Positions 1 through 64,000 of a DNA stretch of 64,000 nt are shown here, one piece after another. This stretch comes from Alphaproteobacteria bacterium (GTDB taxonomy: Bacteria > Pseudomonadota > Alphaproteobacteria > Reyranellales > Reyranellaceae), in assembly GCA_016869975.1 (NCBI GenBank), contig VGCZ01000005.1:62001-126000 (forward strand). Reading direction: 5' to 3'. The notes under the pieces were generated by a model. It was not told the origin of the DNA and did not search any database. It worked only from the letters and a program-made list of their open reading frames with translations. The translations under genes were made by a program, and so were the position numbers. Position 1 is the stretch's first letter. Each line of letters begins with the position of its first letter.

Positions 1-133
1 CTCAACCTCCATGCGCCTTCCGTTAGGCGTAACCCCAAACTGGGCCGTCGGCGTCGGCATCTCAAATACGTGGGAGGTAATCGCCAGCGCGATGCCACGG
101 TGCTACCTGATGGACGATCTGGAGGAGTGTCCC

Positions 134-958
134 ATGCGAGAGACCTCGGTCGCCGAGCGCACGGAGTCCGGCTTCGGGCCCATGCTGCGCGAATGGCGCC
201 GTCGCCGCGGTGCCAGCCAGCTCGAGCTGGCGCTGCGCTCGGGCGTGTCGCAGCGCCACGTCTCGTTCCTCGAATCCGGCCGCGCGCGGCCCAGCCGCGA
301 GATGGTCGGCCAGCTCGCTGGCGCGCTCGACGTGCCGCTGCGCCAGCAGAACGCGCTGATGCTGGCCGCCGGCTTCGCGCCCGTCTACCGCGAGCGCGAT
401 CTCGGCGCGCCGGAGCTGGGCGTGGTGCGCCAGGCGATCGACCACATGCTGAAGCAGCAGGAGCCCTATCCGGCGGTGGTCGTCGATCGCCTGTGGAACC
501 TGATCAACGCCAACGAGCCGGCCAACCGCATGACCGCCTTCCTGCTCGACGGCGTGCCCGGCGCGGCCAAGCGAACCGGGCGGCCCAATCTGTTGCGCTC
601 GATCCTCTCGCGTGACCTGCTGCGCACGCGCATCGACAATTGGGAGGACGTCGCGCGCCATCTCGTGCGCTCGACCTATGCCGAGATCCTGGCCGATGGC
701 GGCGACGAGGAGGCGCTGCGCTTCATCGACGAAGTGATGACGCTGCCCGACGTACCGCGCGCCTGGCGCCATCAACGCTTCGACGAGACGCCGACGCCGA
801 TGCTCTCGGTCGATTTCCGCAAGGGCGATACCAGGCTGCGCCTGTTCACCACCATCGCCACCCTGGGGACCCCGCAGGACATCACGCTGCAGGAAGTGCG
901 TGTCGAATGCTTCTTCCCCGCCGACGAGGCCACCGAGCGCTTCTTCCGCCGGTCGTAG
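134..958 (+). CDS. XRE-family regulator with MmyB-like ligand domain
   Basis: This is a cytoplasmic transcriptional regulator of 274 residues. A Cro/C1 helix-turn-helix lies at about residues 15-72, with recognition-helix region SGVSQRHVSFLESGRARPS. The rest resembles the MmyB-like ligand-binding domain, with tracts such as AGFAPVYRERDL and VVVDRLWNLINANEPA. Members of this family usually control an adjacent oxidoreductase or dehydrogenase gene. I chose the ATG at 134 because a GGAGGAG sequence lies six bases upstream. An in-frame ATG at 11 would add 41 residues that look non-coding. It converges on the nitronate monooxygenase. The ligand and target are unknown, and a target left of the window is plausible. 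Confidence 0.85.
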   Translation: MRETSVAERTESGFGPMLREWRRRRGASQLELALRSGVSQRHVSFLESGRARPSREMVGQLAGALDVPLRQQNALMLAAGFAPVYRERDLGAPELGVVRQAIDHMLKQQEPYPAVVVDRLWNLINANEPANRMTAFLLDGVPGAAKRTGRPNLLRSILSRDLLRTRIDNWEDVARHLVRSTYAEILADGGDEEALRFIDEVMTLPDVPRAWRHQRFDETPTPMLSVDFRKGDTRLRLFTTIATLGTPQDITLQEVRVECFFPADEATERFFRRS

Positions 959-976
959 GGGGCGGCGATACCGCGA

Positions 977-1003
977 GGTCCTTCGCTACGCTCAGGACGA
1001 CAG
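977..1003. repeat. Dispersed palindromic repeat, family B copy 1
   Basis: The short gap between two convergent genes carries GTCCTTCGCTACGCTCAGG followed by ACGAC. The same unit in opposite orientation (GTCCTGAGCGCAGCGAGGGA) occurs near 14089, and a diverged copy lies near 17197. This is the look of a REP-like intergenic repeat rather than a gene. Confidence 0.55.
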
Positions 1004-1021
1004 AGTGGTTCGGAGCACGCG

Positions 1022-1957
1022 TCAGAACGCCCCGGCTCGCGAGCGTTCGGCTTGCTTCAGGCGGATAGCGTGGAAGCCCTCGACGGTACGCTGGATGATC
1101 TCGGCCACCGGCAGCACCTCGTGGATCAGGCCGGCGGTCTGGCCGGCGAGCGCGATGGAGCATTCCATGTCGCCGCCGAAATACAGGTCCTTCACGCTGC
1201 CCAAGGTCGAGCGGTCCATCACGCCCGCCTTGTAGATCGCCTTCGACGTTTCGGTCTTCAGCGCTCGCACGCAGGGCGTGCCGGAGCGGTTGAGCATCAC
1301 CGTGCCGGTATCGGCGGAGTCGAGGATCGCGCGCTTGTAATTCGCGTGCACCGGGCTTTCGGCCGCGCTGACGAAGCGCGTGCCCATCTGGATGCCCTCG
1401 GCACCCAACGCAAACGCCGCCGCCATACCGCGGCCGTCGCAGATGCCGCCGGCGGCGATCAGCGGCAGGTCGACCTTCTCGCGCACCGCCTGGAGCAGCA
1501 CGAGCGTCGAGACATCGTCGGGATTCTTGAAGCCGCCACCTTCGCCGCCCTCGCAGATCAAGCCGTCGACGCCGGCCTCGGCCGCCTTCAGTGCCGCCGA
1601 GAGCGTCGGCACGACGTGGTAGACGATCTTGCCGGCGGCCTTCAGCGGCCCCAGCAGCTTGCCCGGCGAGCCGGCCGAGGTGCTGACGAAGCGCACGTCG
1701 CTCTCGCACACCATGTCGATCATCCTGGCGTCGCGCAGGAAGAGCAGCGGCAGGTTGACGCCGAAGGGCTTGTCGGTGAGATCCTTCATGCGGCGGATCT
1801 CCTGGAGGCAGGCCTCGGTCTCGCCGCTCGAGGTCTCGATGATGCCGACGCCACCGGCATTGCTGACGGCGCTGGCGAGCTGGCTGCGCGCGATCCAACC
1901 CATCGGCGCCTGGACAATGGGATAGGTTGCGCCGGTATGGGCGAGAACGCGGTTCAT
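1022..1957 (-). CDS. Nitronate monooxygenase (2-nitropropane dioxygenase family)
   Basis: This is an FMN-dependent TIM-barrel enzyme of 311 residues that oxidises alkyl nitronates such as propionate-3-nitronate. The family can also act as enoyl reductases of FabK type. Visible marks are the N-terminal IVQAPMGWIA, the glycine-rich AVSNAGGVGII, the phosphate-binding region LICEGGEGGGF and the later LIAAGGICDGRGMAAA. It starts at an ATG at 1957 and is divergent from hslV, with about 60 bases between the starts. The helix-turn-helix gene it converges on could be its regulator, but nothing in the sequence proves it. The exact substrate cannot be told from sequence. Confidence 0.88.
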   Translation of the reverse strand: MNRVLAHTGATYPIVQAPMGWIARSQLASAVSNAGGVGIIETSSGETEACLQEIRRMKDLTDKPFGVNLPLLFLRDARMIDMVCESDVRFVSTSAGSPGKLLGPLKAAGKIVYHVVPTLSAALKAAEAGVDGLICEGGEGGGFKNPDDVSTLVLLQAVREKVDLPLIAAGGICDGRGMAAAFALGAEGIQMGTRFVSAAESPVHANYKRAILDSADTGTVMLNRSGTPCVRALKTETSKAIYKAGVMDRSTLGSVKDLYFGGDMECSIALAGQTAGLIHEVLPVAEIIQRTVEGFHAIRLKQAERSRAGAF

Positions 1958-2019
1958 CGGCAGGGTCCGTTGTTCGACAGGACTTGGAGTCTGCCATATC
2001 AGTGATTACCTAGGCACCC

Positions 2020-2571
2020 ATGAGCGATCCCTCCCAGTCCCCGGTGTGGCACGGCACCACGATCCTGTGCGTGCGCAAGAATGGCGGCGTGGTGTTGGCC
2101 GGCGACGGCCAGGTCAGCCTCGGCCAGACCGTGATCAAGTCCAATGCGCGCAAGGTGCGGCGCATCGGCAACGGCCAGATCGTCGGCGGTTTCGCCGGCG
2201 CAACCGCCGACGCCTTCACGCTCTTCGAGCGGCTGGAGGCCAAGCTGGAGCAGCATCCCGGCCAGCTCACGCGGGCCTGTGTCGAGCTGGCCAAGGACTG
2301 GCGCACCGATCGCTACCTGCGTCGGCTGGAGGCGATGATGGCGGTGGCCGACAAGTCGGTGTCCCTGGTGCTGACCGGCACCGGCGACGTGCTGGAGCCC
2401 GAGGACGGGCTGATCGGCATCGGCTCGGGCGGCAACTATGCGCTGGCCGCGGCGCGCGCGCTGATCGACGTCGACGGCCTCGACGCCGAGGCGGTGGCGC
2501 GCAAGGCGATGAAGATCGCCGCCGACATTTGCGTCTATACCAACACCAACGTGATCGTCGAAAAGCTCTAA
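2020..2571 (+). CDS. hslV: ATP-dependent protease subunit HslV
   Basis: This is the proteolytic subunit of the HslVU (ClpQY) complex, a threonine protease assembled as stacked hexamers in the cytoplasm. It has 183 residues. The catalytic Thr13 lies in [16 protein letters not shown], so a 12-residue propeptide must be removed, unlike the one-Met form in E. coli. The conserved [29 protein letters not shown] and [15 protein letters not shown] tracts are intact. It is followed 75 bases later by hslU. The Shine-Dalgarno sequence is weak (only AGG near 2012). Confidence 0.97.
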
Positions 2572-2646
2572 GCTCGTTTCGACCGAAGCGGCAGAGGCGC
2601 GCCTCAGGGGTGCCCGCGCCGCGCATCGCGCCTCGAGGAGGGCGAC

Positions 2647-3957
2647 ATGGCTGAGTTTTCTCCCCGTGAGATCGTCTCCGAGCTGGACCGCCACATCGTC
2701 GGCCAGAACGACGCCAAGCGCGCCGTCGCCATCGCGCTGCGCAACCGCTGGCGCCGTCAGCAGCTGCCGGAGGGGCTGCGCGAGGAGGTGCTGCCCAAGA
2801 ACATCCTGATGATCGGGCCGACCGGCTGCGGCAAGACCGAGATCGCGCGCCGGCTGGCGAAGCTTGCCGAGGCGCCGTTCCTGAAGGTCGAGGCGACCAA
2901 GTTCACCGAGGTCGGCTATGTCGGCCGCGATGTCGAGCAGATCGCGCGCGACCTGATGGAGGTGTCGATCGGCATGACGCGCGAGCGCCTGCGCAAGGAC
3001 GTGCGGGCCAGGGCCGAACTGGCGGCCGAGGAGCGCGTCGTCGAGGCGCTGGTCGGCAACAGCGCCAGCAGCGATACCAAGCTGCGCTTCCGGCACAAGA
3101 TCCGCGATGGCGAGCTCAACGACCGCGAGGTCGACATCGAGGTCGCCGACACCGGCGGGCCGGCGACCTTCGAGATCCCCGGCATGCCCAACGGCTCGGT
3201 GGGCATGGTCAATATCGGCGACATGCTGGGCAAGGCGCTGGGCGGCGGCCGCACCAAGAAGCGCACCATGACGGTGAAGGACGCCATGGAGCTGCTCACC
3301 CGCGAGGAGAGCGACAAGCTGCTCGACCAGGAGCGCGTCATCCGCGAGGCTAAGGACGCGGCCGAGCAGAACGGCATCGTCTTCATCGACGAGATCGACA
3401 AGATCTGCGCGCGCTCGGAGTATCGCGGCGGTGGCGATGTCAGCCGCGAGGGCGTGCAGCGCGACTTGCTGCCGCTGATCGAGGGCACCACCGTCAACAC
3501 CAAGCACGGGCCGATCAAGACCGACCACATCCTGTTCATCTGCTCCGGCGCCTTCCATCTCGCCAAGCCCTCGGACCTGCTGCCCGAGCTGCAGGGCCGC
3601 GTGCCGATCCGTGTGACGTTGCAGGGCCTGACGCAGGAAGATTTCCGCCGCATCCTGGTCGAGCCCGAGGCCAGCCTGCTGAAGCAGTACAAGGCGCTGA
3701 TGGGCACCGAGAAGGTGGCGCTCGACTTTGCCGACGACGCCATCGACGAGCTGGCGCGGCTGGCGGCGGAGATCAACGCCTCGCTGGAGAATATCGGCGC
3801 GCGCCGCCTGCACACGGTGCTGGAGAAGCTGCTCGAGGAGATCAGCTTCACCGCCTCGGATCGCGGCGGCGAGAGCGTGACGATCGACGCGGCCTATGTG
3901 CGCGAGCGGGTCAGCGCGCTGGCCAAGAACGCCGATCTCAGCAAGTACATCCTCTGA
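2647..3957 (+). CDS. hslU: ATP-dependent protease ATPase subunit HslU
   Basis: This is the AAA+ unfoldase that feeds substrates into HslV. It has 436 residues. Walker A GPTGCGKT is at about 57-64, the Walker B region is [10 protein letters not shown] near 243-252, and the alpha I-domain lies between them. The C-terminal SKYIL tail, which inserts into HslV and activates it, is present, so the pair should be functional. The start at 2647 has a strong GAGGAGGG ribosome-binding site. Its stop codon overlaps the start of a small downstream ORF. Confidence 0.97.
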
Positions 3958-4199
3958 TGGCGCGCCGCGCGCCCGCCGCCGGCAAGGCCGCGCACGACGC
4001 CCGCTATACGCATGTCGTCACGCTGCCGACGCAGCCGCCCGCGCGCGTGGCGGAGATCGACGCCGAGGCGCGCCGTGCCTCGGCCGGGCGCTGCGGACGT
4101 TGGGCCTCGCCGGGCAAGCTGCATGTCGGCTTCGCCGAGGCGGCGCATCGCGACGCCTTCGTTTTGTGGCTGACACTGTCTGGGATCGAGCGCGGTTAG
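3957..4199 (+). CDS. Small hypothetical protein coupled to hslU
   Basis: This is an 80-residue ORF whose ATG overlaps the hslU stop (TGATG), so it would be translated by coupling. It is basic and alanine-rich at the start ([20 protein letters not shown]). The middle part THVVTLPTQPPARVAEIDAE and the end RDAFVLWLTLSGIERG look like a folded small protein. I do not recognise a family. Support is the overlap and third-position GC like its neighbours, and a strong hairpin follows at 4213. It could still be a chance ORF. Confidence 0.5.
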   Translation: MARRAPAAGKAAHDARYTHVVTLPTQPPARVAEIDAEARRASAGRCGRWASPGKLHVGFAEAAHRDAFVLWLTLSGIERG

Positions 4200-4212
4200 G
4201 ACGAAGTCTCTG

Positions 4213-4239
4213 GGAGCGCCGGCGAGACGCCGGCGCTCC
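4213..4239. terminator. Strong hairpin between convergent units
   Basis: A perfect 12-base stem, GGAGCGCCGGCG and its complement, closes a three-base AGA loop. It lies between the rightward hslVU unit and the leftward MFS/small-protein unit. There is no T tract, so a Rho-assisted or bidirectional stop is more likely than a classic intrinsic terminator. Confidence 0.6.
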
Positions 4240-4248
4240 TAGGAAGAC

Positions 4249-4404
4249 TCAGAAACAGAACACCGAGCCGATATCGAGCAGGATCGAGGCGCCGCGTTCG
4301 GCCCATAGCCACGCCGCCAGCACGGCGACGCCGAGCGCCGGTGTGCCGAGCGCGATCAACAGCGCGCGGTTCGAAGACTCGGTGGCGGGCGAACTGGCGT
4401 CCAT
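4249..4404 (-). CDS. 51-residue single-span membrane protein
   Basis: Reading the reverse strand gives an intact 51-codon ORF that starts at the ATG at 4404. Residues 1-12 are polar (MDASSPATESSN). A hydrophobic helix follows at about 14-33 (LLIALGTPALGVAVLAAWLW), then a charged turn AERG and a second hydrophobic tail SILLDIGSVFCF. It begins 15 bases after the stop of the upstream MFS gene on the same strand, so the two are probably co-transcribed. I do not know the family. The gene is short enough to be missed by automatic calling. No good Shine-Dalgarno is seen, so coupling to the MFS gene is likely. Confidence 0.5.
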   Translation of the reverse strand: MDASSPATESSNRALLIALGTPALGVAVLAAWLWAERGASILLDIGSVFCF

Positions 4405-4419
4405 GGCGTGACTATGGGC

Positions 4420-5667
4420 TCAGGCCGGCCTTGCGGCAAGATCGCGGGCCACGGGCTGTTCGCGGATCGGCCAGTTCAGCGCCGCCGCAGTCAGGCCCAA
4501 CCCGATCGAGATCCACCACATCAGGTCGTAGTTGCCGGTGGCGTCGAACAAGCGGCCGCCGCCCCAGCCGCCGACAAAGCTGCCGACCTGGTGGCTCATG
4601 AAGACGACGCCGGAGAGCATCGCGGCATTGGCCGGGCCGTAGATGTACATCACCAGCCCGTTGGTCAGCGCGACCGTGCCCAGCCATAGGAAGCCCAAGG
4701 TGGCGGCGAAGATCAGCACCGAGGCGCCCGACAGCGGCAGCACGAGGAAGACGATGAAGGAGAGCGAACGCATGAAGTAGAGCAGCGCCAGCATGTCCTT
4801 GCGCGGGTACTTGCCGCCCAGCCAGCCCCACAGGATCGTGCCGGCGATGTTGAACAGGCCGACCAGGCCGATCGCCCAGCCGCCCAGTTCGGCCGGCGAG
4901 ATCGCCTTGCCGAACAGCGCCAGGCCGACGCCCTTGTCGGCGATGTAGGGCGGCAGATGCAGGCCCACGAAGGTGACATGGAAGCCGCAGACGAAGTAGC
5001 CGATGGTCAACAGCCAGAAGGCGCGCATGCCGAAGGCTTCGGAGAGCGCCTCGCGCGCCGACTGCTTGCGCGGCGCGCCGGCGGCGGCGGGCGCCGCCTT
5101 GGGTCCGCGCAGCGCCCAGGCGAGCGGGATCATCGCCAGCGAGATCAGGGTCAGCACGAAAAGCGTGAAGTGCCAGTCGTTGTAGCGGTCCTGCAGGATC
5201 GAGGCGAAGGGCACGATGGCGAACTGGCCGATGGAGCCGCCGGCGGTGGCGATGCCCATCGCCAGCGAGCGCTTGTCGGGCGGCGTCATGCGGCCGACCG
5301 CCGCTAGGATGGTGGGGAAGCTGGCGGCGGCGATGCCGATGCCCGAGAGGATGTTGCCGGCGATCAGCGCCACGCCGCCGGTGGCCTGGGAGATGATGAA
5401 CAGGCCGGCGACGTTCACCGCGGCGCCGATGGCGACGACCTTGGCGGTGCCGAATCGGTCGGCCAGGCCACCGACGAAGGGCGAGAACACGCCCATCAGC
5501 AGCATGGCCAGCGCGTTGGCGAAGGACCACAGCTCGCGGCCGACCTGCAGGTCGGCCGCGATCGGCTTCTGGAAGATGCCGAAGCTCTGGCGGGCGCCCA
5601 GGCCGATGGACAGGATCAGGCCGCCGCAGAAGACGGCGATCCAGAAGTTACGCTGCTGCGCGGTCAT
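4420..5667 (-). CDS. MFS transporter, monocarboxylate/oxalate-formate type
   Basis: This is an inner-membrane transporter of 415 residues with about twelve predicted helices. The MFS loop motif GGLADRFGTAK after helix 2 and the ARQSFGIFQKPIAADL tract after helix 1 resemble the oxalate:formate antiporter and monocarboxylate branch. The substrate cannot be read from sequence. I chose the ATG at 5667 (MTAQQRNFW) because a GAGGAG lies ten bases upstream. A longer frame to 5736 adds a non-membrane stretch without such a site. A 51-residue membrane protein follows on the same strand. The gene is divergent from the secreted peptidase, with about 200 bases between them. Confidence 0.85.
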   Translation of the reverse strand: MTAQQRNFWIAVFCGGLILSIGLGARQSFGIFQKPIAADLQVGRELWSFANALAMLLMGVFSPFVGGLADRFGTAKVVAIGAAVNVAGLFIISQATGGVALIAGNILSGIGIAAASFPTILAAVGRMTPPDKRSLAMGIATAGGSIGQFAIVPFASILQDRYNDWHFTLFVLTLISLAMIPLAWALRGPKAAPAAAGAPRKQSAREALSEAFGMRAFWLLTIGYFVCGFHVTFVGLHLPPYIADKGVGLALFGKAISPAELGGWAIGLVGLFNIAGTILWGWLGGKYPRKDMLALLYFMRSLSFIVFLVLPLSGASVLIFAATLGFLWLGTVALTNGLVMYIYGPANAAMLSGVVFMSHQVGSFVGGWGGGRLFDATGNYDLMWWISIGLGLTAAALNWPIREQPVARDLAARPA

Positions 5668-5871
5668 CTGAAGAGTGCTCCTCGGGGCGTCCCCGCCCGG
5701 CGCCGGCAATCTGACCGCCGACAGGTGCATATACAACTATGTCCTGCTCGCCTACCCGTGAGCGGGATTTGTGCGAGCCCGGCCGGGGCGGAAATAGTCT
5801 GAGGGGCGGTGGTCGCGTACACTCCACCAAGGTTGGGGGCGACCGGTGCGGCAATAGTGGTTCGTCTGACC

Positions 5872-7407
5872 ATGTCAAACCATGTCAAAGTTGTCAGCTT
5901 TCTGATTGTCGCCCTGTTGGCGTTCGCGGCCTCGGCGTCGGCGCAGGGCGTGCCGCGGATCGAGGACAAGCCCTGCTGGTTCAAGCCGCCGCGCGGCGAG
6001 CAGGCGCGCTGCCTGGTGCTGACGGTGCGCGAGAACCGCCAGCTCGACACGAGCCGCCTGATCCGCCTGCCGGTTGCGATCCTCAAGGCGCGCGGCTCGG
6101 CGCCGGCGGCCGATCCTGTCCTGCATCTGTCCGGCGGCCCCGGCGACTCGCCGCTCTCGGCGTCGGAGCCGGGCGGTGACGCGATGAACGACGGCGACTG
6201 GTGGAACAGCACCGTCGAGCTCCGGCGGCGCCGCGACTACATCATCATCGGCCAGCGCGGCGCCAAGCTGTCGGAGCCCGAGCTGCGCTGCGAGGATCTC
6301 GACGTCCAGCGCTCCTTTCTGACGCGGGCGGGTCGGCCCAGCGAAGCGGTCGAACGCGAGCGCGCGGCGATGGCGCGCTGCGCCCAGCGCCTCAGCACCT
6401 CAGGCGTCGACCTGGCGCAGTACAACACGCTCAGCCTGGCCGACGACGTCGCCGATCTGGCGCAGGCGTTGGGGCTGCGCCAGATCAACCTGCACGGCGT
6501 CAGCTACGGCACGCGTTGGGCGCTGGAGGTGATGCGCCGGCATCCGAGCCTGGTGCGCTCGGCGGTGCTCGACGCGGTCTATCCGCCGCATATCGTCGCC
6601 GACGACGGCGAGGCCGATATCGTGCGCGGCGTCTTCGAGCGGCTCTATGCCGATTGCGCCGCCGACGCGCGTTGCGGTCGCCGCCATCCCCATCTGCGCG
6701 CGCGGCTGGAGGGCCTGATCGAGCGCATGGAGGCCGAACCGGTGCCCTTGAAGCTCAACCTCGCCGACGGCAAGACAGAGGTGGCGATGACCGGCGGCAA
6801 GGTGCTGCTGACGCTCCTGCACATGATGCGCCTGGGCGGCACCGAGATCGGCCGGTTGCCTTACGTGATCGACCGTACGATTCGCGGCGACTACGTGCCG
6901 CTGACCTTCTACGCCACCGACCTCGAGGAGAGCGAAGGCGGCCTGGCCGATGACGGGCCGCCCGAGATGGGTGGTCTCTACAACGCCGTGGAGTGCCGTG
7001 AGAACAGCCAGCTGGTCGATCCCGCGGCGCGCCGGCGCGCCATCGAGGCCAACGGTATCTACGGCCTGGTGCCCCGGCTCAACACGGCGCCCGACACCTG
7101 CCCGGCATGGCGCGTGCCGTCGGCGCCGGCGGCGCAGCGCCAACCGGTGCGCAGCGCCATCCCGACCTTGCTGCTGAGCGGCGCCTACGACTGGCTGACG
7201 CCGCCGGCCTGGGCGGTCGACCAGTTGCGCTACCTCGACAACGCACGCCACATCGAGTTCCGCGCGCTCGGCCACGCCACCGTGGTACAGGGCAACTGCG
7301 CCGCCCGCCTGGTCGATTTCTTTACCCTGCACGCCGATCCCAAGCGCCTGCCGTCCTGCATCGAGCGCAACAGCCCGCCAGCCTTCATCGACAGCCTGAG
7401 ACGGTAG
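5872..7407 (+). CDS. Secreted alpha/beta hydrolase, S33 peptidase (TAP-like)
   Basis: This is a 511-residue periplasmic or secreted peptidase-like hydrolase. Residues 1-24 are a signal peptide ending ASA before QG. The oxyanion segment LHLSGGPGDSPL is at about 83-94, the nucleophile elbow GVSYG has Ser211, and the C-terminal TAP-like region contains LLLSGAYDWLTPP (acid) and ALGHATVVQG (His). The family includes tripeptidyl aminopeptidases and proline iminopeptidases, and the real substrate is unknown. The ATG at 5872 was chosen because the signal peptide begins there. A frame from 5809 would bury it. The gene converges on hisH with a 24-base gap. Confidence 0.85.
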   Translation: MSNHVKVVSFLIVALLAFAASASAQGVPRIEDKPCWFKPPRGEQARCLVLTVRENRQLDTSRLIRLPVAILKARGSAPAADPVLHLSGGPGDSPLSASEPGGDAMNDGDWWNSTVELRRRRDYIIIGQRGAKLSEPELRCEDLDVQRSFLTRAGRPSEAVERERAAMARCAQRLSTSGVDLAQYNTLSLADDVADLAQALGLRQINLHGVSYGTRWALEVMRRHPSLVRSAVLDAVYPPHIVADDGEADIVRGVFERLYADCAADARCGRRHPHLRARLEGLIERMEAEPVPLKLNLADGKTEVAMTGGKVLLTLLHMMRLGGTEIGRLPYVIDRTIRGDYVPLTFYATDLEESEGGLADDGPPEMGGLYNAVECRENSQLVDPAARRRAIEANGIYGLVPRLNTAPDTCPAWRVPSAPAAQRQPVRSAIPTLLLSGAYDWLTPPAWAVDQLRYLDNARHIEFRALGHATVVQGNCAARLVDFFTLHADPKRLPSCIERNSPPAFIDSLRR

Positions 7408-7431
7408 CGTTACCCGTCGCCGACGAGTCCT

Positions 7432-8079
7432 CTACGGTTTCCAACGCAGGAAGTTGGCGATCAGCGTGAGCCCGGTGCGCTGGCTCTTCTCGGGGTGGAA
7501 CTGCGTGCCCGCCATGTTGTCGCGGCCGACCATCGCGGTGAGCTTGCCGCCATAGTCGGTGCGCGCCAGCACCGTATCGGGGTTCTCGGCGCGCAACGCG
7601 TAGGAGTGCACGAAGTAGGCGTGATCGCCGGGGGCGATGCCAGCAAGCAGCGGATGCGTCTTGGCGAGATCAACCAGCTCGTTCCAGCCCATATGCGGGA
7701 TCTTGAGCGACCGGTCGGCGGGCTCGATGCGGACCACCTCGCCCGCGATCCAGTCGAGGCCGGGATGCGTGCCGTATTCGACGCCGCGCGTGGCCATCAG
7801 CTGCATGCCGACGCAGATGCCGAGGAACGGCTTGCCGCGCTCGATCACCTCGCGATTCAAGATTTCGACCATGCCAGGCACGGCATAGAGGCCGGCGCGG
7901 CAATCGGCGAAAGCGCCGACGCCGGGCAGCACGATGCGCTCGGCGCGCTCGACGATCTGGGGATCGCCGCTCACGACAATGTCGTGGCCGCTGCCGGACT
8001 CGCGGGCGGCGCGCTCGAAGGCCTTGGCGGCGGAACGCAGATTGCCGGAGCCGTAGTCGACGATGGCGACGGTTGGCAT
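7432..8079 (-). CDS. hisH: Imidazole glycerol phosphate synthase, glutaminase subunit HisH
   Basis: HisH supplies ammonia from glutamine to HisF in the fifth step of histidine synthesis. It has 215 residues and is a class I amidotransferase. The nucleophile is Cys89 in [10 protein letters not shown], and the His195/Glu197 pair lies in HPEKSQRTG. The start at 8079 ([16 protein letters not shown]) follows hisB by seven bases. The usual partners hisA and hisF are not downstream. The next gene is a convergent peptidase, so HisF must be encoded elsewhere. Confidence 0.96.
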
Positions 8080-8086
8080 GGGACGG

Positions 8087-8692
8087 CTAGAGCACGCCCT
8101 TGGTCGAGGGCACCGCTTGCGCCGCGCGGGGATCGATCTCGACCGCCTGGCGCAGCGCGCGTGCCAGCCCCTTGAAGCAGCTCTCGACGATATGGTGGTT
8201 GTTCTCGCCGTACTGGTTCCAGACGTGCAGCGTGAGCCCGCCCATCTGGGCGAAGGCCTGGAACCATTCCTTGAACAGCTCGGTGTCCATCTCGCCCAGC
8301 TTGGGCCGCGAGAATTGCACCTTCCAGACCAGATAGGGCCGGTTCGAGGCGTCGAGCGCCACGTCGGTGCGCGTCTCGTCCATCGGGATGATGGCCGCGC
8401 CATAGCGGCGGATGCCCTTGCGGTCGCCCAGCGCCTTGCTGAGCGCCTCGCCCAGGGCCAGGCCGACATCCTCGGTGGTGTGGTGGAAGTCGATATGCAG
8501 GTCGCCCTTGGCGCGCACCTTGATGTCGAACAGGCCGTGCTTGGCGAGCTGGTCGAGCATGTGGTCGAGGAAGCCGATGCCGGTTTGCACATCCGATGTG
8601 CCCGAGCCATCGAGGTTCATCGACACCTCGATATCGGTCTCCTTGGTCTTGCGCGCCACCGTAGCGACACGGGGCGCGGGCGCGCTGGACAT
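8087..8692 (-). CDS. hisB: Imidazoleglycerol-phosphate dehydratase HisB
   Basis: HisB catalyses the Mn-dependent dehydration of imidazoleglycerol phosphate to imidazole acetol phosphate. It has 201 residues and is the single-domain form without the phosphatase domain found in enterobacteria, as usual in alphaproteobacteria. Metal-binding motifs are [28 protein letters not shown] and [19 protein letters not shown]. The ATG at 8692 is preceded closely by GGTGAGGAG. A GTG four codons earlier is a less likely start. It is translated just ahead of hisH. Confidence 0.96.
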
Positions 8693-8780
8693 GGAACTCC
8701 TCACCGCGAAAGCAGCGTCCCTATATCAGAGCGGTACCGGTGGGGCCACTGAGGCGGTGCTGCCTCGGACCGCGCGCCGA

Positions 8781-8816
8781 AGCGGGACATGTGGGGTGGC
8801 TGGAAATATGTCCCGC
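8781..8816. repeat. Perfect 10-base inverted repeat upstream of hisB
   Basis: The arms AGCGGGACAT (8781-8790) and ATGTCCCGCT (8807-8816) are perfect complements separated by about 17 bases. They lie about 90 bases upstream of the hisB start. The arrangement could be an operator or an RNA hairpin in the hisB leader. No attenuator-like run of His codons was found. Confidence 0.45.
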
Positions 8817-9337
8817 TCCGGCACGCGATCCGAAGCAGCTTGGGGATCACGCGCTCGCTGTCGCGGATCGAATTCGGGGCGGAAAGACGCCGTGGCGCAC
8901 GCGGTCGAAACCCGGGAGACGTCCCATTCATCGTTGCCTGTCAGCCACATGCCAGCCGCCCGAGAGGAGAGTCGAGAGGGCGGTCCGGGTGGAGCACAGA
9001 CTTCCCTCACGGCCGGACGATGGGTAGTCGCCGGGACGAATGGGACGCTGGTCCGGGGATTTCAACGCACGCGGTCTGTGGAAGTGGACCGCGATTGGTG
9101 CATCGGTACTATCAGTTCTTTCCTATGCCGTTCGTTAAAACACCCGAGCCGAAAATCAGGGGCTCGGTACGCTTGTATGAACTCAACGCTACTCTTTATG
9201 CGGATGGTATGAACCATCTCATATCTACCTGAAAATACAGGTTCCATGTATGTAACGAATCTCGCGTCTTGAGTCAATTGGCATGCATAGTGTTCTGTTT
9301 TTATTCGTCGATCACTGTCTGTGCATGATGTGCCGAA

Positions 9338-9352
9338 TGATCCTTCGGATCA
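9338..9352 (-). terminator. Small hairpin after rsmB
   Basis: TGATCC and GGATCA pair across a TTC loop, five bases past the rsmB stop on its own strand. There is no T tract, so it is a weak terminator candidate at best. Confidence 0.3.
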
Positions 9353-9357
9353 CCGCA

Positions 9358-10671
9358 TCAGGCCAGGCGTCGTAGACGCGCGGCAAAGAAGCCGTCCATC
9401 CCCGATCGATCGGACCACATCGACGGCAGGGTGCGCAGGTCGCCCTCGGGCGTGATCGCCTCGGCGAGACCCCCGACCTCCGCCGGCGTCAGCGGTACGC
9501 GCTCGACGATGCCGGCGTTCACATGCTCCGTCACGCGCGCGGGCCCTTCCTGCGGCTGCAGAGAGCAGACCGCGTACACCACCAGCCCGCCCGGCCGCAC
9601 CATGGCGATCGCCTGATCGAGCAGCTTCGCCTGCACCGCCACCAGGCGCGCGACATCCGCGTCGCTCTTCAGCCAGGCGATATCGGGATGGCGCCGCATC
9701 GTGCCGGTGGCGCTGCAGGGCGCGTCGAGCAGCACCGCGTCGGGCGGCGAGTCCGGGCGCCATGTCGCGCCGTCGGCTGCCACCAACGTGGCGGTCAGGC
9801 CGACGCGCCCGAGATTCTCCGCCACGCGCTTGAGCCGCTTGGCCGATAGATCGACCGCGATGACGCGCGCGCCGGCGGCGGCAAGCTGCAAGGTCTTGCC
9901 GCCCGGCGCGGCGCAGAGATCGACGACTTGGCGGCCGGCCACATCGCCCAGCAGACGCGCGGGCAGGGCGGCGGCGGCGTCCTGCACCCACCACGCGCCC
10001 TCGGCGTAGCCTGGCAGCTCTTCGATCCGGCCGCCGGCGGCGCGACGCAGCGTGCCTGTTGGCAGAAGCTCGGCCTGGAGGCGCTCGGCCCACAGGGCGG
10101 GCTCGGCCTTGGGCGTGATGTCGAGCGGCGCCTCGAGGAGATGCGCCGCGGCGATCGCGCGCGTGGCCGACTCGCCATAGGTGGCGATCCAGGAGTCCCA
10201 GAGCCAGGCCGGGCAGTTGAGCCGTGGACGATCGGTGCCCGCCCAAAGGCCATCGCCTTCCTGCGCGACCCGGCGCAGAACGGCGTTGACCAGTCCCTTG
10301 TAGGCGCCGCTCTCCAAGGTCGCGGCGAGGCTGACGGCGGTGTCGACGGCTGCGTGCGCCGGCGTGCCGAGGAAGGCAAGCTGGGCCACCGCCAGGCGCA
10401 GCACGCCGCGCACGAGATGGGCGCGCGGTGCCAGCGGCTTTTCCATCAGACGGCCCAGCGCCGCATCGATCTCGCCCAGCCGGCGCAAGGTCGTGGCCAC
10501 CAGCAGGCGCACGAAAGCGCGGTCGCGCGGCGCCAGGCGCAGGAAGTCGCCATGCGCCGTCAGCGTGTCGTCGAGCGGCTGACGCGCGCGCAGCACGCGG
10601 TCGAGTACCGAAAGCGCCACGCGGCGTGCGGCCAGTGGATCGTCGGTGGGGGCCGTCCGCGGTTCGCTCAT
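9358..10671 (-). CDS. rsmB: 16S rRNA m5C967 methyltransferase RsmB
   Basis: This SAM-dependent enzyme makes 5-methylcytosine at position 967 of 16S rRNA. It has 437 residues. A NusB-like RNA-binding domain occupies about residues 20-160. The Rossmann methyltransferase domain carries the SAM motif DLCAAPGGKT, the DAPCSATGTMRRHPD motif and the catalytic-cysteine motif YAVCSLQPQE. The ATG at 10671 (MSEPRTAPTDDPLAARR) was chosen over a frame start at 10740, which lies in the opposite gene's start region. It is divergent from the ABC transporter, with 67 bases between. Confidence 0.93.
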   Translation of the reverse strand: MSEPRTAPTDDPLAARRVALSVLDRVLRARQPLDDTLTAHGDFLRLAPRDRAFVRLLVATTLRRLGEIDAALGRLMEKPLAPRAHLVRGVLRLAVAQLAFLGTPAHAAVDTAVSLAATLESGAYKGLVNAVLRRVAQEGDGLWAGTDRPRLNCPAWLWDSWIATYGESATRAIAAAHLLEAPLDITPKAEPALWAERLQAELLPTGTLRRAAGGRIEELPGYAEGAWWVQDAAAALPARLLGDVAGRQVVDLCAAPGGKTLQLAAAGARVIAVDLSAKRLKRVAENLGRVGLTATLVAADGATWRPDSPPDAVLLDAPCSATGTMRRHPDIAWLKSDADVARLVAVQAKLLDQAIAMVRPGGLVVYAVCSLQPQEGPARVTEHVNAGIVERVPLTPAEVGGLAEAITPEGDLRTLPSMWSDRSGMDGFFAARLRRLA

Positions 10672-10738
10672 CGGCGCGGGTCTTAGTACGTGCGCGCGCC
10701 GTGGGCTACAGTGATCCTCCCGTATCCGGAGCCCCGGC

Positions 10739-12466
10739 ATGAAGCGAACCAGAGAATTCCTGCGCGACCTGATCTTTCTGGCGCGACCTTACTTCACGTC
10801 TGAGGAGCGCTGGTCGGCGCTGGGCATGCTGACGCTCGTATTCGGATTGACGTTGGTGCTGGTCTGGCTGGAAGTGGTTTTCAACAGCTGGTATGGCCGC
10901 TTCTACAATGCGCTCGAGACCAAGAACGAAGTCGAGTTCTTCCGGGAGTTGAAGGGCTTCACGGTCATCGCGTTCGGCTTTATCGCCGTTTCGGCGCTTG
11001 AGGCCTTGGCGCAGCTCGGGCTGCAGTTGCGCTGGCGCCGATGGATGACCCGGCGATATCTGGCGCGCTGGTTCACGCATCGTGCCTACTATCAGATCGA
11101 GCTGGAACGCAGCGCCGACAACCCCGACCAGCGCATCGCCGAGGACATCCGCCAGTTCATCGAGTCTTCGATCTCGCTGACGCTGGGGTTGCTCAGCGCC
11201 ATCGTCACCTTCGTCACTTTCGTGGCGTTGCTGTGGGGCCTGTCGGGCCCGTTGACGTTCGCTCTGGGTGACGGTCCCATCACCATTCCCGGGTACATGG
11301 TGTGGGTCGCGCTGATCTATTCCGTCGTCGGCACGGTTCTCGCCCATGTCGTCGGCCGACGGCTGATTCCCCTGACCTTCCAGAAGGAGAAGGTGGAGGC
11401 CGACTTCCGCTTCGATCTCGTGCGCGCGCGCGAGAACGCCGAGGCGATCGCCCTGTATGGCGGCGAGCGGCACGAAGCGCCGGCGCTGCGCGACCGGTTC
11501 CAGCGGGTGCTGGACATCTGGTGGTCGCTGATCAAGGTCCGGGTCCAGTTGGCGACCTACTCGATCAGCTATTCCCAGATCGCCATTATTTTTCCCTTCG
11601 TCGTCGCCGGCCCGCGCTACCTGGCCGGCGCGATCACGCTGGGCACGCTGATGCAGATCAGTTCCGCTTTCGGCAAGGTGCAGAGTTCGTTGTCGTTCTT
11701 CGTCAGCTACTATCGCAGCCTCGCAGAATGGCGCGCGGTGATGCATCGCCTGCGTGGCTTCGACGACGCGGTCGCGGCGGCGGAGGCTCGCGAGGGCGGA
11801 CCCGAGATGCGGCGCGACGCGGCGTCGACCGTCGCGATCGACAAGCTCACCTTGGCGCTGCCCGACGGTCGCAAGCTGGTGGAGGGCGTGTCGTTGTCGT
11901 TCGAGCCCGGCGCGCGGACCCTGGTGATGGGGCCATCGGGCTCGGGCAAGAGCACCTTGTTCCGCGCCTTGGCGGGCATCTGGCCGTTCGGGGAGGGCCG
12001 CGTGCACATTCCCACGGGTGCCCGCACGCTCTTCCTGCCGCAGAAGCCCTACCTGCCGATCGCCTCGCTGCGCGATGCGGTGCGCTATCCCGATCCCGCC
12101 AACAACGCCGGCGACGACACGTTGCGTGAAGCGCTGCGTGCGGTGCGGCTGGGCCATCTGGAGGATCGCCTCGACGAGGTGGCTCATTGGGGTCAGCGCC
12201 TGTCGCCGGGCGAGCAGCAGCGCCTCGCGATCGCGCGGGCGCTGCTCTACAAGCCGGATTGGCTGTTCCTCGATGAGGCCACCGCCTCGGTCGACGAGGA
12301 GATCGAACGCCACCTCTACGGTCTTCTGCGGGAGCGCCTGCCGAACACCACCATCATCTCAATCGCCCATCGCCCCTCGTTGCGGCAATGGCACGAGAAG
12401 ATTCTGGCCGTGGGCAGGGACGCCGCGGGCAGGGGGACGATCGCACCAGCCGCCGCGCCGGCGTGA
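10739..12466 (+). CDS. SbmA/BacA-like fused ABC transporter (YddA type)
   Basis: This inner-membrane half-transporter of 575 residues has its membrane and ATPase domains in one chain. The SbmA/BacA-like membrane part runs to about residue 340, with signature tracts LEVVFNSWYGRFYNALE and SADNPDQRIAEDIR. The ATPase has Walker A GPSGSGKST near 398-406, the signature-like LSPGEQQRLAIARA near 489 and Walker B WLFLDEA near 509. Relatives move peptides, vitamin B12, bleomycin-type drugs or very-long-chain acyl groups. The cargo here is unknown. A perfect hairpin terminator follows at 12486. Confidence 0.88.
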   Translation: MKRTREFLRDLIFLARPYFTSEERWSALGMLTLVFGLTLVLVWLEVVFNSWYGRFYNALETKNEVEFFRELKGFTVIAFGFIAVSALEALAQLGLQLRWRRWMTRRYLARWFTHRAYYQIELERSADNPDQRIAEDIRQFIESSISLTLGLLSAIVTFVTFVALLWGLSGPLTFALGDGPITIPGYMVWVALIYSVVGTVLAHVVGRRLIPLTFQKEKVEADFRFDLVRARENAEAIALYGGERHEAPALRDRFQRVLDIWWSLIKVRVQLATYSISYSQIAIIFPFVVAGPRYLAGAITLGTLMQISSAFGKVQSSLSFFVSYYRSLAEWRAVMHRLRGFDDAVAAAEAREGGPEMRRDAASTVAIDKLTLALPDGRKLVEGVSLSFEPGARTLVMGPSGSGKSTLFRALAGIWPFGEGRVHIPTGARTLFLPQKPYLPIASLRDAVRYPDPANNAGDDTLREALRAVRLGHLEDRLDEVAHWGQRLSPGEQQRLAIARALLYKPDWLFLDEATASVDEEIERHLYGLLRERLPNTTIISIAHRPSLRQWHEKILAVGRDAAGRGTIAPAAAPA

Positions 12467-12485
12467 CCGGTTCGTCCAAATGACC

Positions 12486-12515
12486 GCGGCGCCGGATTCT
12501 CTCCGGCGCCGCTTT
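12486..12515. terminator. Hairpin terminator between ABC transporter and htpX
   Basis: An 11-base perfect stem (GCGGCGCCGGA and complement) closes the loop TTCTC and is followed by TTT on the plus strand. It lies between the convergent ABC transporter and htpX genes and should end the rightward transcript. Confidence 0.75.
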
Positions 12516-12538
12516 CCGCTCAATGGCGTGTTGGTGGC

Positions 12539-13474
12539 TTAACCCCAGGGGCCGCGCGGACGGGGCTGCCGCGCGCCCCAGGGCGAGGACGACGCGGCCG
12601 ACGCGTAGCCGCCGGATACCGGGCCGTGGCTGCGCGCCATCGCCTCCAGGCGCGCGATGCGGTCCTCCATCGCGGGGTGCGTCGAGAACAGGCTGCGCAG
12701 GCCGCCACCCGACAACGGGTTGGCGATGTACATGTGCGCCGTCGCCGGGTTGCGCTCGGCCTGATAGTTCGGCACGCCGCCGCGCACATTGTTCTCGATG
12801 CGCGCCAGCGCCGATGCGAGCCACAGCGGGTTGCCGCAAATCTCCGCGCCCAGCCGGTCTGCCTCGTACTCGCGGCTGCGGCTGATGCCCATCTGGACCA
12901 GGGTGGCGCCCAGCGGAGCCAGGATCATCAGCGCGATCGCCGCGAGCGGATTGGGCCGATCCTCGGAGCGGCCGCCGAACATGCCCGAGAACATGAACAG
13001 GCTGCCCAGCATGCCGATGGCGCCGGAGATGGTGGCGGCGATCGACATGGTCAGCATGTCGCGATGCTTCACGTGCGCGAGCTCGTGCGCCATCACCCCG
13101 GCGACTTCCTCGCGGCTCAGCTGGTTCAGAAGGCCGGTGGTCGCCGCGACGGCGGCGTTGTCGGGGTTGCGGCCGGTGGCGAAGGCGTTGGGCTGATCGC
13201 TCTCGATTATGTAGACGCGCGGCATCGGCAGCTGGGCGCGCTGCGCGAGCTGGGCGACGATGCCGTGGAAGTCCGGCGCGTCGTGCGCCGATACCTCGCG
13301 CGCGCCACTCATCGACAGGACCATCTTGTCGCTGAACCAGTAGGCGAAGAGGTTCATGCCCGCGGCCATGACCAGGGCGATGATCATGCCCTGCTGTCCA
13401 CCCAGCACGTGACCGACGACCAGGAACAGCGCGGTCAGCGCCGCCAGCAGCAGGCCGGTCCGGAAAAAATTCAT
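12539..13474 (-). CDS. htpX: Membrane zinc metalloprotease HtpX
   Basis: HtpX is an inner-membrane stress protease (M48 family) that degrades damaged membrane proteins. It has 311 residues. Two N-terminal helices span about residues 6-50, HELAH is near 129-133, and another hydrophobic pair follows ([20 protein letters not shown]). The third zinc ligand is in [12 protein letters not shown]. The C-terminal tail is rich in Ser, Pro and Gly. The ATG at 13474 has GGAGGA just upstream. A GTG four codons earlier overlaps that site. It is divergent from the DUF1674 gene. Confidence 0.94.
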
Positions 13475-13587
13475 CGAGTCCTCCACGCGCGCGCCGAGGA
13501 GCCGTCGCGCGACGCCTGAGAGATAAGGGCCGTCGTCAGCGGGTCAAGGACTTGCCCCCGCGACCAGCGGGGCCATATTGCTGACTC

Positions 13588-13815
13588 ATGAACGCTTCGG
13601 ACGATACAAAACCCGCCAACGAGCCCGCGGCGACGCCGTTCGTGGAGCATCGCGTCGAAAACGCGAAGCCGAAGCCGGCCGCCGGTTCGGAAGATGGCGC
13701 GAAGAAAACGCCGACAGCGACGTCGGTGAAGGTTCGCGAGATCGGCGGCCCGCCGGGCCCCGAGCCGACGCGCTACGGCGATTGGCAGTTCAACGGCAAG
13801 GTCACCGACTTCTAG
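13588..13815 (+). CDS. DUF1674 protein, SDHAF4-like succinate dehydrogenase assembly factor
   Basis: This is a 75-residue soluble protein. The disordered N-terminal half leads into the family signature EIGGPPGPEPTRYGDWQFNG and ends KVTDF. Its mitochondrial relative SDHAF4/Sdh8 binds flavinylated SdhA and assists complex II assembly, and the same role is inferred here. The gene is divergent from htpX (114 bases between starts). No clear Shine-Dalgarno is seen. A structured RNA or 3' UTR with a strong terminator lies about 170-260 bases downstream. Confidence 0.88.
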   Translation: MNASDDTKPANEPAATPFVEHRVENAKPKPAAGSEDGAKKTPTATSVKVREIGGPPGPEPTRYGDWQFNGKVTDF

Positions 13816-13886
13816 GCCGTTGGTGGCGATCATCGACGTTTGGTCTCTGGAGTGCCCCGCAATCTCCTGATTCGGCGGCTGGAATC

Positions 13887-13920
13887 TCACACTCACGTCG
13901 GTGTGACCAAAATATCACAG
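13887..13920. promoter_or_regulatory. Nested inverted repeats, possible operator
   Basis: TCACAC and GTGTGA face each other across eight bases, and the second arm is reused in TGTGA-N8-TCACA (within GTGTGACCAAAATATCACAG). The spacing is two bases longer than a CRP/FNR-type site. It lies just upstream of the putative small RNA, where an operator would make sense. I see no convincing -35/-10 pair beside it. Confidence 0.3.
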
Positions 13921-13969
13921 AAACGCCCCATTTGGGCCTAGCACCGGCCACCCAGGGTTCCTATCTCCC

Positions 13970-14075
13970 TCGTGTATCTCCCCCGAACGTGGTTCCCCCA
14001 AGCCACGTTCTAGCCTCGCAAGAGGCTTTGGCCGTCGTTCCAACTCCCCCCGGAACGGCGGCCTTCTTTTTTTTG
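13970..14075 (+). ncRNA. Putative three-hairpin small RNA with C-rich loops
   Basis: Three stem-loops follow one another. The first pairs GAACGTGG (13985-13992) with CCACGTTC (14003-14010) around a loop containing TTCCCCCA. The second pairs GCCTC with GAGGC (14013-14026) around GCAA. The third is a 12-base stem (14030-14041 with 14052-14063, one G-U pair) around AACTCCCCCC, followed by a run of T. The last is a textbook intrinsic terminator. C-rich loops that could pair with Shine-Dalgarno sequences are typical of several alphaproteobacterial small-RNA families (for example alpha-r14 type). The 5' end is a guess. It may instead be the 3' UTR of the DUF1674 gene. Confidence 0.5.
14030..14075 (+). 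terminator. Strong intrinsic terminator
   Basis: A 12-base stem with one G-U pair closes a ten-base C-rich loop and is followed by TTCTTTTTTTT on the plus strand. It ends the putative small RNA or the DUF1674 transcript and faces the end of dnaA. Confidence 0.88.
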
Positions 14076-14087
14076 TCCGTACTCACT

Positions 14088-14157
14088 CGTCCTGAGCGCA
14101 GCGAGGGATCTGCAGCGAGCGGGCACTCATTCCGAGGAGATCCTTCGCTGCGCTACA
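14088..14157. repeat. Dispersed palindromic repeat, family B copy 2
   Basis: AGCGCAGCGAGGGATC (14095-14110) and GATCCTTCGCTGCGCT (14139-14154) form a 16-base inverted repeat with one mismatch. The outer part CGTCCTGAGCG matches the copy near 977. It sits just past the dnaA stop and would fold in the dnaA 3' UTR. Confidence 0.6.
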
Positions 14158-14197
14158 GGGGCCGCGGACGGCCCCTGCGGATGACGGGGTGTACAGA

Positions 14198-15670
14198 TCA
14201 GCCCTGCAGCATGCGCTTCAGCAGCTCGACGTCCTCGTTGATCGTGTTGTCGCTGCCGCGCAGCTCCTCGATCTTCCTGACCGCATGCATCACGGTGGTG
14301 TGGTCGCGGTTGCCGAACTTGCGGCCGATCGAGGGAAGGCTGGCCTGCGTGAGGTGCTTGGCGAGATACATCGCCACTTGGCGTGGCCGCGCGACCGAAC
14401 GCGAACGCCTGGGCGAATGCATCTCCGCGACCTTGATGTTGTAGTGCTGCGAGACGCGCAGCTGGATCTCCTCGATCGTCACGCGCCGGTCGGCGGCGCG
14501 CAGCACGTCGTGCAGCACTTCCTGCGCCGTCTCCAGCGTGGTGTCGCGCCCGACCAGCGTGGCGTGCGCGATGACGCGGTTCAACGCGCCTTCGAGCTCG
14601 CGCACGTTGGTGGCGATCTTGTGCGCGAGGAACTCCAGCACGCGTTCGGGGACACGCACGCCGGCCTGCTCGACCTTGCTCTGCAGGATGCCCAGGCGCA
14701 GCTCGTAGGTCGTGGCGTGGATGTCGGCGACCAAGCCGTGCGAGAGGCGCGAGCGTACCCGCTCCTCAAGGCCCTCGAGCTCCTGCGGCGACTTGTCGGA
14801 CGACAGCACGATCTGGCGGTTCTGGTCGACCAACGCGTTGAAGGTATGGAAGAACTCCTCCTGGCTGGTGTCCTTGCCGCAAATGAACTGCACGTCGTCG
14901 ATCATCAGCACATCGACGCCGCGAAACTGCTCCTTGAAGCCCTGCGTGCTCTTGGTCCGGAGCGCCTGGATGAAGCGGTTCACGAAGGTCTCGGCCGAGA
15001 GGTAGAGCACGCGGCGCTGCTGGTCGCGCCCGCGCACGGCGCTCCAGATCGCGTGCATCAGATGCGTCTTGCCCAGGCCGACGCCGCCATAGAGAAACAG
15101 CGGGTTGAAGGTCGGCGCGTCGGTCTCGGCCACGCGCCGCGCCGCGGCGTAGGCGAACTCGTTGGGCTTGCCGACGACGAAACTGTCGAAGGAAAAGCGC
15201 GGATCGGGCTGGCCGACCAGATCGTCGTAGACACGCTCCGCCGAACGCGACACCGGTGGACCGGTGCGCGGCATGGGTAACGAGGCGGGATGGCCATTGG
15301 CCGCCGCCGGCAGCGGACCCGGCTCGACCGAGGGGGCGTCGGCCAATTCGGGTCCCTTGCGTCCGGCCGATGCGGCCGGTTGCACGATGATCTCGACGAC
15401 GCGCAACTCCGGGTTCTCTTTGGTCCACAGCGACTGGATGCGATCAAGGTAGTGACCAACGACCCAGTCGCGCATGAATCGCGTCGGTGTCGCCAGCCTC
15501 AGCCGGCCGTCGCGGACTTCACTGAGCCGCAAAGGCTCGAGCCACGTCTTGTAGGCCTTCTCGCTGACATCCTGCTGCAGACGCTCCTGCACCCGCTTCC
15601 ACTGCGCATCAAACGTCCCCCTGGAACGGTCGCCCATGCCTAACCCCGTCGCTTGGCCGTTTTCCGGCAT
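14198..15670 (-). CDS. dnaA: Chromosomal replication initiator DnaA
   Basis: DnaA binds 9-base boxes at oriC and unwinds the origin. It has 490 residues. Domain I is at about 20-90 (WKRVQERLQQDV). A variable linker runs to about 145. The AAA+ domain has Walker A GGVGLGKTH near 194-202 and Walker B MIDDVQF near 253-259. The C-terminal box-binding domain carries PRQVAMYLAKHLT and NRDHTTVMHA near 453. The ATG at 15670 has GAGGAA eight bases upstream. A rhodanese gene lies 72 bases upstream on the same strand, an unusual insertion between dnaA and rpsT. Confidence 0.98.
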   Translation of the reverse strand: MPENGQATGLGMGDRSRGTFDAQWKRVQERLQQDVSEKAYKTWLEPLRLSEVRDGRLRLATPTRFMRDWVVGHYLDRIQSLWTKENPELRVVEIIVQPAASAGRKGPELADAPSVEPGPLPAAANGHPASLPMPRTGPPVSRSAERVYDDLVGQPDPRFSFDSFVVGKPNEFAYAAARRVAETDAPTFNPLFLYGGVGLGKTHLMHAIWSAVRGRDQQRRVLYLSAETFVNRFIQALRTKSTQGFKEQFRGVDVLMIDDVQFICGKDTSQEEFFHTFNALVDQNRQIVLSSDKSPQELEGLEERVRSRLSHGLVADIHATTYELRLGILQSKVEQAGVRVPERVLEFLAHKIATNVRELEGALNRVIAHATLVGRDTTLETAQEVLHDVLRAADRRVTIEEIQLRVSQHYNIKVAEMHSPRRSRSVARPRQVAMYLAKHLTQASLPSIGRKFGNRDHTTVMHAVRKIEELRGSDNTINEDVELLKRMLQG

Positions 15671-15742
15671 ATCTTCGATTCCTCGCTACCGAACTCAGGA
15701 ACTACGTCACTCGACCTAATCTACCCCTTGCGCCGACCTCCT

Positions 15743-16210
15743 TTATCTCTGTCGCCATGGCAGACCATCGCTCTTCCATCCGGCGACGCCACCGCGTCGC
15801 CCCGAGGGATCGAGCGGCCCTTCGAATCCGTTGGCGACGTTGAAGCTGTTGGCGTAGCCCGATGCGGTCATGATGGCGGCGGCGGCGGCCGAACGCGCGC
15901 CGCTGCGGCAGATCATCAGGATGGGCGCGTCATGCCGGCCACCGAGGCGCTGGTCGAGCTTGCCGGCGAAATCCGGGTCGACCTTCATCGCCGGAAAGGC
16001 CTGCCACTCGATCTCGACCAGTTGCTTGCCGACGGACGACAGATCGGGGAAGCCGACGAAGTTCCACTCGGCCGCGGTGCGCACGTCGACCAGGATGGCG
16101 TCAGGTAGCTCGCTCAGCATCCGCCACGCGGTGCGCGGCGAAACATCGCCCGCGTAGCCTGTGGCGGGTGCGATGCCGTAACGGCTTGCGAGATCCTTGA
16201 CGTCAGGCAT
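15743..16210 (-). CDS. Rhodanese-like sulfurtransferase
   Basis: This is a single-domain rhodanese of 155 residues. The active-site loop CRSGARS starts at Cys101, and the usual substrate-domain features ILVDVRTAAEWNFVG and NVANGFEGPLD are present. Such proteins carry persulfide sulfur for tRNA thiolation, cyanide detoxification or Fe-S chemistry. Which role applies here is unknown. It reads toward dnaA with a 72-base gap and could share its transcript. A long gap lies upstream. Confidence 0.88.
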   Translation of the reverse strand: MPDVKDLASRYGIAPATGYAGDVSPRTAWRMLSELPDAILVDVRTAAEWNFVGFPDLSSVGKQLVEIEWQAFPAMKVDPDFAGKLDQRLGGRHDAPILMICRSGARSAAAAAIMTASGYANSFNVANGFEGPLDPSGRRGGVAGWKSDGLPWRQR

Positions 16211-16779
16211 CCGCTCCCACCTGCTCCATCATCATCCTGCGTGGAGCGGTGTCGCGGATCGGTAGCGGCTCGCGAAAGGCGGAACACTCGTGCGTACGAT
16301 CGACACAGCGGAGCGACAAAGCTCCATGACGATACGTCGGCCCGACTGTCCTCCGGTCTTAGGCTTGCGCTTGTTGTTTCGACGGTGTTCCGTCGATCCG
16401 ATCCGTCAGGCCATACCCCACGCATCGCCTGCGAACGAAATCGACACTAGCGACGGCATCGGGATGCCGCAACGACTTCGCGACGGCGGCGATGTGTTTT
16501 TTTTGGCACGCGCGACCATGGTCGCGGTTGACATCAGCGCCTCGACGGAGTCGCCGAACGTAGTTCGTGTCGGACGAACGTGATCGCTTCCAACATCTTG
16601 CGCGCGTCGCGCGCGCGACAAACAAATTGAGCGATCAGGGCTCACGTCGTCGTCACGAACAGGGGCGAGTGGATGATGTGTGGATAGTCCTGCGCTTGAA
16701 CATTATGCGGCGCGCCGAAAAAGAAAACGCCGCTTCGTCGAAGCGGCGTCGGTGTCTCGCTAGAGCGCTGACCGCTCGC
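16211..16779. other. Gap between rpsT and rhodanese/dnaA
   Basis: This 569-base stretch has no convincing gene; its ORFs overlap each other and have ordinary shadow composition. It should hold the promoter for rhodanese and dnaA. Visible items are an eight-T run near 16498, a DnaA-box-like TGTGGATAG (16679-16687, one mismatch) and the rpsT terminator at its right end. It is not strikingly AT-rich, so it looks weaker as an origin than the gap at 36.8 kb. Confidence 0.5.
16715..16749 (-). terminator. Intrinsic terminator of rpsT
   Basis: On the reverse strand a nine-base stem, ACGCCGCTT with AAGCGGCGT, closes a five-base loop and is followed by TTTCTTTTT. It begins about 30 bases past the rpsT stop. 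Confidence 0.88.
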
Positions 16780-17052
16780 TCATGCGGGCGCGCCGACCGC
16801 GTTCACGCGCTTGGCGAGTCGCGATGTCTTGCGCGCCACCGTGTTGCGATGGGCGACGCCCTTCGACACACCGCGCGCCATCTCGGCCTCGGCGACGCGC
16901 ATCGCCGCTTCGGCCGTCGCCTTGTCGCCGCTGGCGATCGCTTCCTCGACCTTGCGCACGAAAGTGCGGATGCGCGCCTTGCGCGACTGGTTGACGGCCG
17001 TGCGGCGCTCGGTCTGGCGCGCGCGCTTCTCGGCGGATTTGTGATTGGCCAT
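16780..17052 (-). CDS. rpsT: 30S ribosomal protein S20
   Basis: S20 binds 16S rRNA helices early in small-subunit assembly. It has 90 residues, is strongly basic, and starts with the typical [20 protein letters not shown]. The helical tail [20 protein letters not shown] is intact. The ATG at 17052 was chosen from homology; a longer frame to 17202 runs through the promoter. A sigma-70-like promoter at 17114-17142 and a terminator at 16715-16749 make it a monocistronic unit. Confidence 0.97.
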
Positions 17053-17113
17053 GCTGGTTCCATCCGGCGGGCGGCGCCCGCATGAAAGTCTGGGTCGTTT
17101 GACGAAAGCGCGG

Positions 17114-17142
17114 CTTATAACGATGGCCAACAGGGGCGTCAA
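17114..17142 (-). promoter_or_regulatory. Sigma-70 promoter of rpsT
   Basis: On the reverse strand TTGACG (17142-17137) and TATAAG (17119-17114) are separated by exactly 17 bases. Transcription would start near 17107, giving a 5' leader of about 55 bases before the rpsT ATG. Confidence 0.8.
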
Positions 17143-17196
17143 GGGACCGGAAAAAGGCCCCGAACCCCCTGATCTGGGCCGATTTATCCGCTCCTG

Positions 17197-17265
17197 CGTC
17201 ATTCCGAGCGGCGTGAGGAACTCAGGCGGTCGACCGTGAATCCTCGTGTCGCTCGAAACGACAGG
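17197..17265. repeat. Dispersed palindromic repeat, family B copy 3
   Basis: CGTCATTCCGAGCG is followed by an imperfect inverted repeat (17205-17219 with 17240-17254, both built on CGAGCG and GAGGA). It resembles the CTCATTCCGAGGAGATCC part of the copy near 14125. It sits just past the echA stop. Confidence 0.45.
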
Positions 17266-17268
17266 GCG

Positions 17269-18048
17269 CTACCGATGCTTCCAGCCCGGCTTGCGCTTCT
17301 CGGCGAAGGCGGCCATGCCCTCGCTCCGGTCGGCGAAGGCGAAGGTGGCGTGGAAGGTGCGGCGCTCGAAGCGCACGCCTTCGGATAAGGTCGTCTCGAA
17401 GGCGCGGTTCACCGACTCCTTCGCCACCATGGTCGCGGGCAGCGACATCGCGGCGATCTTCTCCGCCGTCTTGACCGCCTCGGCCATCAGTTCGGCCAGC
17501 GGCACAACTCTGCTGACGAGGCCGCAGCGCTCCGCTTCGGCGGCGTCCATCATGCGGCCGGTGAGCACCATGTCCATCGCTTTGGACTTGCCGACGAAGC
17601 GCGGCAGGCGCTGCGTGCCGCCGGCGCCGGGGATGGTGCCGAGCGTGATCTCGGGCTGGCCGAACTTGGCGTTGTCGGCGGCGATGATGAAGTCACACAT
17701 CATCGCCATCTCGCAGCCGCCGCCCAGTGCGTAACCCGCCACTGCCGCGACGATTGGCTTGCGCACCTGGCTCACCTTCTCCCAGCCGACGGTGATGAAG
17801 TCCTTGAGGAACACGTCCTGGTAGGACTGGTCCTTCATCTCCTTGATGTCGGCGCCGGCGGCGAAGGCCTTGTCGCTGCCGGTCAGCACCATGCAGCCGA
17901 TATTGGCGTCGGCCTCGAACGTATCGAGCGCCTGGCCGAGCTCCTTGACCAGTGCAGCGCAGAGTGCGTTGAGCGCCTGCGGCCTGTTCAGGCGAATGAT
18001 GCCGACGCGCCCCTGGGTCTCGGTGGTGATGTTCTCGTAGGTGGCCAC
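17269..18048 (-). CDS. Enoyl-CoA hydratase
   Basis: This crotonase-fold enzyme hydrates 2-trans-enoyl-CoA in beta-oxidation. It has 259 residues. The oxyanion-hole region is [10 protein letters not shown]. Catalytic glutamates are Glu113 in [11 protein letters not shown] and Glu133 in [18 protein letters not shown], matching the mitochondrial short-chain hydratase. The start codon is GTG, with GGAGGG six bases upstream. It follows mutM by 40 bases on the same strand and occupies its usual place in the alphaproteobacterial dnaA locus. Confidence 0.93.
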
Positions 18049-18088
18049 GAAGCCCTCCGTCTCGAAGTTGTACTAGATTAAAGACGAC

Positions 18089-18928
18089 TCAGCGCTGGCA
18101 GCGCGCGCAATAGAAGGTCGAGCGACCCGACTGCACGATGCGCCGCACGGCGCGCCCGCAACCCGGCGTCGGGCAGGTGGCGCCCTCCTTGTCATAGACC
18201 GAGAAGCGCGTCTGAAAATAGCCCAGCTCGCCATCGGGCTGCACGTGATCGCGCAAGGTGGAACCGCCGTCGCGGATCGAACGGCCGAGCACGTCCTTGA
18301 TCGCGGCCATCAGCCTGACGGCGCGGTCCTCCTTGACGGTGTGCGCCGATCGTCGCGGCGAGATGCCGGCGTGATAGAGCGCCTCGCAGGCGTAGATATT
18401 GCCGACGCCGACCAGCACGCGCTGATCGAGCAGCGCCGCCTTGATCGGCGTGCGCTTGCCCTTCAGCCGCGCCGCCAGCGCCCTGCCGTCGAAGGCCTGA
18501 TCGAGCGGCTCGGGCCCGAGGCCGGCGAACAGCTTGTGGCCTTCGATCTCGCCATCGGCCAGCAGCAGCACCAGGCCGAAGCGGCGCGCGTCGTTGAAGC
18601 GGATCTGCCAGCCGTCGTCGGTCTCGAAGACGACGTGGTCGTGGGCGTCGAAGGGCTTGGCGTTGGCTTCCTTCGCCGGCACCAGGACCATGCGGCCCGA
18701 CATGCCCAGGTGCACGACGATGGTCTCGCCGCCCTCCAGGCGCCACAGCATGTACTTGGCGCGGCGTTCGAGGTGGCGCACACGGCGACCCTCGACGCGC
18801 TGGGCGAATTTCGTGGGCATCGGCACGCGCAGATCCTTGCGCCGCTGGATCAGCCTGGCGATGCGCCGCCCCTCGAGGCGCGGGGCGAGGCCGCGCATCA
18901 CGGTTTCGACTTCGGGGAGCTCGGGCAT
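18089..18928 (-). CDS. mutM: Formamidopyrimidine-DNA glycosylase MutM
   Basis: This glycosylase/AP lyase removes 8-oxoguanine and formamidopyrimidines. It has 279 residues. It starts MPELPEVETVMRGL, giving the catalytic N-terminal Pro and Glu3. The zinc finger has Cys252, Cys257, Cys274 and Cys277 at the C-terminus. The helix-two-turn-helix tract VGVGNIYACEALYHAGI is intact. The ATG at 18928 is fixed by the need for a proline at position 2. It is divergent from the EEP phosphatase. Confidence 0.96.
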   Translation of the reverse strand: MPELPEVETVMRGLAPRLEGRRIARLIQRRKDLRVPMPTKFAQRVEGRRVRHLERRAKYMLWRLEGGETIVVHLGMSGRMVLVPAKEANAKPFDAHDHVVFETDDGWQIRFNDARRFGLVLLLADGEIEGHKLFAGLGPEPLDQAFDGRALAARLKGKRTPIKAALLDQRVLVGVGNIYACEALYHAGISPRRSAHTVKEDRAVRLMAAIKDVLGRSIRDGGSTLRDHVQPDGELGYFQTRFSVYDKEGATCPTPGCGRAVRRIVQSGRSTFYCARCQR

Positions 18929-18996
18929 GGCTGATGCGGCGGCGACAGATCGCGGGAGCGGATGGTATTGGGCCGCCCGCCATAGCACACTCCCTG

Positions 18997-20010
18997 ATGA
19001 TGCGCCGCCCGCTCTCGCCGATCGTCCGTCCTGTTGTCGGCGCGCTGTGGCTGCTCGCGGCGCTGGCGCTGGCCGGCCGCTACCTGGTCGCGGTCGAACT
19101 GTACAGCCACTTCCAGCCATCGCTGCTGCTCGCCTGCGCGGCGGCGACGCTCGCGGCGCTCGCGCTTCGCCGCTGGAGCGCGGGCCTCGTGTCGGCCGCC
19201 TTGGCGCTGGCGCTGGGCTGGAGCGCCGGGCCTTATCTGTGGCCCCCGCCGGCGCTGCCGGCGGAAGCCGGGCCACAGCATGTGCGCTTTCTGTGGTCCA
19301 ACCTGCGGAATTGGTCGACGTCGAGTGAGGCGCTCGACGTCGTACTCGACGATGCCCGGGCCGATATCGTCATGCTAACCGAGCTGTCGGCCCGACATGC
19401 GCGCGCGGTCGAGCGCGCCCGTGCGCGCTGGCCATACCAGACGCGCTTTCCGCGTGGCTCGGCCTTCGATCTGCTGCTGCTCAGCCGCTGGGAGCCGCGC
19501 AACCTGCGCATCCACGAACCCTTCGGCGATCAATTGCCGATCTTCGACGCGCTGATCTGCCCGGGTGTCGATCTCCAGGACTGGGCCGAGGCGTGCGTCG
19601 CCGTAATCGCCTTGCACGCGGTGCGGCCGGCGCTGCCGGGCGGCTTTTTCGGCGTGCCGCCGACGCGGCGCGACACCATGCTCGCCACCGCCGCGGCGGC
19701 GGTGCGGCGGCGGACCGCCGAAGGCCATCGCGTCGTGCTGATGGGCGATCTCAATACGACCCCGTGGTCGGCGAGCTTCCGCCGCGTGCTCGACGACAGC
19801 GTCCTGCTCGACAGCGCCACGCGACCCGCCGAGCGGCCGCGCTGGCCGCGGCCGACCTGGTTCTCGTACTGGCCGGGAATCGGGCTGCCGATCGACCACA
19901 TCCTGTTGTCGCCGGGCTGGCGCATCCACGAGCGGCGGCTGGGGCCGTTCTTCGGTTCCGACCATCGCCCGCTGGTGATCGAGCTCAGCCCAATCGGCCG
20001 CAGCGGGTGA
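18997..20010 (+). CDS. Membrane-anchored endonuclease/exonuclease/phosphatase family protein
   Basis: This 337-residue protein has two or three N-terminal membrane helices (about residues 8-85, including VVGALWLLAALALAGRYLV) and a C-terminal EEP domain. Active-site tracts are FLWSNLRN, VMLTELSARH, LMGDLNTTPWSASFRRV and GSDHRPLVIEL. This layout resembles the YafD-type branch. It may act on a lipid or nucleotide phosphodiester at the membrane, but the substrate is unknown. The start among adjacent ATGs at 18997 and 19000 is uncertain. It reads into ubiE after 12 bases. Confidence 0.8.
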   Translation: MMRRPLSPIVRPVVGALWLLAALALAGRYLVAVELYSHFQPSLLLACAAATLAALALRRWSAGLVSAALALALGWSAGPYLWPPPALPAEAGPQHVRFLWSNLRNWSTSSEALDVVLDDARADIVMLTELSARHARAVERARARWPYQTRFPRGSAFDLLLLSRWEPRNLRIHEPFGDQLPIFDALICPGVDLQDWAEACVAVIALHAVRPALPGGFFGVPPTRRDTMLATAAAAVRRRTAEGHRVVLMGDLNTTPWSASFRRVLDDSVLLDSATRPAERPRWPRPTWFSYWPGIGLPIDHILLSPGWRIHERRLGPFFGSDHRPLVIELSPIGRSG

Positions 20011-20022
20011 GGTGTTGGTGCC

Positions 20023-20820
20023 ATGGCGGCAGGGCAGGCGGCGGTCTATATCCAAGATATGAGTGGGGAGCCCGACCCGTCCGGCACGGCGCCGTTCGGC
20101 CTGCGCGACGTGCCCGTCGCGGACAAGGCCGGCTTGGTGCGTCAGGTCTTTGACAGCGTGGCTGGACGCTATGACCTGATGAACGACCTGATGTCGCTGG
20201 GCGTGCATCGGTTATGGAAAGACACGCTGGTCGACCGGTTGGCGCCGCGCGCCGGCATGCGCTTCATCGATGTCGCCGGTGGCACGGGCGACGTCGCCTT
20301 CCGCATCGCCAGACGGTTGGGCGCGGCCGCCGACATCACGGTCTGCGATATCAACGCGACCATGCTTGGCGTCGGGCGCGACCGCGCTGTCGACCGCAAC
20401 CTGCTGCATGGGCTCGCCTGGGTCACCGGCGACGCCGAGGCGCTGCCGTTCCCGGATCGCAGCTTCGACGCCTATACGATCGCCTTCGGCCTGCGCAACG
20501 TCACGCGCATGGAACAGGCGCTGCATGAGGCGCGCCGCGTGCTTAGGCCGGGCGGGCGCTTCTTCTGCCTGGAATTCAGCAAGGTCGGCCTGCCGGCTCT
20601 GGCGGCGGTCTATGAGCGCTACTCCGCGACCGTGCTGCCGACCATCGGCGGCCTGGTCGCCGGCGATCGCGAGTCTTATCGCTACCTGCACGAAAGCATC
20701 CAGCGCCACCCGCCACAGCGGGAGTTGGCGGCGATGATGGAGCGTGCCGGGCTGGCGCGAGTGGGCTGGCGCGACCTGTCGGGCGGCATCGTGGCGCTGC
20801 ACGGCGGGTGGCGCGTGTGA
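20023..20820 (+). CDS. ubiE: Ubiquinone/menaquinone C-methyltransferase UbiE
   Basis: UbiE is the SAM-dependent C-methyltransferase of ubiquinone (and menaquinone) synthesis. It has 265 residues. The SAM-binding motif DVAGGTGDVAFRIA is near 86, followed by GDAEALPFPDRSFDAY, AFGLRNVTRM and the family tail LHESIQRHPPQ. The N-terminus (MAAGQAAVYIQ) is longer than usual, and MSGEPDP at 20059 is another possible start. It is 12 bases after the EEP gene and 11 bases before ubiB. Confidence 0.96.
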   Translation: MAAGQAAVYIQDMSGEPDPSGTAPFGLRDVPVADKAGLVRQVFDSVAGRYDLMNDLMSLGVHRLWKDTLVDRLAPRAGMRFIDVAGGTGDVAFRIARRLGAAADITVCDINATMLGVGRDRAVDRNLLHGLAWVTGDAEALPFPDRSFDAYTIAFGLRNVTRMEQALHEARRVLRPGGRFFCLEFSKVGLPALAAVYERYSATVLPTIGGLVAGDRESYRYLHESIQRHPPQRELAAMMERAGLARVGWRDLSGGIVALHGGWRV

Positions 20821-20831
20821 GCGGGCGCTGA

Positions 20832-22343
20832 ATGCTGCGACCCCTGCGCAATTCGCTGCGCCTGGCGCGCCTGGCCTACACGCTGGCGCGCCACGACGCG
20901 TTGTTCCCGCTTGAGGTCATGGGCGTGGCGCCCGGAATCGTGGCGCTGGCGCGCCTGGTGCGCCGGCGCGGCGATCGACGAAGGCCGGGCGAGCGCCTGA
21001 CGGCGGCGTTCTCGCAGATGGGGCCGAGCTTCATCAAGTTCGGCCAGGCGCTGTCGACCCGTGCCGACCTCTTGAGCGAGCAGGTCGCGCTCGATCTCGG
21101 CCAATTGGTCGACCACCTGCAGCCCTTCTCCGGCGCCGAGGCCAAGCGGACCATTGAACTCGAGCTCGGCAAGCCGATCAGCGATCTCTTCATGCGCTTC
21201 GACGAGGTGCCGGTCGCCGCCGCCTCGATCGCGCAGGTGCACTACGCCGAGACCATCGCCGGCGAGAAGGTCGCGGTGAAGGTGCTGCGGCCTGGTATCG
21301 AGGCGGCCTTCGCGCGCGACCTCGATCTGTTCTACTGGCTGGCCGGGTTGGTCGAGGTGGCGCGCCCGCAATACCGCCGGCTGAAGCCGGTCGAGACCGT
21401 GCGCGCTTTCGCCGAGGTGACGCGCACCGAGATGGATCTGCGCATGGAGGCGGCCGCGGCGCAGGAGCTGGGCGAGAATTTCGCCGACGATCCGGGCTAT
21501 CGCACGCCGCGCATCTACTGGGACCTCTCGGCCCGGCGCGTCATGACCATGGAGCGCATCGAGGGCATCCCGATCGGCGAGCGCGAGCGGCTGCTGGCGG
21601 CCGGCCACGACGTCAACGAGGTGCTGCGCAAGAGCGCCGAGGCGTTCTTCTACCAGGTGTTCCGCGACGGCTTTTTCCACGGCGACATGCATGGCGGCAA
21701 CGCCTTCGTCGAGGCCTCCGGCGCCATCGTGCCGGTCGATTTCGGTATCATGGGCCGCGTCGATGCCGACACGCGCGGCTATCTCGCGGAGCTGCTGATC
21801 GCCTTCCTGCGCCGCGACTATCGCGCCGTGGCCGAGGTGCAGTTCCGCGCCGGCTTCGTGCCGCTCGACCAGTCGGTCGAGCTGTTCGCCCAGGCCTGCC
21901 GCTCGATCGGCGAGCCGATCTTCGGCAAGCCCTCGAACCAGATCTCGATCGGCCGCCTGCTGGCCCAGCTGCTGCGCGTCACCGAGCGCTTCGAGATGGC
22001 CGCCCAGCCGCAATTGCTGCTGCTGCAGAAGACCATGCTGATGGCCGAGGGCATGGGCACCAAGCTCAACCCCGAGGTCAACATCTGGGAGCTGGCGAGG
22101 CCGCTGATCGAGGACTGGATGCGCCGCCATTTCGGCCCGCGCGCGCGGATCGAGCGCGCCGTCGCCGAAGCGCTGGAGGGCGCGCGTCGCGTGCCGCGAC
22201 TGCTGCGCACGCTCGAGAGCCTCGCCGAGGGCGAGCGCCATCGCGCGGCGGCGCCGGCGCGCTGGGCGGCGTGGCGACCGACCTGGAGCGGCGCGCTGGC
22301 TGCCCTCGCCCTGCTGGCGGCGGCACTGGCGTGGTGGCGCTGA
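20832..22343 (+). CDS. ubiB: Ubiquinone biosynthesis regulatory kinase UbiB
   Basis: UbiB is an atypical kinase/ATPase of the ABC1/ADCK family needed for ubiquinone synthesis, probably helping to extract lipid intermediates. It has 503 residues. The family motif FIKFGQALSTRADLL is near 68-82, the alanine-rich loop AAASIAQVH is near 130, FFHGDMHGGN is near 281 and the metal-binding DFG is in VPVDFGIMG. One C-terminal helix (LAALALLAAALAW) anchors it in the membrane. It is tightly linked to ubiE. Confidence 0.96.
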   Translation: MLRPLRNSLRLARLAYTLARHDALFPLEVMGVAPGIVALARLVRRRGDRRRPGERLTAAFSQMGPSFIKFGQALSTRADLLSEQVALDLGQLVDHLQPFSGAEAKRTIELELGKPISDLFMRFDEVPVAAASIAQVHYAETIAGEKVAVKVLRPGIEAAFARDLDLFYWLAGLVEVARPQYRRLKPVETVRAFAEVTRTEMDLRMEAAAAQELGENFADDPGYRTPRIYWDLSARRVMTMERIEGIPIGERERLLAAGHDVNEVLRKSAEAFFYQVFRDGFFHGDMHGGNAFVEASGAIVPVDFGIMGRVDADTRGYLAELLIAFLRRDYRAVAEVQFRAGFVPLDQSVELFAQACRSIGEPIFGKPSNQISIGRLLAQLLRVTERFEMAAQPQLLLLQKTMLMAEGMGTKLNPEVNIWELARPLIEDWMRRHFGPRARIERAVAEALEGARRVPRLLRTLESLAEGERHRAAAPARWAAWRPTWSGALAALALLAAALAWWR

Positions 22344-22383
22344 GCGTCCGCCGCGCTAGAATGTGCGTCCGGAGGACGCGTCC

Positions 22384-23259
22384 ATGGAACTGATTCCGCT
22401 GGCTACCGGTTTCGGCGTCGAGGTGCGGGGCGTCAATCTGATCGACGTGGCGTCGAGCGACGCGGCATATCAGGCGGTGCGCGCGGCGTTCGAGGAGCAC
22501 TCGGTGCTGCTGTTCCGCGATCAGCGGATCAGCGACGACGTGCAGGTCGCCTACTCGCGCGCCTTCGGGCCGCTCGAGCTCTCGAAGGTCGGCTCGATCG
22601 GCCACGGTTCGTTCTACGGCGTGCTGCGCAATGTCGACGCCGACGGCAGGATCGTGCCCGACGACCACAAGGAAGCGCTGCGCGCGCGCGCCAACCAGCT
22701 CTGGCACACCGACAGCTCCTTCAAGCGCTCGCCGGCTCTGGCCTCGGTGCTGTCGGCGCGCACCATCCCCGATCGCGGCGGCGAGACGCAGTTCACCTCG
22801 ACCCGCCTGGCTTGGGAACGCCTGCCGCCCGCCACGCGGGCGAAGCTCAAGGACCTCGTGGTCTGGCACAGCTACGCCAATTCGCGCGACCAGATCTCGC
22901 CCAAGCTGATGTCGCCGGCCGAACGCGAGGCGCTGCCGCCGGTCGACTGGCGCATGACCTGGCGCAACCCGGTGAATGGCCGCACGGCGCTCTACATCGC
23001 CTCGCACGCCAGCGCGATCGACGGCATGGGCGACAACGAGGCCAAGGCCCTGCTCGGCGGCTTGATCGAGGACGCCACGCGCGAGGAATACACCTATCTG
23101 CATGTCTGGCGGCCGGGCGACGTGGTGATGTGGGACAACCGCGCCACCATGCATCGCGGCCGGCCATGGCCCGGCGACCAGGTCCGTCACATGGTGCGGA
23201 CGACGATCTCGGCGACCGACGCCGACGGCGTGCCGCACGTCCTGCCGATGGCGGCCTAG
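22384..23259 (+). CDS. TauD/TfdA-family 2-oxoglutarate dioxygenase
   Basis: This Fe(II)/2-oxoglutarate-dependent oxygenase has 291 residues. Iron ligands are His108 and Asp110 in LWHTDSS and a distal His near 256 in TMHRGRPW. The 2-oxoglutarate-binding arginine is in VRTT. Relatives open taurine, 2,4-D or other small carboxylated substrates, and this one is unassigned. The ATG at 22384 has GGAGGA seven bases upstream. It sits between ubiB and coaBC, where it is not part of the usual dnaA-locus order, so it may be an insertion. Confidence 0.88.
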   Translation: MELIPLATGFGVEVRGVNLIDVASSDAAYQAVRAAFEEHSVLLFRDQRISDDVQVAYSRAFGPLELSKVGSIGHGSFYGVLRNVDADGRIVPDDHKEALRARANQLWHTDSSFKRSPALASVLSARTIPDRGGETQFTSTRLAWERLPPATRAKLKDLVVWHSYANSRDQISPKLMSPAEREALPPVDWRMTWRNPVNGRTALYIASHASAIDGMGDNEAKALLGGLIEDATREEYTYLHVWRPGDVVMWDNRATMHRGRPWPGDQVRHMVRTTISATDADGVPHVLPMAA

Positions 23260-23356
23260 CGACCGCGACTTGGCGGCCCTTGCGGATCGTCAATTCCCTC
23301 CTTAATCAGGGTGGAATTGGTCTGGCGGCGACCTGAGCGGAGGGCCTCGGCGATCC

Positions 23357-24667
23357 ATGCTGACCGGCAAGCGTATTCTGCTGATCCTGAGCGGTGGTAT
23401 CGCCGCGTTCAAATGCCATGACCTGATCCGTCGCCTGCGCGAGCGCGGCGCTTCGGTGCGCTGCGTTCTGACCCCCGCGGCCGCGAGGTTCGTCACCCCG
23501 CTGTCGTTGCAGGCGCTGAGCGAGGACAAGGTCTACAGCGACCTGTTCTCTCTGACCGACGAAAGCGAGATGGGCCACATCAACCTCTCGCGCGAGGCCG
23601 ATCTTCTGGTCGTGGCACCGGCCAGCGCCAATATCTTGGCGCGCATGGCGCAGGGTTTGGCCGACGACCTGGCCACCACCGTGTTGCTGGCCACCGACAA
23701 GGCGGTGCTGGTCGCGCCGGCGATGAACGTCCGCATGTGGCTGCATCCGGCGACCCGGGCCAATGTCGCGACCCTGCGGTCGCGCGGCGTGGCTTTTGTA
23801 GGCCCCAACGAGGGCGCGATGGCCTGCAACGAGTTCGGGCCGGGCCGCATGTCGGAGCCGCTGGAGATCGTCGCCGCCATCGAAGCCTATTTCACGGGTC
23901 GCCTGCCGGCCGCCGAGCCGCCGCCGCTGATCTCCGGGCCCTCGGTGATCCGCATGCCGCCCGAGCCCATGGGCGGTGCGATCGCGCACCGGCCGCTGAT
24001 GAGCCGCCGCGCCATCGTCACCTCGGGGCCGACGCGCGAGGCGATCGACCCGGTGCGCTACATCTCCAATCATTCCTCCGGCAAGCAGGGCCACGCCATC
24101 GCCGGCGCGCTCGCGGCGCTGGGCGCGGAGGTCACGCTGGTGACCGGCCCGGTCGGTGTCGCCGATCCGGCCGGGGTGAAGGTCGTGCGGGTCGAGTCGG
24201 CCGACGACATGCTGGCGGCGTGTCGCGCGGCGCTGCCCGCCGACATCGTGGTCTGCGCCGCCGCCGTCGCCGACTGGAAGGTGCGCAACGCCGCCAACGG
24301 CAAGCTGAAGAAGGTGCCCGGCGCGGCGCCGCCGGCGCTCGAACTGGTGCCCAATCCCGATATCCTGGCGAGCCTGGCCGCGTCCGGCCCGCAACGCCCG
24401 GCGCTCGTGGTCGGTTTCGCGGCCGAGACCGAGAACGTCGTCGCCAACGCCGTGGCCAAGCGCGAACGCAAGGGCTGCGACTGGATCGTCGCCAACGACG
24501 TGTCACCGGCCACGGGTACCTTCGGCGGGGATCGCAACACCGTGCACCTGGTGACGGCGTCGGGTGTCGAAGCCTGGCCGACCTTGGCGAAGGATGCCGT
24601 GGCCGAAGAGCTCGCGCGTCGCGTCGTTCGTCACTTTGGCACGAGCGGCGTAGTGGCCGCTTCTTGA
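23357..24667 (+). CDS. coaBC: Bifunctional phosphopantothenoylcysteine decarboxylase/synthetase CoaBC
   Basis: This enzyme performs two steps of coenzyme A synthesis: ligation of cysteine to 4'-phosphopantothenate and decarboxylation of the product. It has 436 residues. The FMN-dependent CoaC part carries ILSGGIAAFK, VVAPASANI and PAMNVRMW plus the lid ACNEFGPGRM. The CoaB part begins near 215 with TSGPTREAIDPVRYISNHSS and includes KLKK near the CTP/substrate site. It is 21 bases upstream of dut, the usual order. Confidence 0.96.
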   Translation: MLTGKRILLILSGGIAAFKCHDLIRRLRERGASVRCVLTPAAARFVTPLSLQALSEDKVYSDLFSLTDESEMGHINLSREADLLVVAPASANILARMAQGLADDLATTVLLATDKAVLVAPAMNVRMWLHPATRANVATLRSRGVAFVGPNEGAMACNEFGPGRMSEPLEIVAAIEAYFTGRLPAAEPPPLISGPSVIRMPPEPMGGAIAHRPLMSRRAIVTSGPTREAIDPVRYISNHSSGKQGHAIAGALAALGAEVTLVTGPVGVADPAGVKVVRVESADDMLAACRAALPADIVVCAAAVADWKVRNAANGKLKKVPGAAPPALELVPNPDILASLAASGPQRPALVVGFAAETENVVANAVAKRERKGCDWIVANDVSPATGTFGGDRNTVHLVTASGVEAWPTLAKDAVAEELARRVVRHFGTSGVVAAS

Positions 24668-24688
24668 GGCCTGGAATGGAGTTGGGGC

Positions 24689-25174
24689 ATGGCTAACGGG
24701 GATCTGGGCGCGGCGGCGGGGGTCGATGTGCGTGTCGCGGTGACGCGCCTGCCGCACGCGGCCGACCTGCCTCTGCCGGCCTACGCCACCGATCAGGCCG
24801 CCGGCATGGATCTGCTGGCCGCGGTCACGTCTGACATCGTGCTGCCCTCGCTGGGCCGGGCCATCGTGCCAACCGGCCTTTCCATCGCGCTGCCGGCCGG
24901 TTGGGAGGCGCAGGTCAGGCCGCGGTCGGGACTGGCGGCCAAGAACGGGGTCACCGTCGCCAACGCGCCGGGCACCGTCGACGCCGACTACCGCGGCGAG
25001 GTCGGCGTCATTCTCGTCAATCTCGGCACAGAGCCTTTCACCATCACGCGCGGCATGCGCATCGCCCAGATGGTGATCGCCCGCCACGCGCGCGCCGCCT
25101 GGGACGAGGTCGAGGCGTTGCCTGAAAGCGTGCGCGGCCCCGGCGGCTTCGGCTCCACCGGGCTGAAAGGCTGA
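24689..25174 (+). CDS. dut: Deoxyuridine 5'-triphosphate nucleotidohydrolase
   Basis: This trimeric dUTPase hydrolyses dUTP to dUMP, keeping uracil out of DNA. It has 161 residues. All five motifs are visible: [39 protein letters not shown] and the C-terminal arm [10 protein letters not shown]. It is followed after 13 bases by the Rrf2 regulator. Confidence 0.97.
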
Positions 25175-25187
25175 GGAGGGCCGCGCG

Positions 25188-25640
25188 GTGCCACGCCTCA
25201 GCAAGAAGACGATGTTCGCGATCGAGGCGGTGCTCGACGTCGCCTTCAATGCGGGCGAGGCGCCGGTGCGCAGCGGCGATATCACTCGCCGGCAGAAGAT
25301 CCCCAAGCGCTACCTCGAGCAGGTGCTGCAGCACTTGGTGCGCGCCGGCATCCTCGCCGGCAAGCGCGGCCCGCGTGGTGGCTACAAGCTGGGCCGCGAA
25401 CGCCGCTTGATCACATTGGGCGAGATCGTCCGCGTCGTGCGTACCCTGGAGGCGGAAACCGAGCCGGACGACGATACGGGATCGGCGTTGGCGCACGAGG
25501 TCGTATGGCCGACCTGGCACCGTCTGCGCGAGGAGCTGATGAGCAAGCTCGACGCCATCACCATCGAGGATCTCTGCCGCGACGCGCGCGAGCGTGGTGT
25601 GAAAAGCGAGCCGGGCGACCGGCTGGAGTTCCACATATGA
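25188..25640 (+). CDS. Rrf2-family regulator without the Fe-S cysteines
   Basis: This winged-helix regulator has 150 residues. The N-terminal helix-turn-helix region (KKTMFAIEAVLDVAFNAG, then KRYLEQVLQHLVRAGILAG and the wing GPRGGYKLGRE) is typical of Rrf2/IscR. The three-cysteine cluster-binding loop of IscR is absent; the only Cys is near residue 128. It therefore probably senses something other than Fe-S status, as CymR-like members do. It starts with GTG preceded by AGGAGGG, and its stop overlaps the next gene's ATG by four bases. Confidence 0.85.
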   Translation: MPRLSKKTMFAIEAVLDVAFNAGEAPVRSGDITRRQKIPKRYLEQVLQHLVRAGILAGKRGPRGGYKLGRERRLITLGEIVRVVRTLEAETEPDDDTGSALAHEVVWPTWHRLREELMSKLDAITIEDLCRDARERGVKSEPGDRLEFHI

Positions 25641-26479
25641 GCGCCATTCCCAGCGTCACCCTGCCGTCGGGCGCGACCATGCCGGCCTTTGGCCTCGGCA
25701 CCTGGCGCATGGGCAACGAACGCGGCAGGCGCAAGCAGGAGACCGACGCCATCGCCCATGCCATCGACATCGGCTACCCGATGATCGACACGGCGGAGAT
25801 GTACGGCGAGGGCGTCGCCGAGGAGGCGATCGCCGACGCGCTGCGGGGCCGCAAGCGCGACGCGATCTACCTCGTCAGTAAGGTCTATCCGCACAACGCC
25901 TCGAAGCTGGGCACGGTGGCGGCCTGCGAGCGCAGCCTCAAGCGGCTGAAGACCGACCGCATCGACCTCTACCTGCTGCACTGGCGCGGTCAGCACGCCT
26001 TCGCCGACACGATCGAGGGCTTCGAGCGCCTGCGCCGCGACGGCAAGATCAACGATTGTGGTGTCAGCAATTTCGATCGCGACGACATGGAGGAATGGGC
26101 AGCGCTCGATGGCGGGCGCTGCGGCACCAACCAGGTCATGTACAACCTGGCGCGTCGCGGCATCGAGTACGACCTCGTGCCCTGGCAGCGCCAGCATCGC
26201 ATTCCCGTCATGGCCTATTCGCCGCTCGACCAGGGCCCGCTGCTGCGCCACGCCACCCTGAAGACGATCGCCGAGCGCCACGGCGCCACGCCGGCGCAGA
26301 TCGCGCTGGCCTGGCTGCTGCGCCAGGAGGGCATGGTGGCGATCCCCAAATCCGCCGATCGCGCCCGGGTCAGCGAGAACTTCGGCGCGCTGAAGGTCAG
26401 GCTCACCGAGGCCGATCTCACCGACCTCGATCGCGCCTTCCCGCCGCCCAAGCGCAAGACGTCCTTGGCGATGAGCTGA
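25637..26479 (+). CDS. Aldo-keto reductase
   Basis: This NADPH-dependent aldo-keto reductase has 280 residues. The catalytic tetrad is complete: Asp51 and Tyr56 in DTAEMYGEG, Lys82 in LVSKVYP and His115 in LYLLHWRG. The coenzyme-binding tail IPKSADRARVSENF is present. The substrate is unknown; the family reduces methylglyoxal and other aldehydes. Its ATG overlaps the Rrf2 stop (ATGA), so the two are translationally coupled and the regulator may control it. Confidence 0.9.
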   Translation: MSAIPSVTLPSGATMPAFGLGTWRMGNERGRRKQETDAIAHAIDIGYPMIDTAEMYGEGVAEEAIADALRGRKRDAIYLVSKVYPHNASKLGTVAACERSLKRLKTDRIDLYLLHWRGQHAFADTIEGFERLRRDGKINDCGVSNFDRDDMEEWAALDGGRCGTNQVMYNLARRGIEYDLVPWQRQHRIPVMAYSPLDQGPLLRHATLKTIAERHGATPAQIALAWLLRQEGMVAIPKSADRARVSENFGALKVRLTEADLTDLDRAFPPPKRKTSLAMS

Positions 26480-26480
26480 T

Positions 26481-26516
26481 CTTTCCTTCTCCCCGCCTTC
26501 GCGGTGAGAAGGAAAG
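26481..26516. repeat. Palindromic repeat, family A copy 1 / bidirectional terminator
   Basis: CTTTCCTTCTC (26481-26491) pairs with GAGAAGGAAAG (26506-26516) around an inner CCGC/GCGG stem with a CTTC loop. It lies between the convergent aldo-keto reductase and ybeY genes. Four related hairpins occur at 43.27, 44.49, 47.62 and 48.87 kb. Confidence 0.7.
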
Positions 26517-26519
26517 AAA

Positions 26520-26969
26520 TCAAGCGTAAGGATCGGCGATACCCATTGTCGCCAAGAGGCGTGTCTCAAGCCTCTCCATACGTCTTGCCTGGCGCTCGCT
26601 GCGCTCGTGATCGTAGCCGAGCAGGTGCAGAGTGCCGTGCATCACGAGATGTGTGAGGTGAGCGGCCGGCCGTTTTCCCTGATCACGCGCCTCGCGCAGC
26701 ACGGTCTGGCGGGCCAGCACGATGTCGCCGAGGAACGGCTCGGCACCCGGGAAGGATAGAACGTTCGTCGGCTTGTCCTTGCCGCGATAGGTGCGGTTGA
26801 GTCGACGCACGGCGGCGTCGCTGTCGAGCGCGACGACGATGGAGACACGATCGGGCAGGCGCTTGCCGCCGCCGTCGATGGCGGCCTGTGCGGCGCGGCG
26901 GCAGATCGAGCGCGCCGTGCGCAGCGACTCGAGCCAGCGCGGATCGAGCACCTCGACGTCGATGGTCAC
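26520..26969 (-). CDS. ybeY: Endoribonuclease YbeY
   Basis: YbeY is a zinc metalloenzyme needed for 16S rRNA 3'-end maturation and 70S ribosome quality control. It has 149 residues. The zinc site is His111, His115 and His121 in HGTLHLLGYDHE, and the strand LNRTYRGKDKPTNVLSFP is conserved. Its start overlaps the phoH stop by four bases, keeping the usual miaB-phoH-ybeY order. Confidence 0.96.
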   Translation of the reverse strand: MTIDVEVLDPRWLESLRTARSICRRAAQAAIDGGGKRLPDRVSIVVALDSDAAVRRLNRTYRGKDKPTNVLSFPGAEPFLGDIVLARQTVLREARDQGKRPAAHLTHLVMHGTLHLLGYDHERSERQARRMERLETRLLATMGIADPYA

Positions 26970-27958
26970 GTCGTCGGCTGGCCGGCGGCGCGGCGGCGGT
27001 CGCGCGCGTCGTAGGCGCGCACGATGCGGGCGACGAGGTCGTGGCGCACCACGTCGCGGTCGCTGAAATTGATGAAGCGCACGCCCTCGACGCCGTTCAG
27101 CGTGTCGATGGCGTCGCGCAGGCCCGACGGCACGCCCGGCGGCAGATCGATCTGGCTGAGATCGCCGGTGATCACCATGCGCGAGCCCTCGCCGAGACGC
27201 GTGAGGAACATCTTCATCTGCATCGCCGTGGTGTTCTGCGCCTCGTCGAGGATGACGAAAGCATGGGCGAGCGTGCGGCCGCGCATGAAGGCCAGCGGCG
27301 CCACCTCGATCTCGCCCGACTCCAGCCGCTTGTCGATCTGGTCGGCCGGCAGCATGTCGTGCAGCGCGTCGTAGAGCGGGCGCAGATAGGGGTCGACCTT
27401 GTCCTTCAGGTCGCCGGGCAGGAAGCCCAGCCGCTCGCCGGCTTCGACCGCCGGCCGCGACAGGATGATGCGCTCGACGCTGCCCGCCGTGAGCATCGAC
27501 ACCGCCATGGCGACTGCGAGGTAGGTCTTGCCGGTACCGGCGGGTCCCAGCCCGAATACCAGGTCGCGGTCGCGGATCGCCTCGACATAGTCGCGCTGCG
27601 TCGGCGTGCGCGGCTGGATCACGCGCTTGCGGGTGCGGATGGTCACGGCGTCGCCGGCCGCCGCGCCGCCGCCGACCTGGGCGAAGCGCACGGCGGCGTC
27701 GACGTCGCCGGCCTCGACCGTCTGGCCGCGACGCAGGCGTTCGTAGAGCGCGCCGATCGCCGCGCTGGCTTGCGCGACCGAGTCGCTGGCGCCGGCGATG
27801 GCCAGCTGATTACCGCGACTGTCGATGCGCACGCCCATGAGCTGCTCGACGCGCACGAGGTTGCGATCGTGCTGGCCGACCAGTGTCTGCAGCAGCGCGT
27901 TGTCGTCGAGGGTGATGCGGCGCACGTCGTTGCCGCGCTGCGGGCTGTCGTCGCTCAC
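26966..27958 (-). CDS. PhoH-like ATPase
   Basis: This PhoH-family ATPase of 330 residues has a KH-like N-terminal part (about residues 20-90) and a helicase-like core. Walker A is GPAGTGKT near 138-145, and the Walker B region is [10 protein letters not shown]. It is thought to work with YbeY in RNA metabolism, an inference from gene linkage. The start is GTG, overlapping the miaB stop (GTGA). It overlaps ybeY by four bases at its end. Confidence 0.93.
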
Positions 27959-29472
27959 GCCGCCACCCCGAGGTTGGTGACCACCTCGCCAGCGAGGCTG
28001 TTGGCGTGGCCGCTGGTGACGCGCACCTCGACCAGACGGCCGATCAGCCGCTCCGGCGCCTGGGCGTGGACCGACTGTAGCCAGGGCGACTTGCCGATCA
28101 GCTGGCCCTCGCGCCGGCCGCGCTCCTGGAACAGAACCTCGAGTGTCCTGCCGGCGGTGCCCTCGTTGAACGCGGTCTGTTGCGCGCGCAGCAACGATTG
28201 CAGCGCGGCCAAGCGTGCCTCCTTGACCGTTTCGGGGATCTGGTCGGCCATCGCCGCGCCCGGCGTGCCGGGCCGCGCGCTGTACTTGAAGGAGAAGGCC
28301 GAGGCGAAGCCGACTTCCTCGATCAGCCGCATCGTGTCGTCGAAATCGGCGTCGCGCTCGCCCGGGAAGCCGACGATGAAGTCCGACGACAGCGCGATGT
28401 CGGGCCGCGCGGCGCGCAGTCTCTCAACGATGCGCAGGAACAGGTCGCGACCGTGCTGGCGATTCATCGCGTCGAGCACGCGGTCCGAGCCGGACTGCAC
28501 CGGCAGATGCAGATAGGGCATCAGCGCCGGCACGTCGCGATGGGCGGCGATCAGCGCGTCGTCCATGTCGCGTGGATGCGAGGTCGTGTAGCGCAGGCGG
28601 CGCACGCCCTCGATCTCGGCCAGAGCGTGGATCAGCTGCGCGAGGTTCCAGGTCGAGCCATCGGGCGCTTCGCCGTGCCAGGCGTTGACGTTCTGGCCCA
28701 GCAGGGTGAGTTCGAGCGCGCCCGCCGCGACCAGGCCGCGCGCTTCGGTGAGGATCGCGGCGACCGGCCGCGAATACTCCGCGCCCCTGGTGTAGGGCAC
28801 GACGCAGAAGGTGCAGAACTTGTCGCAACCCTCCTGGATCGACAGGAAGGCGGAACCGCCGGTCACCGCGCTGGGCGCCGGCAGGAAGTCGAATTTCGGC
28901 TCGGCCGGGAATTCGGTGTCGAGCACGCCGGCGCCACGACCGCCGCGGCGTGCGCCGGCGGCGCGCTCCGCGCGCGCCACCATCTCGGGCAGGCGGTGAT
29001 AGGCCTGCGGGCCGACGACGATGTCGACCATGGGCGCGCGACGCAGGATCTCCTCGCCCTCGGCCTGCGCGACGCAGCCGGCGACGGCGACCACCAGATC
29101 GGCGCCCTCGGCGCGCCGTTCCTCGCGTCGCAGGCGCAGGCGGCCGAGCTCGGAGAACACCTTCTCCGAGGCTTTCTCGCGGATATGGCAGGTGTTGAGC
29201 ACCACCATATCGGCGTCGTCCTGTGTCTCGGTCGGCGCGTAGCCGAGCGGTCGCAGCAGGTCGGCCATACGCTGCGAATCGTAGACGTTCATCTGGCACC
29301 CGTAGGTGCGGATGAAGAGCTTACGGCGCGGCGCGGCCTTGGTCGGCTGGGTGGTCTCGGTCATGCGTTCGGGTCTGGGCCGCGCACGCACCGTGCGCAT
29401 CGCGGTCGGCGCCTCCTTATCACCAAGGTCGGGGGGCGTCGAGTCGGTGCCCATCACGGCATCGCGCGTCAT
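27955..29472 (-). CDS. miaB: tRNA-2-methylthio-N6-dimethylallyladenosine synthase MiaB
   Basis: MiaB is a radical-SAM methylthiotransferase that modifies i6A37 in tRNAs. It has 505 residues from this start. The auxiliary cluster cysteines lie in [21 protein letters not shown] and [10 protein letters not shown]. The radical-SAM cysteines are near 215-222 in CDKFCTFC. The TRAM domain closes the C-terminus. Family similarity begins only at [12 protein letters not shown], so the ATG at 29364 (470 residues) is also possible. I kept 29472 because GGGGAG lies nine bases upstream, while 29364 has no such site. Confidence 0.93.
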
Positions 29473-29568
29473 GCCTCAGCGCTCCCCAGCGCCAAACCGG
29501 CGCGGCCGTTGATGGGGCGCCGTCCTCGCTGCTAGCGTCCGAGGCGGAGCCAGGGAAGGGGGAAACAC

Positions 29569-29856
29569 ATGGCGGCTTACTTCATCGTGCAGAGCACCAT
29601 CAGCGACGAGGCCCAGTACCAGAAGTATCGGGATGCGGTCATTCCGCTGATAGCGCGATTTGGCGGGAAGAATATCGTTCGCGGCGCGAAGTTAGAGGCT
29701 CTGGAGGGACGACACGACGGGCGCAGGATGGTGATCTACGAGTTCCCCTCGATGGACGCGATTCACGCCTTCTGGGATTCGCCGGACTATGTCCCCGTGA
29801 AGAAGATCCGGGATGGCGCTGCTGTTCTCGATATATGGGCGGTCGCGGGTGTCTAG
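29569..29856 (+). CDS. DUF1330 family protein
   Basis: This is a 95-residue protein with a ferredoxin-like dimeric alpha/beta barrel fold. Family marks are AAYFIVQSTI at the start, YRDAVIPLIARFGGKNIVRG, MVIYEFPSMDAIHAFWDSPD and the ending RDGAAVLDIWAV. The biochemical role of the family is not known. A GGGGGAAA-type ribosome-binding site precedes the ATG at 29569. It stands alone, divergent from miaB and convergent with the acyltransferase. Confidence 0.88.
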   Translation: MAAYFIVQSTISDEAQYQKYRDAVIPLIARFGGKNIVRGAKLEALEGRHDGRRMVIYEFPSMDAIHAFWDSPDYVPVKKIRDGAAVLDIWAVAGV

Positions 29857-29882
29857 CCCTGCGCCGATCGAGCGCCCATCCA

Positions 29883-30746
29883 TCACTCCGCGGCCTTGGC
29901 CACCGGTGCCGGCGGCTCGCCGCGGTTGATCGATTGCAGGCCTTGCGAGACGACGCGGAAGCAATGGTCGCTGAGCTTCTTGCGGTCGCCGAACATGGTG
30001 ATATCGACCGGGTTGTGGAACTGGATCACCACGCTGCACTCGCCGAGCTTGCAGACGTTCCACAGATGGCCGGCCAACTCCATGTCGCCGTACCAGGTGA
30101 AGTAGGGCCGCCAGTAGCGGCCCAGTGGAATGCCGTCGAGCCTGGTGTAGGCCACCGTGAAGGGCTGCACGCGCAGCGGCTTGTCGCCTGGTTTGACCTG
30201 GGCGGCGGCGAACAGCGCGCTGCGGAACGGCAGTACACGCGTGCCGTCGCTGCTGGTGCCCTCGGGGAAGAGGATCAGGCTGTCGCCGGACTCCAGACGG
30301 CCGATGAGGCTGTCGCGGCTCGCGCGCGTGGCGCGCGTGCGGCGCTCGACGAAGACGGTGCGCTGCAGCTTGGCCAGCACGTTGAAGAAGGGCCAGGTCG
30401 ACACTTCCTGCTTGGCGACGAAGGAGGCGGGGATGTTCGAGCCCAGCGTCTCGATGTCGAGATAGGAGACGTGGTTGCCGACATAGAGCGTCGGCGCCTC
30501 GGTCGAGCGCCGGCCGCGCACCTCGACCTTCAGGCCGACGATGACGCAGACGAGGCGGTGGTAGAAGTAGGGAATGCCGCGCGCCAGAAAGCCGATGCGC
30601 AGCAGCACCGCCATCAGCTGGAACGGAATCAACGTCAGCGTCAGCAGCGCGTAGGCGATGAGGCGGATGGTGGCGCGGCCGGACGAACCCAACGACGGCG
30701 CGGCCTCGCGGAAGGCGCGATTCTCGGCCGAGATCGGTGACTTCAT
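29883..30746 (-). CDS. 1-acyl-sn-glycerol-3-phosphate acyltransferase family (probable OlsA)
   Basis: This membrane-bound PlsC-type acyltransferase has 287 residues. A hydrophobic stretch near 26-50 anchors it. The catalytic NHVSYLD lies near 90-96 and the acceptor-binding FPEGTSSDG near 158. It overlaps the upstream OlsB-like gene by four bases (ATGA). That pairing suggests it is the second enzyme of ornithine-lipid synthesis (lyso-ornithine lipid acyltransferase) rather than, or as well as, the general phospholipid enzyme. The assignment to OlsA is inference from linkage. Confidence 0.85.
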   Translation of the reverse strand: MKSPISAENRAFREAAPSLGSSGRATIRLIAYALLTLTLIPFQLMAVLLRIGFLARGIPYFYHRLVCVIVGLKVEVRGRRSTEAPTLYVGNHVSYLDIETLGSNIPASFVAKQEVSTWPFFNVLAKLQRTVFVERRTRATRASRDSLIGRLESGDSLILFPEGTSSDGTRVLPFRSALFAAAQVKPGDKPLRVQPFTVAYTRLDGIPLGRYWRPYFTWYGDMELAGHLWNVCKLGECSVVIQFHNPVDITMFGDRKKLSDHCFRVVSQGLQSINRGEPPAPVAKAAE

Positions 30747-31579
30747 TCAGAGTCGCGCTGGGCGCGCTCGTAGTGCTTGAAGTACTTCTCGGTCACCAGG
30801 TCGGTCTTCACCACGATGCAGACATCGACGGTGTTGAACTGGTCGTCGATCACGGCACCGTCGCCGACGAAGCCGCCCAGCCGCAGGTAGCCCTTGATCA
30901 GCGGCGGCACCATGCGCTCGGCCAGCTTCACGTCGTAGGTGCCCGGCTGCAACAGGTTCATGTCGACATAGCGTTCGGGCAGCGCGCGGGCGCGCAGCTC
31001 GGGCGGCGCCAGGTGCTTCTGGCTGAGATAGGACAGCGGCAGGGCCAGGCGCTGTAGATCGTTGCCCGGCAGGCTGGCGCATCCGAACATGATCTCGATG
31101 TCGAAGTGCGAGACAAAGGTGGCGATGCCGCGCCACAGCAGGTTCATGGTCGACCCGGTGCGCGCCGAGGCCTCGACGCAGGAGCGGCCGACCTCGAGCA
31201 CCTCGCCGGGCCAGTTGGCCAAGCGGGAGATGTCGTATTCCGCCGCCGAGTAGAAGCGGCCATAGGCCGCCGCCGCGCTGCGCCGGATAAGGCGGTAGGT
31301 GCCGACGATCGACTCGGCGCCTGTACGACGTCGGTCGATCACCAGCAGGTGGTCGCAGAGCTCGTCGAAATCGTCGAAATCGCGTCGCCGCGCCCGCATC
31401 TCAGGCGTCGCATGCGCGGCCATCTCCTCGTAGAAGACTCGGTAACGCAGCGCCTGCGAGGCGTCGAGGTCGGCCTCGTCACGCGCCAAGCGCACCTCGA
31501 AATCGCCGGCGACGATCGGGGGTAGGCTGCTGTCGAACCGACGCGGCACAGGGCTGCGGTCGATGGCGGCGCTGCTCAT
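30743..31579 (-). CDS. OlsB-like ornithine N-acyltransferase (GNAT fold)
   Basis: This 278-residue protein belongs to the OlsB/hemolysin-like acyltransferases that join a 3-hydroxyacyl group from acyl carrier protein to ornithine, the first step of ornithine-lipid synthesis. Family tracts are EVRLARDEADLDASQALRYR with VFYEEM, the FDDFDELCDHLLVID region, ARTGSTMNLLWRGIA and MFGCASLPG. It overlaps the PlsC/OlsA gene that follows. Ornithine lipids replace phospholipids under phosphate limitation. No PhoB box was identified upstream. Confidence 0.83.
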   Translation of the reverse strand: MSSAAIDRSPVPRRFDSSLPPIVAGDFEVRLARDEADLDASQALRYRVFYEEMAAHATPEMRARRRDFDDFDELCDHLLVIDRRRTGAESIVGTYRLIRRSAAAAYGRFYSAAEYDISRLANWPGEVLEVGRSCVEASARTGSTMNLLWRGIATFVSHFDIEIMFGCASLPGNDLQRLALPLSYLSQKHLAPPELRARALPERYVDMNLLQPGTYDVKLAERMVPPLIKGYLRLGGFVGDGAVIDDQFNTVDVCIVVKTDLVTEKYFKHYERAQRDSE

Positions 31580-31620
31580 GCGGCCATTATCGGGCGGCGT
31601 GGCCCAGCGTCCACCGGTTT

Positions 31621-32076
31621 TTATCGGCCGGTGGCTTTCTTTCCGCCGCCGTCCTCGGCCTCGACCGGCACGGCGTAGAGCTCCAGCCGGTGGTCGACCA
31701 GCCGATAGCCCAGCTTGCGCGCGATGGCGCGCTGCAATTCCTCGATCTCTTCATTGTTGAACTCGACCACCTTTCCAGAGTGCAGGTCGATGAGGTGGTC
31801 GTGATGCGCGTGGGTCGCTTCCTCGTAGCGCGAACGGCCATCGCGGAAATCGTGGCGCTCGAGGATCGCGGCCTCCTCGAACAGCCGCACCGTGCGATAG
31901 ACGGTGGCGATCGAAATGCGCGGGTCGATCGCCGTGGCGCGCTTGTGCACGGCCTCGACATCGGGATGGTCGGCGGCCTCCGACAGCACGCGGGCGATCA
32001 CCCGGCGCTGCTCGGTCATCTTCAGGCCCTTGTCGATGCAGCGCTGCTCGAGGCGCGATTTGGCCGATGTCGGCAC
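31621..32076 (-). CDS. Fur/Mur family metal-dependent regulator
   Basis: This metalloregulator of 151 residues has a winged-helix DNA-binding domain up to about residue 85 (KMTEQRRVIARVLSEA, ISIATVYRTVRLFEEA) and a dimerisation domain with the metal-binding HAHHDH at 89-94 and GKVVEFNNEEIEEL. It lacks the CxxC pairs of E. coli Fur. In many alphaproteobacteria this protein is Mur, a manganese regulator, with iron handled by RirA and Irr, so the metal is left open. I chose the GTG at 32076, with GGAG seven bases upstream; the longer frame to 32160 adds 28 residues without support. Confidence 0.88.
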   Translation of the reverse strand: MPTSAKSRLEQRCIDKGLKMTEQRRVIARVLSEAADHPDVEAVHKRATAIDPRISIATVYRTVRLFEEAAILERHDFRDGRSRYEEATHAHHDHLIDLHSGKVVEFNNEEIEELQRAIARKLGYRLVDHRLELYAVPVEAEDGGGKKATGR

Positions 32077-32193
32077 GGCGGGGCTCCGTGGCTGGAGGTT
32101 CCAGTCCTCGGCCCCTCTATACAGCGTTCGGACCGTGCGTCGCCACCCGACTGGCGTCACCGCGTCTGATTCTCGTCATGTCCCCAGTGGACG

Positions 32194-32646
32194 TCAGGCT
32201 TTTCCCGCCCGCGCGAGGCGCGCGCGCATGCGCTTGGTGCCGAGGCCGACTTTCTTGGCGAGCGCGCTGCGGACCTTGGAGTAGCTCGGCGCCACCATGG
32301 GATAGTCGGCGTCCAGTCCCCACTTCGCCCGATACTGATCGGGAGTCATGCCGTAGGCGCTCATCAAATGGCGCTTCAGCATCTTGTGCTTGGAGCCGTC
32401 CTCGAGACAAACCAGGTAGTCCTTGGTGATCGACTTCTTGATCGGCACCGCCGGGTCGCGCTTCATCGCGATGGTCGGGCCGGCGCCCTGCACGCCGTTC
32501 AGGGTGGCGAAGACCTGCTCGATCAACTTCGGCACATCGCCGATCGACACCGTATTATTTGACAGGTGTGCTGAAACGATCTGCGAAGTCAGTGCAAGAA
32601 TATCGGCCGAGGCCCCGGTGTTTTCCGCCATCTTGTCCTTCGCCAT
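32194..32646 (-). CDS. MucR/Ros family zinc-finger regulator with altered zinc site
   Basis: This 150-residue H-NS-like global regulator acts through an N-terminal oligomerisation region and a C-terminal prokaryotic zinc finger. The family tract is YLVCLEDGSKHKMLKRHLMS followed by TPDQYRAKWGL and DYPMVAPSYS. Cys80, Asp83 and His93 align with the first three zinc ligands. The fourth, a His five residues after His93 in Ros, is Tyr98 here. Some Mesorhizobium loti homologues are reported to fold and bind DNA without zinc, so loss of metal need not mean loss of function. The ATG at 32646 follows GGGAC. Confidence 0.9.
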   Translation of the reverse strand: MAKDKMAENTGASADILALTSQIVSAHLSNNTVSIGDVPKLIEQVFATLNGVQGAGPTIAMKRDPAVPIKKSITKDYLVCLEDGSKHKMLKRHLMSAYGMTPDQYRAKWGLDADYPMVAPSYSKVRSALAKKVGLGTKRMRARLARAGKA

Positions 32647-32734
32647 GATTTGTCCCAACTGGAAGCCGAGCCCCTATAGTCTGGTATTCGGCCAGGATCA
32701 ATCCGACAGATGACGAACTGATGGCGATTTGACG

Positions 32735-32977
32735 ATGCGGGTCGGCGATGAAACGGTAATCGACATCACGTCTGACGTGTGTCCGATGACTTTCGTGCGC
32801 GTCAAGCTGGCGCTGGAGCGCATGGCGCCCGACGCCACGCTGATCGTGCGGCTCAACGATGGCGAGCCGTTACGCAATGTACCGCGGTCGGCGCGCGCCG
32901 AGGGCTATCATGTCGAGGAGCTCGGGCCAGAGAGTTCCAGTGGCCGTGTCCACCGGTTGCGCATCGCTCGCCGGTAG
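32735..32977 (+). CDS. TusA-like sulfur carrier protein
   Basis: This is an 80-residue protein of the SirA/TusA/YedF family with a two-layer alpha/beta fold. The persulfide-carrying Cys16 lies in SDVCPMTFVRVKLALERM; the usual CPxP is CPMT here. It may pass sulfur for tRNA thiolation or other thio-cofactors. The ATG at 32735 was chosen over a TTG two codons earlier. It is divergent from mucR (88 bases between starts) and converges on rimI with a two-base gap. Confidence 0.82.
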   Translation: MRVGDETVIDITSDVCPMTFVRVKLALERMAPDATLIVRLNDGEPLRNVPRSARAEGYHVEELGPESSSGRVHRLRIARR

Positions 32978-32979
32978 GT

Positions 32980-33468
32980 TCACGCGTCACGCCAAAGATC
33001 ACGCCTCATGACGCGTGCCGCCACGGCTGGCGCCGCGCCACGCGCGTAGTATGACGGGCGCGCACCTACCTCGCTGAAGCCCCGCCGCGCGTAGAAGCGC
33101 CGCGCCGGTTCGTTGTCGTCGGCGACGTCGAGGTAGAGCGCGCGCACGCCGCGCGCCGTGCACTCCACCAGCGCCCGCTCCAGCAACCGCGCGGCGCCGC
33201 CGCGACGGCGAAGTTCCGGCGCCACGCCGATCGTCAGGATCTCCGCTTCATCGGCGGCGACGCGCACCAGAATCAGCCCGCACGGCCGATCGTCTCCGCC
33301 GTCGACGAGCACATGGCCGAAGCAGCCGGGCGTCGCAAGCAACGCTGTGAACTCGGCGGGCGACCAGGGTCGCTCCCAGGGCTGTGGAAAGATCGTACGG
33401 AACAGCGTCGCGGCGTCGTCGCCGCGCGCCACCGTCAGCGCCTCGATCCGCCAATCCACCGCGACCAC
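32980..33468 (-). CDS. rimI: Ribosomal protein S18-alanine N-acetyltransferase RimI
   Basis: This is a GNAT acetyltransferase of 162 residues that probably acetylates the N-terminus of S18. The acetyl-CoA loop is IGVAPELRRRGGAARLLERA, and the tail FYARRGFSEVGARPSYY is typical of RimI. The likely start is GTG at 33468, two bases after the tsaB stop. A second GTG nine bases on is possible. Linkage to tsaB supports the name over other GNAT functions. Confidence 0.9.
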   Translation of the reverse strand: MVAVDWRIEALTVARGDDAATLFRTIFPQPWERPWSPAEFTALLATPGCFGHVLVDGGDDRPCGLILVRVAADEAEILTIGVAPELRRRGGAARLLERALVECTARGVRALYLDVADDNEPARRFYARRGFSEVGARPSYYARGAAPAVAARVMRRDLWRDA

Positions 33469-33470
33469 GC

Positions 33471-34214
33471 TCAGCGCACGAGGTCGGCGGTGGTGCGGGC
33501 GCCGTCGGCGAGCGTGACGTCGGCGCCGCGCAGGTAGAGCGGGCGCGGCGGGTCCCGCCGGGCCCAGAACTCGACGCCCCGATGCAGGGCGTGGGCGGCC
33601 AGTCGGGCCGGATCGATCGACGGCGATGACACGCCGACGCTCGCCTGAACACCAAGCGCCCGTAGCGCGCCGGCCAGACGCGATGCGCCGTCGCCGATGA
33701 GAATCGCGCATCGATCCCCCAGGCGCGTCGCCAGGGCCGAGGGGGTTCCGGCGAAAGGCGATGCGCCGTCGATCGCCATGAAGTAGTCGTCGCGCCCGGA
33801 CTCGATGGCGGCCACGAGCGCGCCATCGGCGCCGACGCGATCCGCGGCCGCGGCGCCGAGGAACAGGGCATCGGTCGTCGTGACGCCCGCGACGGGCACG
33901 CGCAGCGTCATCGCCAAGCCGCGCGCCATGGCCACGCCGATACGCACGCCAGTGAAGCTGCCAGGGCCGATCGTCACCGCCACGAGATCGAGGTCTGGGG
34001 CCAGCCAAGCCGAGTCGTGCAAGGCTTTCTCGATCATCGGCGTCAGCGCGGCGGCGTGACCGCGCGTCATCGCTTCGGCTTCCGACGCGACCACGGTGAC
34101 GGCTTCGCGTCGCTCGGCCAACGCCACCGCGCAGCGGGCGAAACAGGTGTCGATCGCCAGGACACGCCAGGCCGCGCCGGAACGTGGCTGGCGTATCGAC
34201 GTTTCGCGCGGCAT
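33471..34214 (-). CDS. tsaB: tRNA threonylcarbamoyladenosine biosynthesis protein TsaB
   Basis: TsaB is the scaffold that partners TsaD and TsaE to make t6A37 in tRNAs reading ANN codons. It has 247 residues. It is an ASKHA-fold protein with VLAIDTCFARCAVAL near 18-32 and the family signature TIGPGSFTGVRIGVAMARGL near 81. The ATG at 34214 was chosen because 18 extra residues in the longer frame overlap the divergent dipeptidase. The two start codons are only ten bases apart, so one promoter must lie inside the other gene. Confidence 0.95.
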   Translation of the reverse strand: MPRETSIRQPRSGAAWRVLAIDTCFARCAVALAERREAVTVVASEAEAMTRGHAAALTPMIEKALHDSAWLAPDLDLVAVTIGPGSFTGVRIGVAMARGLAMTLRVPVAGVTTTDALFLGAAAADRVGADGALVAAIESGRDDYFMAIDGASPFAGTPSALATRLGDRCAILIGDGASRLAGALRALGVQASVGVSSPSIDPARLAAHALHRGVEFWARRDPPRPLYLRGADVTLADGARTTADLVR

Positions 34215-34224
34215 CTTGCCATCC

Positions 34225-34779
34225 ATGGACATCGTAGAGATCGCCGCTCCCGCTTTCGACGTCGACATCGCGCTCGCCTACGCGACGCCGGCCAACATAA
34301 CCGGACGACCGGTCTACCGGAACGCCCGCTGTTACCTCAATGGCGACGCCGCGCGGCACCTGGCGCGCGCCATTGCGCTCGCCGCGCCGCTCGGATTGCG
34401 CTTGCGCATTTTCGACGCGTTGCGGCCGGTCGAAGCGCAATGGGCGTTATGGAACGCCGATCCGAATCCGGAGTTCCTCGCCGATCCGCGCAGGGGCTCG
34501 CCACACTCGCGCGGCGCGGCGGTCGACCTGACGCTGATCGACAGTGAGGGGCGCGAACTCGACATGGGCACGACCTTCGACGCCTTCACGCCGCTGTCGC
34601 ATCACGGCCGCACCGACGTGTCGGTCGCCGCGCAGCGCAATCGCTTCCTGCTGATGGGTCTGATGACCGCAGCGGGCTGGGATTTCTACCGGAACGAATG
34701 GTGGCACTACCAACTGTTTGATGCCCGCCGATATCCGCTGGTCGCTGATTCCGACCTGCCGGCGCCTATGATGCGCTGA
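34225..34779 (+). CDS. D-alanyl-D-alanine dipeptidase (VanX/DdpX family)
   Basis: This zinc dipeptidase (M15D) of 184 residues cleaves D-Ala-D-Ala. The zinc site is His94 and Asp101 in SPHSRGAAVDL and His161 in EWWHYQLF, with catalytic Glu158. The N-terminal tract YATPANITGRPVY matches the family. There is no signal peptide, so it acts in the cytoplasm. No vanA/vanH-like or ddp transporter genes lie nearby, which favours peptidoglycan turnover or D-Ala recovery over vancomycin resistance. It is divergent from tsaB. Confidence 0.9.
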   Translation: MDIVEIAAPAFDVDIALAYATPANITGRPVYRNARCYLNGDAARHLARAIALAAPLGLRLRIFDALRPVEAQWALWNADPNPEFLADPRRGSPHSRGAAVDLTLIDSEGRELDMGTTFDAFTPLSHHGRTDVSVAAQRNRFLLMGLMTAAGWDFYRNEWWHYQLFDARRYPLVADSDLPAPMMR

Positions 34780-34797
34780 AGCGCGCTAAAGTCCTCG

Positions 34798-34819
34798 CCG
34801 GGACCGCCGCCGGTCCCGG
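34798..34819. terminator. Hairpin between convergent genes
   Basis: CCGGGACCG and CGGTCCCGG form a nine-base stem with a four-base loop in the 65-base gap between the dipeptidase and the Bax-like gene. No T tract follows on either strand. Confidence 0.5.
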
Positions 34820-34844
34820 GAAGATGCTCCAGAGCGGATGGCGT

Positions 34845-36029
34845 TCAGCTCGGCGACAGCCGCGCGCGGTCGAAGTCCGAGAGCTGGTTCTCGCGGATGA
34901 TGTTGCGCACGTAGTTGATGTATTGCATGCCGAGTTCCGAGTAGCGCAACAGCTGGCCGATCAGCCTGAAGCCGTCGGGTTGCGCGCCCTGGGCGCGCTG
35001 CTGCGCCCGCTCGGCGCGGAACGAGGCGTAGGCGAAGTGGGTGTTGAGATTGAGGAAGTAGGCCTCCACCGAATCGGCGACGGTGGCGAAGGGTTGCGGC
35101 ATCGCCGGGCCAGCCTTCCATGGGACATCGACGGCGTGGCGACCGCTGACCTGGATCTGCCCGAACAGCGAGTTGCCGACACGCGCGGCGTAGGAGGTGC
35201 CCCAGCCGCTCTCAACGCCGGCCTGGGCGATCGCCATCGACGGCGGCACGATGTCGACCCGCAACAGCATCTCCGCGAGGTTGCTGGGATCGGCGCCGTA
35301 GCGCTCGGCGAGATTGGCCAGCCACATCCGTTCGGCGACGCCGGGCTCCTTGCCGGCGGCGGCCATGTCGCGCAGGCGCAACAGCTCCTTGCGCTCAGCC
35401 AGGATGCGCTCGTTGACCTCGAGGATGATCGGCAGCAGCGCCTTGATGAACAGCCACTTGCGCTCGTTGCTGTCGCGCAGCGAGCCAAGATCGGCCGGCA
35501 CGCGCTCGATCTGCAGCGCCGGAATAGGCTGGCCGCGACGGGCATGGTCGAGCGAATAGTCGTGCGCCTGGAAGACGCGCGCCAGCTGCTCGGTGTTGGA
35601 CACGCGCATGGCGACGACGCGGCTGCGGCGCTGGCCGGTATAGGCGTGCGACAGCCAGCCGTGCATCGGCCGCGCCTCGACGACGGGTGCGTGCGGCGTG
35701 GCGACAATGCGCGCCAGCGCGGCGTCCACCGCCCGCGCGGCGCCGCGCGCCATGTCGTCGTAATCCTCGAGCACGGCGGCCAGCGCTTCGACGACGCCCG
35801 ATGGCCGCGCGAGTTCGAGCGCGGACACTGGCGGCGGCGCGACGGGCTCGGGCAGCGCCGCCGCGAGCCGCACAAGCGCCTGGGCTGGACCGGACCGCTT
35901 GATGTCGTGGGAGGCCTCGTCGGTGGCCTTGGCCGGCACCAGCGCGAACGCGGCGACGGCGCAGGCGCCCAAGGCGCCGATCAACGAATATTGGCGTCCG
36001 ACGTCGGACACGCGATGAATCATCATCAT
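34845..36029 (-). CDS. Bax-like exported glucosaminidase-domain protein
   Basis: This 394-residue protein has an N-terminal hydrophobic signal or anchor (about residues 14-34, SLIGALGACAVAAFALVPA), a long alanine-rich spacer to about 160 and a C-terminal Bax/FlgJ-like lysozyme-fold domain. The catalytic glutamate is near 272 in IAQAGVESGWGTSYA, followed by GNSLFGQI and the VADSVEAYFLNLNTH region. It probably cuts peptidoglycan glycan strands in the periplasm. Three ATGs in a row leave the start uncertain by two codons. Confidence 0.85.
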   Translation of the reverse strand: MMMIHRVSDVGRQYSLIGALGACAVAAFALVPAKATDEASHDIKRSGPAQALVRLAAALPEPVAPPPVSALELARPSGVVEALAAVLEDYDDMARGAARAVDAALARIVATPHAPVVEARPMHGWLSHAYTGQRRSRVVAMRVSNTEQLARVFQAHDYSLDHARRGQPIPALQIERVPADLGSLRDSNERKWLFIKALLPIILEVNERILAERKELLRLRDMAAAGKEPGVAERMWLANLAERYGADPSNLAEMLLRVDIVPPSMAIAQAGVESGWGTSYAARVGNSLFGQIQVSGRHAVDVPWKAGPAMPQPFATVADSVEAYFLNLNTHFAYASFRAERAQQRAQGAQPDGFRLIGQLLRYSELGMQYINYVRNIIRENQLSDFDRARLSPS

Positions 36030-36131
36030 GGCTGACCGCCTGGTATTGCCTTTATTGCGACGAACGAACGATCCCTTCGGCTTCCGGCATGCCGGAAGCC
36101 GCCCAACGCTTCGTTGTCCGTTACGCTTGGA

Positions 36132-36689
36132 CTACGTGACCGAGCGGACCTCGACCACCTCGGGCACGTAGTGCCTGAGGAGATTCTCGATCCCCATCTT
36201 CAGGGTAGCGGTCGAGCTGGGACAGCCCGAACACGAGCCCTGCATGTGGAGGTAGACGACGCCGTCGTCGAAGCGGTCGAACACAATGTCGCCGCCATCC
36301 TGCGCCACGGCCGGACGGATGCGGGTGTCCAACAACTCCTTGATCTGCGTCACCACCTCGTCGTCGTCCGCCGCGTCGTCCCCTCCCGACGCCGCGCCGG
36401 CCTGTTCGTAGAGCATGGGCTCGCCCGAAGTGTAGTGCTCCATGATGCCGCCCAGGATGGCCGGCTTCATGATCTGCCAATCGACGTCGTCGCCGCGCGT
36501 GACGGTGACGAAGTCGGATCCAAGGAACACCCGACGCACGCCTTCGACCTCAAACAGGCGCCGCGCCAGCGGCGAGCGCTTGGCGGCGTCGGAGTCGGCG
36601 AAGTCGGCGGTGCCGTTCGGCAGGACCACCCGACCCGGAAGAAACTTCAGGGTCGATGGATTGGGGGTCTGCTCGGTTTGGATGAACAT
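36132..36689 (-). CDS. NfuA-type Fe-S cluster carrier
   Basis: This Fe-S cluster scaffold or carrier of 185 residues has an N-terminal Nfu_N domain (MFIQTEQTPNPSTLKFLPG) and a C-terminal NifU-like domain with the cluster ligands in GSCSGCPSS, near 151 and 154. An acidic linker joins them. It delivers 4Fe-4S clusters to client enzymes. The ATG at 36689 fits the family start; 19 more in-frame residues upstream have no support. Nfu next to Usp and near tsaB is common in alphaproteobacteria. Confidence 0.94.
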   Translation of the reverse strand: MFIQTEQTPNPSTLKFLPGRVVLPNGTADFADSDAAKRSPLARRLFEVEGVRRVFLGSDFVTVTRGDDVDWQIMKPAILGGIMEHYTSGEPMLYEQAGAASGGDDAADDDEVVTQIKELLDTRIRPAVAQDGGDIVFDRFDDGVVYLHMQGSCSGCPSSTATLKMGIENLLRHYVPEVVEVRSVT

Positions 36690-36960
36690 CGCCGGTCTTG
36701 TGTCTTTCGGATATCGCGGGAGGCCCCTCTCGGCCGTCGCGATCATCGCGAGTTAGTCAGCGGTCAGATTGGCTTCAAGATTATTTTTATGAGTAATCGG
36801 TCATATGTTACGGAAAATATCTGTTTTGCACTGAGTTATCAACAGCCATTCGGCGCTCGTTTTTTATTGTGCTTTTTCAATGATTGTTCGAGTCAAGGAT
36901 AAAAACTGTGGATAAATCCAACGACTTACCGCTTTGCACACAAACAATCTGCAGAAAGAC
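36690..36960. other. AT-rich gap with DnaA boxes, candidate oriC
   Basis: This gap is the most AT-rich part of the window, with GATTATTTTTATG resembling a 13-mer unwinding element near 36779. A perfect DnaA box, TGTGGATAA, lies at 36907-36915 on the reverse strand, and a one-mismatch box, TTATCAACA, at 36836-36844 in the opposite orientation. GAGTC, a CcrM methylation site, is at 36890-36894. No ORF fills it. Only two boxes are clear, so a regulatory region bound by DnaA is the main alternative. It also must hold the nfu promoter. Confidence 0.45.
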
Positions 36961-37452
36961 TTAGGAAATCGCGTCGATCTGCGCGTCGCTCAGGCCGCCG
37001 GGCACGATGGTCAGGGCGCAACGCAGGCCGCCGGCGTACTTGCCGGCGAGCGCGGAGACCAGCGGGCCGGGGCCCTCCGAGCCGGTGCCCGCGGCCAGCA
37101 CCAGGACGGAGATCGTCGCGTCCTCGGCCAGCAGCTTCAGCAACTGCTCGCGCTGGCCGCCCTCGCGCAGATGCAGGATCGGCGGCCGGCCGAGCAGGCC
37201 GGCCACCTCGTCGCCGACAGCCGCCAGGCGCGCCTCGGCCTGCTGGCGGGTTTCCTCGCGCAACAGGTCGCCGATGGCCGCCCAGCTCTGCGGCTCGGGT
37301 GGGTCCATCACGTTCAGCAGGGCGACCCGGCCGCCCACCCGCTTGGCGCGGCGGCAGGCGTAGCGCAGCGCGACGTGCAGCTCTGGCGTGTCGTCGACGA
37401 CCACGAGGAAGACGCGTTCGCCCAGGGGCTCGGCGGCGCTGGTGTCGGACAT
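36961..37452 (-). CDS. Universal stress protein family
   Basis: This is a 163-residue UspA-like protein with the alpha/beta ATP-binding fold. It opens with VFLVVVDDTPELHVALRYAC and holds LVLAAGTGSEGPGP, a changed version of the G-2x-G-9x-G(S/T) nucleotide loop. ATP binding is therefore uncertain. The ATG at 37452 has GAGGAA seven bases upstream. It sits between the AT-rich gap and the Alph_Pro_TM gene and reads in the same direction as TauE and Alph_Pro_TM, 34 bases downstream of the latter. Confidence 0.88.
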   Translation of the reverse strand: MSDTSAAEPLGERVFLVVVDDTPELHVALRYACRRAKRVGGRVALLNVMDPPEPQSWAAIGDLLREETRQQAEARLAAVGDEVAGLLGRPPILHLREGGQREQLLKLLAEDATISVLVLAAGTGSEGPGPLVSALAGKYAGGLRCALTIVPGGLSDAQIDAIS

Positions 37453-37486
37453 GGTCACTTCCTCTCCGTGTCGGGCCCGCCGCCGG

Positions 37487-38242
37487 CTAGAGCCGCCGCG
37501 CCAAGGCCCCGGTCACCCAGCCTACGAGCAACGCCATGGCGATGGCGAAGCCGCCGTATAGCGGCGCCTCGTCGCGCGCCCACTCCGAGATCTCGGCGCT
37601 GAAGCCCGCCTTGCTGACGATCAGCGGCTTGGACACCGCCGTCACCGGCTGGCCGTCGCGCAGCACATAGGCGGTGATCTCGTAGTCGCCGACCGGCAGG
37701 CGCGAAGGGAATTGCAGTTCGGCGCGGAACAGCCGGCCGGCCAGCACGGTGATCGGCGCGACGCCCTCGGGATAGAGCCCGTCGCGCCTCTTGGCCTCGA
37801 TCAGGCCCTGGACGAAGGACTTGAGCTCCTCGGACGAGCGTCGCCCGGCGCCCCTGGCCTGGATCGCCGCCAGACGTTCGGCCAGGGTGAGCGCCACGCC
37901 GGGTACCCCGTCGGCGGGCAGGATCTGCGCCAAGGGCTTGGTAGCGGCCACGGCGTAGTAGACCGGCACGTCGTCAAAGGTCTGCCGCGCGCCGGTGACC
38001 CACAGGCCCAGCACGCGCTCCTTGCGCAACACGGTCTGGCGCGAGGGGGCGCCGCTGACGGTCACGATCACGTCGGCCGGCGCGTCGAGCGCGCCATAGA
38101 CCAGGATGTCGGTGCCGGCGAAGGCCGAGGTGATCGACACCCTGGGCCGCGACAGGTCGAACAGCAGGGTCTGGGCACCGGCCGGCAGGGCGGCGGCGAG
38201 CAGGACGATGCCGGCGAGCAGCGGGGCGAGGCGGCGGATCAT
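37487..38242 (-). CDS. TIGR02186/Alph_Pro_TM family membrane protein
   Basis: This 251-residue protein has a signal peptide (APLLAGIVLLAAALPAGAQ), a periplasmic beta-rich domain and one C-terminal helix (GGFAIAMALLVGWVTGALA) ending in basic residues. It matches the alphaproteobacterial family named from this layout. Tracts include SITSAFAGTDILVYGALD and FRAELQFPSRLPVGDYEITA. The function is not established. It overlaps the TauE gene by four bases, so it is probably a partner of that transporter. Confidence 0.85.
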   Translation of the reverse strand: MIRRLAPLLAGIVLLAAALPAGAQTLLFDLSRPRVSITSAFAGTDILVYGALDAPADVIVTVSGAPSRQTVLRKERVLGLWVTGARQTFDDVPVYYAVAATKPLAQILPADGVPGVALTLAERLAAIQARGAGRRSSEELKSFVQGLIEAKRRDGLYPEGVAPITVLAGRLFRAELQFPSRLPVGDYEITAYVLRDGQPVTAVSKPLIVSKAGFSAEISEWARDEAPLYGGFAIAMALLVGWVTGALARRL

Positions 38243-39162
38243 GACCCGCGCCCCGGCTCGCCCAGGCTGTAGATGGCGCTGGGCCGAGCGAAGAGCTCGA
38301 ACAGCAGTTCCGCCGCCATGGCCAGGATCAGGAGCGCCAGCATGCCGCGCAGCTGGAAGCTCGGCAGCTTGGCCGCCACCCGCCCCCCGATCGGCGCGCC
38401 GATCGCGCCGCCGATGATCAGCAGCAAAGCGAGTACGAAGTCGACGGTCTGGTTCTGCGTCGCCTGCAGGAAGGTGACGTTGATGGCGACGAAGACGATC
38501 TGGAACAACGAGGTACCGATCACCATCAGGGTTGGCATGCCCAGGATGTAGATCATTGCCGGCACCAGGATAAAGCCGCCGCCGATGCCCAGGATCGCCG
38601 ACAGAATGCCGATGACGAAGCCCAGCCCCAGCGGCAGCAGCGCGCTGATATAGAGCCTGGACTTGTAGAACCGGATCTTCAGCGGCAGGCGGTGCACGAG
38701 ATAGTGCTGGTGCAGCTTGCGTCGGGGCGCCTCGGGATTGCGCCGCCGCCGCCAGGTGCGCACGCTCTCGACCAGCATCAGCACGCCGATGCTGGTCAGC
38801 AGCAGCACGTAGCCGATGGCGATGGTCAGGTCGATCTGGCCGATGCGCTTGAGGATGCCGAAGATCCAGATGCCGGCGGTCGAGCCGAACAGGCCGCCCA
38901 GCAGCATGATCAGGCCCATGCGCACGTCGACGTTGCCGCGCTGCCATTGGGTCAGCAGGCCCGAGACCGAGGTGGCGATCACCTGGTTGGCCTGGGTCGC
39001 CACCGCCACGGCCGGCGGCACGCCGACGAAGATCAGGAGCGGGGTCAGCAGAAAGCCGCCGCCGACGCCGAACATGCCTGCGAGCACGCCCGCCACCGCG
39101 CCCAGCGCCAGCAGCAGCGGCCAGGTCAACGAGAGCTCGGCGATAGGGAGGTAGACTTCCAC
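38239..39162 (-). CDS. TauE/SafE family anion exporter
   Basis: This inner-membrane protein of 307 residues has eight or so predicted helices and two inverted half-repeats with the family motifs AGMFGVGGGFLLTPLLI and SAILGIGGGFILVPAM. Members export sulfite, sulfoacetate or other organosulfur anions, and the substrate here is not known. The start is GTG at 39162 with GGAAG upstream. Its stop overlaps the Alph_Pro_TM start. Confidence 0.87.
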   Translation of the reverse strand: MEVYLPIAELSLTWPLLLALGAVAGVLAGMFGVGGGFLLTPLLIFVGVPPAVAVATQANQVIATSVSGLLTQWQRGNVDVRMGLIMLLGGLFGSTAGIWIFGILKRIGQIDLTIAIGYVLLLTSIGVLMLVESVRTWRRRRNPEAPRRKLHQHYLVHRLPLKIRFYKSRLYISALLPLGLGFVIGILSAILGIGGGFILVPAMIYILGMPTLMVIGTSLFQIVFVAINVTFLQATQNQTVDFVLALLLIIGGAIGAPIGGRVAAKLPSFQLRGMLALLILAMAAELLFELFARPSAIYSLGEPGRGS

Positions 39163-39319
39163 GACGACGCTTCCAGGGCGCGCCGGTCCATCTGCGGCGA
39201 CACCGATTCCCTTGTGCGCGCTTCGACGCGCCGATGCAATGGAAGCCTTTCAAGAAGGCGTGACCACCGACCGCGATGCCGCCGCAATCCGGTGGTTGGC
39301 TATACGCGGGGAGGACTTC

Positions 39320-39853
39320 ATGACCTTGTCACTCGTTTCGCGCCGTACCCTGCTCGTGGCTGCCGCCGCGCTGCCGTTCGCGCCCCCGGCCTTGGCACAA
39401 TCCGGCTTTCCGTCGACCGAGGCCGGCGCCCGCGCTGTGGCGGCGCAGTTCCTCGCCACGTCGGGGGTCGATCAAGCCGCGGCGATGAAGAGGCTACGGC
39501 CGACCCAGGCCGATTATCTCGCCGTCTACAAGGAGCCGGTGGCCGGCGCGCTGGAGGCCGAGAACGACCGCCATTGGGAGAAGGGCGAGACCCTGCGGGT
39601 CGGCGCCCAGCGCACCGAAATCCTGATGATCGTCGTGCCGACCGACGACCTGATCGACGGCAAGCCCGTGCTGTCGGAGTTCCCCGGCGGCTACCGGCGC
39701 GTGCTGCCTTACCTCAAGCGCGGCATCCCGATCGCGCGCTTCAGGTATGTCGAGCCGGGCAAGACCACGGGGCTGGCGGTCGACGGCCTGGTCCACGTCA
39801 ACGGCCGCTGGGTCTTGATGCCCAAGCCGTGGACGGTGGTGAAGGCGGAGTAG
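39320..39853 (+). CDS. Exported hypothetical protein
   Basis: This 177-residue protein carries a signal peptide with a twin-arginine look (SRRTLLVAAAALPFAPPALA, residues 7-26), so export by Tat or Sec is likely. The mature part contains AVAAQFLATSGVDQAAAMKR and GLVHVNGRWVLMPKPW, the latter like the end of a small lipocalin or SnoaL-like fold. I do not recognise a family. The ATG at 39320 has GGGGAGGA six bases upstream. It converges on DUF3237 with a six-base gap. Confidence 0.75.
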   Translation: MTLSLVSRRTLLVAAAALPFAPPALAQSGFPSTEAGARAVAAQFLATSGVDQAAAMKRLRPTQADYLAVYKEPVAGALEAENDRHWEKGETLRVGAQRTEILMIVVPTDDLIDGKPVLSEFPGGYRRVLPYLKRGIPIARFRYVEPGKTTGLAVDGLVHVNGRWVLMPKPWTVVKAE

Positions 39854-39859
39854 CGGGCG

Positions 39860-40342
39860 CTACAGCACCTCGTGGAAGCCGATCGCCACGCCGGTCGGCG
39901 CACGGGTGGCGACGCCGATGAACACCGCGTCCTGCATCCAGGTCAGCGCCGGATCGGCGGTCTCGAAGCGCGGGCTGGTGCGAAAGTAGTAGCTGGCGGG
40001 TGCCACGACCTCGCCGCGCCCCAGCGCCGCGAGGATCTCGGGCGAGGCCACCCGCACGCCGTCGTTGCGCACATAGACCAGCCCACCCGAGGCGGCCCTG
40101 ATCGTGTAGCGCGCCTCGACCTGAATCGCGCCGTCCGGCCGCACGACCTGCCAGTCCGCGCCGCCCGGCAGGATCTCGCCGCTGAGCCGCGGCCCGGACA
40201 CCTCGCCGCCGAGGATATCGATCACCCGGCGATGGCCGACCGAGGTGACGCCGAGGTCGATCATGGGCGCCACCTTGACCTTCACCATGAAGGCGAAGCG
40301 CAGGCGGGGGGAGGTGGAGAGGAAGGTGTCGAGGTCGGTCAT
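39860..40342 (-). CDS. DUF3237 family protein
   Basis: This 160-residue protein is of the DUF3237 beta-barrel family. Marks are FAFMVKVKVAPMIDLG, VIDILGGEVSGPRLSGEILP, GGADWQVVRPDGAIQVEARY and FRTSPRFETADPALTWM near the C-terminus. No signal peptide is seen. The function of the family is unknown; members often sit near degradative enzymes. It lies nine bases after the OmpA lipoprotein gene on the same strand. Confidence 0.87.
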   Translation of the reverse strand: MTDLDTFLSTSPRLRFAFMVKVKVAPMIDLGVTSVGHRRVIDILGGEVSGPRLSGEILPGGADWQVVRPDGAIQVEARYTIRAASGGLVYVRNDGVRVASPEILAALGRGEVVAPASYYFRTSPRFETADPALTWMQDAVFIGVATRAPTGVAIGFHEVL

Positions 40343-40351
40343 GTGATGTCG

Positions 40352-40863
40352 TTAACGTCGGTCTGTCGTTGAAGGCGCCCGACGGAACCCTTCCGGGCAA
40401 TCGCGATAACCCACTATCGACTCTTCGGTCGGAATCCACACCGTAATCTCGACACGACGATTGTCAGGGGCATGTGGGTTGCCCGGGATCAGCAGTCTCG
40501 AGGCGCCGTGGGCGACTATGGAGATGCGAGTTTCCGAAATACCCGCTGCCACCAAGGCCTTTCGTACGGCCTCCGCGCGACGCCGAGATAGATCGGCATT
40601 GACGTTTCCGCCGCCCGTGGAGTCGGTGTGCCCTTCGAGGGCAATGGTAGTCGCGTCTGGCCTGGTTGCGTACTTCAGCGCTGAGCGAATCGTTTCGTGC
40701 GCCGTCTCGGACAGCGTGGAAGACCCCGCGTCAAAGAAGACCATGAACCCTGGGCGCGGGTCCCCAAAGTGTTCGAGCAGCCCCGGCGAGCAGTCGGCCA
40801 TCGGATCGCAGCCGGCCAGCACGGTAGCGGCGGCGACAAACAGGGCGGCGCGCCGAACATCCA

Positions 40864-40864
<1 letters not shown>
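40352..40864 (-). CDS. OmpA-domain lipoprotein
   Basis: This 170-residue outer-membrane lipoprotein has a lipobox LAGC with Cys19 and a C-terminal OmpA-like peptidoglycan-binding domain (VFFDAGSSTLSE, LEGHTDSTGGGNVNADLSRR, NRRVEITVW). It would tether the outer membrane to peptidoglycan, as Pal does. An extra Cys pair (CDPMADCSPG and YRDCPEGF) may form a disulfide. Its ATG overlaps the stop of the dehydratase gene (TGATG), an odd functional pairing. Confidence 0.87.
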
Positions 40865-42600
<1,736 letters not shown>

Positions 42601-42675
42601 CGGCGTTTCCATGGCGCGGTTGATGTCGCGGGCCTATCGTAGGCTGTGACTCGGTCGCGATGGAAGGACACTCCC

Positions 42676-43251
42676 GTGCGCATCGTCTGCAGCGAGCTGA
42701 CGCCTGAGCTTTGGTCCGATCTCGAGACGCTCTTCGGCCCGCGCGGTGCCGTCGGTGGCTGCTGGTGCATGTTCTGGCGCCAGAAGAAGGGCGAGAAGTG
42801 GGACGCGGTGAAAGGTGACGAGAACCGCCGCCGCTTCGAGGGCCTGGTCTGCGGCGGCCACGCGCATGGCGCGCTGGCCTATGCCGAGGGCGAGCCGGTG
42901 GGCTGGGTGTCGTTCGACAAGCGCCCCGATTTCGACAAGCTGGACCGCGCGCCGAGCTTCAAATGCGCCGACGCATCGGAGGTCTGGTCGATCCCCTGCT
43001 TCTTCATCAGGTCGGGTTTCCGAGGCAAGGGCGTGGCCTCGGCGCTATTGGGCTTCGCTATCGCCTGCCTGAAGAAGCGCGGCGCCACGATCATCGAGGG
43101 CTATCCCGTGAAGCCGGCGAAAGACGGCGCGCCGTCGCCAGCGGCCTTCGCCTGGACCGGCACGCGTCGCCTGTTCGCCGCACACGGCTTCAGGATCGTC
43201 GGCAACCGCGACGGCGGCAAGCAGCGGGTGCGGTTGACGGTTGGCAAATGA
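42676..43251 (+). CDS. GNAT family N-acetyltransferase
   Basis: This 191-residue protein has a GNAT fold with the acetyl-CoA loop FFIRSGFRGKGVASALLGFA and the upstream strand PVGWVSFDKRPDFDKLDRAP. The N-terminal part is unusually cysteine- and tryptophan-rich (GGCWCMFWRQKKGEKW). The acceptor is unknown. GTG at 42676 was chosen because GGAAGGA lies seven bases upstream; the frame is open from a GTG at 42646. It is divergent from the dehydratase. Confidence 0.83.
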   Translation: MRIVCSELTPELWSDLETLFGPRGAVGGCWCMFWRQKKGEKWDAVKGDENRRRFEGLVCGGHAHGALAYAEGEPVGWVSFDKRPDFDKLDRAPSFKCADASEVWSIPCFFIRSGFRGKGVASALLGFAIACLKKRGATIIEGYPVKPAKDGAPSPAAFAWTGTRRLFAAHGFRIVGNRDGGKQRVRLTVGK

Positions 43252-43265
43252 CGTCGTGACCTCGT

Positions 43266-43293
43266 TCCCTCTCCCCGCAAGCGGCGAGAGGGA
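43266..43293. repeat. Palindromic repeat, family A copy 2
   Basis: TCCCTCTC (43266-43273) pairs with GAGAGGGA (43286-43293) around an inner CCGC/GCGG stem. It sits between the convergent GNAT and DUF2333 genes and may end both transcripts. Confidence 0.68.
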
Positions 43294-43301
43294 GGAGCGC
43301 T

Positions 43302-44324
43302 CTACTTCTGCAGTATGTCGACGATCTCGCGCAGCTGGGTGCGGGCGCGCATGACGTAGAAGCCTTGTGACGCCAGGTGGCTCGGCAGCAAGGTCGAATC
43401 GGGTCGGCCGTTGATCACGACCGGCGGCTGCAGGTAGGCGGCGGTGCGGAAGGAGTCGAGCATCTGCGCCCAGGCCGTGGTGAGCTGCCGGTCCGCGATC
43501 ACCTGCTTGAAGTCCTCGCCTAGCTCGCGCAGCAGGATGAAGGTGCCGTAGAGCCGGCCCTTCACCGAATAGAAGATGTCGTCGCACCGCATGTCGAACA
43601 GGTCGCCACCGCGTTCCAGGATATGCTGGTCGATGCGCGCCGATTCCGAGCCGAGGTCGTTGGCGAAGCGTTCGAGCAGGGATTGCAGATTGTCGGCGCG
43701 GCGATCGTAGGTCGCCTGCCCGGCGCCGAGCCGTTTGTTGTAGGCGATCAGCGCGCGATAACCGGCGCGGTATTGCTGTGCCGAGGTCGCCGAGGGCCAG
43801 ATCGAGATCTGCGGATCCCACACCCAGCGATCGCCGCGGAACTGGAACTGGCCGGCGGCCTCCTGCAGGTCGCGGTCGATCTGGCTGGAGCCGCGGGTGC
43901 GGCCGAGCTGATCCTTCAGCTCGGTGGTGAAGCGCGCTACCGAGGCCATGATGCCCATCTGAAAGTTGGGCATGTTGTCGAGCGGCCAGGCCGGCAGGAA
44001 GAATGGATCACTCGCCACCCAGCGATGCTGGTCGACCTCGCGCGTCACCAACGCCGCCGCCGCCGCCACCGCGCGGCTTTCGCCGGGCGGCACGTTCTGC
44101 GGCCGGAACTCCACGTTGTCGTCGATGGTGTGCACGACCAGCATGCCGATCGTGTAGTAGAGCAGCGGCACGACAGGGATCAGCAGCCACCAGCGCCAGC
44201 GCCCCTTGGGCATGGCGGCGGCGAGGCCGGCGCCGCCCAGGCGCGGTCGCCAGGCCAGCACACGACGCCACAGGGGTTGGGCTACGACGGCCGCCGCGGG
44301 GCGGGGTTCCGGATCGAACGACAT
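43302..44324 (-). CDS. DUF2333 family membrane protein
   Basis: This 340-residue protein has one membrane helix at about 45-67 (WWLLIPVVPLLYYTIGMLVV) and a large periplasmic domain. Family tracts include NVPPGESRAVAAAAALVTRE, DPFFLPAWPLDNMPNFQMGI, WPSATSAQQYRAGYRALIAY and the C-terminal FYVMRARTQLREIVDIL. The function is unknown. It stands alone, with repeats on both sides. Confidence 0.88.
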   Translation of the reverse strand: MSFDPEPRPAAAVVAQPLWRRVLAWRPRLGGAGLAAAMPKGRWRWWLLIPVVPLLYYTIGMLVVHTIDDNVEFRPQNVPPGESRAVAAAAALVTREVDQHRWVASDPFFLPAWPLDNMPNFQMGIMASVARFTTELKDQLGRTRGSSQIDRDLQEAAGQFQFRGDRWVWDPQISIWPSATSAQQYRAGYRALIAYNKRLGAGQATYDRRADNLQSLLERFANDLGSESARIDQHILERGGDLFDMRCDDIFYSVKGRLYGTFILLRELGEDFKQVIADRQLTTAWAQMLDSFRTAAYLQPPVVINGRPDSTLLPSHLASQGFYVMRARTQLREIVDILQK

Positions 44325-44462
44325 GGGCGCGGGCTGTCTCGCGGTCCTTCTCGGGGGCGCCGTGGCGGGAACGCCACTGTAGCACGCCGGCCATGATCAT
44401 ATGGAGACGCTTTGCCGTTGCGCCAGTGCGGCGAAGATCGCCATCATCCGTGCGACGTCAGG

Positions 44463-44540
44463 GCTATCGCATATGGCTTTGCACAGCCTTCCTTCTCCCC
44501 GCGCAGGCGAGGAGAAGGGAAGAACGCCATATGCGTTAGC
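44463..44540. repeat. Composite palindromic element (family A copy 3)
   Basis: Outer arms GCTATCGCATATGGC (44463-44477) and GCCATATGCGTTAGC (44526-44540) are 15-base complements with one mismatch. Inside them lies a TTCCTTCTCC/GGAGAAGGGA hairpin (44489-44520). A relative with the same nested plan sits at 48831-48980. The element lies in the promoter region of the first esterase gene. The rest of the 257-base gap between DUF2333 and the esterase holds no gene that I can support. Confidence 0.65.
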
Positions 44541-44581
44541 TCTGGTACCGACCTGGTTCAACGACGAAGAGGACCCGCGCG

Positions 44582-45526
44582 ATGGCGCTCGACCCGACCA
44601 TCCGTCTGCTGCTCGACGCGGCGATCGCCGCCGGCCGGCCGGCGCTGCACACGCTCTCGCCGGCCGACGCGCGCAAGATGATGCGCGACACCCGCGCGCC
44701 CATCCAGGGGCCGATCCTCGACACCGTGTCCCAGCAGGACCGCACCATCCCCGGTCCGGCCGGCCAGATCCCCGTGCGCATCTACCGCCCGAAGGCGGCG
44801 GCGACCGACGCCAAGCTGCCGGTCCTCGTGTTCTTCCATGGCGGCGGCTGGGTAATCGGCGATATCGAGACTCACCACACCGTTTGCCAGCGCTTCGCGC
44901 AGGACGGCGACCTGCTGGTGGTCTCGGTCGACTACCGCCTGGCGCCGGAGCATCGCTATCCCGCCGCGGTCGACGATTGCTGGGTGGCGACGCAGTGGGT
45001 AGCGGCCAACGCCGCCTCGATCGGTGGTGATGCCGCGAAGCTGGCGGTCGGCGGCGACAGCGCCGGCGGCAATCTCGCGGCCATCATTGCGCTCATGGCG
45101 CGCGACGCCGGCGCGCCCAAGGTCGGCTATCAGTGCCTGATTTATCCTGCCGTCGACGCGCTGGCCAACACCGGCTCGATGGCGCGCAACGCCGAGGGCT
45201 ACCTGCTGACTACGGCGGCAATGACGTATTTCTACGACCACTACGCGCCGAACAAAGCCGACCGCTCGGACTGGCGCTGCTCGCCGTTGCGTGCGGCGAC
45301 GCTTGCCGGTGTGGCGCCGGCGATGGTGATCACAGCGGGCTTTGATCCGCTGCGCGACGAGGGCGCCGACTACGCGCGCCGCCTGGCCGCCGATGGCGTG
45401 CGGGTCGAGTATGTCGAGTATGGCAGCCTGATCCACGGCTTCTTCGGCATGCCCGGCGTGCTGCCGCAGGCGCGTCGCGGCATCACGACGGCGGCGCAGG
45501 CCGTGCGCGAAGCGCTGGGCGGCTGA
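44582..45526 (+). CDS. Alpha/beta hydrolase, hormone-sensitive lipase family (1)
   Basis: This is a 314-residue esterase/lipase of the bacterial HSL family. The oxyanion motif HGGGW is at 86-90 and the nucleophile Ser160 is in GGDSAGG. The acid is in FDPLRDEG and the His in LIHGFFGMPG near the C-terminus. There is no signal peptide. The ATG at 44582 follows GAAGAGGA. The gene is nearly the same length as its downstream neighbour, starts with the same MALDP, and is separated from it by one base, so the two are a tandem duplication. Confidence 0.9.
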   Translation: MALDPTIRLLLDAAIAAGRPALHTLSPADARKMMRDTRAPIQGPILDTVSQQDRTIPGPAGQIPVRIYRPKAAATDAKLPVLVFFHGGGWVIGDIETHHTVCQRFAQDGDLLVVSVDYRLAPEHRYPAAVDDCWVATQWVAANAASIGGDAAKLAVGGDSAGGNLAAIIALMARDAGAPKVGYQCLIYPAVDALANTGSMARNAEGYLLTTAAMTYFYDHYAPNKADRSDWRCSPLRAATLAGVAPAMVITAGFDPLRDEGADYARRLAADGVRVEYVEYGSLIHGFFGMPGVLPQARRGITTAAQAVREALGG

Positions 45527-45527
45527 G

Positions 45528-46481
45528 ATGGCGCTCGACCCCGAAGTCAAACGCCTGCTCGACATCGCCGCCAAGCTCAACCCGCCGGCCTGGGAAAGCG
45601 TTGGCGCGCCCGCCGCGCGCGAGATGTTCCTGAAGTCGCGCGGCGCGTCGGGTGGCAAGCGGCCTGACGGCGTGGTGTCGAGCGACCGCACGATTCCCGG
45701 CCCGGCCGGCCCGATCCCTGTGCGGCTATATCGTCCAGCGAACGCACCGGCCGACCAGGCCCTGCCGGCGCTGATCTACGTGCATGGCGGCGGCTGGGTG
45801 ATCGGCGACCTGGAAAGTCACGACGTCACGGCGGCGCGCCTCTGCGTCTTTGCCGGCGTCGCGGTGATGTCGGTCGACTATCGGCTGGCGCCGGAGCATC
45901 CGTTCCCCGCCGCCTACGATGACGTGGTGGCGTCGTTGCGCTGGTTGGTCGCCAACGGCGTGTCGGTCGGCATCGACGGCGCGCGCCTGGCGATCGGCGG
46001 CGACAGCGCCGGTGCCAACATCGCCGCCGCCGTGGCGATCCTGGCGCGCGACGAGGGCATCTCGGCGCTGCGTTTCCAGTTGCTGTCCTACCCGGTGACC
46101 GACGCGGTGACGACGACCGAATCATATCAGCTCTTCGCCACCGGCTACGGGCTGACCTGCGCCAACATGCAGTGGTTCATCGACTGTTACCTGCCCAACG
46201 AGGCGGATCGCATGGACTGGCGCGCCGCGCCGCTGCACGCGCCGTCGCTGCGGGGCGTCTGCCCGGCCTTCGTCATCACCTGCGGCTACGATCCGCTGCG
46301 CGACGAGGGGCGTTCCTATGTCCACCGACTGAGCCGCGCCGGTGTGCGCGTCGATCATGTCGAGTTCGGCGGCATGAACCACGGCTTCCTCGGCAGCTAC
46401 GCGCTCCTGCATACGGCGCGGCGCGCCATCGCGACCTCGGCGCTGGCGCTGCGCGAAGCGCTGGTCGAGCGGTCCGCCTGA
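45528..46481 (+). CDS. Alpha/beta hydrolase, hormone-sensitive lipase family (2)
   Basis: This is the second tandem HSL-type esterase, 317 residues. HGGGW is again at 86-90 and Ser160 again in GGDSAG, with DPLRDEG and NHGFLGSYAL for acid and base. Key segments match copy 1 residue for residue (DRTIPGPAG, VDYRLAPEH), while the N-terminal cap differs, so substrate ranges may have diverged. The ATG lies one base after the copy 1 stop. An MFS gene follows after about 30 bases. Confidence 0.9.
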   Translation: MALDPEVKRLLDIAAKLNPPAWESVGAPAAREMFLKSRGASGGKRPDGVVSSDRTIPGPAGPIPVRLYRPANAPADQALPALIYVHGGGWVIGDLESHDVTAARLCVFAGVAVMSVDYRLAPEHPFPAAYDDVVASLRWLVANGVSVGIDGARLAIGGDSAGANIAAAVAILARDEGISALRFQLLSYPVTDAVTTTESYQLFATGYGLTCANMQWFIDCYLPNEADRMDWRAAPLHAPSLRGVCPAFVITCGYDPLRDEGRSYVHRLSRAGVRVDHVEFGGMNHGFLGSYALLHTARRAIATSALALREALVERSA

Positions 46482-46510
46482 GCGCGAGCCCATCCGCCCG
46501 CCCGGTGCCG

Positions 46511-47599
46511 ATGGCGGTGCCGGCGCTGGTCATCGCCCTGGCGCAGATGGGCGATTCGCTGATCTACGCCGTGCTGCCGCTCTACGCCGACGCCTTCGGC
46601 GTCTCGCTATTCGTGGTCGGCATCCTGCTGTCGCTCAATCGCTGGGTCAGGCTGCTGGCGAACTCCATCGTCGCGCATTTTACCCAGCGTATCGGTGTAC
46701 GGCCGATGATGATCGTCGCGGCCACCACGGCGACGCTGTCGACTCTCGCCTATGCCATCGCCACGCACGAGGCGGTGCTGATGGGCGCGCGCATGCTGTG
46801 GGGCGTGTCCTTCGCCGCGCTCAATCTCGCGGTGCTGGCCTACGCCGTCTCCGACCGCGCCAACGCGGGCAAGCGCGTCGCGGTCAATCGCACCACGCTC
46901 GGGCTGTTCCAGGTGATCTCGCTGGCCGGCGGCACGGCGCTGGTCGCCTTCGTCGGCCCGCGCGACGTGTTCCTGGTCATCGCGGCCTTCGGCCTCTTGG
47001 CGATGCTGCTGTCGCTGTGGCTGCCTGCGCTCGATATCGACGACGGCAAGGCGGCGGGCTTCACCTTGCCCAAGCCAGGACGGCTCGACCTCTGGGGCTT
47101 CGCGCTCGGCCTGATCATCGACGGCGTCTTCATCTTCACCCTGGCCCTGCTCATGAAGGACACCAAGCTGCCCGTAGCGCCGGTGGTCGCGACGGGTCTG
47201 CTGCTGGCGCTGCGCTGGGGCATGGAAGTCGTAACCGCGCCGATCGGCGGCGTGCTGGCCGACCGCTTCGGTGCCCGGCCGCTGGCGATCATCGGAGGCC
47301 TTGCCCTGATCGGCGGGCTGGCGTTGATCGCGTTGGATCACGATCTGGCCGGCAGCATCCTTGTGGTCACGATGCGCGGCCTGTTCAACACATTGGTGCC
47401 GGTCATGGTGGCGGAGCGCGCCAAGACCGGGCTACTCGCGTCACAAGCGACCTACTCGACCTGGCGCGACCTTGGCGCGGCGGTCGGGCCTCTGGTCGCC
47501 GGCGCGATATTCGCGGCCGTGCCGCAAGGCCCACTCTACGGTACCTGCGCCGCGCTGATGGCGTTCGGCCTATGGTGGTGCGTCGCGCGTACCCGTTAG
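46511..47599 (+). CDS. MFS transporter
   Basis: This inner-membrane transporter of 362 residues has about ten to twelve helices. The loop motif GGVLADRFGARPLAIIGG lies in the second half, and NRWVRLLANSIVAHFTQRIG in the first. The ATG at 46511 is my choice; a GTG two codons upstream is also possible. Co-direction with the two esterases suggests that uptake of an ester or export of a product may be linked, which is an inference. It converges on trpS across a family A hairpin. Confidence 0.83.
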   Translation: MAVPALVIALAQMGDSLIYAVLPLYADAFGVSLFVVGILLSLNRWVRLLANSIVAHFTQRIGVRPMMIVAATTATLSTLAYAIATHEAVLMGARMLWGVSFAALNLAVLAYAVSDRANAGKRVAVNRTTLGLFQVISLAGGTALVAFVGPRDVFLVIAAFGLLAMLLSLWLPALDIDDGKAAGFTLPKPGRLDLWGFALGLIIDGVFIFTLALLMKDTKLPVAPVVATGLLLALRWGMEVVTAPIGGVLADRFGARPLAIIGGLALIGGLALIALDHDLAGSILVVTMRGLFNTLVPVMVAERAKTGLLASQATYSTWRDLGAAVGPLVAGAIFAAVPQGPLYGTCAALMAFGLWWCVARTR

Positions 47600-47621
47600 G
47601 GCTCTACGCTTCCCGTCTTGT

Positions 47622-47651
47622 CTCCCTCTCCCCGCACGCGGGGAGAGGGAG
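47622..47651. repeat. Palindromic repeat, family A copy 4
   Basis: CTCCCTCTCCCCGC and its perfect complement form a 14-base stem with a two-base loop. It lies between the convergent MFS and trpS genes and is the most regular member of the family in this window. Confidence 0.72.
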
Positions 47652-47662
47652 GAAAACGTCAG

Positions 47663-48730
47663 TTACGGCTTCAGGAATCCCACCGTTCGGTAGACCTCGG
47701 CGAGGATCGGCTCGGCGATGGCGCGGGCACGCTCGCCGCCGTTGCGGAGCACCGAATCGACGTAAGCGGGATCCTTCATCAGCCGCTGCATCTCCGCGCC
47801 GATCGGCCCCAGCTTGGCGACCGCGACCTCGGTCAGCGCATTCTTGAAGGCGCTGAATTGCTGGCCGGCGAAGCTGGCGACGATGTCGGCCCGCTCGGCA
47901 TCGATCAGGGCTGCGTAGATGTCGAGCAGATTGGCGGCCTCGGGTCGCTTCTCGGCCTCGGCCTCGCTGTCGGGCATCGGCAGCGGATCAGTCTTCGCCT
48001 TGCGGATCTTCTGCGCGATCGTGTCGGAATCGTCCGTGAGGTTGATGCGGGAGTAATCCGACGGGTCGGACTTGCTCATCTTCTTGGTGCCGTCGCGCAG
48101 GCTCATCACCCGCGTCGCCGCGCCCTGGATCAGGGGCTCGGTGATCGGGAAGAAATCCGGCACGGCGAAATCGTTGTTGAATTTGATGGCGATGTCGCGC
48201 GTCAGCTCGAGATGCTGCTTCTGGTCCTCGCCGACCGGCACGTGCGTGGCCTTGTAGGCGAGGATGTCGGCGGCCATCAGCGAGGGATAGGCGAACAGGC
48301 CCAGCGAGACGTTCTCGCGATCCTTGCCAGCCTTCTCTTTGAACTGCGTCATGCGGCTCATCCAGCCCATGCGCGCCACGCAGTTGAACACCCAGGCGAG
48401 CTGGGCGTGCGCCGGTACCAGCGACTGGTTGAAGATGATGTGCGTCTTGGCGTCGATGCCGGCGGCGAGGAATGCCGCGGTGATCTCGCGCGTCTGGTTG
48501 GTCAGCTCCTTGGGGTCCTGCCAGACCGTGATGGCGTGCTGGTCGACGACGCAGAAGATGCAGTCGTAGCTAGACTGGAAGCGCACGAAATTGCGGATCG
48601 CGCCGAGATAGTTGCCGAGGTGCAGGTTGCCGGTGGGCTGCACGCCCGAGAAGATGCGACCGGCCAAGCCACGGGCGTTGTACTGGGCCAGATGCGGATT
48701 GGCGGCGTTCGCCGCAACGGCGTCGGGCAT
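47663..48730 (-). CDS. trpS: Tryptophanyl-tRNA synthetase
   Basis: This class I synthetase charges tRNA-Trp. It has 355 residues. The HIGH-type motif is [14 protein letters not shown], and the KMSKS loop is intact in [15 protein letters not shown]. The ATG at 48730 ([11 protein letters not shown]) has GGGAG upstream; a 48748 start has none. The neighbourhood trpS, Usp, Nfu and tsaB is shared with other alphaproteobacteria, though spread out here. Confidence 0.96.
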
Positions 48731-48830
48731 GGATGTGGACTCCCGCATATCTGTGGGTGGGCCGCCGGAGCGACCCGCACCGCGCCGTGGAAGGCGTCGG
48801 CGGGCGGGGTTATAGCAGAACGGCGGTGGC

Positions 48831-48980
48831 TGCCAATCGGGACAGGGCTATCGCCCATCGATCGCCAGTGTCTTCCTTCTCCCCGCGAAGGCGGGGAGAA
48901 GGAAAAACATCCATACGCGATGGCCCTACCCTTCGGGGAAAGGTAGATCAATATCCAGATGGGATAGCCCTGCCAATTGG
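48831..48980. repeat. Composite nested palindromic element (family A copy 5)
   Basis: A perfect inner hairpin, TTCCTTCTCCCCGC with its complement (48873-48886, 48891-48904), is nested in two further inverted pairs. AGGGCTATCGC (near 48844) faces GCGATGGCCCT (48917-48927). An outer arm from CCAATCGG through GGGCTATCGCCCATC (48833-48859) faces GATGGGATAGCCC and TGCCAATTGG (48958-48980). It fills the space between trpS and the SPFH gene. It has no coding content and looks like a small non-autonomous mobile or structured element. Confidence 0.6.
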
Positions 48981-48988
48981 GGGACTCG

Positions 48989-50011
48989 ATGTTCGGAATC
49001 CGGTATCTCAAGAGCGATCCGACCCAGCACGTCCTGCAGATGCGCGACGGCCAGGTGGTGCGCGACGGTCTGGGCCTGTCGTTCTTCTACTACGCGCCGA
49101 GTAGCTCGATCGTGCTGGTGCCGACCGCCAGCGCCGATGATCCGTTCATGGTCGAGGAGACCACGGCCGACTTCCAGACCATCTCGGTGCAGGGCCAGGT
49201 GTCCTACCGCGTCAGCGATCCCAAGCGCCTGGCGCAGATGATGAACTATAGCCTCGACGCGCGCGGCCAGTATGCCTCGGAGGACCCGCGCAAGCTGGGG
49301 CAGCGCGTGCTCGATCAGGTCCAGGTGCTGATGCGCTCGCGCATCCAGGCGCTACGGCTCGACGAGGCACTGTCGGGCGGCGACCGCCTGGGACAGGGCG
49401 TTGCCGAGGCGCTGGCGGCCAGCGCCGTCACCGCGGCGCTCGGCCTGACGGTGCTCGGGCTGTCCGTGCTGGCGGTGAAGCCCAAGCCCGAGACGGCCCG
49501 CGCGCTGGAGGCGGAGGCGCGCGAGGCTCTGCTGCGGCGTGCCGACGACGCGACTTATGCGAGACGCAACGCCGCCGTCGAGCAGGAGCGCAAGATCAAG
49601 GAGAACGAGCTCAATACCGAGATCGCCGTCGAGAACAAGCGCCGCCAGGTACGCGAGGCGCAGATGGACGCCGAGCGCTCGGTGCGCGCCAAGCAGCAGG
49701 AGATGGAAGCCGAGGCGATGGAAGGCAAGATCACCCTGGAGGAGCGTAATCGCGCGCTGGTCGCGCTGGCGGCCGAGAACGCGCGCGCCCAGGCCGACGC
49801 CAAGGCCTATGGCGTGGCGGCAGCGATGAAGGCCTTTGCCGGTGTCGAGCCGGCCGTGATCCAGGCGCTGTCGACAACCGGCATGCAGCCCGACCAGCTC
49901 GTGGCGCTGGCCTTCCGCTCGCTGGCCGAGAACGCCGGCAAGATCGGCGAGCTCAACATGTCGCCCGAGCTGCTGCGCGAGCTGATCAAACGCGACAACA
50001 AGAAGGGCTGA
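48989..50011 (+). CDS. SPFH/band 7 domain protein
   Basis: This 340-residue protein has an N-terminal SPFH (stomatin/prohibitin-like) domain (about 30-175, TISVQGQVSYRVSDPKRLAQ and VLDQVQVLMRSRIQALRLDE). A hydrophobic patch near 150-168 follows (VTAALGLTVLGLSVLAVKP). A long charged coiled coil spans about 175-270 (RRNAAVEQERKIKENELN). Such proteins form membrane-associated rings or scaffolds. The ATG at 48989 follows GGGGGA. It is followed after eight bases by the NAD-kinase-like gene, a pairing with no function known to me. Confidence 0.87.
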   Translation: MFGIRYLKSDPTQHVLQMRDGQVVRDGLGLSFFYYAPSSSIVLVPTASADDPFMVEETTADFQTISVQGQVSYRVSDPKRLAQMMNYSLDARGQYASEDPRKLGQRVLDQVQVLMRSRIQALRLDEALSGGDRLGQGVAEALAASAVTAALGLTVLGLSVLAVKPKPETARALEAEAREALLRRADDATYARRNAAVEQERKIKENELNTEIAVENKRRQVREAQMDAERSVRAKQQEMEAEAMEGKITLEERNRALVALAAENARAQADAKAYGVAAAMKAFAGVEPAVIQALSTTGMQPDQLVALAFRSLAENAGKIGELNMSPELLRELIKRDNKKG

Positions 50012-50019
50012 GCGCCAAT

Positions 50020-50958
50020 ATGGCGCGGCTGACGGAGCGGCGGCTGGTCATCGTCGTGCGGCCGACGCGGCTCGACGAGCTGCTGGCGCGCTTCAACACC
50101 CGCGAGCAGGCGCGCTTCTACGTCGAGAGCCTGGGCGGCGACTTCGCCGACTATGTCGCCGAGCACGCGCATTACGAGGCGGCTTTGACGCGCACGGAGC
50201 GGGCGCTGGAGGAGATCGGCCGCGTGCATCGGCTCAAGCGCGCGCATGTGCCGAGCTATCTGTTCGGGCCCGACGACGTGGTAATCGCGCTCGGCCAGGA
50301 CGGCCTGGTGGCCAATACGCTGAAGTATCTCGATGGTCAGGCCATCGTCGGCGTCAATCCCGACCCGGCGCGTTGGGACGGCGTGCTGCTGCCGTTCGCA
50401 CCCGACGATGTCGGCAATGCGGTGCGTGAGCACGTCGCCGGCGCGCGCGGTCTGCACGAGGTGGTGATGGCGCGCGCCCGGCTGAACGACGGGCAGGAGC
50501 TCTACGCGGTCAACGACCTGTTCATCGGCCCGCGCAGTCACGTCTCGGCGCGCTACACCATCGCCATCGCCGGTCGCGAGGAACGCCAGTCGTCGAGCGG
50601 AATCATCGTGTCGACCGGCCTGGGCTCGACCGGCTGGCTGCGCAGCCTCTACGCCGGCTGGGCCGGCATGAGCGCCGGGCTCGCGGGCACGAAGCCCAGC
50701 CTGCCCGGCGACGGGCGGTTCGACTGGAACACGCCGGAGCTGCGCTTCTGCGTGCGCGAGCCATATCCGAGCAAGTGGACGGGGGCCGAGCTGGTCTATG
50801 GCGTAGTCGATGGACGGCATCCGCTGCGCATCGCCTCGCTGATGCCCGAGAATGGCGTGATCTTCAGCGATGGCATCGAGGCGGATTGCCTGGCGTTCAA
50901 CAGCGGCGCCGTGGCGACCATCGCTGTCGCCGATCGGCGCGGCCTGCTGGTGGTCTGA
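50020..50958 (+). CDS. Divergent NAD-kinase-like protein
   Basis: This 312-residue protein shares the fold marks of NAD kinase. A GQDG at 92-95 stands where the GGDG phosphate loop is expected. The second conserved block is DLFIGPRSHVSARYTIAIAG and then IIVSTGLGSTGW (195-206), matching the NAD kinase STPTGSTAY region. The N-terminal helices (about 1-80) are unusual. The altered loop means it may bind a nucleotide without being a true NAD kinase. It is locked between SPFH and M14-type genes in a tight operon. Confidence 0.7.
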   Translation: MARLTERRLVIVVRPTRLDELLARFNTREQARFYVESLGGDFADYVAEHAHYEAALTRTERALEEIGRVHRLKRAHVPSYLFGPDDVVIALGQDGLVANTLKYLDGQAIVGVNPDPARWDGVLLPFAPDDVGNAVREHVAGARGLHEVVMARARLNDGQELYAVNDLFIGPRSHVSARYTIAIAGREERQSSSGIIVSTGLGSTGWLRSLYAGWAGMSAGLAGTKPSLPGDGRFDWNTPELRFCVREPYPSKWTGAELVYGVVDGRHPLRIASLMPENGVIFSDGIEADCLAFNSGAVATIAVADRRGLLVV

Positions 50959-50981
50959 GCCGTCGCCCGCTATATCGGGGC

Positions 50982-51947
50982 ATGGCCGACGAAGAGCATC
51001 ATCCCATCGAGTTCGATTTCCCCGACATCTCCCGTTGGCGCCAGTCGGCCAGCGGCGCGGAGTACGTGCACGTGCTCGACAGCGGCGAGCCTGGGCCGGT
51101 GGTGATGGTCAACGCGCTGACCCACGGCAACGAGGTGTCCGGCGCCATCGTCGTCGACGCGCTGCTGTCAGCGGGCCTGAAGCCCAGGCGCGGCGCGCTG
51201 ATCCTGAGCTTCGCCAACGTCGCGGCCTATCAGACCTTCAAGATCGAGACGCCGTTCAAGTCGCGGATGCTCGACGAGGATTTCAACCGCGTCTGGGGCC
51301 GCATCGACATGCCGCACAACGGCGAGGCGGAAACCCGGGAGATGACGCGCGCGCGGGTGCTGCTGCCCTTTGTGCGGCGTGCCGATCTACTGCTCGACCT
51401 GCATTCCATGCACGACGATTGCGTGCCGCTGATGCTGTGTGGGCCGCTCGACAAGGGAGTCGCGCTGGCGAAGCAGGTTGGCACGCCGATCGATGTGGTG
51501 CGCGATCGTGGTCACGCCGCCGGGCGGCGCATGCGCGACTATGGCGGCTTCGGCGACGCCGACAGCCCGAAGAACGCGCTGCTGATCGAAACCGGCCAGC
51601 ATTGGCGCGCGTCGTCGGTGGTTGTGGCCAAGGACGTGACGGCGCGGTTCCTCGATTTGAGCGGCGTCGTCGAGGCGGGCGATCTTCCCGTGGGTTGGCG
51701 GCAGCCCGATCCGCCGGCGCAGCGCGTCGTGCAGGTGACGCAGGCGGTGGCGACCAAGCGCGGCGACTTCAAGTTCGTGCGCCGCATGCACGGGCAGGAG
51801 GTCATCGCCGCGGCCGGCACCTTGCTGGGCCATGACGAGGGTGAGCCGGTGCACACGCCCTACGATGATTGCGTGCTGGTCATGCCGGCCAACCATCGGG
51901 TGCGGCCGGGCGTGACCATCGTGCGGCTGGGCCGCATCGTGGGATAG
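50982..51947 (+). CDS. Succinylglutamate desuccinylase/aspartoacylase family protein (M14)
   Basis: This zinc-dependent deacylase-like protein has 321 residues. The zinc ligands are His48 and Glu51 in LTHGNEVSG and His141 in LLLDLHSMHDD. A later glutamate is in ALLIETGQHW. The family removes acyl groups from amino acids (AstE, aspartoacylase), and the substrate here is open. The ATG at 50982 is 23 bases after the NAD-kinase-like gene. Neither arginine succinyltransferase genes nor other ast genes are nearby. Confidence 0.85.
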   Translation: MADEEHHPIEFDFPDISRWRQSASGAEYVHVLDSGEPGPVVMVNALTHGNEVSGAIVVDALLSAGLKPRRGALILSFANVAAYQTFKIETPFKSRMLDEDFNRVWGRIDMPHNGEAETREMTRARVLLPFVRRADLLLDLHSMHDDCVPLMLCGPLDKGVALAKQVGTPIDVVRDRGHAAGRRMRDYGGFGDADSPKNALLIETGQHWRASSVVVAKDVTARFLDLSGVVEAGDLPVGWRQPDPPAQRVVQVTQAVATKRGDFKFVRRMHGQEVIAAAGTLLGHDEGEPVHTPYDDCVLVMPANHRVRPGVTIVRLGRIVG

Positions 51948-51957
51948 GACGCGGCCC

Positions 51958-52503
51958 GTGCCCCGTCTGTTCGTCGCCCTGCCGATTCCCGAGGACGTCG
52001 CCGACCGGTTGAGCGCGCTGCAAGGCGGTGTGCCCGACGCCAACTGGGTGCCGTCGGAGAATTTCCACATCACGCTCGCATTCTTGGGCGAGGTTGATGG
52101 CGGCATGACCGAGGACATCCACGAGGCGCTGGTGACCATCGACGGGCCGATCCTCGATATCGCGCTGTCGGGCGTCGACCATTTCGTCGATGGCCAGCAG
52201 CCTCGGGCGCTCTATGCCGGCGTCGTTCAGGAGGATCGGCTGACCCGCCTGCGCGAGAAGGTCGTGCGCGTGCTGCGCGGCGAGGGCGCCAGGATCGAGC
52301 GCGGCAAGTTCCGGCCGCATGTGACCCTGGCGCATTTCAACCGCCGCGCCGAGATCGGCCATCACCTGGCGCAGTTCGTCGCCTCGCACAGCCTGTTCCG
52401 CGCCGGCCCCTTCGAGGTCGACCGTTTCGCCCTTTACTCCAGCACCCTGCGCCCCGACGGCTCCGTCTACGAGATCGAGGCAGAGTATCCGCTCGGTTAC
52501 TGA
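51958..52503 (+). CDS. thpR: RNA 2',3'-cyclic phosphodiesterase ThpR
   Basis: This 2H-phosphoesterase of 181 residues is often called 2'-5' RNA ligase. Both catalytic motifs are present: His37 in FHITLAFLG and His121 in RPHVTLAHF. It opens RNA 2',3'-cyclic phosphates to 2'-phosphates. The start is GTG at 51958, with AGGA eight bases upstream, ten bases after the M14 gene, so it is part of the SPFH operon. It converges with, and overlaps by seven bases, the sugar-amine kinase gene. Confidence 0.92.
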   Translation: MPRLFVALPIPEDVADRLSALQGGVPDANWVPSENFHITLAFLGEVDGGMTEDIHEALVTIDGPILDIALSGVDHFVDGQQPRALYAGVVQEDRLTRLREKVVRVLRGEGARIERGKFRPHVTLAHFNRRAEIGHHLAQFVASHSLFRAGPFEVDRFALYSSTLRPDGSVYEIEAEYPLGY

Positions 52504-53324
52504 CTTTCGAATAGAGACACGATCACTTCGATGCGCTCACCGACCAGCGGCTCCCGTACCAGCAACGGATAGAGCTGGTACAGCGCGCACCGCGTCTCCG
52601 CGAAGCCGGGCGGCGGCGGCGCGATGTCGAGATAATGTCGCAAGAATCCGGGTCGAAACCCGCCAAGAAGCTGGCTGGAGGCGAGCTCGATCTCGGGATG
52701 GCCGTATGCGATCGCCGGGTCGATCAGCGCCACGGCCTTGCCGCCGCGGCAGAGCACGTTGGCGATCCGGAGGTCGCCGTGCAGCAGCGCCGGTCGCGGC
52801 GGCTCGTGCAGCCAGTCGCGTAGGCGCTCGCCCAGGCGCCACAGGCGTTCGTTCAGGTCGGGGGAGATGTGGCCGCGCCGCATGGCCAGCCAGGCGGCGA
52901 CGTCGAGGCGCTTCCAGCGGAAGAAGTCGATCCAGCTGGCGAAGCGCTCGTTGATCTGCGGCAGGTCGCCGATCATGACGTCGTAGCCGTGGCCGTATTC
53001 CGGGGCGGTGTTGGCGTGCAGCGCGGCCAAGGTCTCGGCCAGCACGCGAGCGCCGCCGTCGCTCAACCCGGCGCCGTCGGTCTCGACGTGGTCCATGACG
53101 ATGAGCCGGTCGTCGCCGTAATGGACCCGCGGCACAGGCGCGCCGGCGGCGGCGAGGTCGGCCAGCATGCGGCTCTCGCTGGCGAGGTGCGAAGGTGCCG
53201 CCTTGGCGATCAGGATCTCGCGGCCGACATTGAGCCGCCAGACCCTGGCGCCAATTCGGTCGAGGCGCTCGGGCCGGCGGCCCAGCGCCGCCTCGATGCG
53301 GTCGGCGAGAGACTCCGCGTTCAC
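52497..53324 (-). CDS. Fructosamine-kinase family protein (protein deglycation)
   Basis: This is a 275-residue kinase with an aminoglycoside-phosphotransferase fold. The catalytic loop is LLHGDLRIANVL, and the metal region LIDPAIAYGHPEIELA has the DPAxxYGHxE signature of fructosamine-3-kinases. The WIDFFRWKRLD tract also fits that family. Bacterial members act on ribulosamines and erythrulosamines on glycated proteins. It starts with GTG, overlapping the stop of the LMW phosphatase gene (GTGA), a gene pair reported for this pathway. Confidence 0.82.
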   Translation of the reverse strand: MNAESLADRIEAALGRRPERLDRIGARVWRLNVGREILIAKAAPSHLASESRMLADLAAAGAPVPRVHYGDDRLIVMDHVETDGAGLSDGGARVLAETLAALHANTAPEYGHGYDVMIGDLPQINERFASWIDFFRWKRLDVAAWLAMRRGHISPDLNERLWRLGERLRDWLHEPPRPALLHGDLRIANVLCRGGKAVALIDPAIAYGHPEIELASSQLLGGFRPGFLRHYLDIAPPPPGFAETRCALYQLYPLLVREPLVGERIEVIVSLFESQ

Positions 53325-53800
53325 GCCGTCAGCGAGCTGGCGCGCAACTGCTCGAACAGGGCGGCGCAGCCGGCCTCGATGATATCCAGCGCGCGCTCAT
53401 AGTCGGCCGCGTCGCCCATCCAGGGGTCAGCGACCTCGCGCAGGCCCAGATGCGGGGCGGTGTCGAGGAACAGGCGCGGCTTGCCGGTCAGGCCCTTAGG
53501 CGCCAGCTTGCGTAGCGCGGCCAGATGCGTGCGGTCCATGCCCAGCACATGGTCGAAGGCGACGATGTCCTCGACGGTCACCGGCCGCGCGCGCAGCGCG
53601 GTGAGATCGTAGCCGCGCTTCTTGGCGATGGCGATCGCCGGGCCACTGGGCGGCTCGCCGGCATGGCCGTCATAGGTACCGGCCGAATCGATGCGGAAGG
53701 CGCCGCCCATGCCCTCGCGCTCGACCATGGCGCGCAACACGCCCTCCGCCGTTGGCGAGCGGCAGATATTGCCGGTACAGACGAACAATACGCCGATCAT
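53321..53800 (-). CDS. Low-molecular-weight protein-tyrosine-phosphatase family protein
   Basis: This 159-residue phosphatase has the P-loop VCTGNICRSPT with Cys8 and Arg14 and the general acid Asp125 in DPWMGD, where Trp replaces the usual Tyr of DPY. The ATG at 53800 follows GGAG. Coupling to the fructosamine-kinase gene suggests that it may act on sugar-amine phosphates (ribulosamine 5-phosphate) rather than on phosphotyrosine. That is inference from published LMW-PTP/FN3K pairs. Confidence 0.9.
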   Translation of the reverse strand: MIGVLFVCTGNICRSPTAEGVLRAMVEREGMGGAFRIDSAGTYDGHAGEPPSGPAIAIAKKRGYDLTALRARPVTVEDIVAFDHVLGMDRTHLAALRKLAPKGLTGKPRLFLDTAPHLGLREVADPWMGDAADYERALDIIEAGCAALFEQLRASSLTA

Positions 53801-53889
53801 GTCGTCTCCACGCTTCCGCAAGGCGGGAGGCTACCGTACACCCGCTGGGGCGGACCGGGTATGGTCGTCGCCACCACGAGTCAAGCGCC

Positions 53890-54627
53890 ATGCATCAGGA
53901 ATTCGGGCATCCCAAGATCGTCGTCCTGACCGGCGCCGGAATCTCCAAGGAATCCGGCATCGACACGTTCCGCGACGCCGATGGATTGTGGAGCAGGGTC
54001 AACCTCGAGGAGGTCGCCACCATCGAGGCCTGGCACCGCGACCCGGCCAAGGTGCTGGACTTCCACAACGCCGGCCGGGCCTTCTTCGCCGGCCGCAACA
54101 TCACGCCCAACGCCGCGCACCGCGCGCTGGCCCGGCTGGAGCACGAATGGCCGGCCGAGGTGCTGGTGGTGACCCAGAACATCGACCTGCTGCACGAAGG
54201 CGGCGGCTCGAAGAACGTCCTGCACATGCACGGCCAGGCCGGCAAGCTGCGCTGCATGGCCTGCGAGACCATCGCCGACTCCGACGCCGAGCTGTCTGTG
54301 ACGACGGCCTGCGCGGCCTGCGGCGTGGTCGGCCAGACACGCCCGCATGTCGTGTGGTTCGGCGAGATGCCGCTTCACATGGACGCGATCATGGCCGCGC
54401 TCGATTCCTGCGGCCTGTTCATCTCGATCGGCACATCGGGCGCGGTCTATCCCGCCGCCGGCTTCGTGCAGCACGTGCGCCGCAAGCGGCGCGCGCACAC
54501 CGTCGAGCTCAACATGGAGCGCTCCGACGGCTACCAGACGTTCCATGACGGGATCTACGGCCCGGCCACGGAAGTGGTGCCGGCCTTTGTCGACGATCTG
54601 TTGAGGGGAAGGACATCGCATGCCTGA
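53890..54627 (+). CDS. cobB: Sirtuin NAD-dependent protein deacylase
   Basis: This 245-residue sirtuin removes acyl groups from protein lysines using NAD. Marks are VLTGAGISKESGIDTFRD, the catalytic His114 in LHMHGQAG, TQNIDLLHE and the zinc cysteines 122, 125, 141 and 144. The YxxR pair that lets E. coli CobB take succinyl groups reads His59 and Gly62 here (FHNAG), so plain deacetylation or another acyl preference is more likely. It overlaps the acyl-CoA dehydrogenase gene by eight bases. Confidence 0.92.
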   Translation: MHQEFGHPKIVVLTGAGISKESGIDTFRDADGLWSRVNLEEVATIEAWHRDPAKVLDFHNAGRAFFAGRNITPNAAHRALARLEHEWPAEVLVVTQNIDLLHEGGGSKNVLHMHGQAGKLRCMACETIADSDAELSVTTACAACGVVGQTRPHVVWFGEMPLHMDAIMAALDSCGLFISIGTSGAVYPAAGFVQHVRRKRRAHTVELNMERSDGYQTFHDGIYGPATEVVPAFVDDLLRGRTSHA

Positions 54628-56419
54628 CGACAGCGCCCGCTGGCGGCTCGAAACTGCCAAGCCCTTCGGCGCGCGGCACATCGCACCCGACTGCCGCGGC
54701 CAGAACTTCTATCGCGTCGATTCCAGCTTTCGCGACCTGCTCTCGCTCTACATGGACGAGGACTGGCGCACGCGCATCGAGCCGCATTTCGATCGCATGG
54801 GCGAAATCGCCGGCGGCGAGCTCGACGAGCTGGCCGACGTCGCCGACAAGCACGGCCCCGTGCTGCATCCGCGTGACCGCTTCGGCCGCGACGAGGAGTG
54901 GATCGAGTATCATCCGAGTTATCGCGCCATGGAGAAGATCGCCTTCGGCGATTTCGGCATGCACGCCATGAGCCACCGCGCCGGCGTGCTCGGCATGCCC
55001 GAGAGCGCGCCGCCGTTGGTGAAGTACGGCTTCACCTACCTCTTCGTGCAGGGCGAGTTCGGGCTGATGTGCCCGATCAGCGTCTCCGACACCTCGAACT
55101 TCGTCATCAAGAAGTACGGCTCCGCCGCGCTGAAGGCCAAGCTGCTCGACCGCCTGCTGTCGACCGACTTCGCCACGATGCTCAAGGGCACGCAGTTCAT
55201 GACCGAGAAGGCCGGCGGCTCGGATGTCGGCGCGCTGGAGACCGAGGCCGAGCCGCTGGGCATGGGCGCTGACGGCGTCGAGCGCTGGAAGCTTCACGGC
55301 GACAAATGGTTCTGCAGCCACGCCGACGCCGATGTCGCGGTCATGCTGGCGCGGCCGCGCGGCGCGGCCGCTGGCACCAGAGGGCTGGGCCTGTTCGCCC
55401 TGCCGCGTCATCTCGAGGACGGGTCGCGCAACGCCTACCGGATCGTGCGCCTGAAGGACAAGCTGGGCACGCGCTCGATGGCCTCGGGCGAGATTGTGCT
55501 CAACGGCGCAACCGCCTACCTGATCGGCGACGCACGGTCCGGCTTCAAGCAGATGATGGAGCAGGTCAACCTGTCGCGCCTGTCGCATGGCGTGCGCGCC
55601 GCCTCGATGATGCGTCGCTGCCTCAACGAGGCGCTGATGGTGGCGCGCCACCGCCGCGCCTTCGGCAGCACGATCGACGCCTTCCCGCTGATGCGCCGGC
55701 AGCTGATGAAGATCATGCTGCCGACCGAGCAGGCGCTCTCCATGGCCATGTGGTCGGCCGCCACCATGGGCCGTGCCGACAAGGGCGATCACGCCGCGGC
55801 CGACCTGCTGCGTATCCTGACGCCGGTGTTCAAGTACCGCGCCTGCCGCGACAACATCCGCGTCGCCAGCCATGCGCTGGAGGTGCGCGGTGGCGTCGGC
55901 TACATCGAGGAATGGGTCAACGCCCGCCTCGTGCGCGACGCGCAGATCGGCACGATCTGGGAGGGCACCAGCAGTATCAACGCGCTCGACGTGGTGAGTC
56001 GCGCGGTGGGCAAGTCGCAGGGTCATCGCGTCATGCAGGACGCGCTCGCCGACATGCTGGGCAAGGCGTCCGACCTGCCCGGCCAGTTCCGCGGCCAGCT
56101 CAACGCCGCGATCGGCCGCGCCGCCGATTTCGCCGAACGCGTCGCCGCCGATCCCGACCTGGAGAACCGCGGCCGCGTCGCAGCCGGCGGGCTCTATCAC
56201 GCCGCGACGGCGGCGCTGCTGGCGGCCGAAGGCGCGGCGCTGGGCGCGCGCGGCGGCGATGCACGGCGCCTGTTGCTGGCGCGGCTGGTGCTGGAGCATC
56301 GGCTCACGGCGCAGGATCCGTTCTCGCTGGCGAAGAACGCGTGGGAGGAGAAGGCGATCGACCTGCTGCTATCCGACTGCCCTTTAGCGCTCGCGGCGGC
56401 GCAGGCACTCGTCGTCTGA
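54620..56419 (+). CDS. Acyl-CoA dehydrogenase, AidB-like
   Basis: This FAD-dependent acyl-CoA dehydrogenase family protein has 599 residues. The long N-terminal region (about 1-150, CRGQNFYRVDSSFRDLLSLY) and the later GTIWEGTSSINALDVVSRAV place it near AidB. The FAD segments MTEKAGGSDVGALET and KWFCSHADADVAVMLARP are intact. Real dehydrogenase activity or a DNA/alkylation role cannot be told apart here. Its start is inside the sirtuin gene, so co-translation is likely. Confidence 0.88.
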   Translation: MPDDSARWRLETAKPFGARHIAPDCRGQNFYRVDSSFRDLLSLYMDEDWRTRIEPHFDRMGEIAGGELDELADVADKHGPVLHPRDRFGRDEEWIEYHPSYRAMEKIAFGDFGMHAMSHRAGVLGMPESAPPLVKYGFTYLFVQGEFGLMCPISVSDTSNFVIKKYGSAALKAKLLDRLLSTDFATMLKGTQFMTEKAGGSDVGALETEAEPLGMGADGVERWKLHGDKWFCSHADADVAVMLARPRGAAAGTRGLGLFALPRHLEDGSRNAYRIVRLKDKLGTRSMASGEIVLNGATAYLIGDARSGFKQMMEQVNLSRLSHGVRAASMMRRCLNEALMVARHRRAFGSTIDAFPLMRRQLMKIMLPTEQALSMAMWSAATMGRADKGDHAAADLLRILTPVFKYRACRDNIRVASHALEVRGGVGYIEEWVNARLVRDAQIGTIWEGTSSINALDVVSRAVGKSQGHRVMQDALADMLGKASDLPGQFRGQLNAAIGRAADFAERVAADPDLENRGRVAAGGLYHAATAALLAAEGAALGARGGDARRLLLARLVLEHRLTAQDPFSLAKNAWEEKAIDLLLSDCPLALAAAQALVV

Positions 56420-56457
56420 CACTTGGGACGGCATACGATCAATCAAGAGGCAGAGTC

Positions 56458-57438
56458 GTGAGTGTATCGCGTCGTTCGATCATCGCCGCTTCGGGTGGGG
56501 TTCTCGCCGCACCGTTCGTGCTGTCTGCCGCGCGTGCGCAAGCCTGGCCGTCGCGTCCACTCAGGCTGGTGATTCCCTTCCCGCCGGGCGGCGCGCAGGA
56601 CAATGTCGGTCGCCTCGCCGCCGCCAAGCTGCAGGAGCGGTTGGGCCAGCAGGTGATCGCCGACAATCGGCCCGGCGCCAGCGGCGCGCTGGCGGCCGAC
56701 ATCGTCAAGAACGCGCCGGCCGACGGCTACACCGTGCTGCTCGGCAACATCTCCTCGCACGCGGTCAACCCGCATACGCTGAAGATCACCTACGATCCCT
56801 TCACCGACTTCACGCCGGTGGCCATGGTCGGCTCGCAACCCAATCTTCTGTGCGCCAATCCGTCGTTCCCGCACGACACTATCGCCAAGCTGGTCGCGGC
56901 GGCCAAGGCCGAGCCAGGCAAGATCCACTACGGCGCCTCGGGCACCAGCACCTCGCCCAGCCTGTCGATGGCGCTGTTCAAGCTCAGGGCTGGCATCGAC
57001 CTGACCTTGGCGGCCTATCGCGGCGCGGCGCCTGCGTCGACCGACGCCATGGCCGGTCACATCCCGCTGGTGATCGCGAATTACGACAGCCTCCGGGCCC
57101 TGGCGCAGCAGGGCAAGCTTAAGCCGATCGCGGTCACCGGCGCCAAGCGCTCGCCGACCTTGGCGGACGTGCCGACCTTCGCCGAATCGGGCTATCCCGA
57201 GATCGTGGTCGACGCCTGGGCGATGTTGTTCGTGCCGACGGGTACGCCGGCGGACATCGTGGCGAGGATGCACGGCGCGATGAACGCGGCCCTTGACGAC
57301 AAGGATCTGGTCGAGCGCTTCGAAACGATGGGCGTGGTCGCGACCAAGATGAAGGCGGAGGAGCTGACGCCCTATGTCCGCGCCGAGCACAAGCGCTGGG
57401 GCGAGGTGATCCGTGCCGCGGGCATCAAGGCGGATTGA
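56458..57438 (+). CDS. Bug/TctC-type tripartite tricarboxylate transporter substrate-binding protein
   Basis: This periplasmic binding protein has 326 residues. Residues 1-30 form a twin-arginine signal (SRRSIIAASGGVLAAPFVLS). The mature part holds RLVIPFPPGGAQDNVGR, DNRPGASGALAADIV and PTFAESGYPEI, all typical of Bug proteins. The start is GTG with AGAGG upstream. No TctA/TctB membrane genes are near, so it must share a transporter encoded elsewhere, act as an orphan sensor partner, or be a free scavenger. Confidence 0.9.
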   Translation: MSVSRRSIIAASGGVLAAPFVLSAARAQAWPSRPLRLVIPFPPGGAQDNVGRLAAAKLQERLGQQVIADNRPGASGALAADIVKNAPADGYTVLLGNISSHAVNPHTLKITYDPFTDFTPVAMVGSQPNLLCANPSFPHDTIAKLVAAAKAEPGKIHYGASGTSTSPSLSMALFKLRAGIDLTLAAYRGAAPASTDAMAGHIPLVIANYDSLRALAQQGKLKPIAVTGAKRSPTLADVPTFAESGYPEIVVDAWAMLFVPTGTPADIVARMHGAMNAALDDKDLVERFETMGVVATKMKAEELTPYVRAEHKRWGEVIRAAGIKAD

Positions 57439-57457
57439 GACGCCACCCCCGCATCTC

Positions 57458-57982
57458 GTGCCCGACGTGCTGGCGCCGGGTCTCGATCTCGTGTTCTGCG
57501 GCACGGCGCCCAGCCCGATCTCGTTCAGGCGCCGCGCCTACTACGCCAATCCCGGCAATGCTTTCTGGTCGACGCTGCATCGAGTCGGCCTGCTGCCGGA
57601 GCGCCTCGAGCCGGAGCGCTACGCCGAGGTGCTCGGCCATGGCATAGGGCTCACCGATCTCAACAAGACCGAGTATGGCAGCGACCACGAGCTTTCGCCC
57701 GAAGCGCTCGACGCCGCGTCGGTGCGCGCCAAGCTGCGGGCGCACAGGCCGGCGGCCGTGGCTTTCACCAGCAAGAACGCCGGCGCGCTGTTCTTCGGCG
57801 TGCGCGACATCGGCTATGGCCGTCAGCCGCCAGCGCTGGTCGACACCTTGGATGCCGCGCTGCGCGACATCGCCTATTTTGTGCTCGCCTCGCCTTCGGG
57901 CCGCGCGCGCTCGTGGTGGCGCATCGAGCCCTGGCAGGAGGTCGCTGCCTTCGTCGAGGCGCGGCGGCGGGCGCGCCGGTGA
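57458..57982 (+). CDS. Mug/TDG-type mismatch-specific DNA glycosylase
   Basis: This 174-residue protein belongs to the uracil-DNA glycosylase superfamily, Mug branch. The first motif is CGTAPSPIS, where E. coli Mug has GINPG with a catalytic Asn, so that Asn is Ala here. The AYYANPGNAFW tract is conserved. Asp67 in GIGLTDLNKTE lies where the Deinococcus radiodurans enzyme is reported to use a catalytic Asp. I chose GTG at 57458; GTG at 57413 would overlap the Bug gene. Its stop overlaps the DUF1254 start. Confidence 0.82.
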   Translation: MPDVLAPGLDLVFCGTAPSPISFRRRAYYANPGNAFWSTLHRVGLLPERLEPERYAEVLGHGIGLTDLNKTEYGSDHELSPEALDAASVRAKLRAHRPAAVAFTSKNAGALFFGVRDIGYGRQPPALVDTLDAALRDIAYFVLASPSGRARSWWRIEPWQEVAAFVEARRRARR

Positions 57983-59262
57983 TCGTGCGGCGCGCGGCGC
58001 TGGCTGGCATCGCGGCCACCGCGCTGGCCCGTCCGGCGATCGGTCAATCGGGCCTGCGCGCGCTCGGCGAGCTGGCGCGCCGCGCGGCGATCTACGCGAT
58101 CCCGATCCAGGAACTCTACCGACGGCGCTGGCGTGAGACCGTCGATCTCGCCAACCCACAGCCCCTTCAGCTCAACCGACTCGAACACGCCGCGGCGCCG
58201 TCCGCCGCGGCACCCGACGCGCTGCTGTCCTCGGCCTGGGTCGAGCTGACGGGCGAGCCCATGTTCCTCACCCTGCCCGACATGGGCGCGCGGTCATACT
58301 CTTTCGCCGTCGTCGACATGTTCGGCGACACCATCGACCATGTGTCGCGCCGCCACTATGGCGGCAGGCCGCCGCCGCATGTGCTGTTCGGTCCGAGCTG
58401 GGCGAATCCGCCGCCCTGGGGCGTGCGGGCGATCCACGCGACCAGCAATTTCGTCCAGCTGGCCGGCCGCATCGTCGTCGACGGGCCGCCGGACCTCGGC
58501 GCTTCGCGCGCGGTGCAGGCCAGGGTGCTGTTCGAGACGCCGGCGACGCGCAACGAGCGGCGCGTCCGGGAGGCACGCGAGCTGATGCCTTCGGGAACCG
58601 TGGCGCCGGACGAGCCGGTCGCGAGCTGGCCCGAGCCGCGCGACGGTGATCCGTGGGACCTCTTCGTCGTCGCCGCGCGTGTGCTGGGCGAAAGCCCGGT
58701 GCCGGCGCGCGACGCCGAGGAAGTGGAAGCGTTCGCCGCGCTGAAGCTGCGGCCGGGCCGGCGCTTCGACCTGCTGGGCTTCTCGCCGGGTGAGCGCGGC
58801 GCGATGCTCGAGGGCATCGCCGCCGCGCGCGCCGAGATCGGCGAGGCGACGGCGCGGTCGATCCGCCGCATCGGTGCCTGGCGTTACCCGTCGCCGCACC
58901 CCGGCGACTTCGGCGATGATCGCCTGCAACGCGCTATCGTCGCGACCAACGATCCCCTGATGCCCGCGACCGCCGAGGCGATGACCCTGGTCGCTCAAAC
59001 TGATGACGGCGGCGCGCCACTCCACGGTTCGCGACGCTATGTGCTGCGTTTCTCGCCCGACGGTCCACCGCCAACCCGCGCGGCCTGGTCGCTATCCGTT
59101 CAAGGCGTGACGCTGGGCGGCGCGCGGCGCGACAGCGGCGATCCTGTCGACATTCCACCCGGTCAAGCCGACAACCTCACGATCGCGCTGCACATCGTCG
59201 AGCCGACCGGCCCACTGCTCGATGGCGCCTGGCGCCCGCCGAGCGTCGTGCCCGTCGATTGA
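57979..59262 (+). CDS. DUF1254/DUF1214 exported protein
   Basis: This 427-residue protein has a short signal-like N-terminus (RRAALAGIAATALARPAIGQ). A DUF1254 domain (about 60-170, YSFAVVDMFGDTIDHVSRRH) and a C-terminal DUF1214 domain (about 320-427, YVLRFSPDGPPPTRAAWSLS) follow. The function of this domain pair is unknown. The GTG start overlaps the Mug-type gene's stop (GTGA), so the two are coupled despite no obvious shared pathway. Confidence 0.85.
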   Translation: MIVRRAALAGIAATALARPAIGQSGLRALGELARRAAIYAIPIQELYRRRWRETVDLANPQPLQLNRLEHAAAPSAAAPDALLSSAWVELTGEPMFLTLPDMGARSYSFAVVDMFGDTIDHVSRRHYGGRPPPHVLFGPSWANPPPWGVRAIHATSNFVQLAGRIVVDGPPDLGASRAVQARVLFETPATRNERRVREARELMPSGTVAPDEPVASWPEPRDGDPWDLFVVAARVLGESPVPARDAEEVEAFAALKLRPGRRFDLLGFSPGERGAMLEGIAAARAEIGEATARSIRRIGAWRYPSPHPGDFGDDRLQRAIVATNDPLMPATAEAMTLVAQTDDGGAPLHGSRRYVLRFSPDGPPPTRAAWSLSVQGVTLGGARRDSGDPVDIPPGQADNLTIALHIVEPTGPLLDGAWRPPSVVPVD

Positions 59263-59275
59263 ACGTTCTTCCTTT

Positions 59276-59716
59276 CTATCCGCCAGCGCGGGCTTCGGCC
59301 TGGGCCTCGATGGCATCCATGTCCTCGTCGCTCAGCCCGAAATGATGGCCGATCTCGTGGATCAGCACGTGGCGTACGACGTGGACCAGGTCCTCGCCGG
59401 TCTCGCACCAGTAGTCGAGGATCGGTCGGCGATAGAGGAAGATGCGATCGAGGTCGTTGGCGACGTGATCGACGCTGCGCTCGGCCATCGACACGCCTTG
59501 ATAGAGGCCGAGAATGTCGAACGGGCTTTCCAGTCCCATGGTCTTCTCGACGTCCTCCGTGGGAAAATCGTCGACATGGATGTGCACGTTGGCGGTGTGG
59601 CGGCGGAAATCCTCGGGAATCGACGCCAGCGCCTCGCCGGCGATCTCCTCGATTTCCTCGAGCGTGGGCGCCGTCGTGAAGCTGCGCGCGGGCGGTCGGG
59701 CGCGGTAGGATGCCAT
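59276..59716 (-). CDS. Zincin-like metallopeptidase family protein
   Basis: This 146-residue protein of the small zincin-like family has the zinc motif HEIGHHFGLSD with His120, Glu121 and His124, and Asp130 as a possible third ligand. The acidic N-terminal part PTLEEIEEIAGEALASIPED is typical. No signal peptide is visible. Natural substrates are not known. The ATG at 59716 has AGGAAAA upstream. It is divergent from phhB. Confidence 0.87.
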   Translation of the reverse strand: MASYRARPPARSFTTAPTLEEIEEIAGEALASIPEDFRRHTANVHIHVDDFPTEDVEKTMGLESPFDILGLYQGVSMAERSVDHVANDLDRIFLYRRPILDYWCETGEDLVHVVRHVLIHEIGHHFGLSDEDMDAIEAQAEARAGG

Positions 59717-59769
59717 GCGCTTTTCCTAGCGGCGCTCCGGTCGGCGCACAAGCGCACGATGGATCACAG

Positions 59770-59798
59770 GCGCCGCGCGGGCTAGGCCCGCGCGGCGC
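59770..59798. other. Perfect hairpin in the divergent zincin/phhB gap
   Basis: GCGCCGCGCGGGC and its perfect complement form a 13-base stem with the loop TAG. It lies upstream of both divergent genes, so it cannot be a simple terminator. It may be a leader hairpin or an operator for phhB, or a repeat. Confidence 0.5.
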
Positions 59799-59818
59799 TC
59801 CGGTCAAGGGAGAAGACG

Positions 59819-60106
59819 ATGGTAGCGAAGCTCGATGGCGCGCGACGCGCGCAGGCACTGGGTGAGCTGAAGGGCTGGCGCGAGGTTGCCGGCCGTGACG
59901 CAATCTTCAAGTCGCACAAATTCGCCGACTTCAACGCCGCCTTCGCCTTCATGACGCGCGTGGCGCTGGCGGCGGAGAAAGCCGATCACCACCCCGAATG
60001 GTTCAACGTCTACAACCGCGTCGACATCACGCTCTCGACGCACGACGCTGGCGGGCTGAGCGAGCGCGATATCGCGCTCGCCAAGTTCATCGACTCGCTG
60101 GCCTAG
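59819..60106 (+). CDS. phhB: Pterin-4-alpha-carbinolamine dehydratase
   Basis: This 95-residue enzyme dehydrates 4a-hydroxytetrahydropterin and so recycles the pterin cofactor of aromatic amino-acid hydroxylases. The active-site His57-His58-Pro is in [17 protein letters not shown], with a further His75-Asp76 in LSTHDAGGL. No phenylalanine hydroxylase gene lies in this window, so its partner is elsewhere or it serves molybdopterin or folate metabolism. A strong hairpin terminates it at 60114. Confidence 0.94.
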
Positions 60107-60113
60107 GCGCCGT

Positions 60114-60145
60114 TCGGGCCGCGCCGCTGGAGCGGCGCGGCCCGA
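60114..60145. terminator. Perfect hairpin between phhB and SDR gene
   Basis: TCGGGCCGCGCCGCT and its perfect complement form a 15-base stem with a two-base loop, right after the phhB stop and before the convergent SDR stop. There is no T tract. Confidence 0.7.
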
Positions 60146-60152
60146 CGACAAC

Positions 60153-60914
60153 TCAGCGCGGCGCCATGCGGATGGCGCCGTCGAGGCGGATGACCTCGCC
60201 GTTGAGCATGCGGTTGGCGACGATGTGCGACGCCAGCGCCGCGTACTCCTTGGGATCGCCCAGGCGCGAGGGGAACGGCACCTGCGCGCCTAAGCTCTTT
60301 TGCGCCTCGGCCGACAGGCCCATCATCATCGGCGTCAGGAACAAGCCAGGCGCGATGGTGCAGACGCGTATGCCGACCGAGGCGAGATCGCGCGCGATCG
60401 GCAGGGTCATGCCGACTACGCCGCCCTTCGACGCCGAGTAGGCGGCCTGGCCGATCTGGCCGTCGAAGGCCGCCACCGAGGCGGTGTTGATGATCACGCC
60501 GCGCTCGCCATCGTCCCTCGGCTCGGCCTGCGACATCGCCCAGGCGGCGACGCGGATGACGTTGAAGGTACCGATCAGGTTGACGTTGATGACCTGTGCG
60601 AACATGTCGAGCGCGTGCGGCCCGGTCTTGGAGATGGTGCGCGCGGCGCGGCCGATGCCGGCGCAGTTCACCGCCACGCGCGGCGCACCCAGCTTCGCGA
60701 CGACCTCGGCGACGGCGGCCTCGACGTTGGCGGCGTCGGCGACGTTGCACTTCACGTAGAGCCCGCCCAGCTCGGCCGCCTTGGCCTTGCCGGCCTCGTC
60801 CTGCACGTCGAAGATCGCGACTTTGGCGCCCGACGCGGCGAGCGCGTTCGCGGTGGCGCCGCCCAGTCCCGATGCGCCGCCGGTGACGATGACGGCCTGA
60901 CCCTTGACGTCCAT
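60153..60914 (-). CDS. Short-chain dehydrogenase, 3-hydroxyacyl-CoA dehydrogenase type
   Basis: This NAD(P)-dependent SDR has 253 residues. The cofactor motif is [10 protein letters not shown] at 11-20, the NCAGIG tract is near 83, and the catalytic Ser146, Tyr159 and Lys163 are in NTASVAAF and YSASKGG. The lid [16 protein letters not shown]-like region and overall plan resemble HSD17B10 (type II 3-hydroxyacyl-CoA dehydrogenase), so a role in acyl-CoA oxidation is inferred. A CoA-transferase gene at the right edge is in keeping with that. Confidence 0.87.
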
Positions 60915-61024
60915 GGGGTTCCCCCTCCCGTTGGTTCGGATACGAAAGCGACGGCGCTTTTAGCAGAGGGTTTCGAGCGGCGCGACCTCTTGCGCTGGCG
61001 GCCGGCGGGGCCATATGCCACGTC

Positions 61025-61375
61025 ATGGAGACCGCCCAGACCGACCAGCAGCAGCGCGACGCCGCGACCGTTCGGACCGGATTCTGGCCCAAGATCAAGC
61101 AGGTCGCCCGCCGTGTGCCGTTCGCCGAGGACGCCATCGCCGGCTGGTACGCCGCCAACGACCCGGCGACGCCGAGCTGGGTGCGCGCCATCCTGATCGG
61201 CGCGCTGGCCTATTTCGTCGTTCCGATCGACGCCGTGCCCGACGTCTTCGCGCTGCTCGGCTACGCCGACGACGCTGCGGTGATGCTGGGCGCGATCAAG
61301 GCGGTGGGCAGCCACATCACCCCGGGCCATCGCGGCCGCGCCCGCCGCTGGCTGGACTCGACCGACTTGGCCTGA
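61025..61375 (+). CDS. DUF1232 (YkvA-like) small membrane protein
   Basis: This 116-residue protein has the YkvA/DUF1232 signature: a hydrophobic hairpin ILIGALAYFVVPIDAVPDVF followed by GYADDAAVMLGAIKA. It is likely an inner-membrane protein of unknown function. It starts at 61025, divergent from the SDR gene, and reads toward rmuC with a 105-base gap. That gap contains an eight-base GGGCGATC/GATCGCCC hairpin at 61394-61411. Confidence 0.87.
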   Translation: METAQTDQQQRDAATVRTGFWPKIKQVARRVPFAEDAIAGWYAANDPATPSWVRAILIGALAYFVVPIDAVPDVFALLGYADDAAVMLGAIKAVGSHITPGHRGRARRWLDSTDLA

Positions 61376-61480
61376 CGCCACGCGCATTCGGGCGGGCGAT
61401 CGGGATCGCCCGAAGCGATTTGAACCGCCGGGCGTGATCTGCGATTCTGCTCCGCCGAACGGACCTCCAGAGTTCCGCCG

Positions 61481-63001
61481 ATGCCCCCGCTCGAAATCCG
61501 CCTTCCGTCGCTCGAAGTCCTTCTGCCGATCATCGCGATCGCCGCGCTGGCCCTGGGTCTGCTGATCGGCTGGCTCGCCCGCGGCGGTCAGGTTCGCCGC
61601 CATGCCGAGGACGCGCAGGCTGTGAAGCTGCAACTCGCCACCGCCCAGGCGACAGTCGGGCGTGTGCCCGAGCTCGAACGACGCCTGGAGGACGCCGAAC
61701 GCGACGGCGACGTGCTGCTGGCCGAGAAAGCCCGGCTGATGACCCTGGCCGAGCGGCTGCGGCCAGCCGAGGACGAGCTGATCCTGCTGCGCGGGCGCGT
61801 CGAGGCGCTGGCCTCGGCCAAGACCAAGCTCGAGGAGACCCAGCGCAACATGGAAGCCGCGCATGTCGAGAAGACCGCTGCGCTGACGGCGCTGCGCGAG
61901 GATATCGACGCGCGGCTAAAGGCGATGGCCGACGCCGCGCTGGGCCAGAGCCAGAGCAAGCTGATCGAGGTCGCCGAGCAGTTGCTGAAGAACCATCACG
62001 CCTCGAGCGACGCCGATCTCGCCAAGCGGCAGGTGGCGATCGACGCGCTGGTCAAGCCGGTGACCGAGACCTTGGCGGCCTATCAGAATCGGCTGGCCGA
62101 GCTGGAGCAGCGCAACGCCGAGACCTACGGCGCGATGTCGGCCGAGCTTAGGAACGTCGTCGCCGGCCAGGAATCGGTGCGCGGCGAGGCGGCGCGGCTC
62201 ACTCAGGCGTTACGCGCCGCGCCCAAGACACGCGGCCGCTGGGGCGAGCAGCAATTACGGCGCGTCATGGAACTGGCCGGCATGAGCGAGCATGTCGACT
62301 TCGTGCTCGAGCACAGTGTGGCCACCGAGAGCGGCCGGCTTCGGCCCGACGCGGTGATCCGCTTGCCGGGCGGGCGCAGCATCGTGGTCGACGCCAAGAC
62401 GTCGCTGTCGGCCTATCTGGAGGCGCTCGACGCGGGCGACGAGGCGCTGCGCGATGGCAAGCTCACCGAGCACGCGCGGCAGATCCGCCAGCATGTCACG
62501 TTATTGGCGGCCAAGGACTACTGGTCGCAGTTCGACGACGCGCCGGACTTCGTGGCGATGTTCGTGCCGGGCGAGAATTTCTACAGCGCCGCCGCCGAGC
62601 GCGATCCCGACCTGTTCGAGTACGCGATCGCGCGGCGCGTGCTGGTATGCACGCCGACGACCTTGGTGGCGCTGGCCAAGGCCGTCGCCTATGGCTGGGG
62701 CCAAGTGAAGGCCAACGAGAACGCCGCCGAGATCGCGCGGCTGGGCAACGAGCTCTATGGCCGCTTGGCGGTGATGGCCGAGCCGATCATGGCGTTGGGC
62801 AAGAGCCTCGAGGCCGCGGCGGGCCAGTACAACAAGTTTATCGGCAGCATGGAGGGCCGCGTCTTCCCAACGGCGCGGCAGATCCGCCAGCTCTCGCCGG
62901 GCGACAGCCCTAAGCCGCTACCCGATCTCAAGGAGATCGAGACGGCGGTGCGTCAGCCGCGCACCGACGGCGACCTGCTGCCACCGATCAATCCGGGCTG
63001 A
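61481..63001 (+). CDS. rmuC: DNA recombination protein RmuC
   Basis: RmuC limits inversion at short inverted repeats and is linked to DNA recombination. It has 506 residues. One N-terminal helix (about 14-33) anchors it, a long coiled coil runs from about 40 to 235, and an endonuclease-like core follows (RGRWGEQQLRRVMELAGM, then VVDAKTSLSAYLEALD and LVCTPTTLVALAKAVAYGW). The Asp and Lys of VVDAK fit a restriction-endonuclease-like active site. Convergent with the SRPBCC gene. Confidence 0.92.
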   Translation: MPPLEIRLPSLEVLLPIIAIAALALGLLIGWLARGGQVRRHAEDAQAVKLQLATAQATVGRVPELERRLEDAERDGDVLLAEKARLMTLAERLRPAEDELILLRGRVEALASAKTKLEETQRNMEAAHVEKTAALTALREDIDARLKAMADAALGQSQSKLIEVAEQLLKNHHASSDADLAKRQVAIDALVKPVTETLAAYQNRLAELEQRNAETYGAMSAELRNVVAGQESVRGEAARLTQALRAAPKTRGRWGEQQLRRVMELAGMSEHVDFVLEHSVATESGRLRPDAVIRLPGGRSIVVDAKTSLSAYLEALDAGDEALRDGKLTEHARQIRQHVTLLAAKDYWSQFDDAPDFVAMFVPGENFYSAAAERDPDLFEYAIARRVLVCTPTTLVALAKAVAYGWGQVKANENAAEIARLGNELYGRLAVMAEPIMALGKSLEAAAGQYNKFIGSMEGRVFPTARQIRQLSPGDSPKPLPDLKEIETAVRQPRTDGDLLPPINPG

Positions 63002-63116
63002 CGCGAGGCGCACCCACGCGCGGGGCGATCGCATGTGGCCTGGAGCTTCCCTTCCCCCGGGCACAGGCGTTCGGAGACTTCGCTCACACCCGAACACGTT
63101 GACCATGAGCCCCATG

Positions 63117-63557
63117 TCACGCCGAGATCACGGGGCTCTCGGCGCGGGCTTTCAGGGCTTCGTTCATCGCCACGAACCCGCGTCGCGTCGCGGGCATCGC
63201 ACCGCCGAGAAGCCCTGACAACAAGCCGGTGAAGGTTTCGGTGTGATCCAGCCGGCAGCCGTCGGCGGATGGGCTGAGCTGGAAGACGTGTTCACCGTCG
63301 AACAGGCCGGGCATCAGCAGTCGGCCGCGCCAGCGCAACTCGACATCGGGCGTCGCCGCCAGCACCACGGGCCTGAACATCATCGCCTTGCGGCCGGGCG
63401 GTTGGATGGTGACGACCAGGCGGCCGCCGACGACGGGCACGCCGGCGATGCGTGTGATGAACGGGTTCCACTCGGGGTAGGCGGCGAAGTCGGTGAGGAC
63501 CGACCAGACGCGCGACGGCGACGCCGCGATGTCGATCGAGGTGTCGATCGTCGGCAT
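63117..63557 (-). CDS. SRPBCC (START/polyketide cyclase-like) protein
   Basis: This 146-residue protein has the SRPBCC ligand-binding fold. Marks are IDIAASPSRVWSVLTDFAAY, PEWNPFITRIAG and the C-terminal amphipathic helix TRRGFVAMNEALKARAE. It likely binds a hydrophobic small molecule, but the ligand is unknown. It lies 10 bases after the CoA-transferase gene on the same strand and may be co-transcribed with it. Confidence 0.85.
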   Translation of the reverse strand: MPTIDTSIDIAASPSRVWSVLTDFAAYPEWNPFITRIAGVPVVGGRLVVTIQPPGRKAMMFRPVVLAATPDVELRWRGRLLMPGLFDGEHVFQLSPSADGCRLDHTETFTGLLSGLLGGAMPATRRGFVAMNEALKARAESPVISA

Positions 63558-63567
63558 CGCGCGACAG

Positions 63568-64000
63568 TCAGGCCGCGATCTTGGCGCCGATGGTGAGCTT
63601 GGCCTTGGTCTTGGCTTTCACCTCGTCGACGGTGACACCGTCGGCGAGCTCCACGAGCGTGACGCCGCCCGCGCCCTTCTTGTCGACGCTGAAGACGCCG
63701 AGCTCGGTGATCACCATGTCGACGACGCGCTGGCCGGTCAGCGGCAGCGAGCACCGGGCGAGCAACTTCGACGCGCCGTCCTTGGAGACGTGCTCCATCA
63801 CCACGACGACGCGGCGCACGCCGGCGACGAGATCCATCGCGCCGCCCATACCCTTGACCATCTTGCCGGGCACCATCCAGTTGGCGAGGTCGCCGTTCTC
63901 CGAAACTTCCATCGCGCCCAGGATGGAGAGGTCGATGTGCCCGCCGCGGATCATCGCGAAGGAATCGGCCGAGGAGAAATACGACGTGCCCTTGACCTCG
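63568..64000 (-). CDS. 3-oxoacid CoA-transferase subunit B (5' end outside the window)
   Basis: The frame is open to the right edge, so the gene's start lies beyond 64000 and at least 143 codons are visible. It has the beta-subunit marks [39 protein letters not shown] and MGGAMDLV. The enzyme moves CoA from succinyl-CoA to acetoacetate or a related 3-oxoacid. The active-site glutamate is expected in the missing part. The alpha subunit should lie just beyond the edge, and the nearby SDR could act in the same pathway. Confidence 0.9.

Follow-up and report, generated by a model that had tools for sequence, protein, structure and literature searches.

A conserved small RNA gene with C-rich loops in Reyranellaceae and its probable relatives upstream of ccmA

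The window (the whole stretch of DNA that was analysed, 64,000 nucleotides long) contains a gap between a DUF1674 gene (PF07896, 54 bits; 13588–13815, plus strand) and a convergent dnaA gene (14198–15670, minus strand). The original prediction placed a small RNA here, in an otherwise empty gap after an SDH assembly factor gene. The gap does follow the DUF1674 gene, but it is not wholly empty, as it also holds a REP-like palindrome (approximately 14091–14185). A conserved promoter is predicted at 13938–13966. The features of the locus are as follows.

13915–13927, plus strand: upstream element TCACA-N5-GCC, its TCACA lying within the palindrome TGTGA-N8-TCACA (13902–13919)
13938–13943, plus strand: −35-like hexamer, CTAGCA
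13961–13966, plus strand: −10-like hexamer, CTATCT, after a spacer of 17 nt
13974–14074, plus strand: small RNA gene of about 101 nt, with predicted 5′ end at 13974 (covariance model match of 111.5 bits, orthologues, and an invariant block starting at 13974)
13974–13984, plus strand: single-stranded C-rich 5′ end, GUAUCUCCCCC, a candidate seed, unpaired in the fold
13985–14010, plus strand: hairpin 1, 9–10 bp, with CCCCC in the loop (13995–13999), from sequence, fold and paired changes
14012–14027, plus strand: hairpin 2, a short stem with a stable tetraloop (GCAA in the window; UUCG or CUCG in Reyranella), from fold and comparison
14030–14063, plus strand: hairpin 3, the terminator stem, 12 bp, loop AACTCCCCCC, from sequence, fold and strong covariation
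14067–14074, plus strand: T8 tract of the intrinsic terminator, with TTC between it and hairpin 3, from sequence

The three consecutive hairpins and the terminator with eight T, as first described, are confirmed by sequence and fold. The minimum free energy of 13950–14076 is −53.2 kcal/mol, compared to −30.2 ± 3.3 kcal/mol for 200 dinucleotide shuffles (z = −6.98), none of which was as good. The loops are, in order, TCCCCCAA, GCAA and AACTCCCCCC, and the 5′ end may possibly form a third anti-Shine-Dalgarno segment besides the two C loops. Among relatives the length of the RNA ranges from 100 to 111 nt, with insertions and deletions that break the reading frame, and start codons are almost absent. 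A coding role for the locus is therefore excluded. The REP-like palindrome, CCTGAGCGCAGCGAGGGATC...GATCC..CGCTGCGCT, lies between the RNA and dnaA. It is also present in a second locus (L004), again downstream of the RNA, and has two matches in the window when up to three mismatches are allowed, against 0.06 expected.

At the DNA level, a search of 61 related genomes recovered the region from 35, every one inside Reyranellaceae. A covariance model built from 17 sequences (R1) has a match in 69 of 75 Reyranellaceae genomes, including 50 of the 51 good ones, nearly always as one strong copy; in one of the 69 (G030) the match is weak, at 26 bits. In the single genome examined from another family of Reyranellales, the match is 77.5 bits. 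The 5′ part, searched as an exact pattern, gave 58 stretches, whose records are Reyranella, Vineibacter, Enhydrobacter aerosaccus, and unclassified or loosely named Alphaproteobacteria MAGs. Reyranella massiliensis and R. aquatilis are among the carriers of the gene. The C-runs and the 5′ end are almost fixed, whereas the stem sequences vary. Across Reyranellales the 5′ end is near-invariant, the exceptions being three loci with an additional C and L147, which has GGCTCT, and the tetraloop of hairpin 2 swaps GCAA or GCGA (GNRA) for UUCG or CUCG.

Compensatory changes in the stems, which had been proposed as a test of the RNA, are indeed found among the relatives. With 17 distinct sequences in a plain MAFFT alignment, standard pairs make up 96.9% of pair cells, and five pairs are changed on both sides, all of them in hairpin 3. 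In 66 model-aligned matches (48 distinct rows) both-side changes occur in 20 of the 27 pairs, in an alignment that is fitted to the model structure and that takes in four distant or paralogous sequences. The covariation score of these 66 matches is 0.248, compared to 0.089 for shuffles and at most 0.055 for slid controls. In hairpin 1, both sides of one pair are changed within Reyranellales (G037/L147), and those of more pairs across families.

Two other elements came to light in these genomes. One is a diverged second copy of the RNA (L148; G031:C227:3832-3931, minus strand), which scores 47.5 bits and has no 5′ CUCCCCC; its neighbours are a gene for a tripartite-tricarboxylate-type binding protein and a GNAT-like gene. 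The other is a different conserved hairpin RNA-like element in three Reyranella genomes (L302, L303 and L311 in G008, G012 and G014), between a LysR-type regulator gene and a TPR-protein gene, which scores 31–33 bits with a second covariance model (R2).

A plain sigma-70 consensus scan of the promoter region found no match, and the promoter could be recognised only through comparison of relatives. These have a consensus CTAGCR-N17-CYATNT at a fixed distance from the RNA start. The −35-like box is present in 57 of 60 loci, and each of these has its CTAGC starting 36–37 nt ahead of the RNA. A hexamer of the type C[CT]ANN[TA] is found 13–14 nt before the start, likewise in 57 of 60. The block GCCC[CT]A[AT]TTGGG[TC]CTAGC, or a close form of it, occurs in 57 of the 60 Reyranellales loci. 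This spacing fits the geometry of a −35 box, a 17-nt spacer, a −10 box and a +1 position, and would place the RNA start at about 13974. On the basis of its conservation, its covariation and this promoter geometry, both the existence of the RNA gene and its structure can be regarded as established at the level of sequence comparison. The proposal of a new small RNA, with C-rich loops capable of anti-Shine-Dalgarno pairing, is thus strongly supported, with the terminator as a further line of evidence.

The genes around the RNA are not constant. In most relatives the RNA is followed closely, on its own strand, by ccmA, whose P-loop codons come approximately 230–330 nt past the RNA start; the identity of ccmA was verified with TIGR01189 for three RNA-adjacent genes. 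The upstream neighbour varies, and includes oligopeptide permease, NAD-glutamate dehydrogenase and others. In the genus of the window, the RNA lies between DUF1674 and dnaA, and the best ccmA match of the genome is next to dnaN, at a distance of about 24 kb. In Vineibacter, two genes, one of them AraC-type, separate the RNA from ccmA. The RNA and its promoter are retained in both, despite the lost adjacency. The 24-kb separation in the window's genome is read as a later rearrangement. At the ccmA locus of this genome (L279; G000:C5:51385-53308) ccmA is divergent from dnaN, with dnaA 24 kb away next to the RNA, an arrangement that represents a rearrangement near the replication-initiation genes. 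Taken together, the RNA's own promoter and its changing neighbours argue clearly that it is independent of the adjacent genes. A search of the open-licence literature for a small RNA at ccmA found none.

Outside Reyranellales R1 gave weak matches, of which three precede ccmA. A set of ccmA loci was taken from an even draw of Alphaproteobacteria, and the flanks were scanned unfiltered with R1. Among 69 loci not chosen for an RNA match, 18, from 17 families, have a match with E < 0.01 upstream of ccmA and on the same strand; these distant matches are weak (14–45 bits) and are aligned to the model's own structure. No match with E < 0.01 was seen elsewhere in the flanks of the 69 loci, and one just over the cut-off (L167, E = 0.011) is downstream of ccmA. 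One of the 18 (L226) has no C-rich loops. A count of hairpins in 62 ccmA loci of this kind gave 24 with CCCC loops (in 16 loci) against five with GGGG loops (in five loci). Rfam matches were below threshold at every distant ccmA-type locus tested. Some weak R1 or R2 matches away from ccmA (L065, L075, L080, L084 and L087) resemble ordinary terminators, and were set aside.

The upstream element provides a further link. The general form of TCACA-N5-GCC, TCA[CT][AC]-N5-GCC, is present in 44 of 60 Reyranellales loci. It is also found in 11 of 21 distant ccmA-type loci, a count that is somewhat post hoc because the pattern was read by eye from part of the same data. The controls, which are not post hoc, gave 0 of 12 non-ccmA covariance model matches (lolA/xth RNAs included), 1 of 44 ccmA loci without an RNA match, and 1.3% of shuffles. 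The element, at −59, is probably a transcription-factor site of the promoter. In some relatives the palindrome TGTGA-N8-TCACA is replaced by long GC-rich inverted repeats; it could be a regulator site or an upstream terminator.

The common position, strand, plan and upstream element support the view that the RNA in the window descends from an alphaproteobacterial RNA upstream of ccmA. Of the traits that define such a ccmA-associated C-loop family, it has the three hairpins, C-rich loops 1 and 3, the C-rich 5′ end, the terminator, its own promoter and the upstream element. It lacks the position directly upstream of ccmA, which is found in most relatives.

The RNA was compared with known families. 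A covariance model search against Rfam, which the original prediction suggested as a check, found no family that passes its threshold, and there is no match at gathering thresholds anywhere in the window. Sub-threshold matches to ctRNA_pGA1, 6C and Scr3202 reflect a mere likeness of a C-rich terminator hairpin. The RNA was originally likened to alpha-r14. As regards the plan, this likeness stands: alpha-r14 (NfeR1, RF02344) is also alphaproteobacterial, around 100–120 nt long, with three hairpins, anti-Shine-Dalgarno loops and a terminator. However, the definition of alpha-r14 asks for three hairpins that each carry a CCUCCUCCC motif in the loop (PMC10746234), while the loops here carry CCCCC with no CCUCCUCCC, and hairpin 2 has a GNRA, UUCG or CUCG loop that is not C-rich. 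The RF02344 threshold of 58.8 bits is never reached, the best sub-threshold Rfam match being 30.6 bits (L005). Matches resembling alpha-r14 sit at loci other than ccmA, and one genome (G006) has a better alpha-r14 match, of 44.5 bits, at a separate locus (C15:15350). Membership of alpha-r14 was rejected on these grounds.

The sX13 RNA of Xanthomonas (RF02232) is similar in having an unstructured 5′ end, three stable stems and C-rich loops, but it is gammaproteobacterial, its third C loop has no counterpart here, and its model gives 20 bits in L005 against a threshold of 50. The 6C or B11 RNA of Actinobacteria (RF01066) has six-C hairpin loops, the last of them in or near the terminator, but consists of two C-loop hairpins with no short hairpin between them, and scores 22.8–23.8 bits against a threshold of 47. 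CcsR1 (RF02791) and anti-hemB RNA (RF02837) have a C-rich hairpin loop near the terminator and give weak matches under their thresholds; here too the CCUCCUCCC motif is a point of difference. Since alpha-r14 fails on both score and loops, and sX13, 6C, CcsR1 and anti-hemB fail on score, the RNA is assigned to a new family. In its action we infer that it is closest to sX13, 6C/B11 and alpha-r14.

When carried on rigid hairpins, C-rich loops can repress mRNAs that have G-rich motifs at or near the ribosome-binding site, as described for sX13 (PMC3771888) and NfeR1 (PMC10746234). In sX13, the 4C and 5C loops repress mRNAs with G-rich motifs near their starts, and Hfq is not required (PMC3771888). 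The anatomy of the RNA matches that of sX13 and NfeR1, with fixed loops and covarying stems, which makes repression of this kind its likeliest action. We hypothesise with fair confidence that it is an independently transcribed, trans-acting regulatory RNA of about 100 nt. Transcription would start near 13974 from the conserved promoter and end at the hairpin 3/U8 terminator. The rigid stems would expose three single-stranded C stretches (5′ CUCCCCC, CCCCC in loop 1, and CUCCCCCC in loop 3), and in several mRNAs these would pair with G-rich Shine-Dalgarno or start regions, blocking the entry of ribosomes as in sX13, 6C/B11 and NfeR1. The pairing, the repression and the targets are all suggested by analogy with these RNAs. 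Sites of the form GGGGGAGAT-N{1,12}-ATG occur in each of six genomes, some of them ahead of plausible start sites for envelope or exported proteins. The genes differ between genomes, and no site common to several of the six was seen; no target is therefore claimed.

Three other explanations have to be weighed against a trans-acting repressor. The position of the RNA shortly upstream of ccmA and on its strand, seen in most Reyranella and in 17 further families, is what would be expected of a cis-acting leader or attenuator whose terminator hairpin controls read-through into this cytochrome c biogenesis gene. However, ccmA is remote in the window's genus and separated by other genes in Vineibacter, with RNA and promoter kept. 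The RNA is therefore not a ccmA leader, and such a function alone cannot explain its neighbourhoods; nor does attenuation need an unstructured C-rich 5′ end or fixed loops. We regard this explanation as unlikely. It is less probable still that the locus is only the terminator and 3′ UTR of the DUF1674 (sdhAF4) mRNA, or an RNA derived from that 3′ UTR. In the window the RNA does come immediately 3′ of DUF1674 and in the same orientation, but the upstream genes of its relatives are many and different, the promoter block is conserved, and hairpins 1 and 2 and the 5′ end are kept beyond the needs of a terminator. Because the conserved promoter, at its fixed distance, sets the predicted +1, the RNA is not the tail of the DUF1674 mRNA, and the comparison thus bears out the original expectation of a separate RNA.

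The remaining explanation is that the C-rich loops titrate a G-rich small RNA or an RNA-binding protein rather than mRNAs, so that the RNA is a decoy (sponge) or a protein-binding RNA. Several similar C segments would suit titration, and there is a precedent in Caulobacter, where CrfA and the C-rich small RNAs SisA-D pair with each other (PMC12559287). Against this, the known three-hairpin C-loop RNAs, sX13 and NfeR1, act on mRNAs, and we consider titration as doubtful as a ccmA leader. The trans-acting repressor is thus the preferred reading.

It is worth considering a possible connection to another C-loop RNA. RusT of Caulobacter is flanked by lolA and xth (PMC11005374). It has four stem-loops and a different locus from the three-hairpin RNA in the window, which lies between DUF1674 and dnaA and has its relatives upstream of ccmA. 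With R2, C-loop RNAs of three hairpins were also found following lolA (L283, L292, L293) or preceding xth (L285), at 43–63 bits; the identity of LolA was confirmed in L283, and that of the exonuclease domain in L285. RNAs of this type (these four and L294) fall in families f129, f45 and f157. They share a locus with RusT, to which they are likened by position and not by sequence, and may possibly represent a wider RusT family. A bolder proposal, which we put forward tentatively and which may well prove wrong, is that a single ancestral C-loop RNA of Alphaproteobacteria, located next to ccmA and equipped with a conserved regulatory site of its own, was the source of copies at other loci, such as the lolA-xth RNAs at the position of RusT and the diverged L148 paralogue. 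This would make an unrecognised class-wide superfamily linking respiration, or iron or heme status, to the translation of many mRNAs.

On comparative grounds, then, the locus is a real and previously undescribed small RNA gene, whose exposed C-runs, by analogy with known RNAs, probably silence other genes by masking the ribosome-binding sites of their mRNAs. It contributes an RNA family outside all Rfam models, which is conserved in practically all good Reyranellaceae genomes and is probably far older. It would also be an alphaproteobacterial case of C-loop targeting of ribosome sites that is independent of the CCUCCUCCC motif. The position at ccmA and the common upstream element provide a route to the signal that controls the RNA, and a way to ask whether the C-loop RNAs at ccmA and at lolA-xth (RusT) have a single origin.
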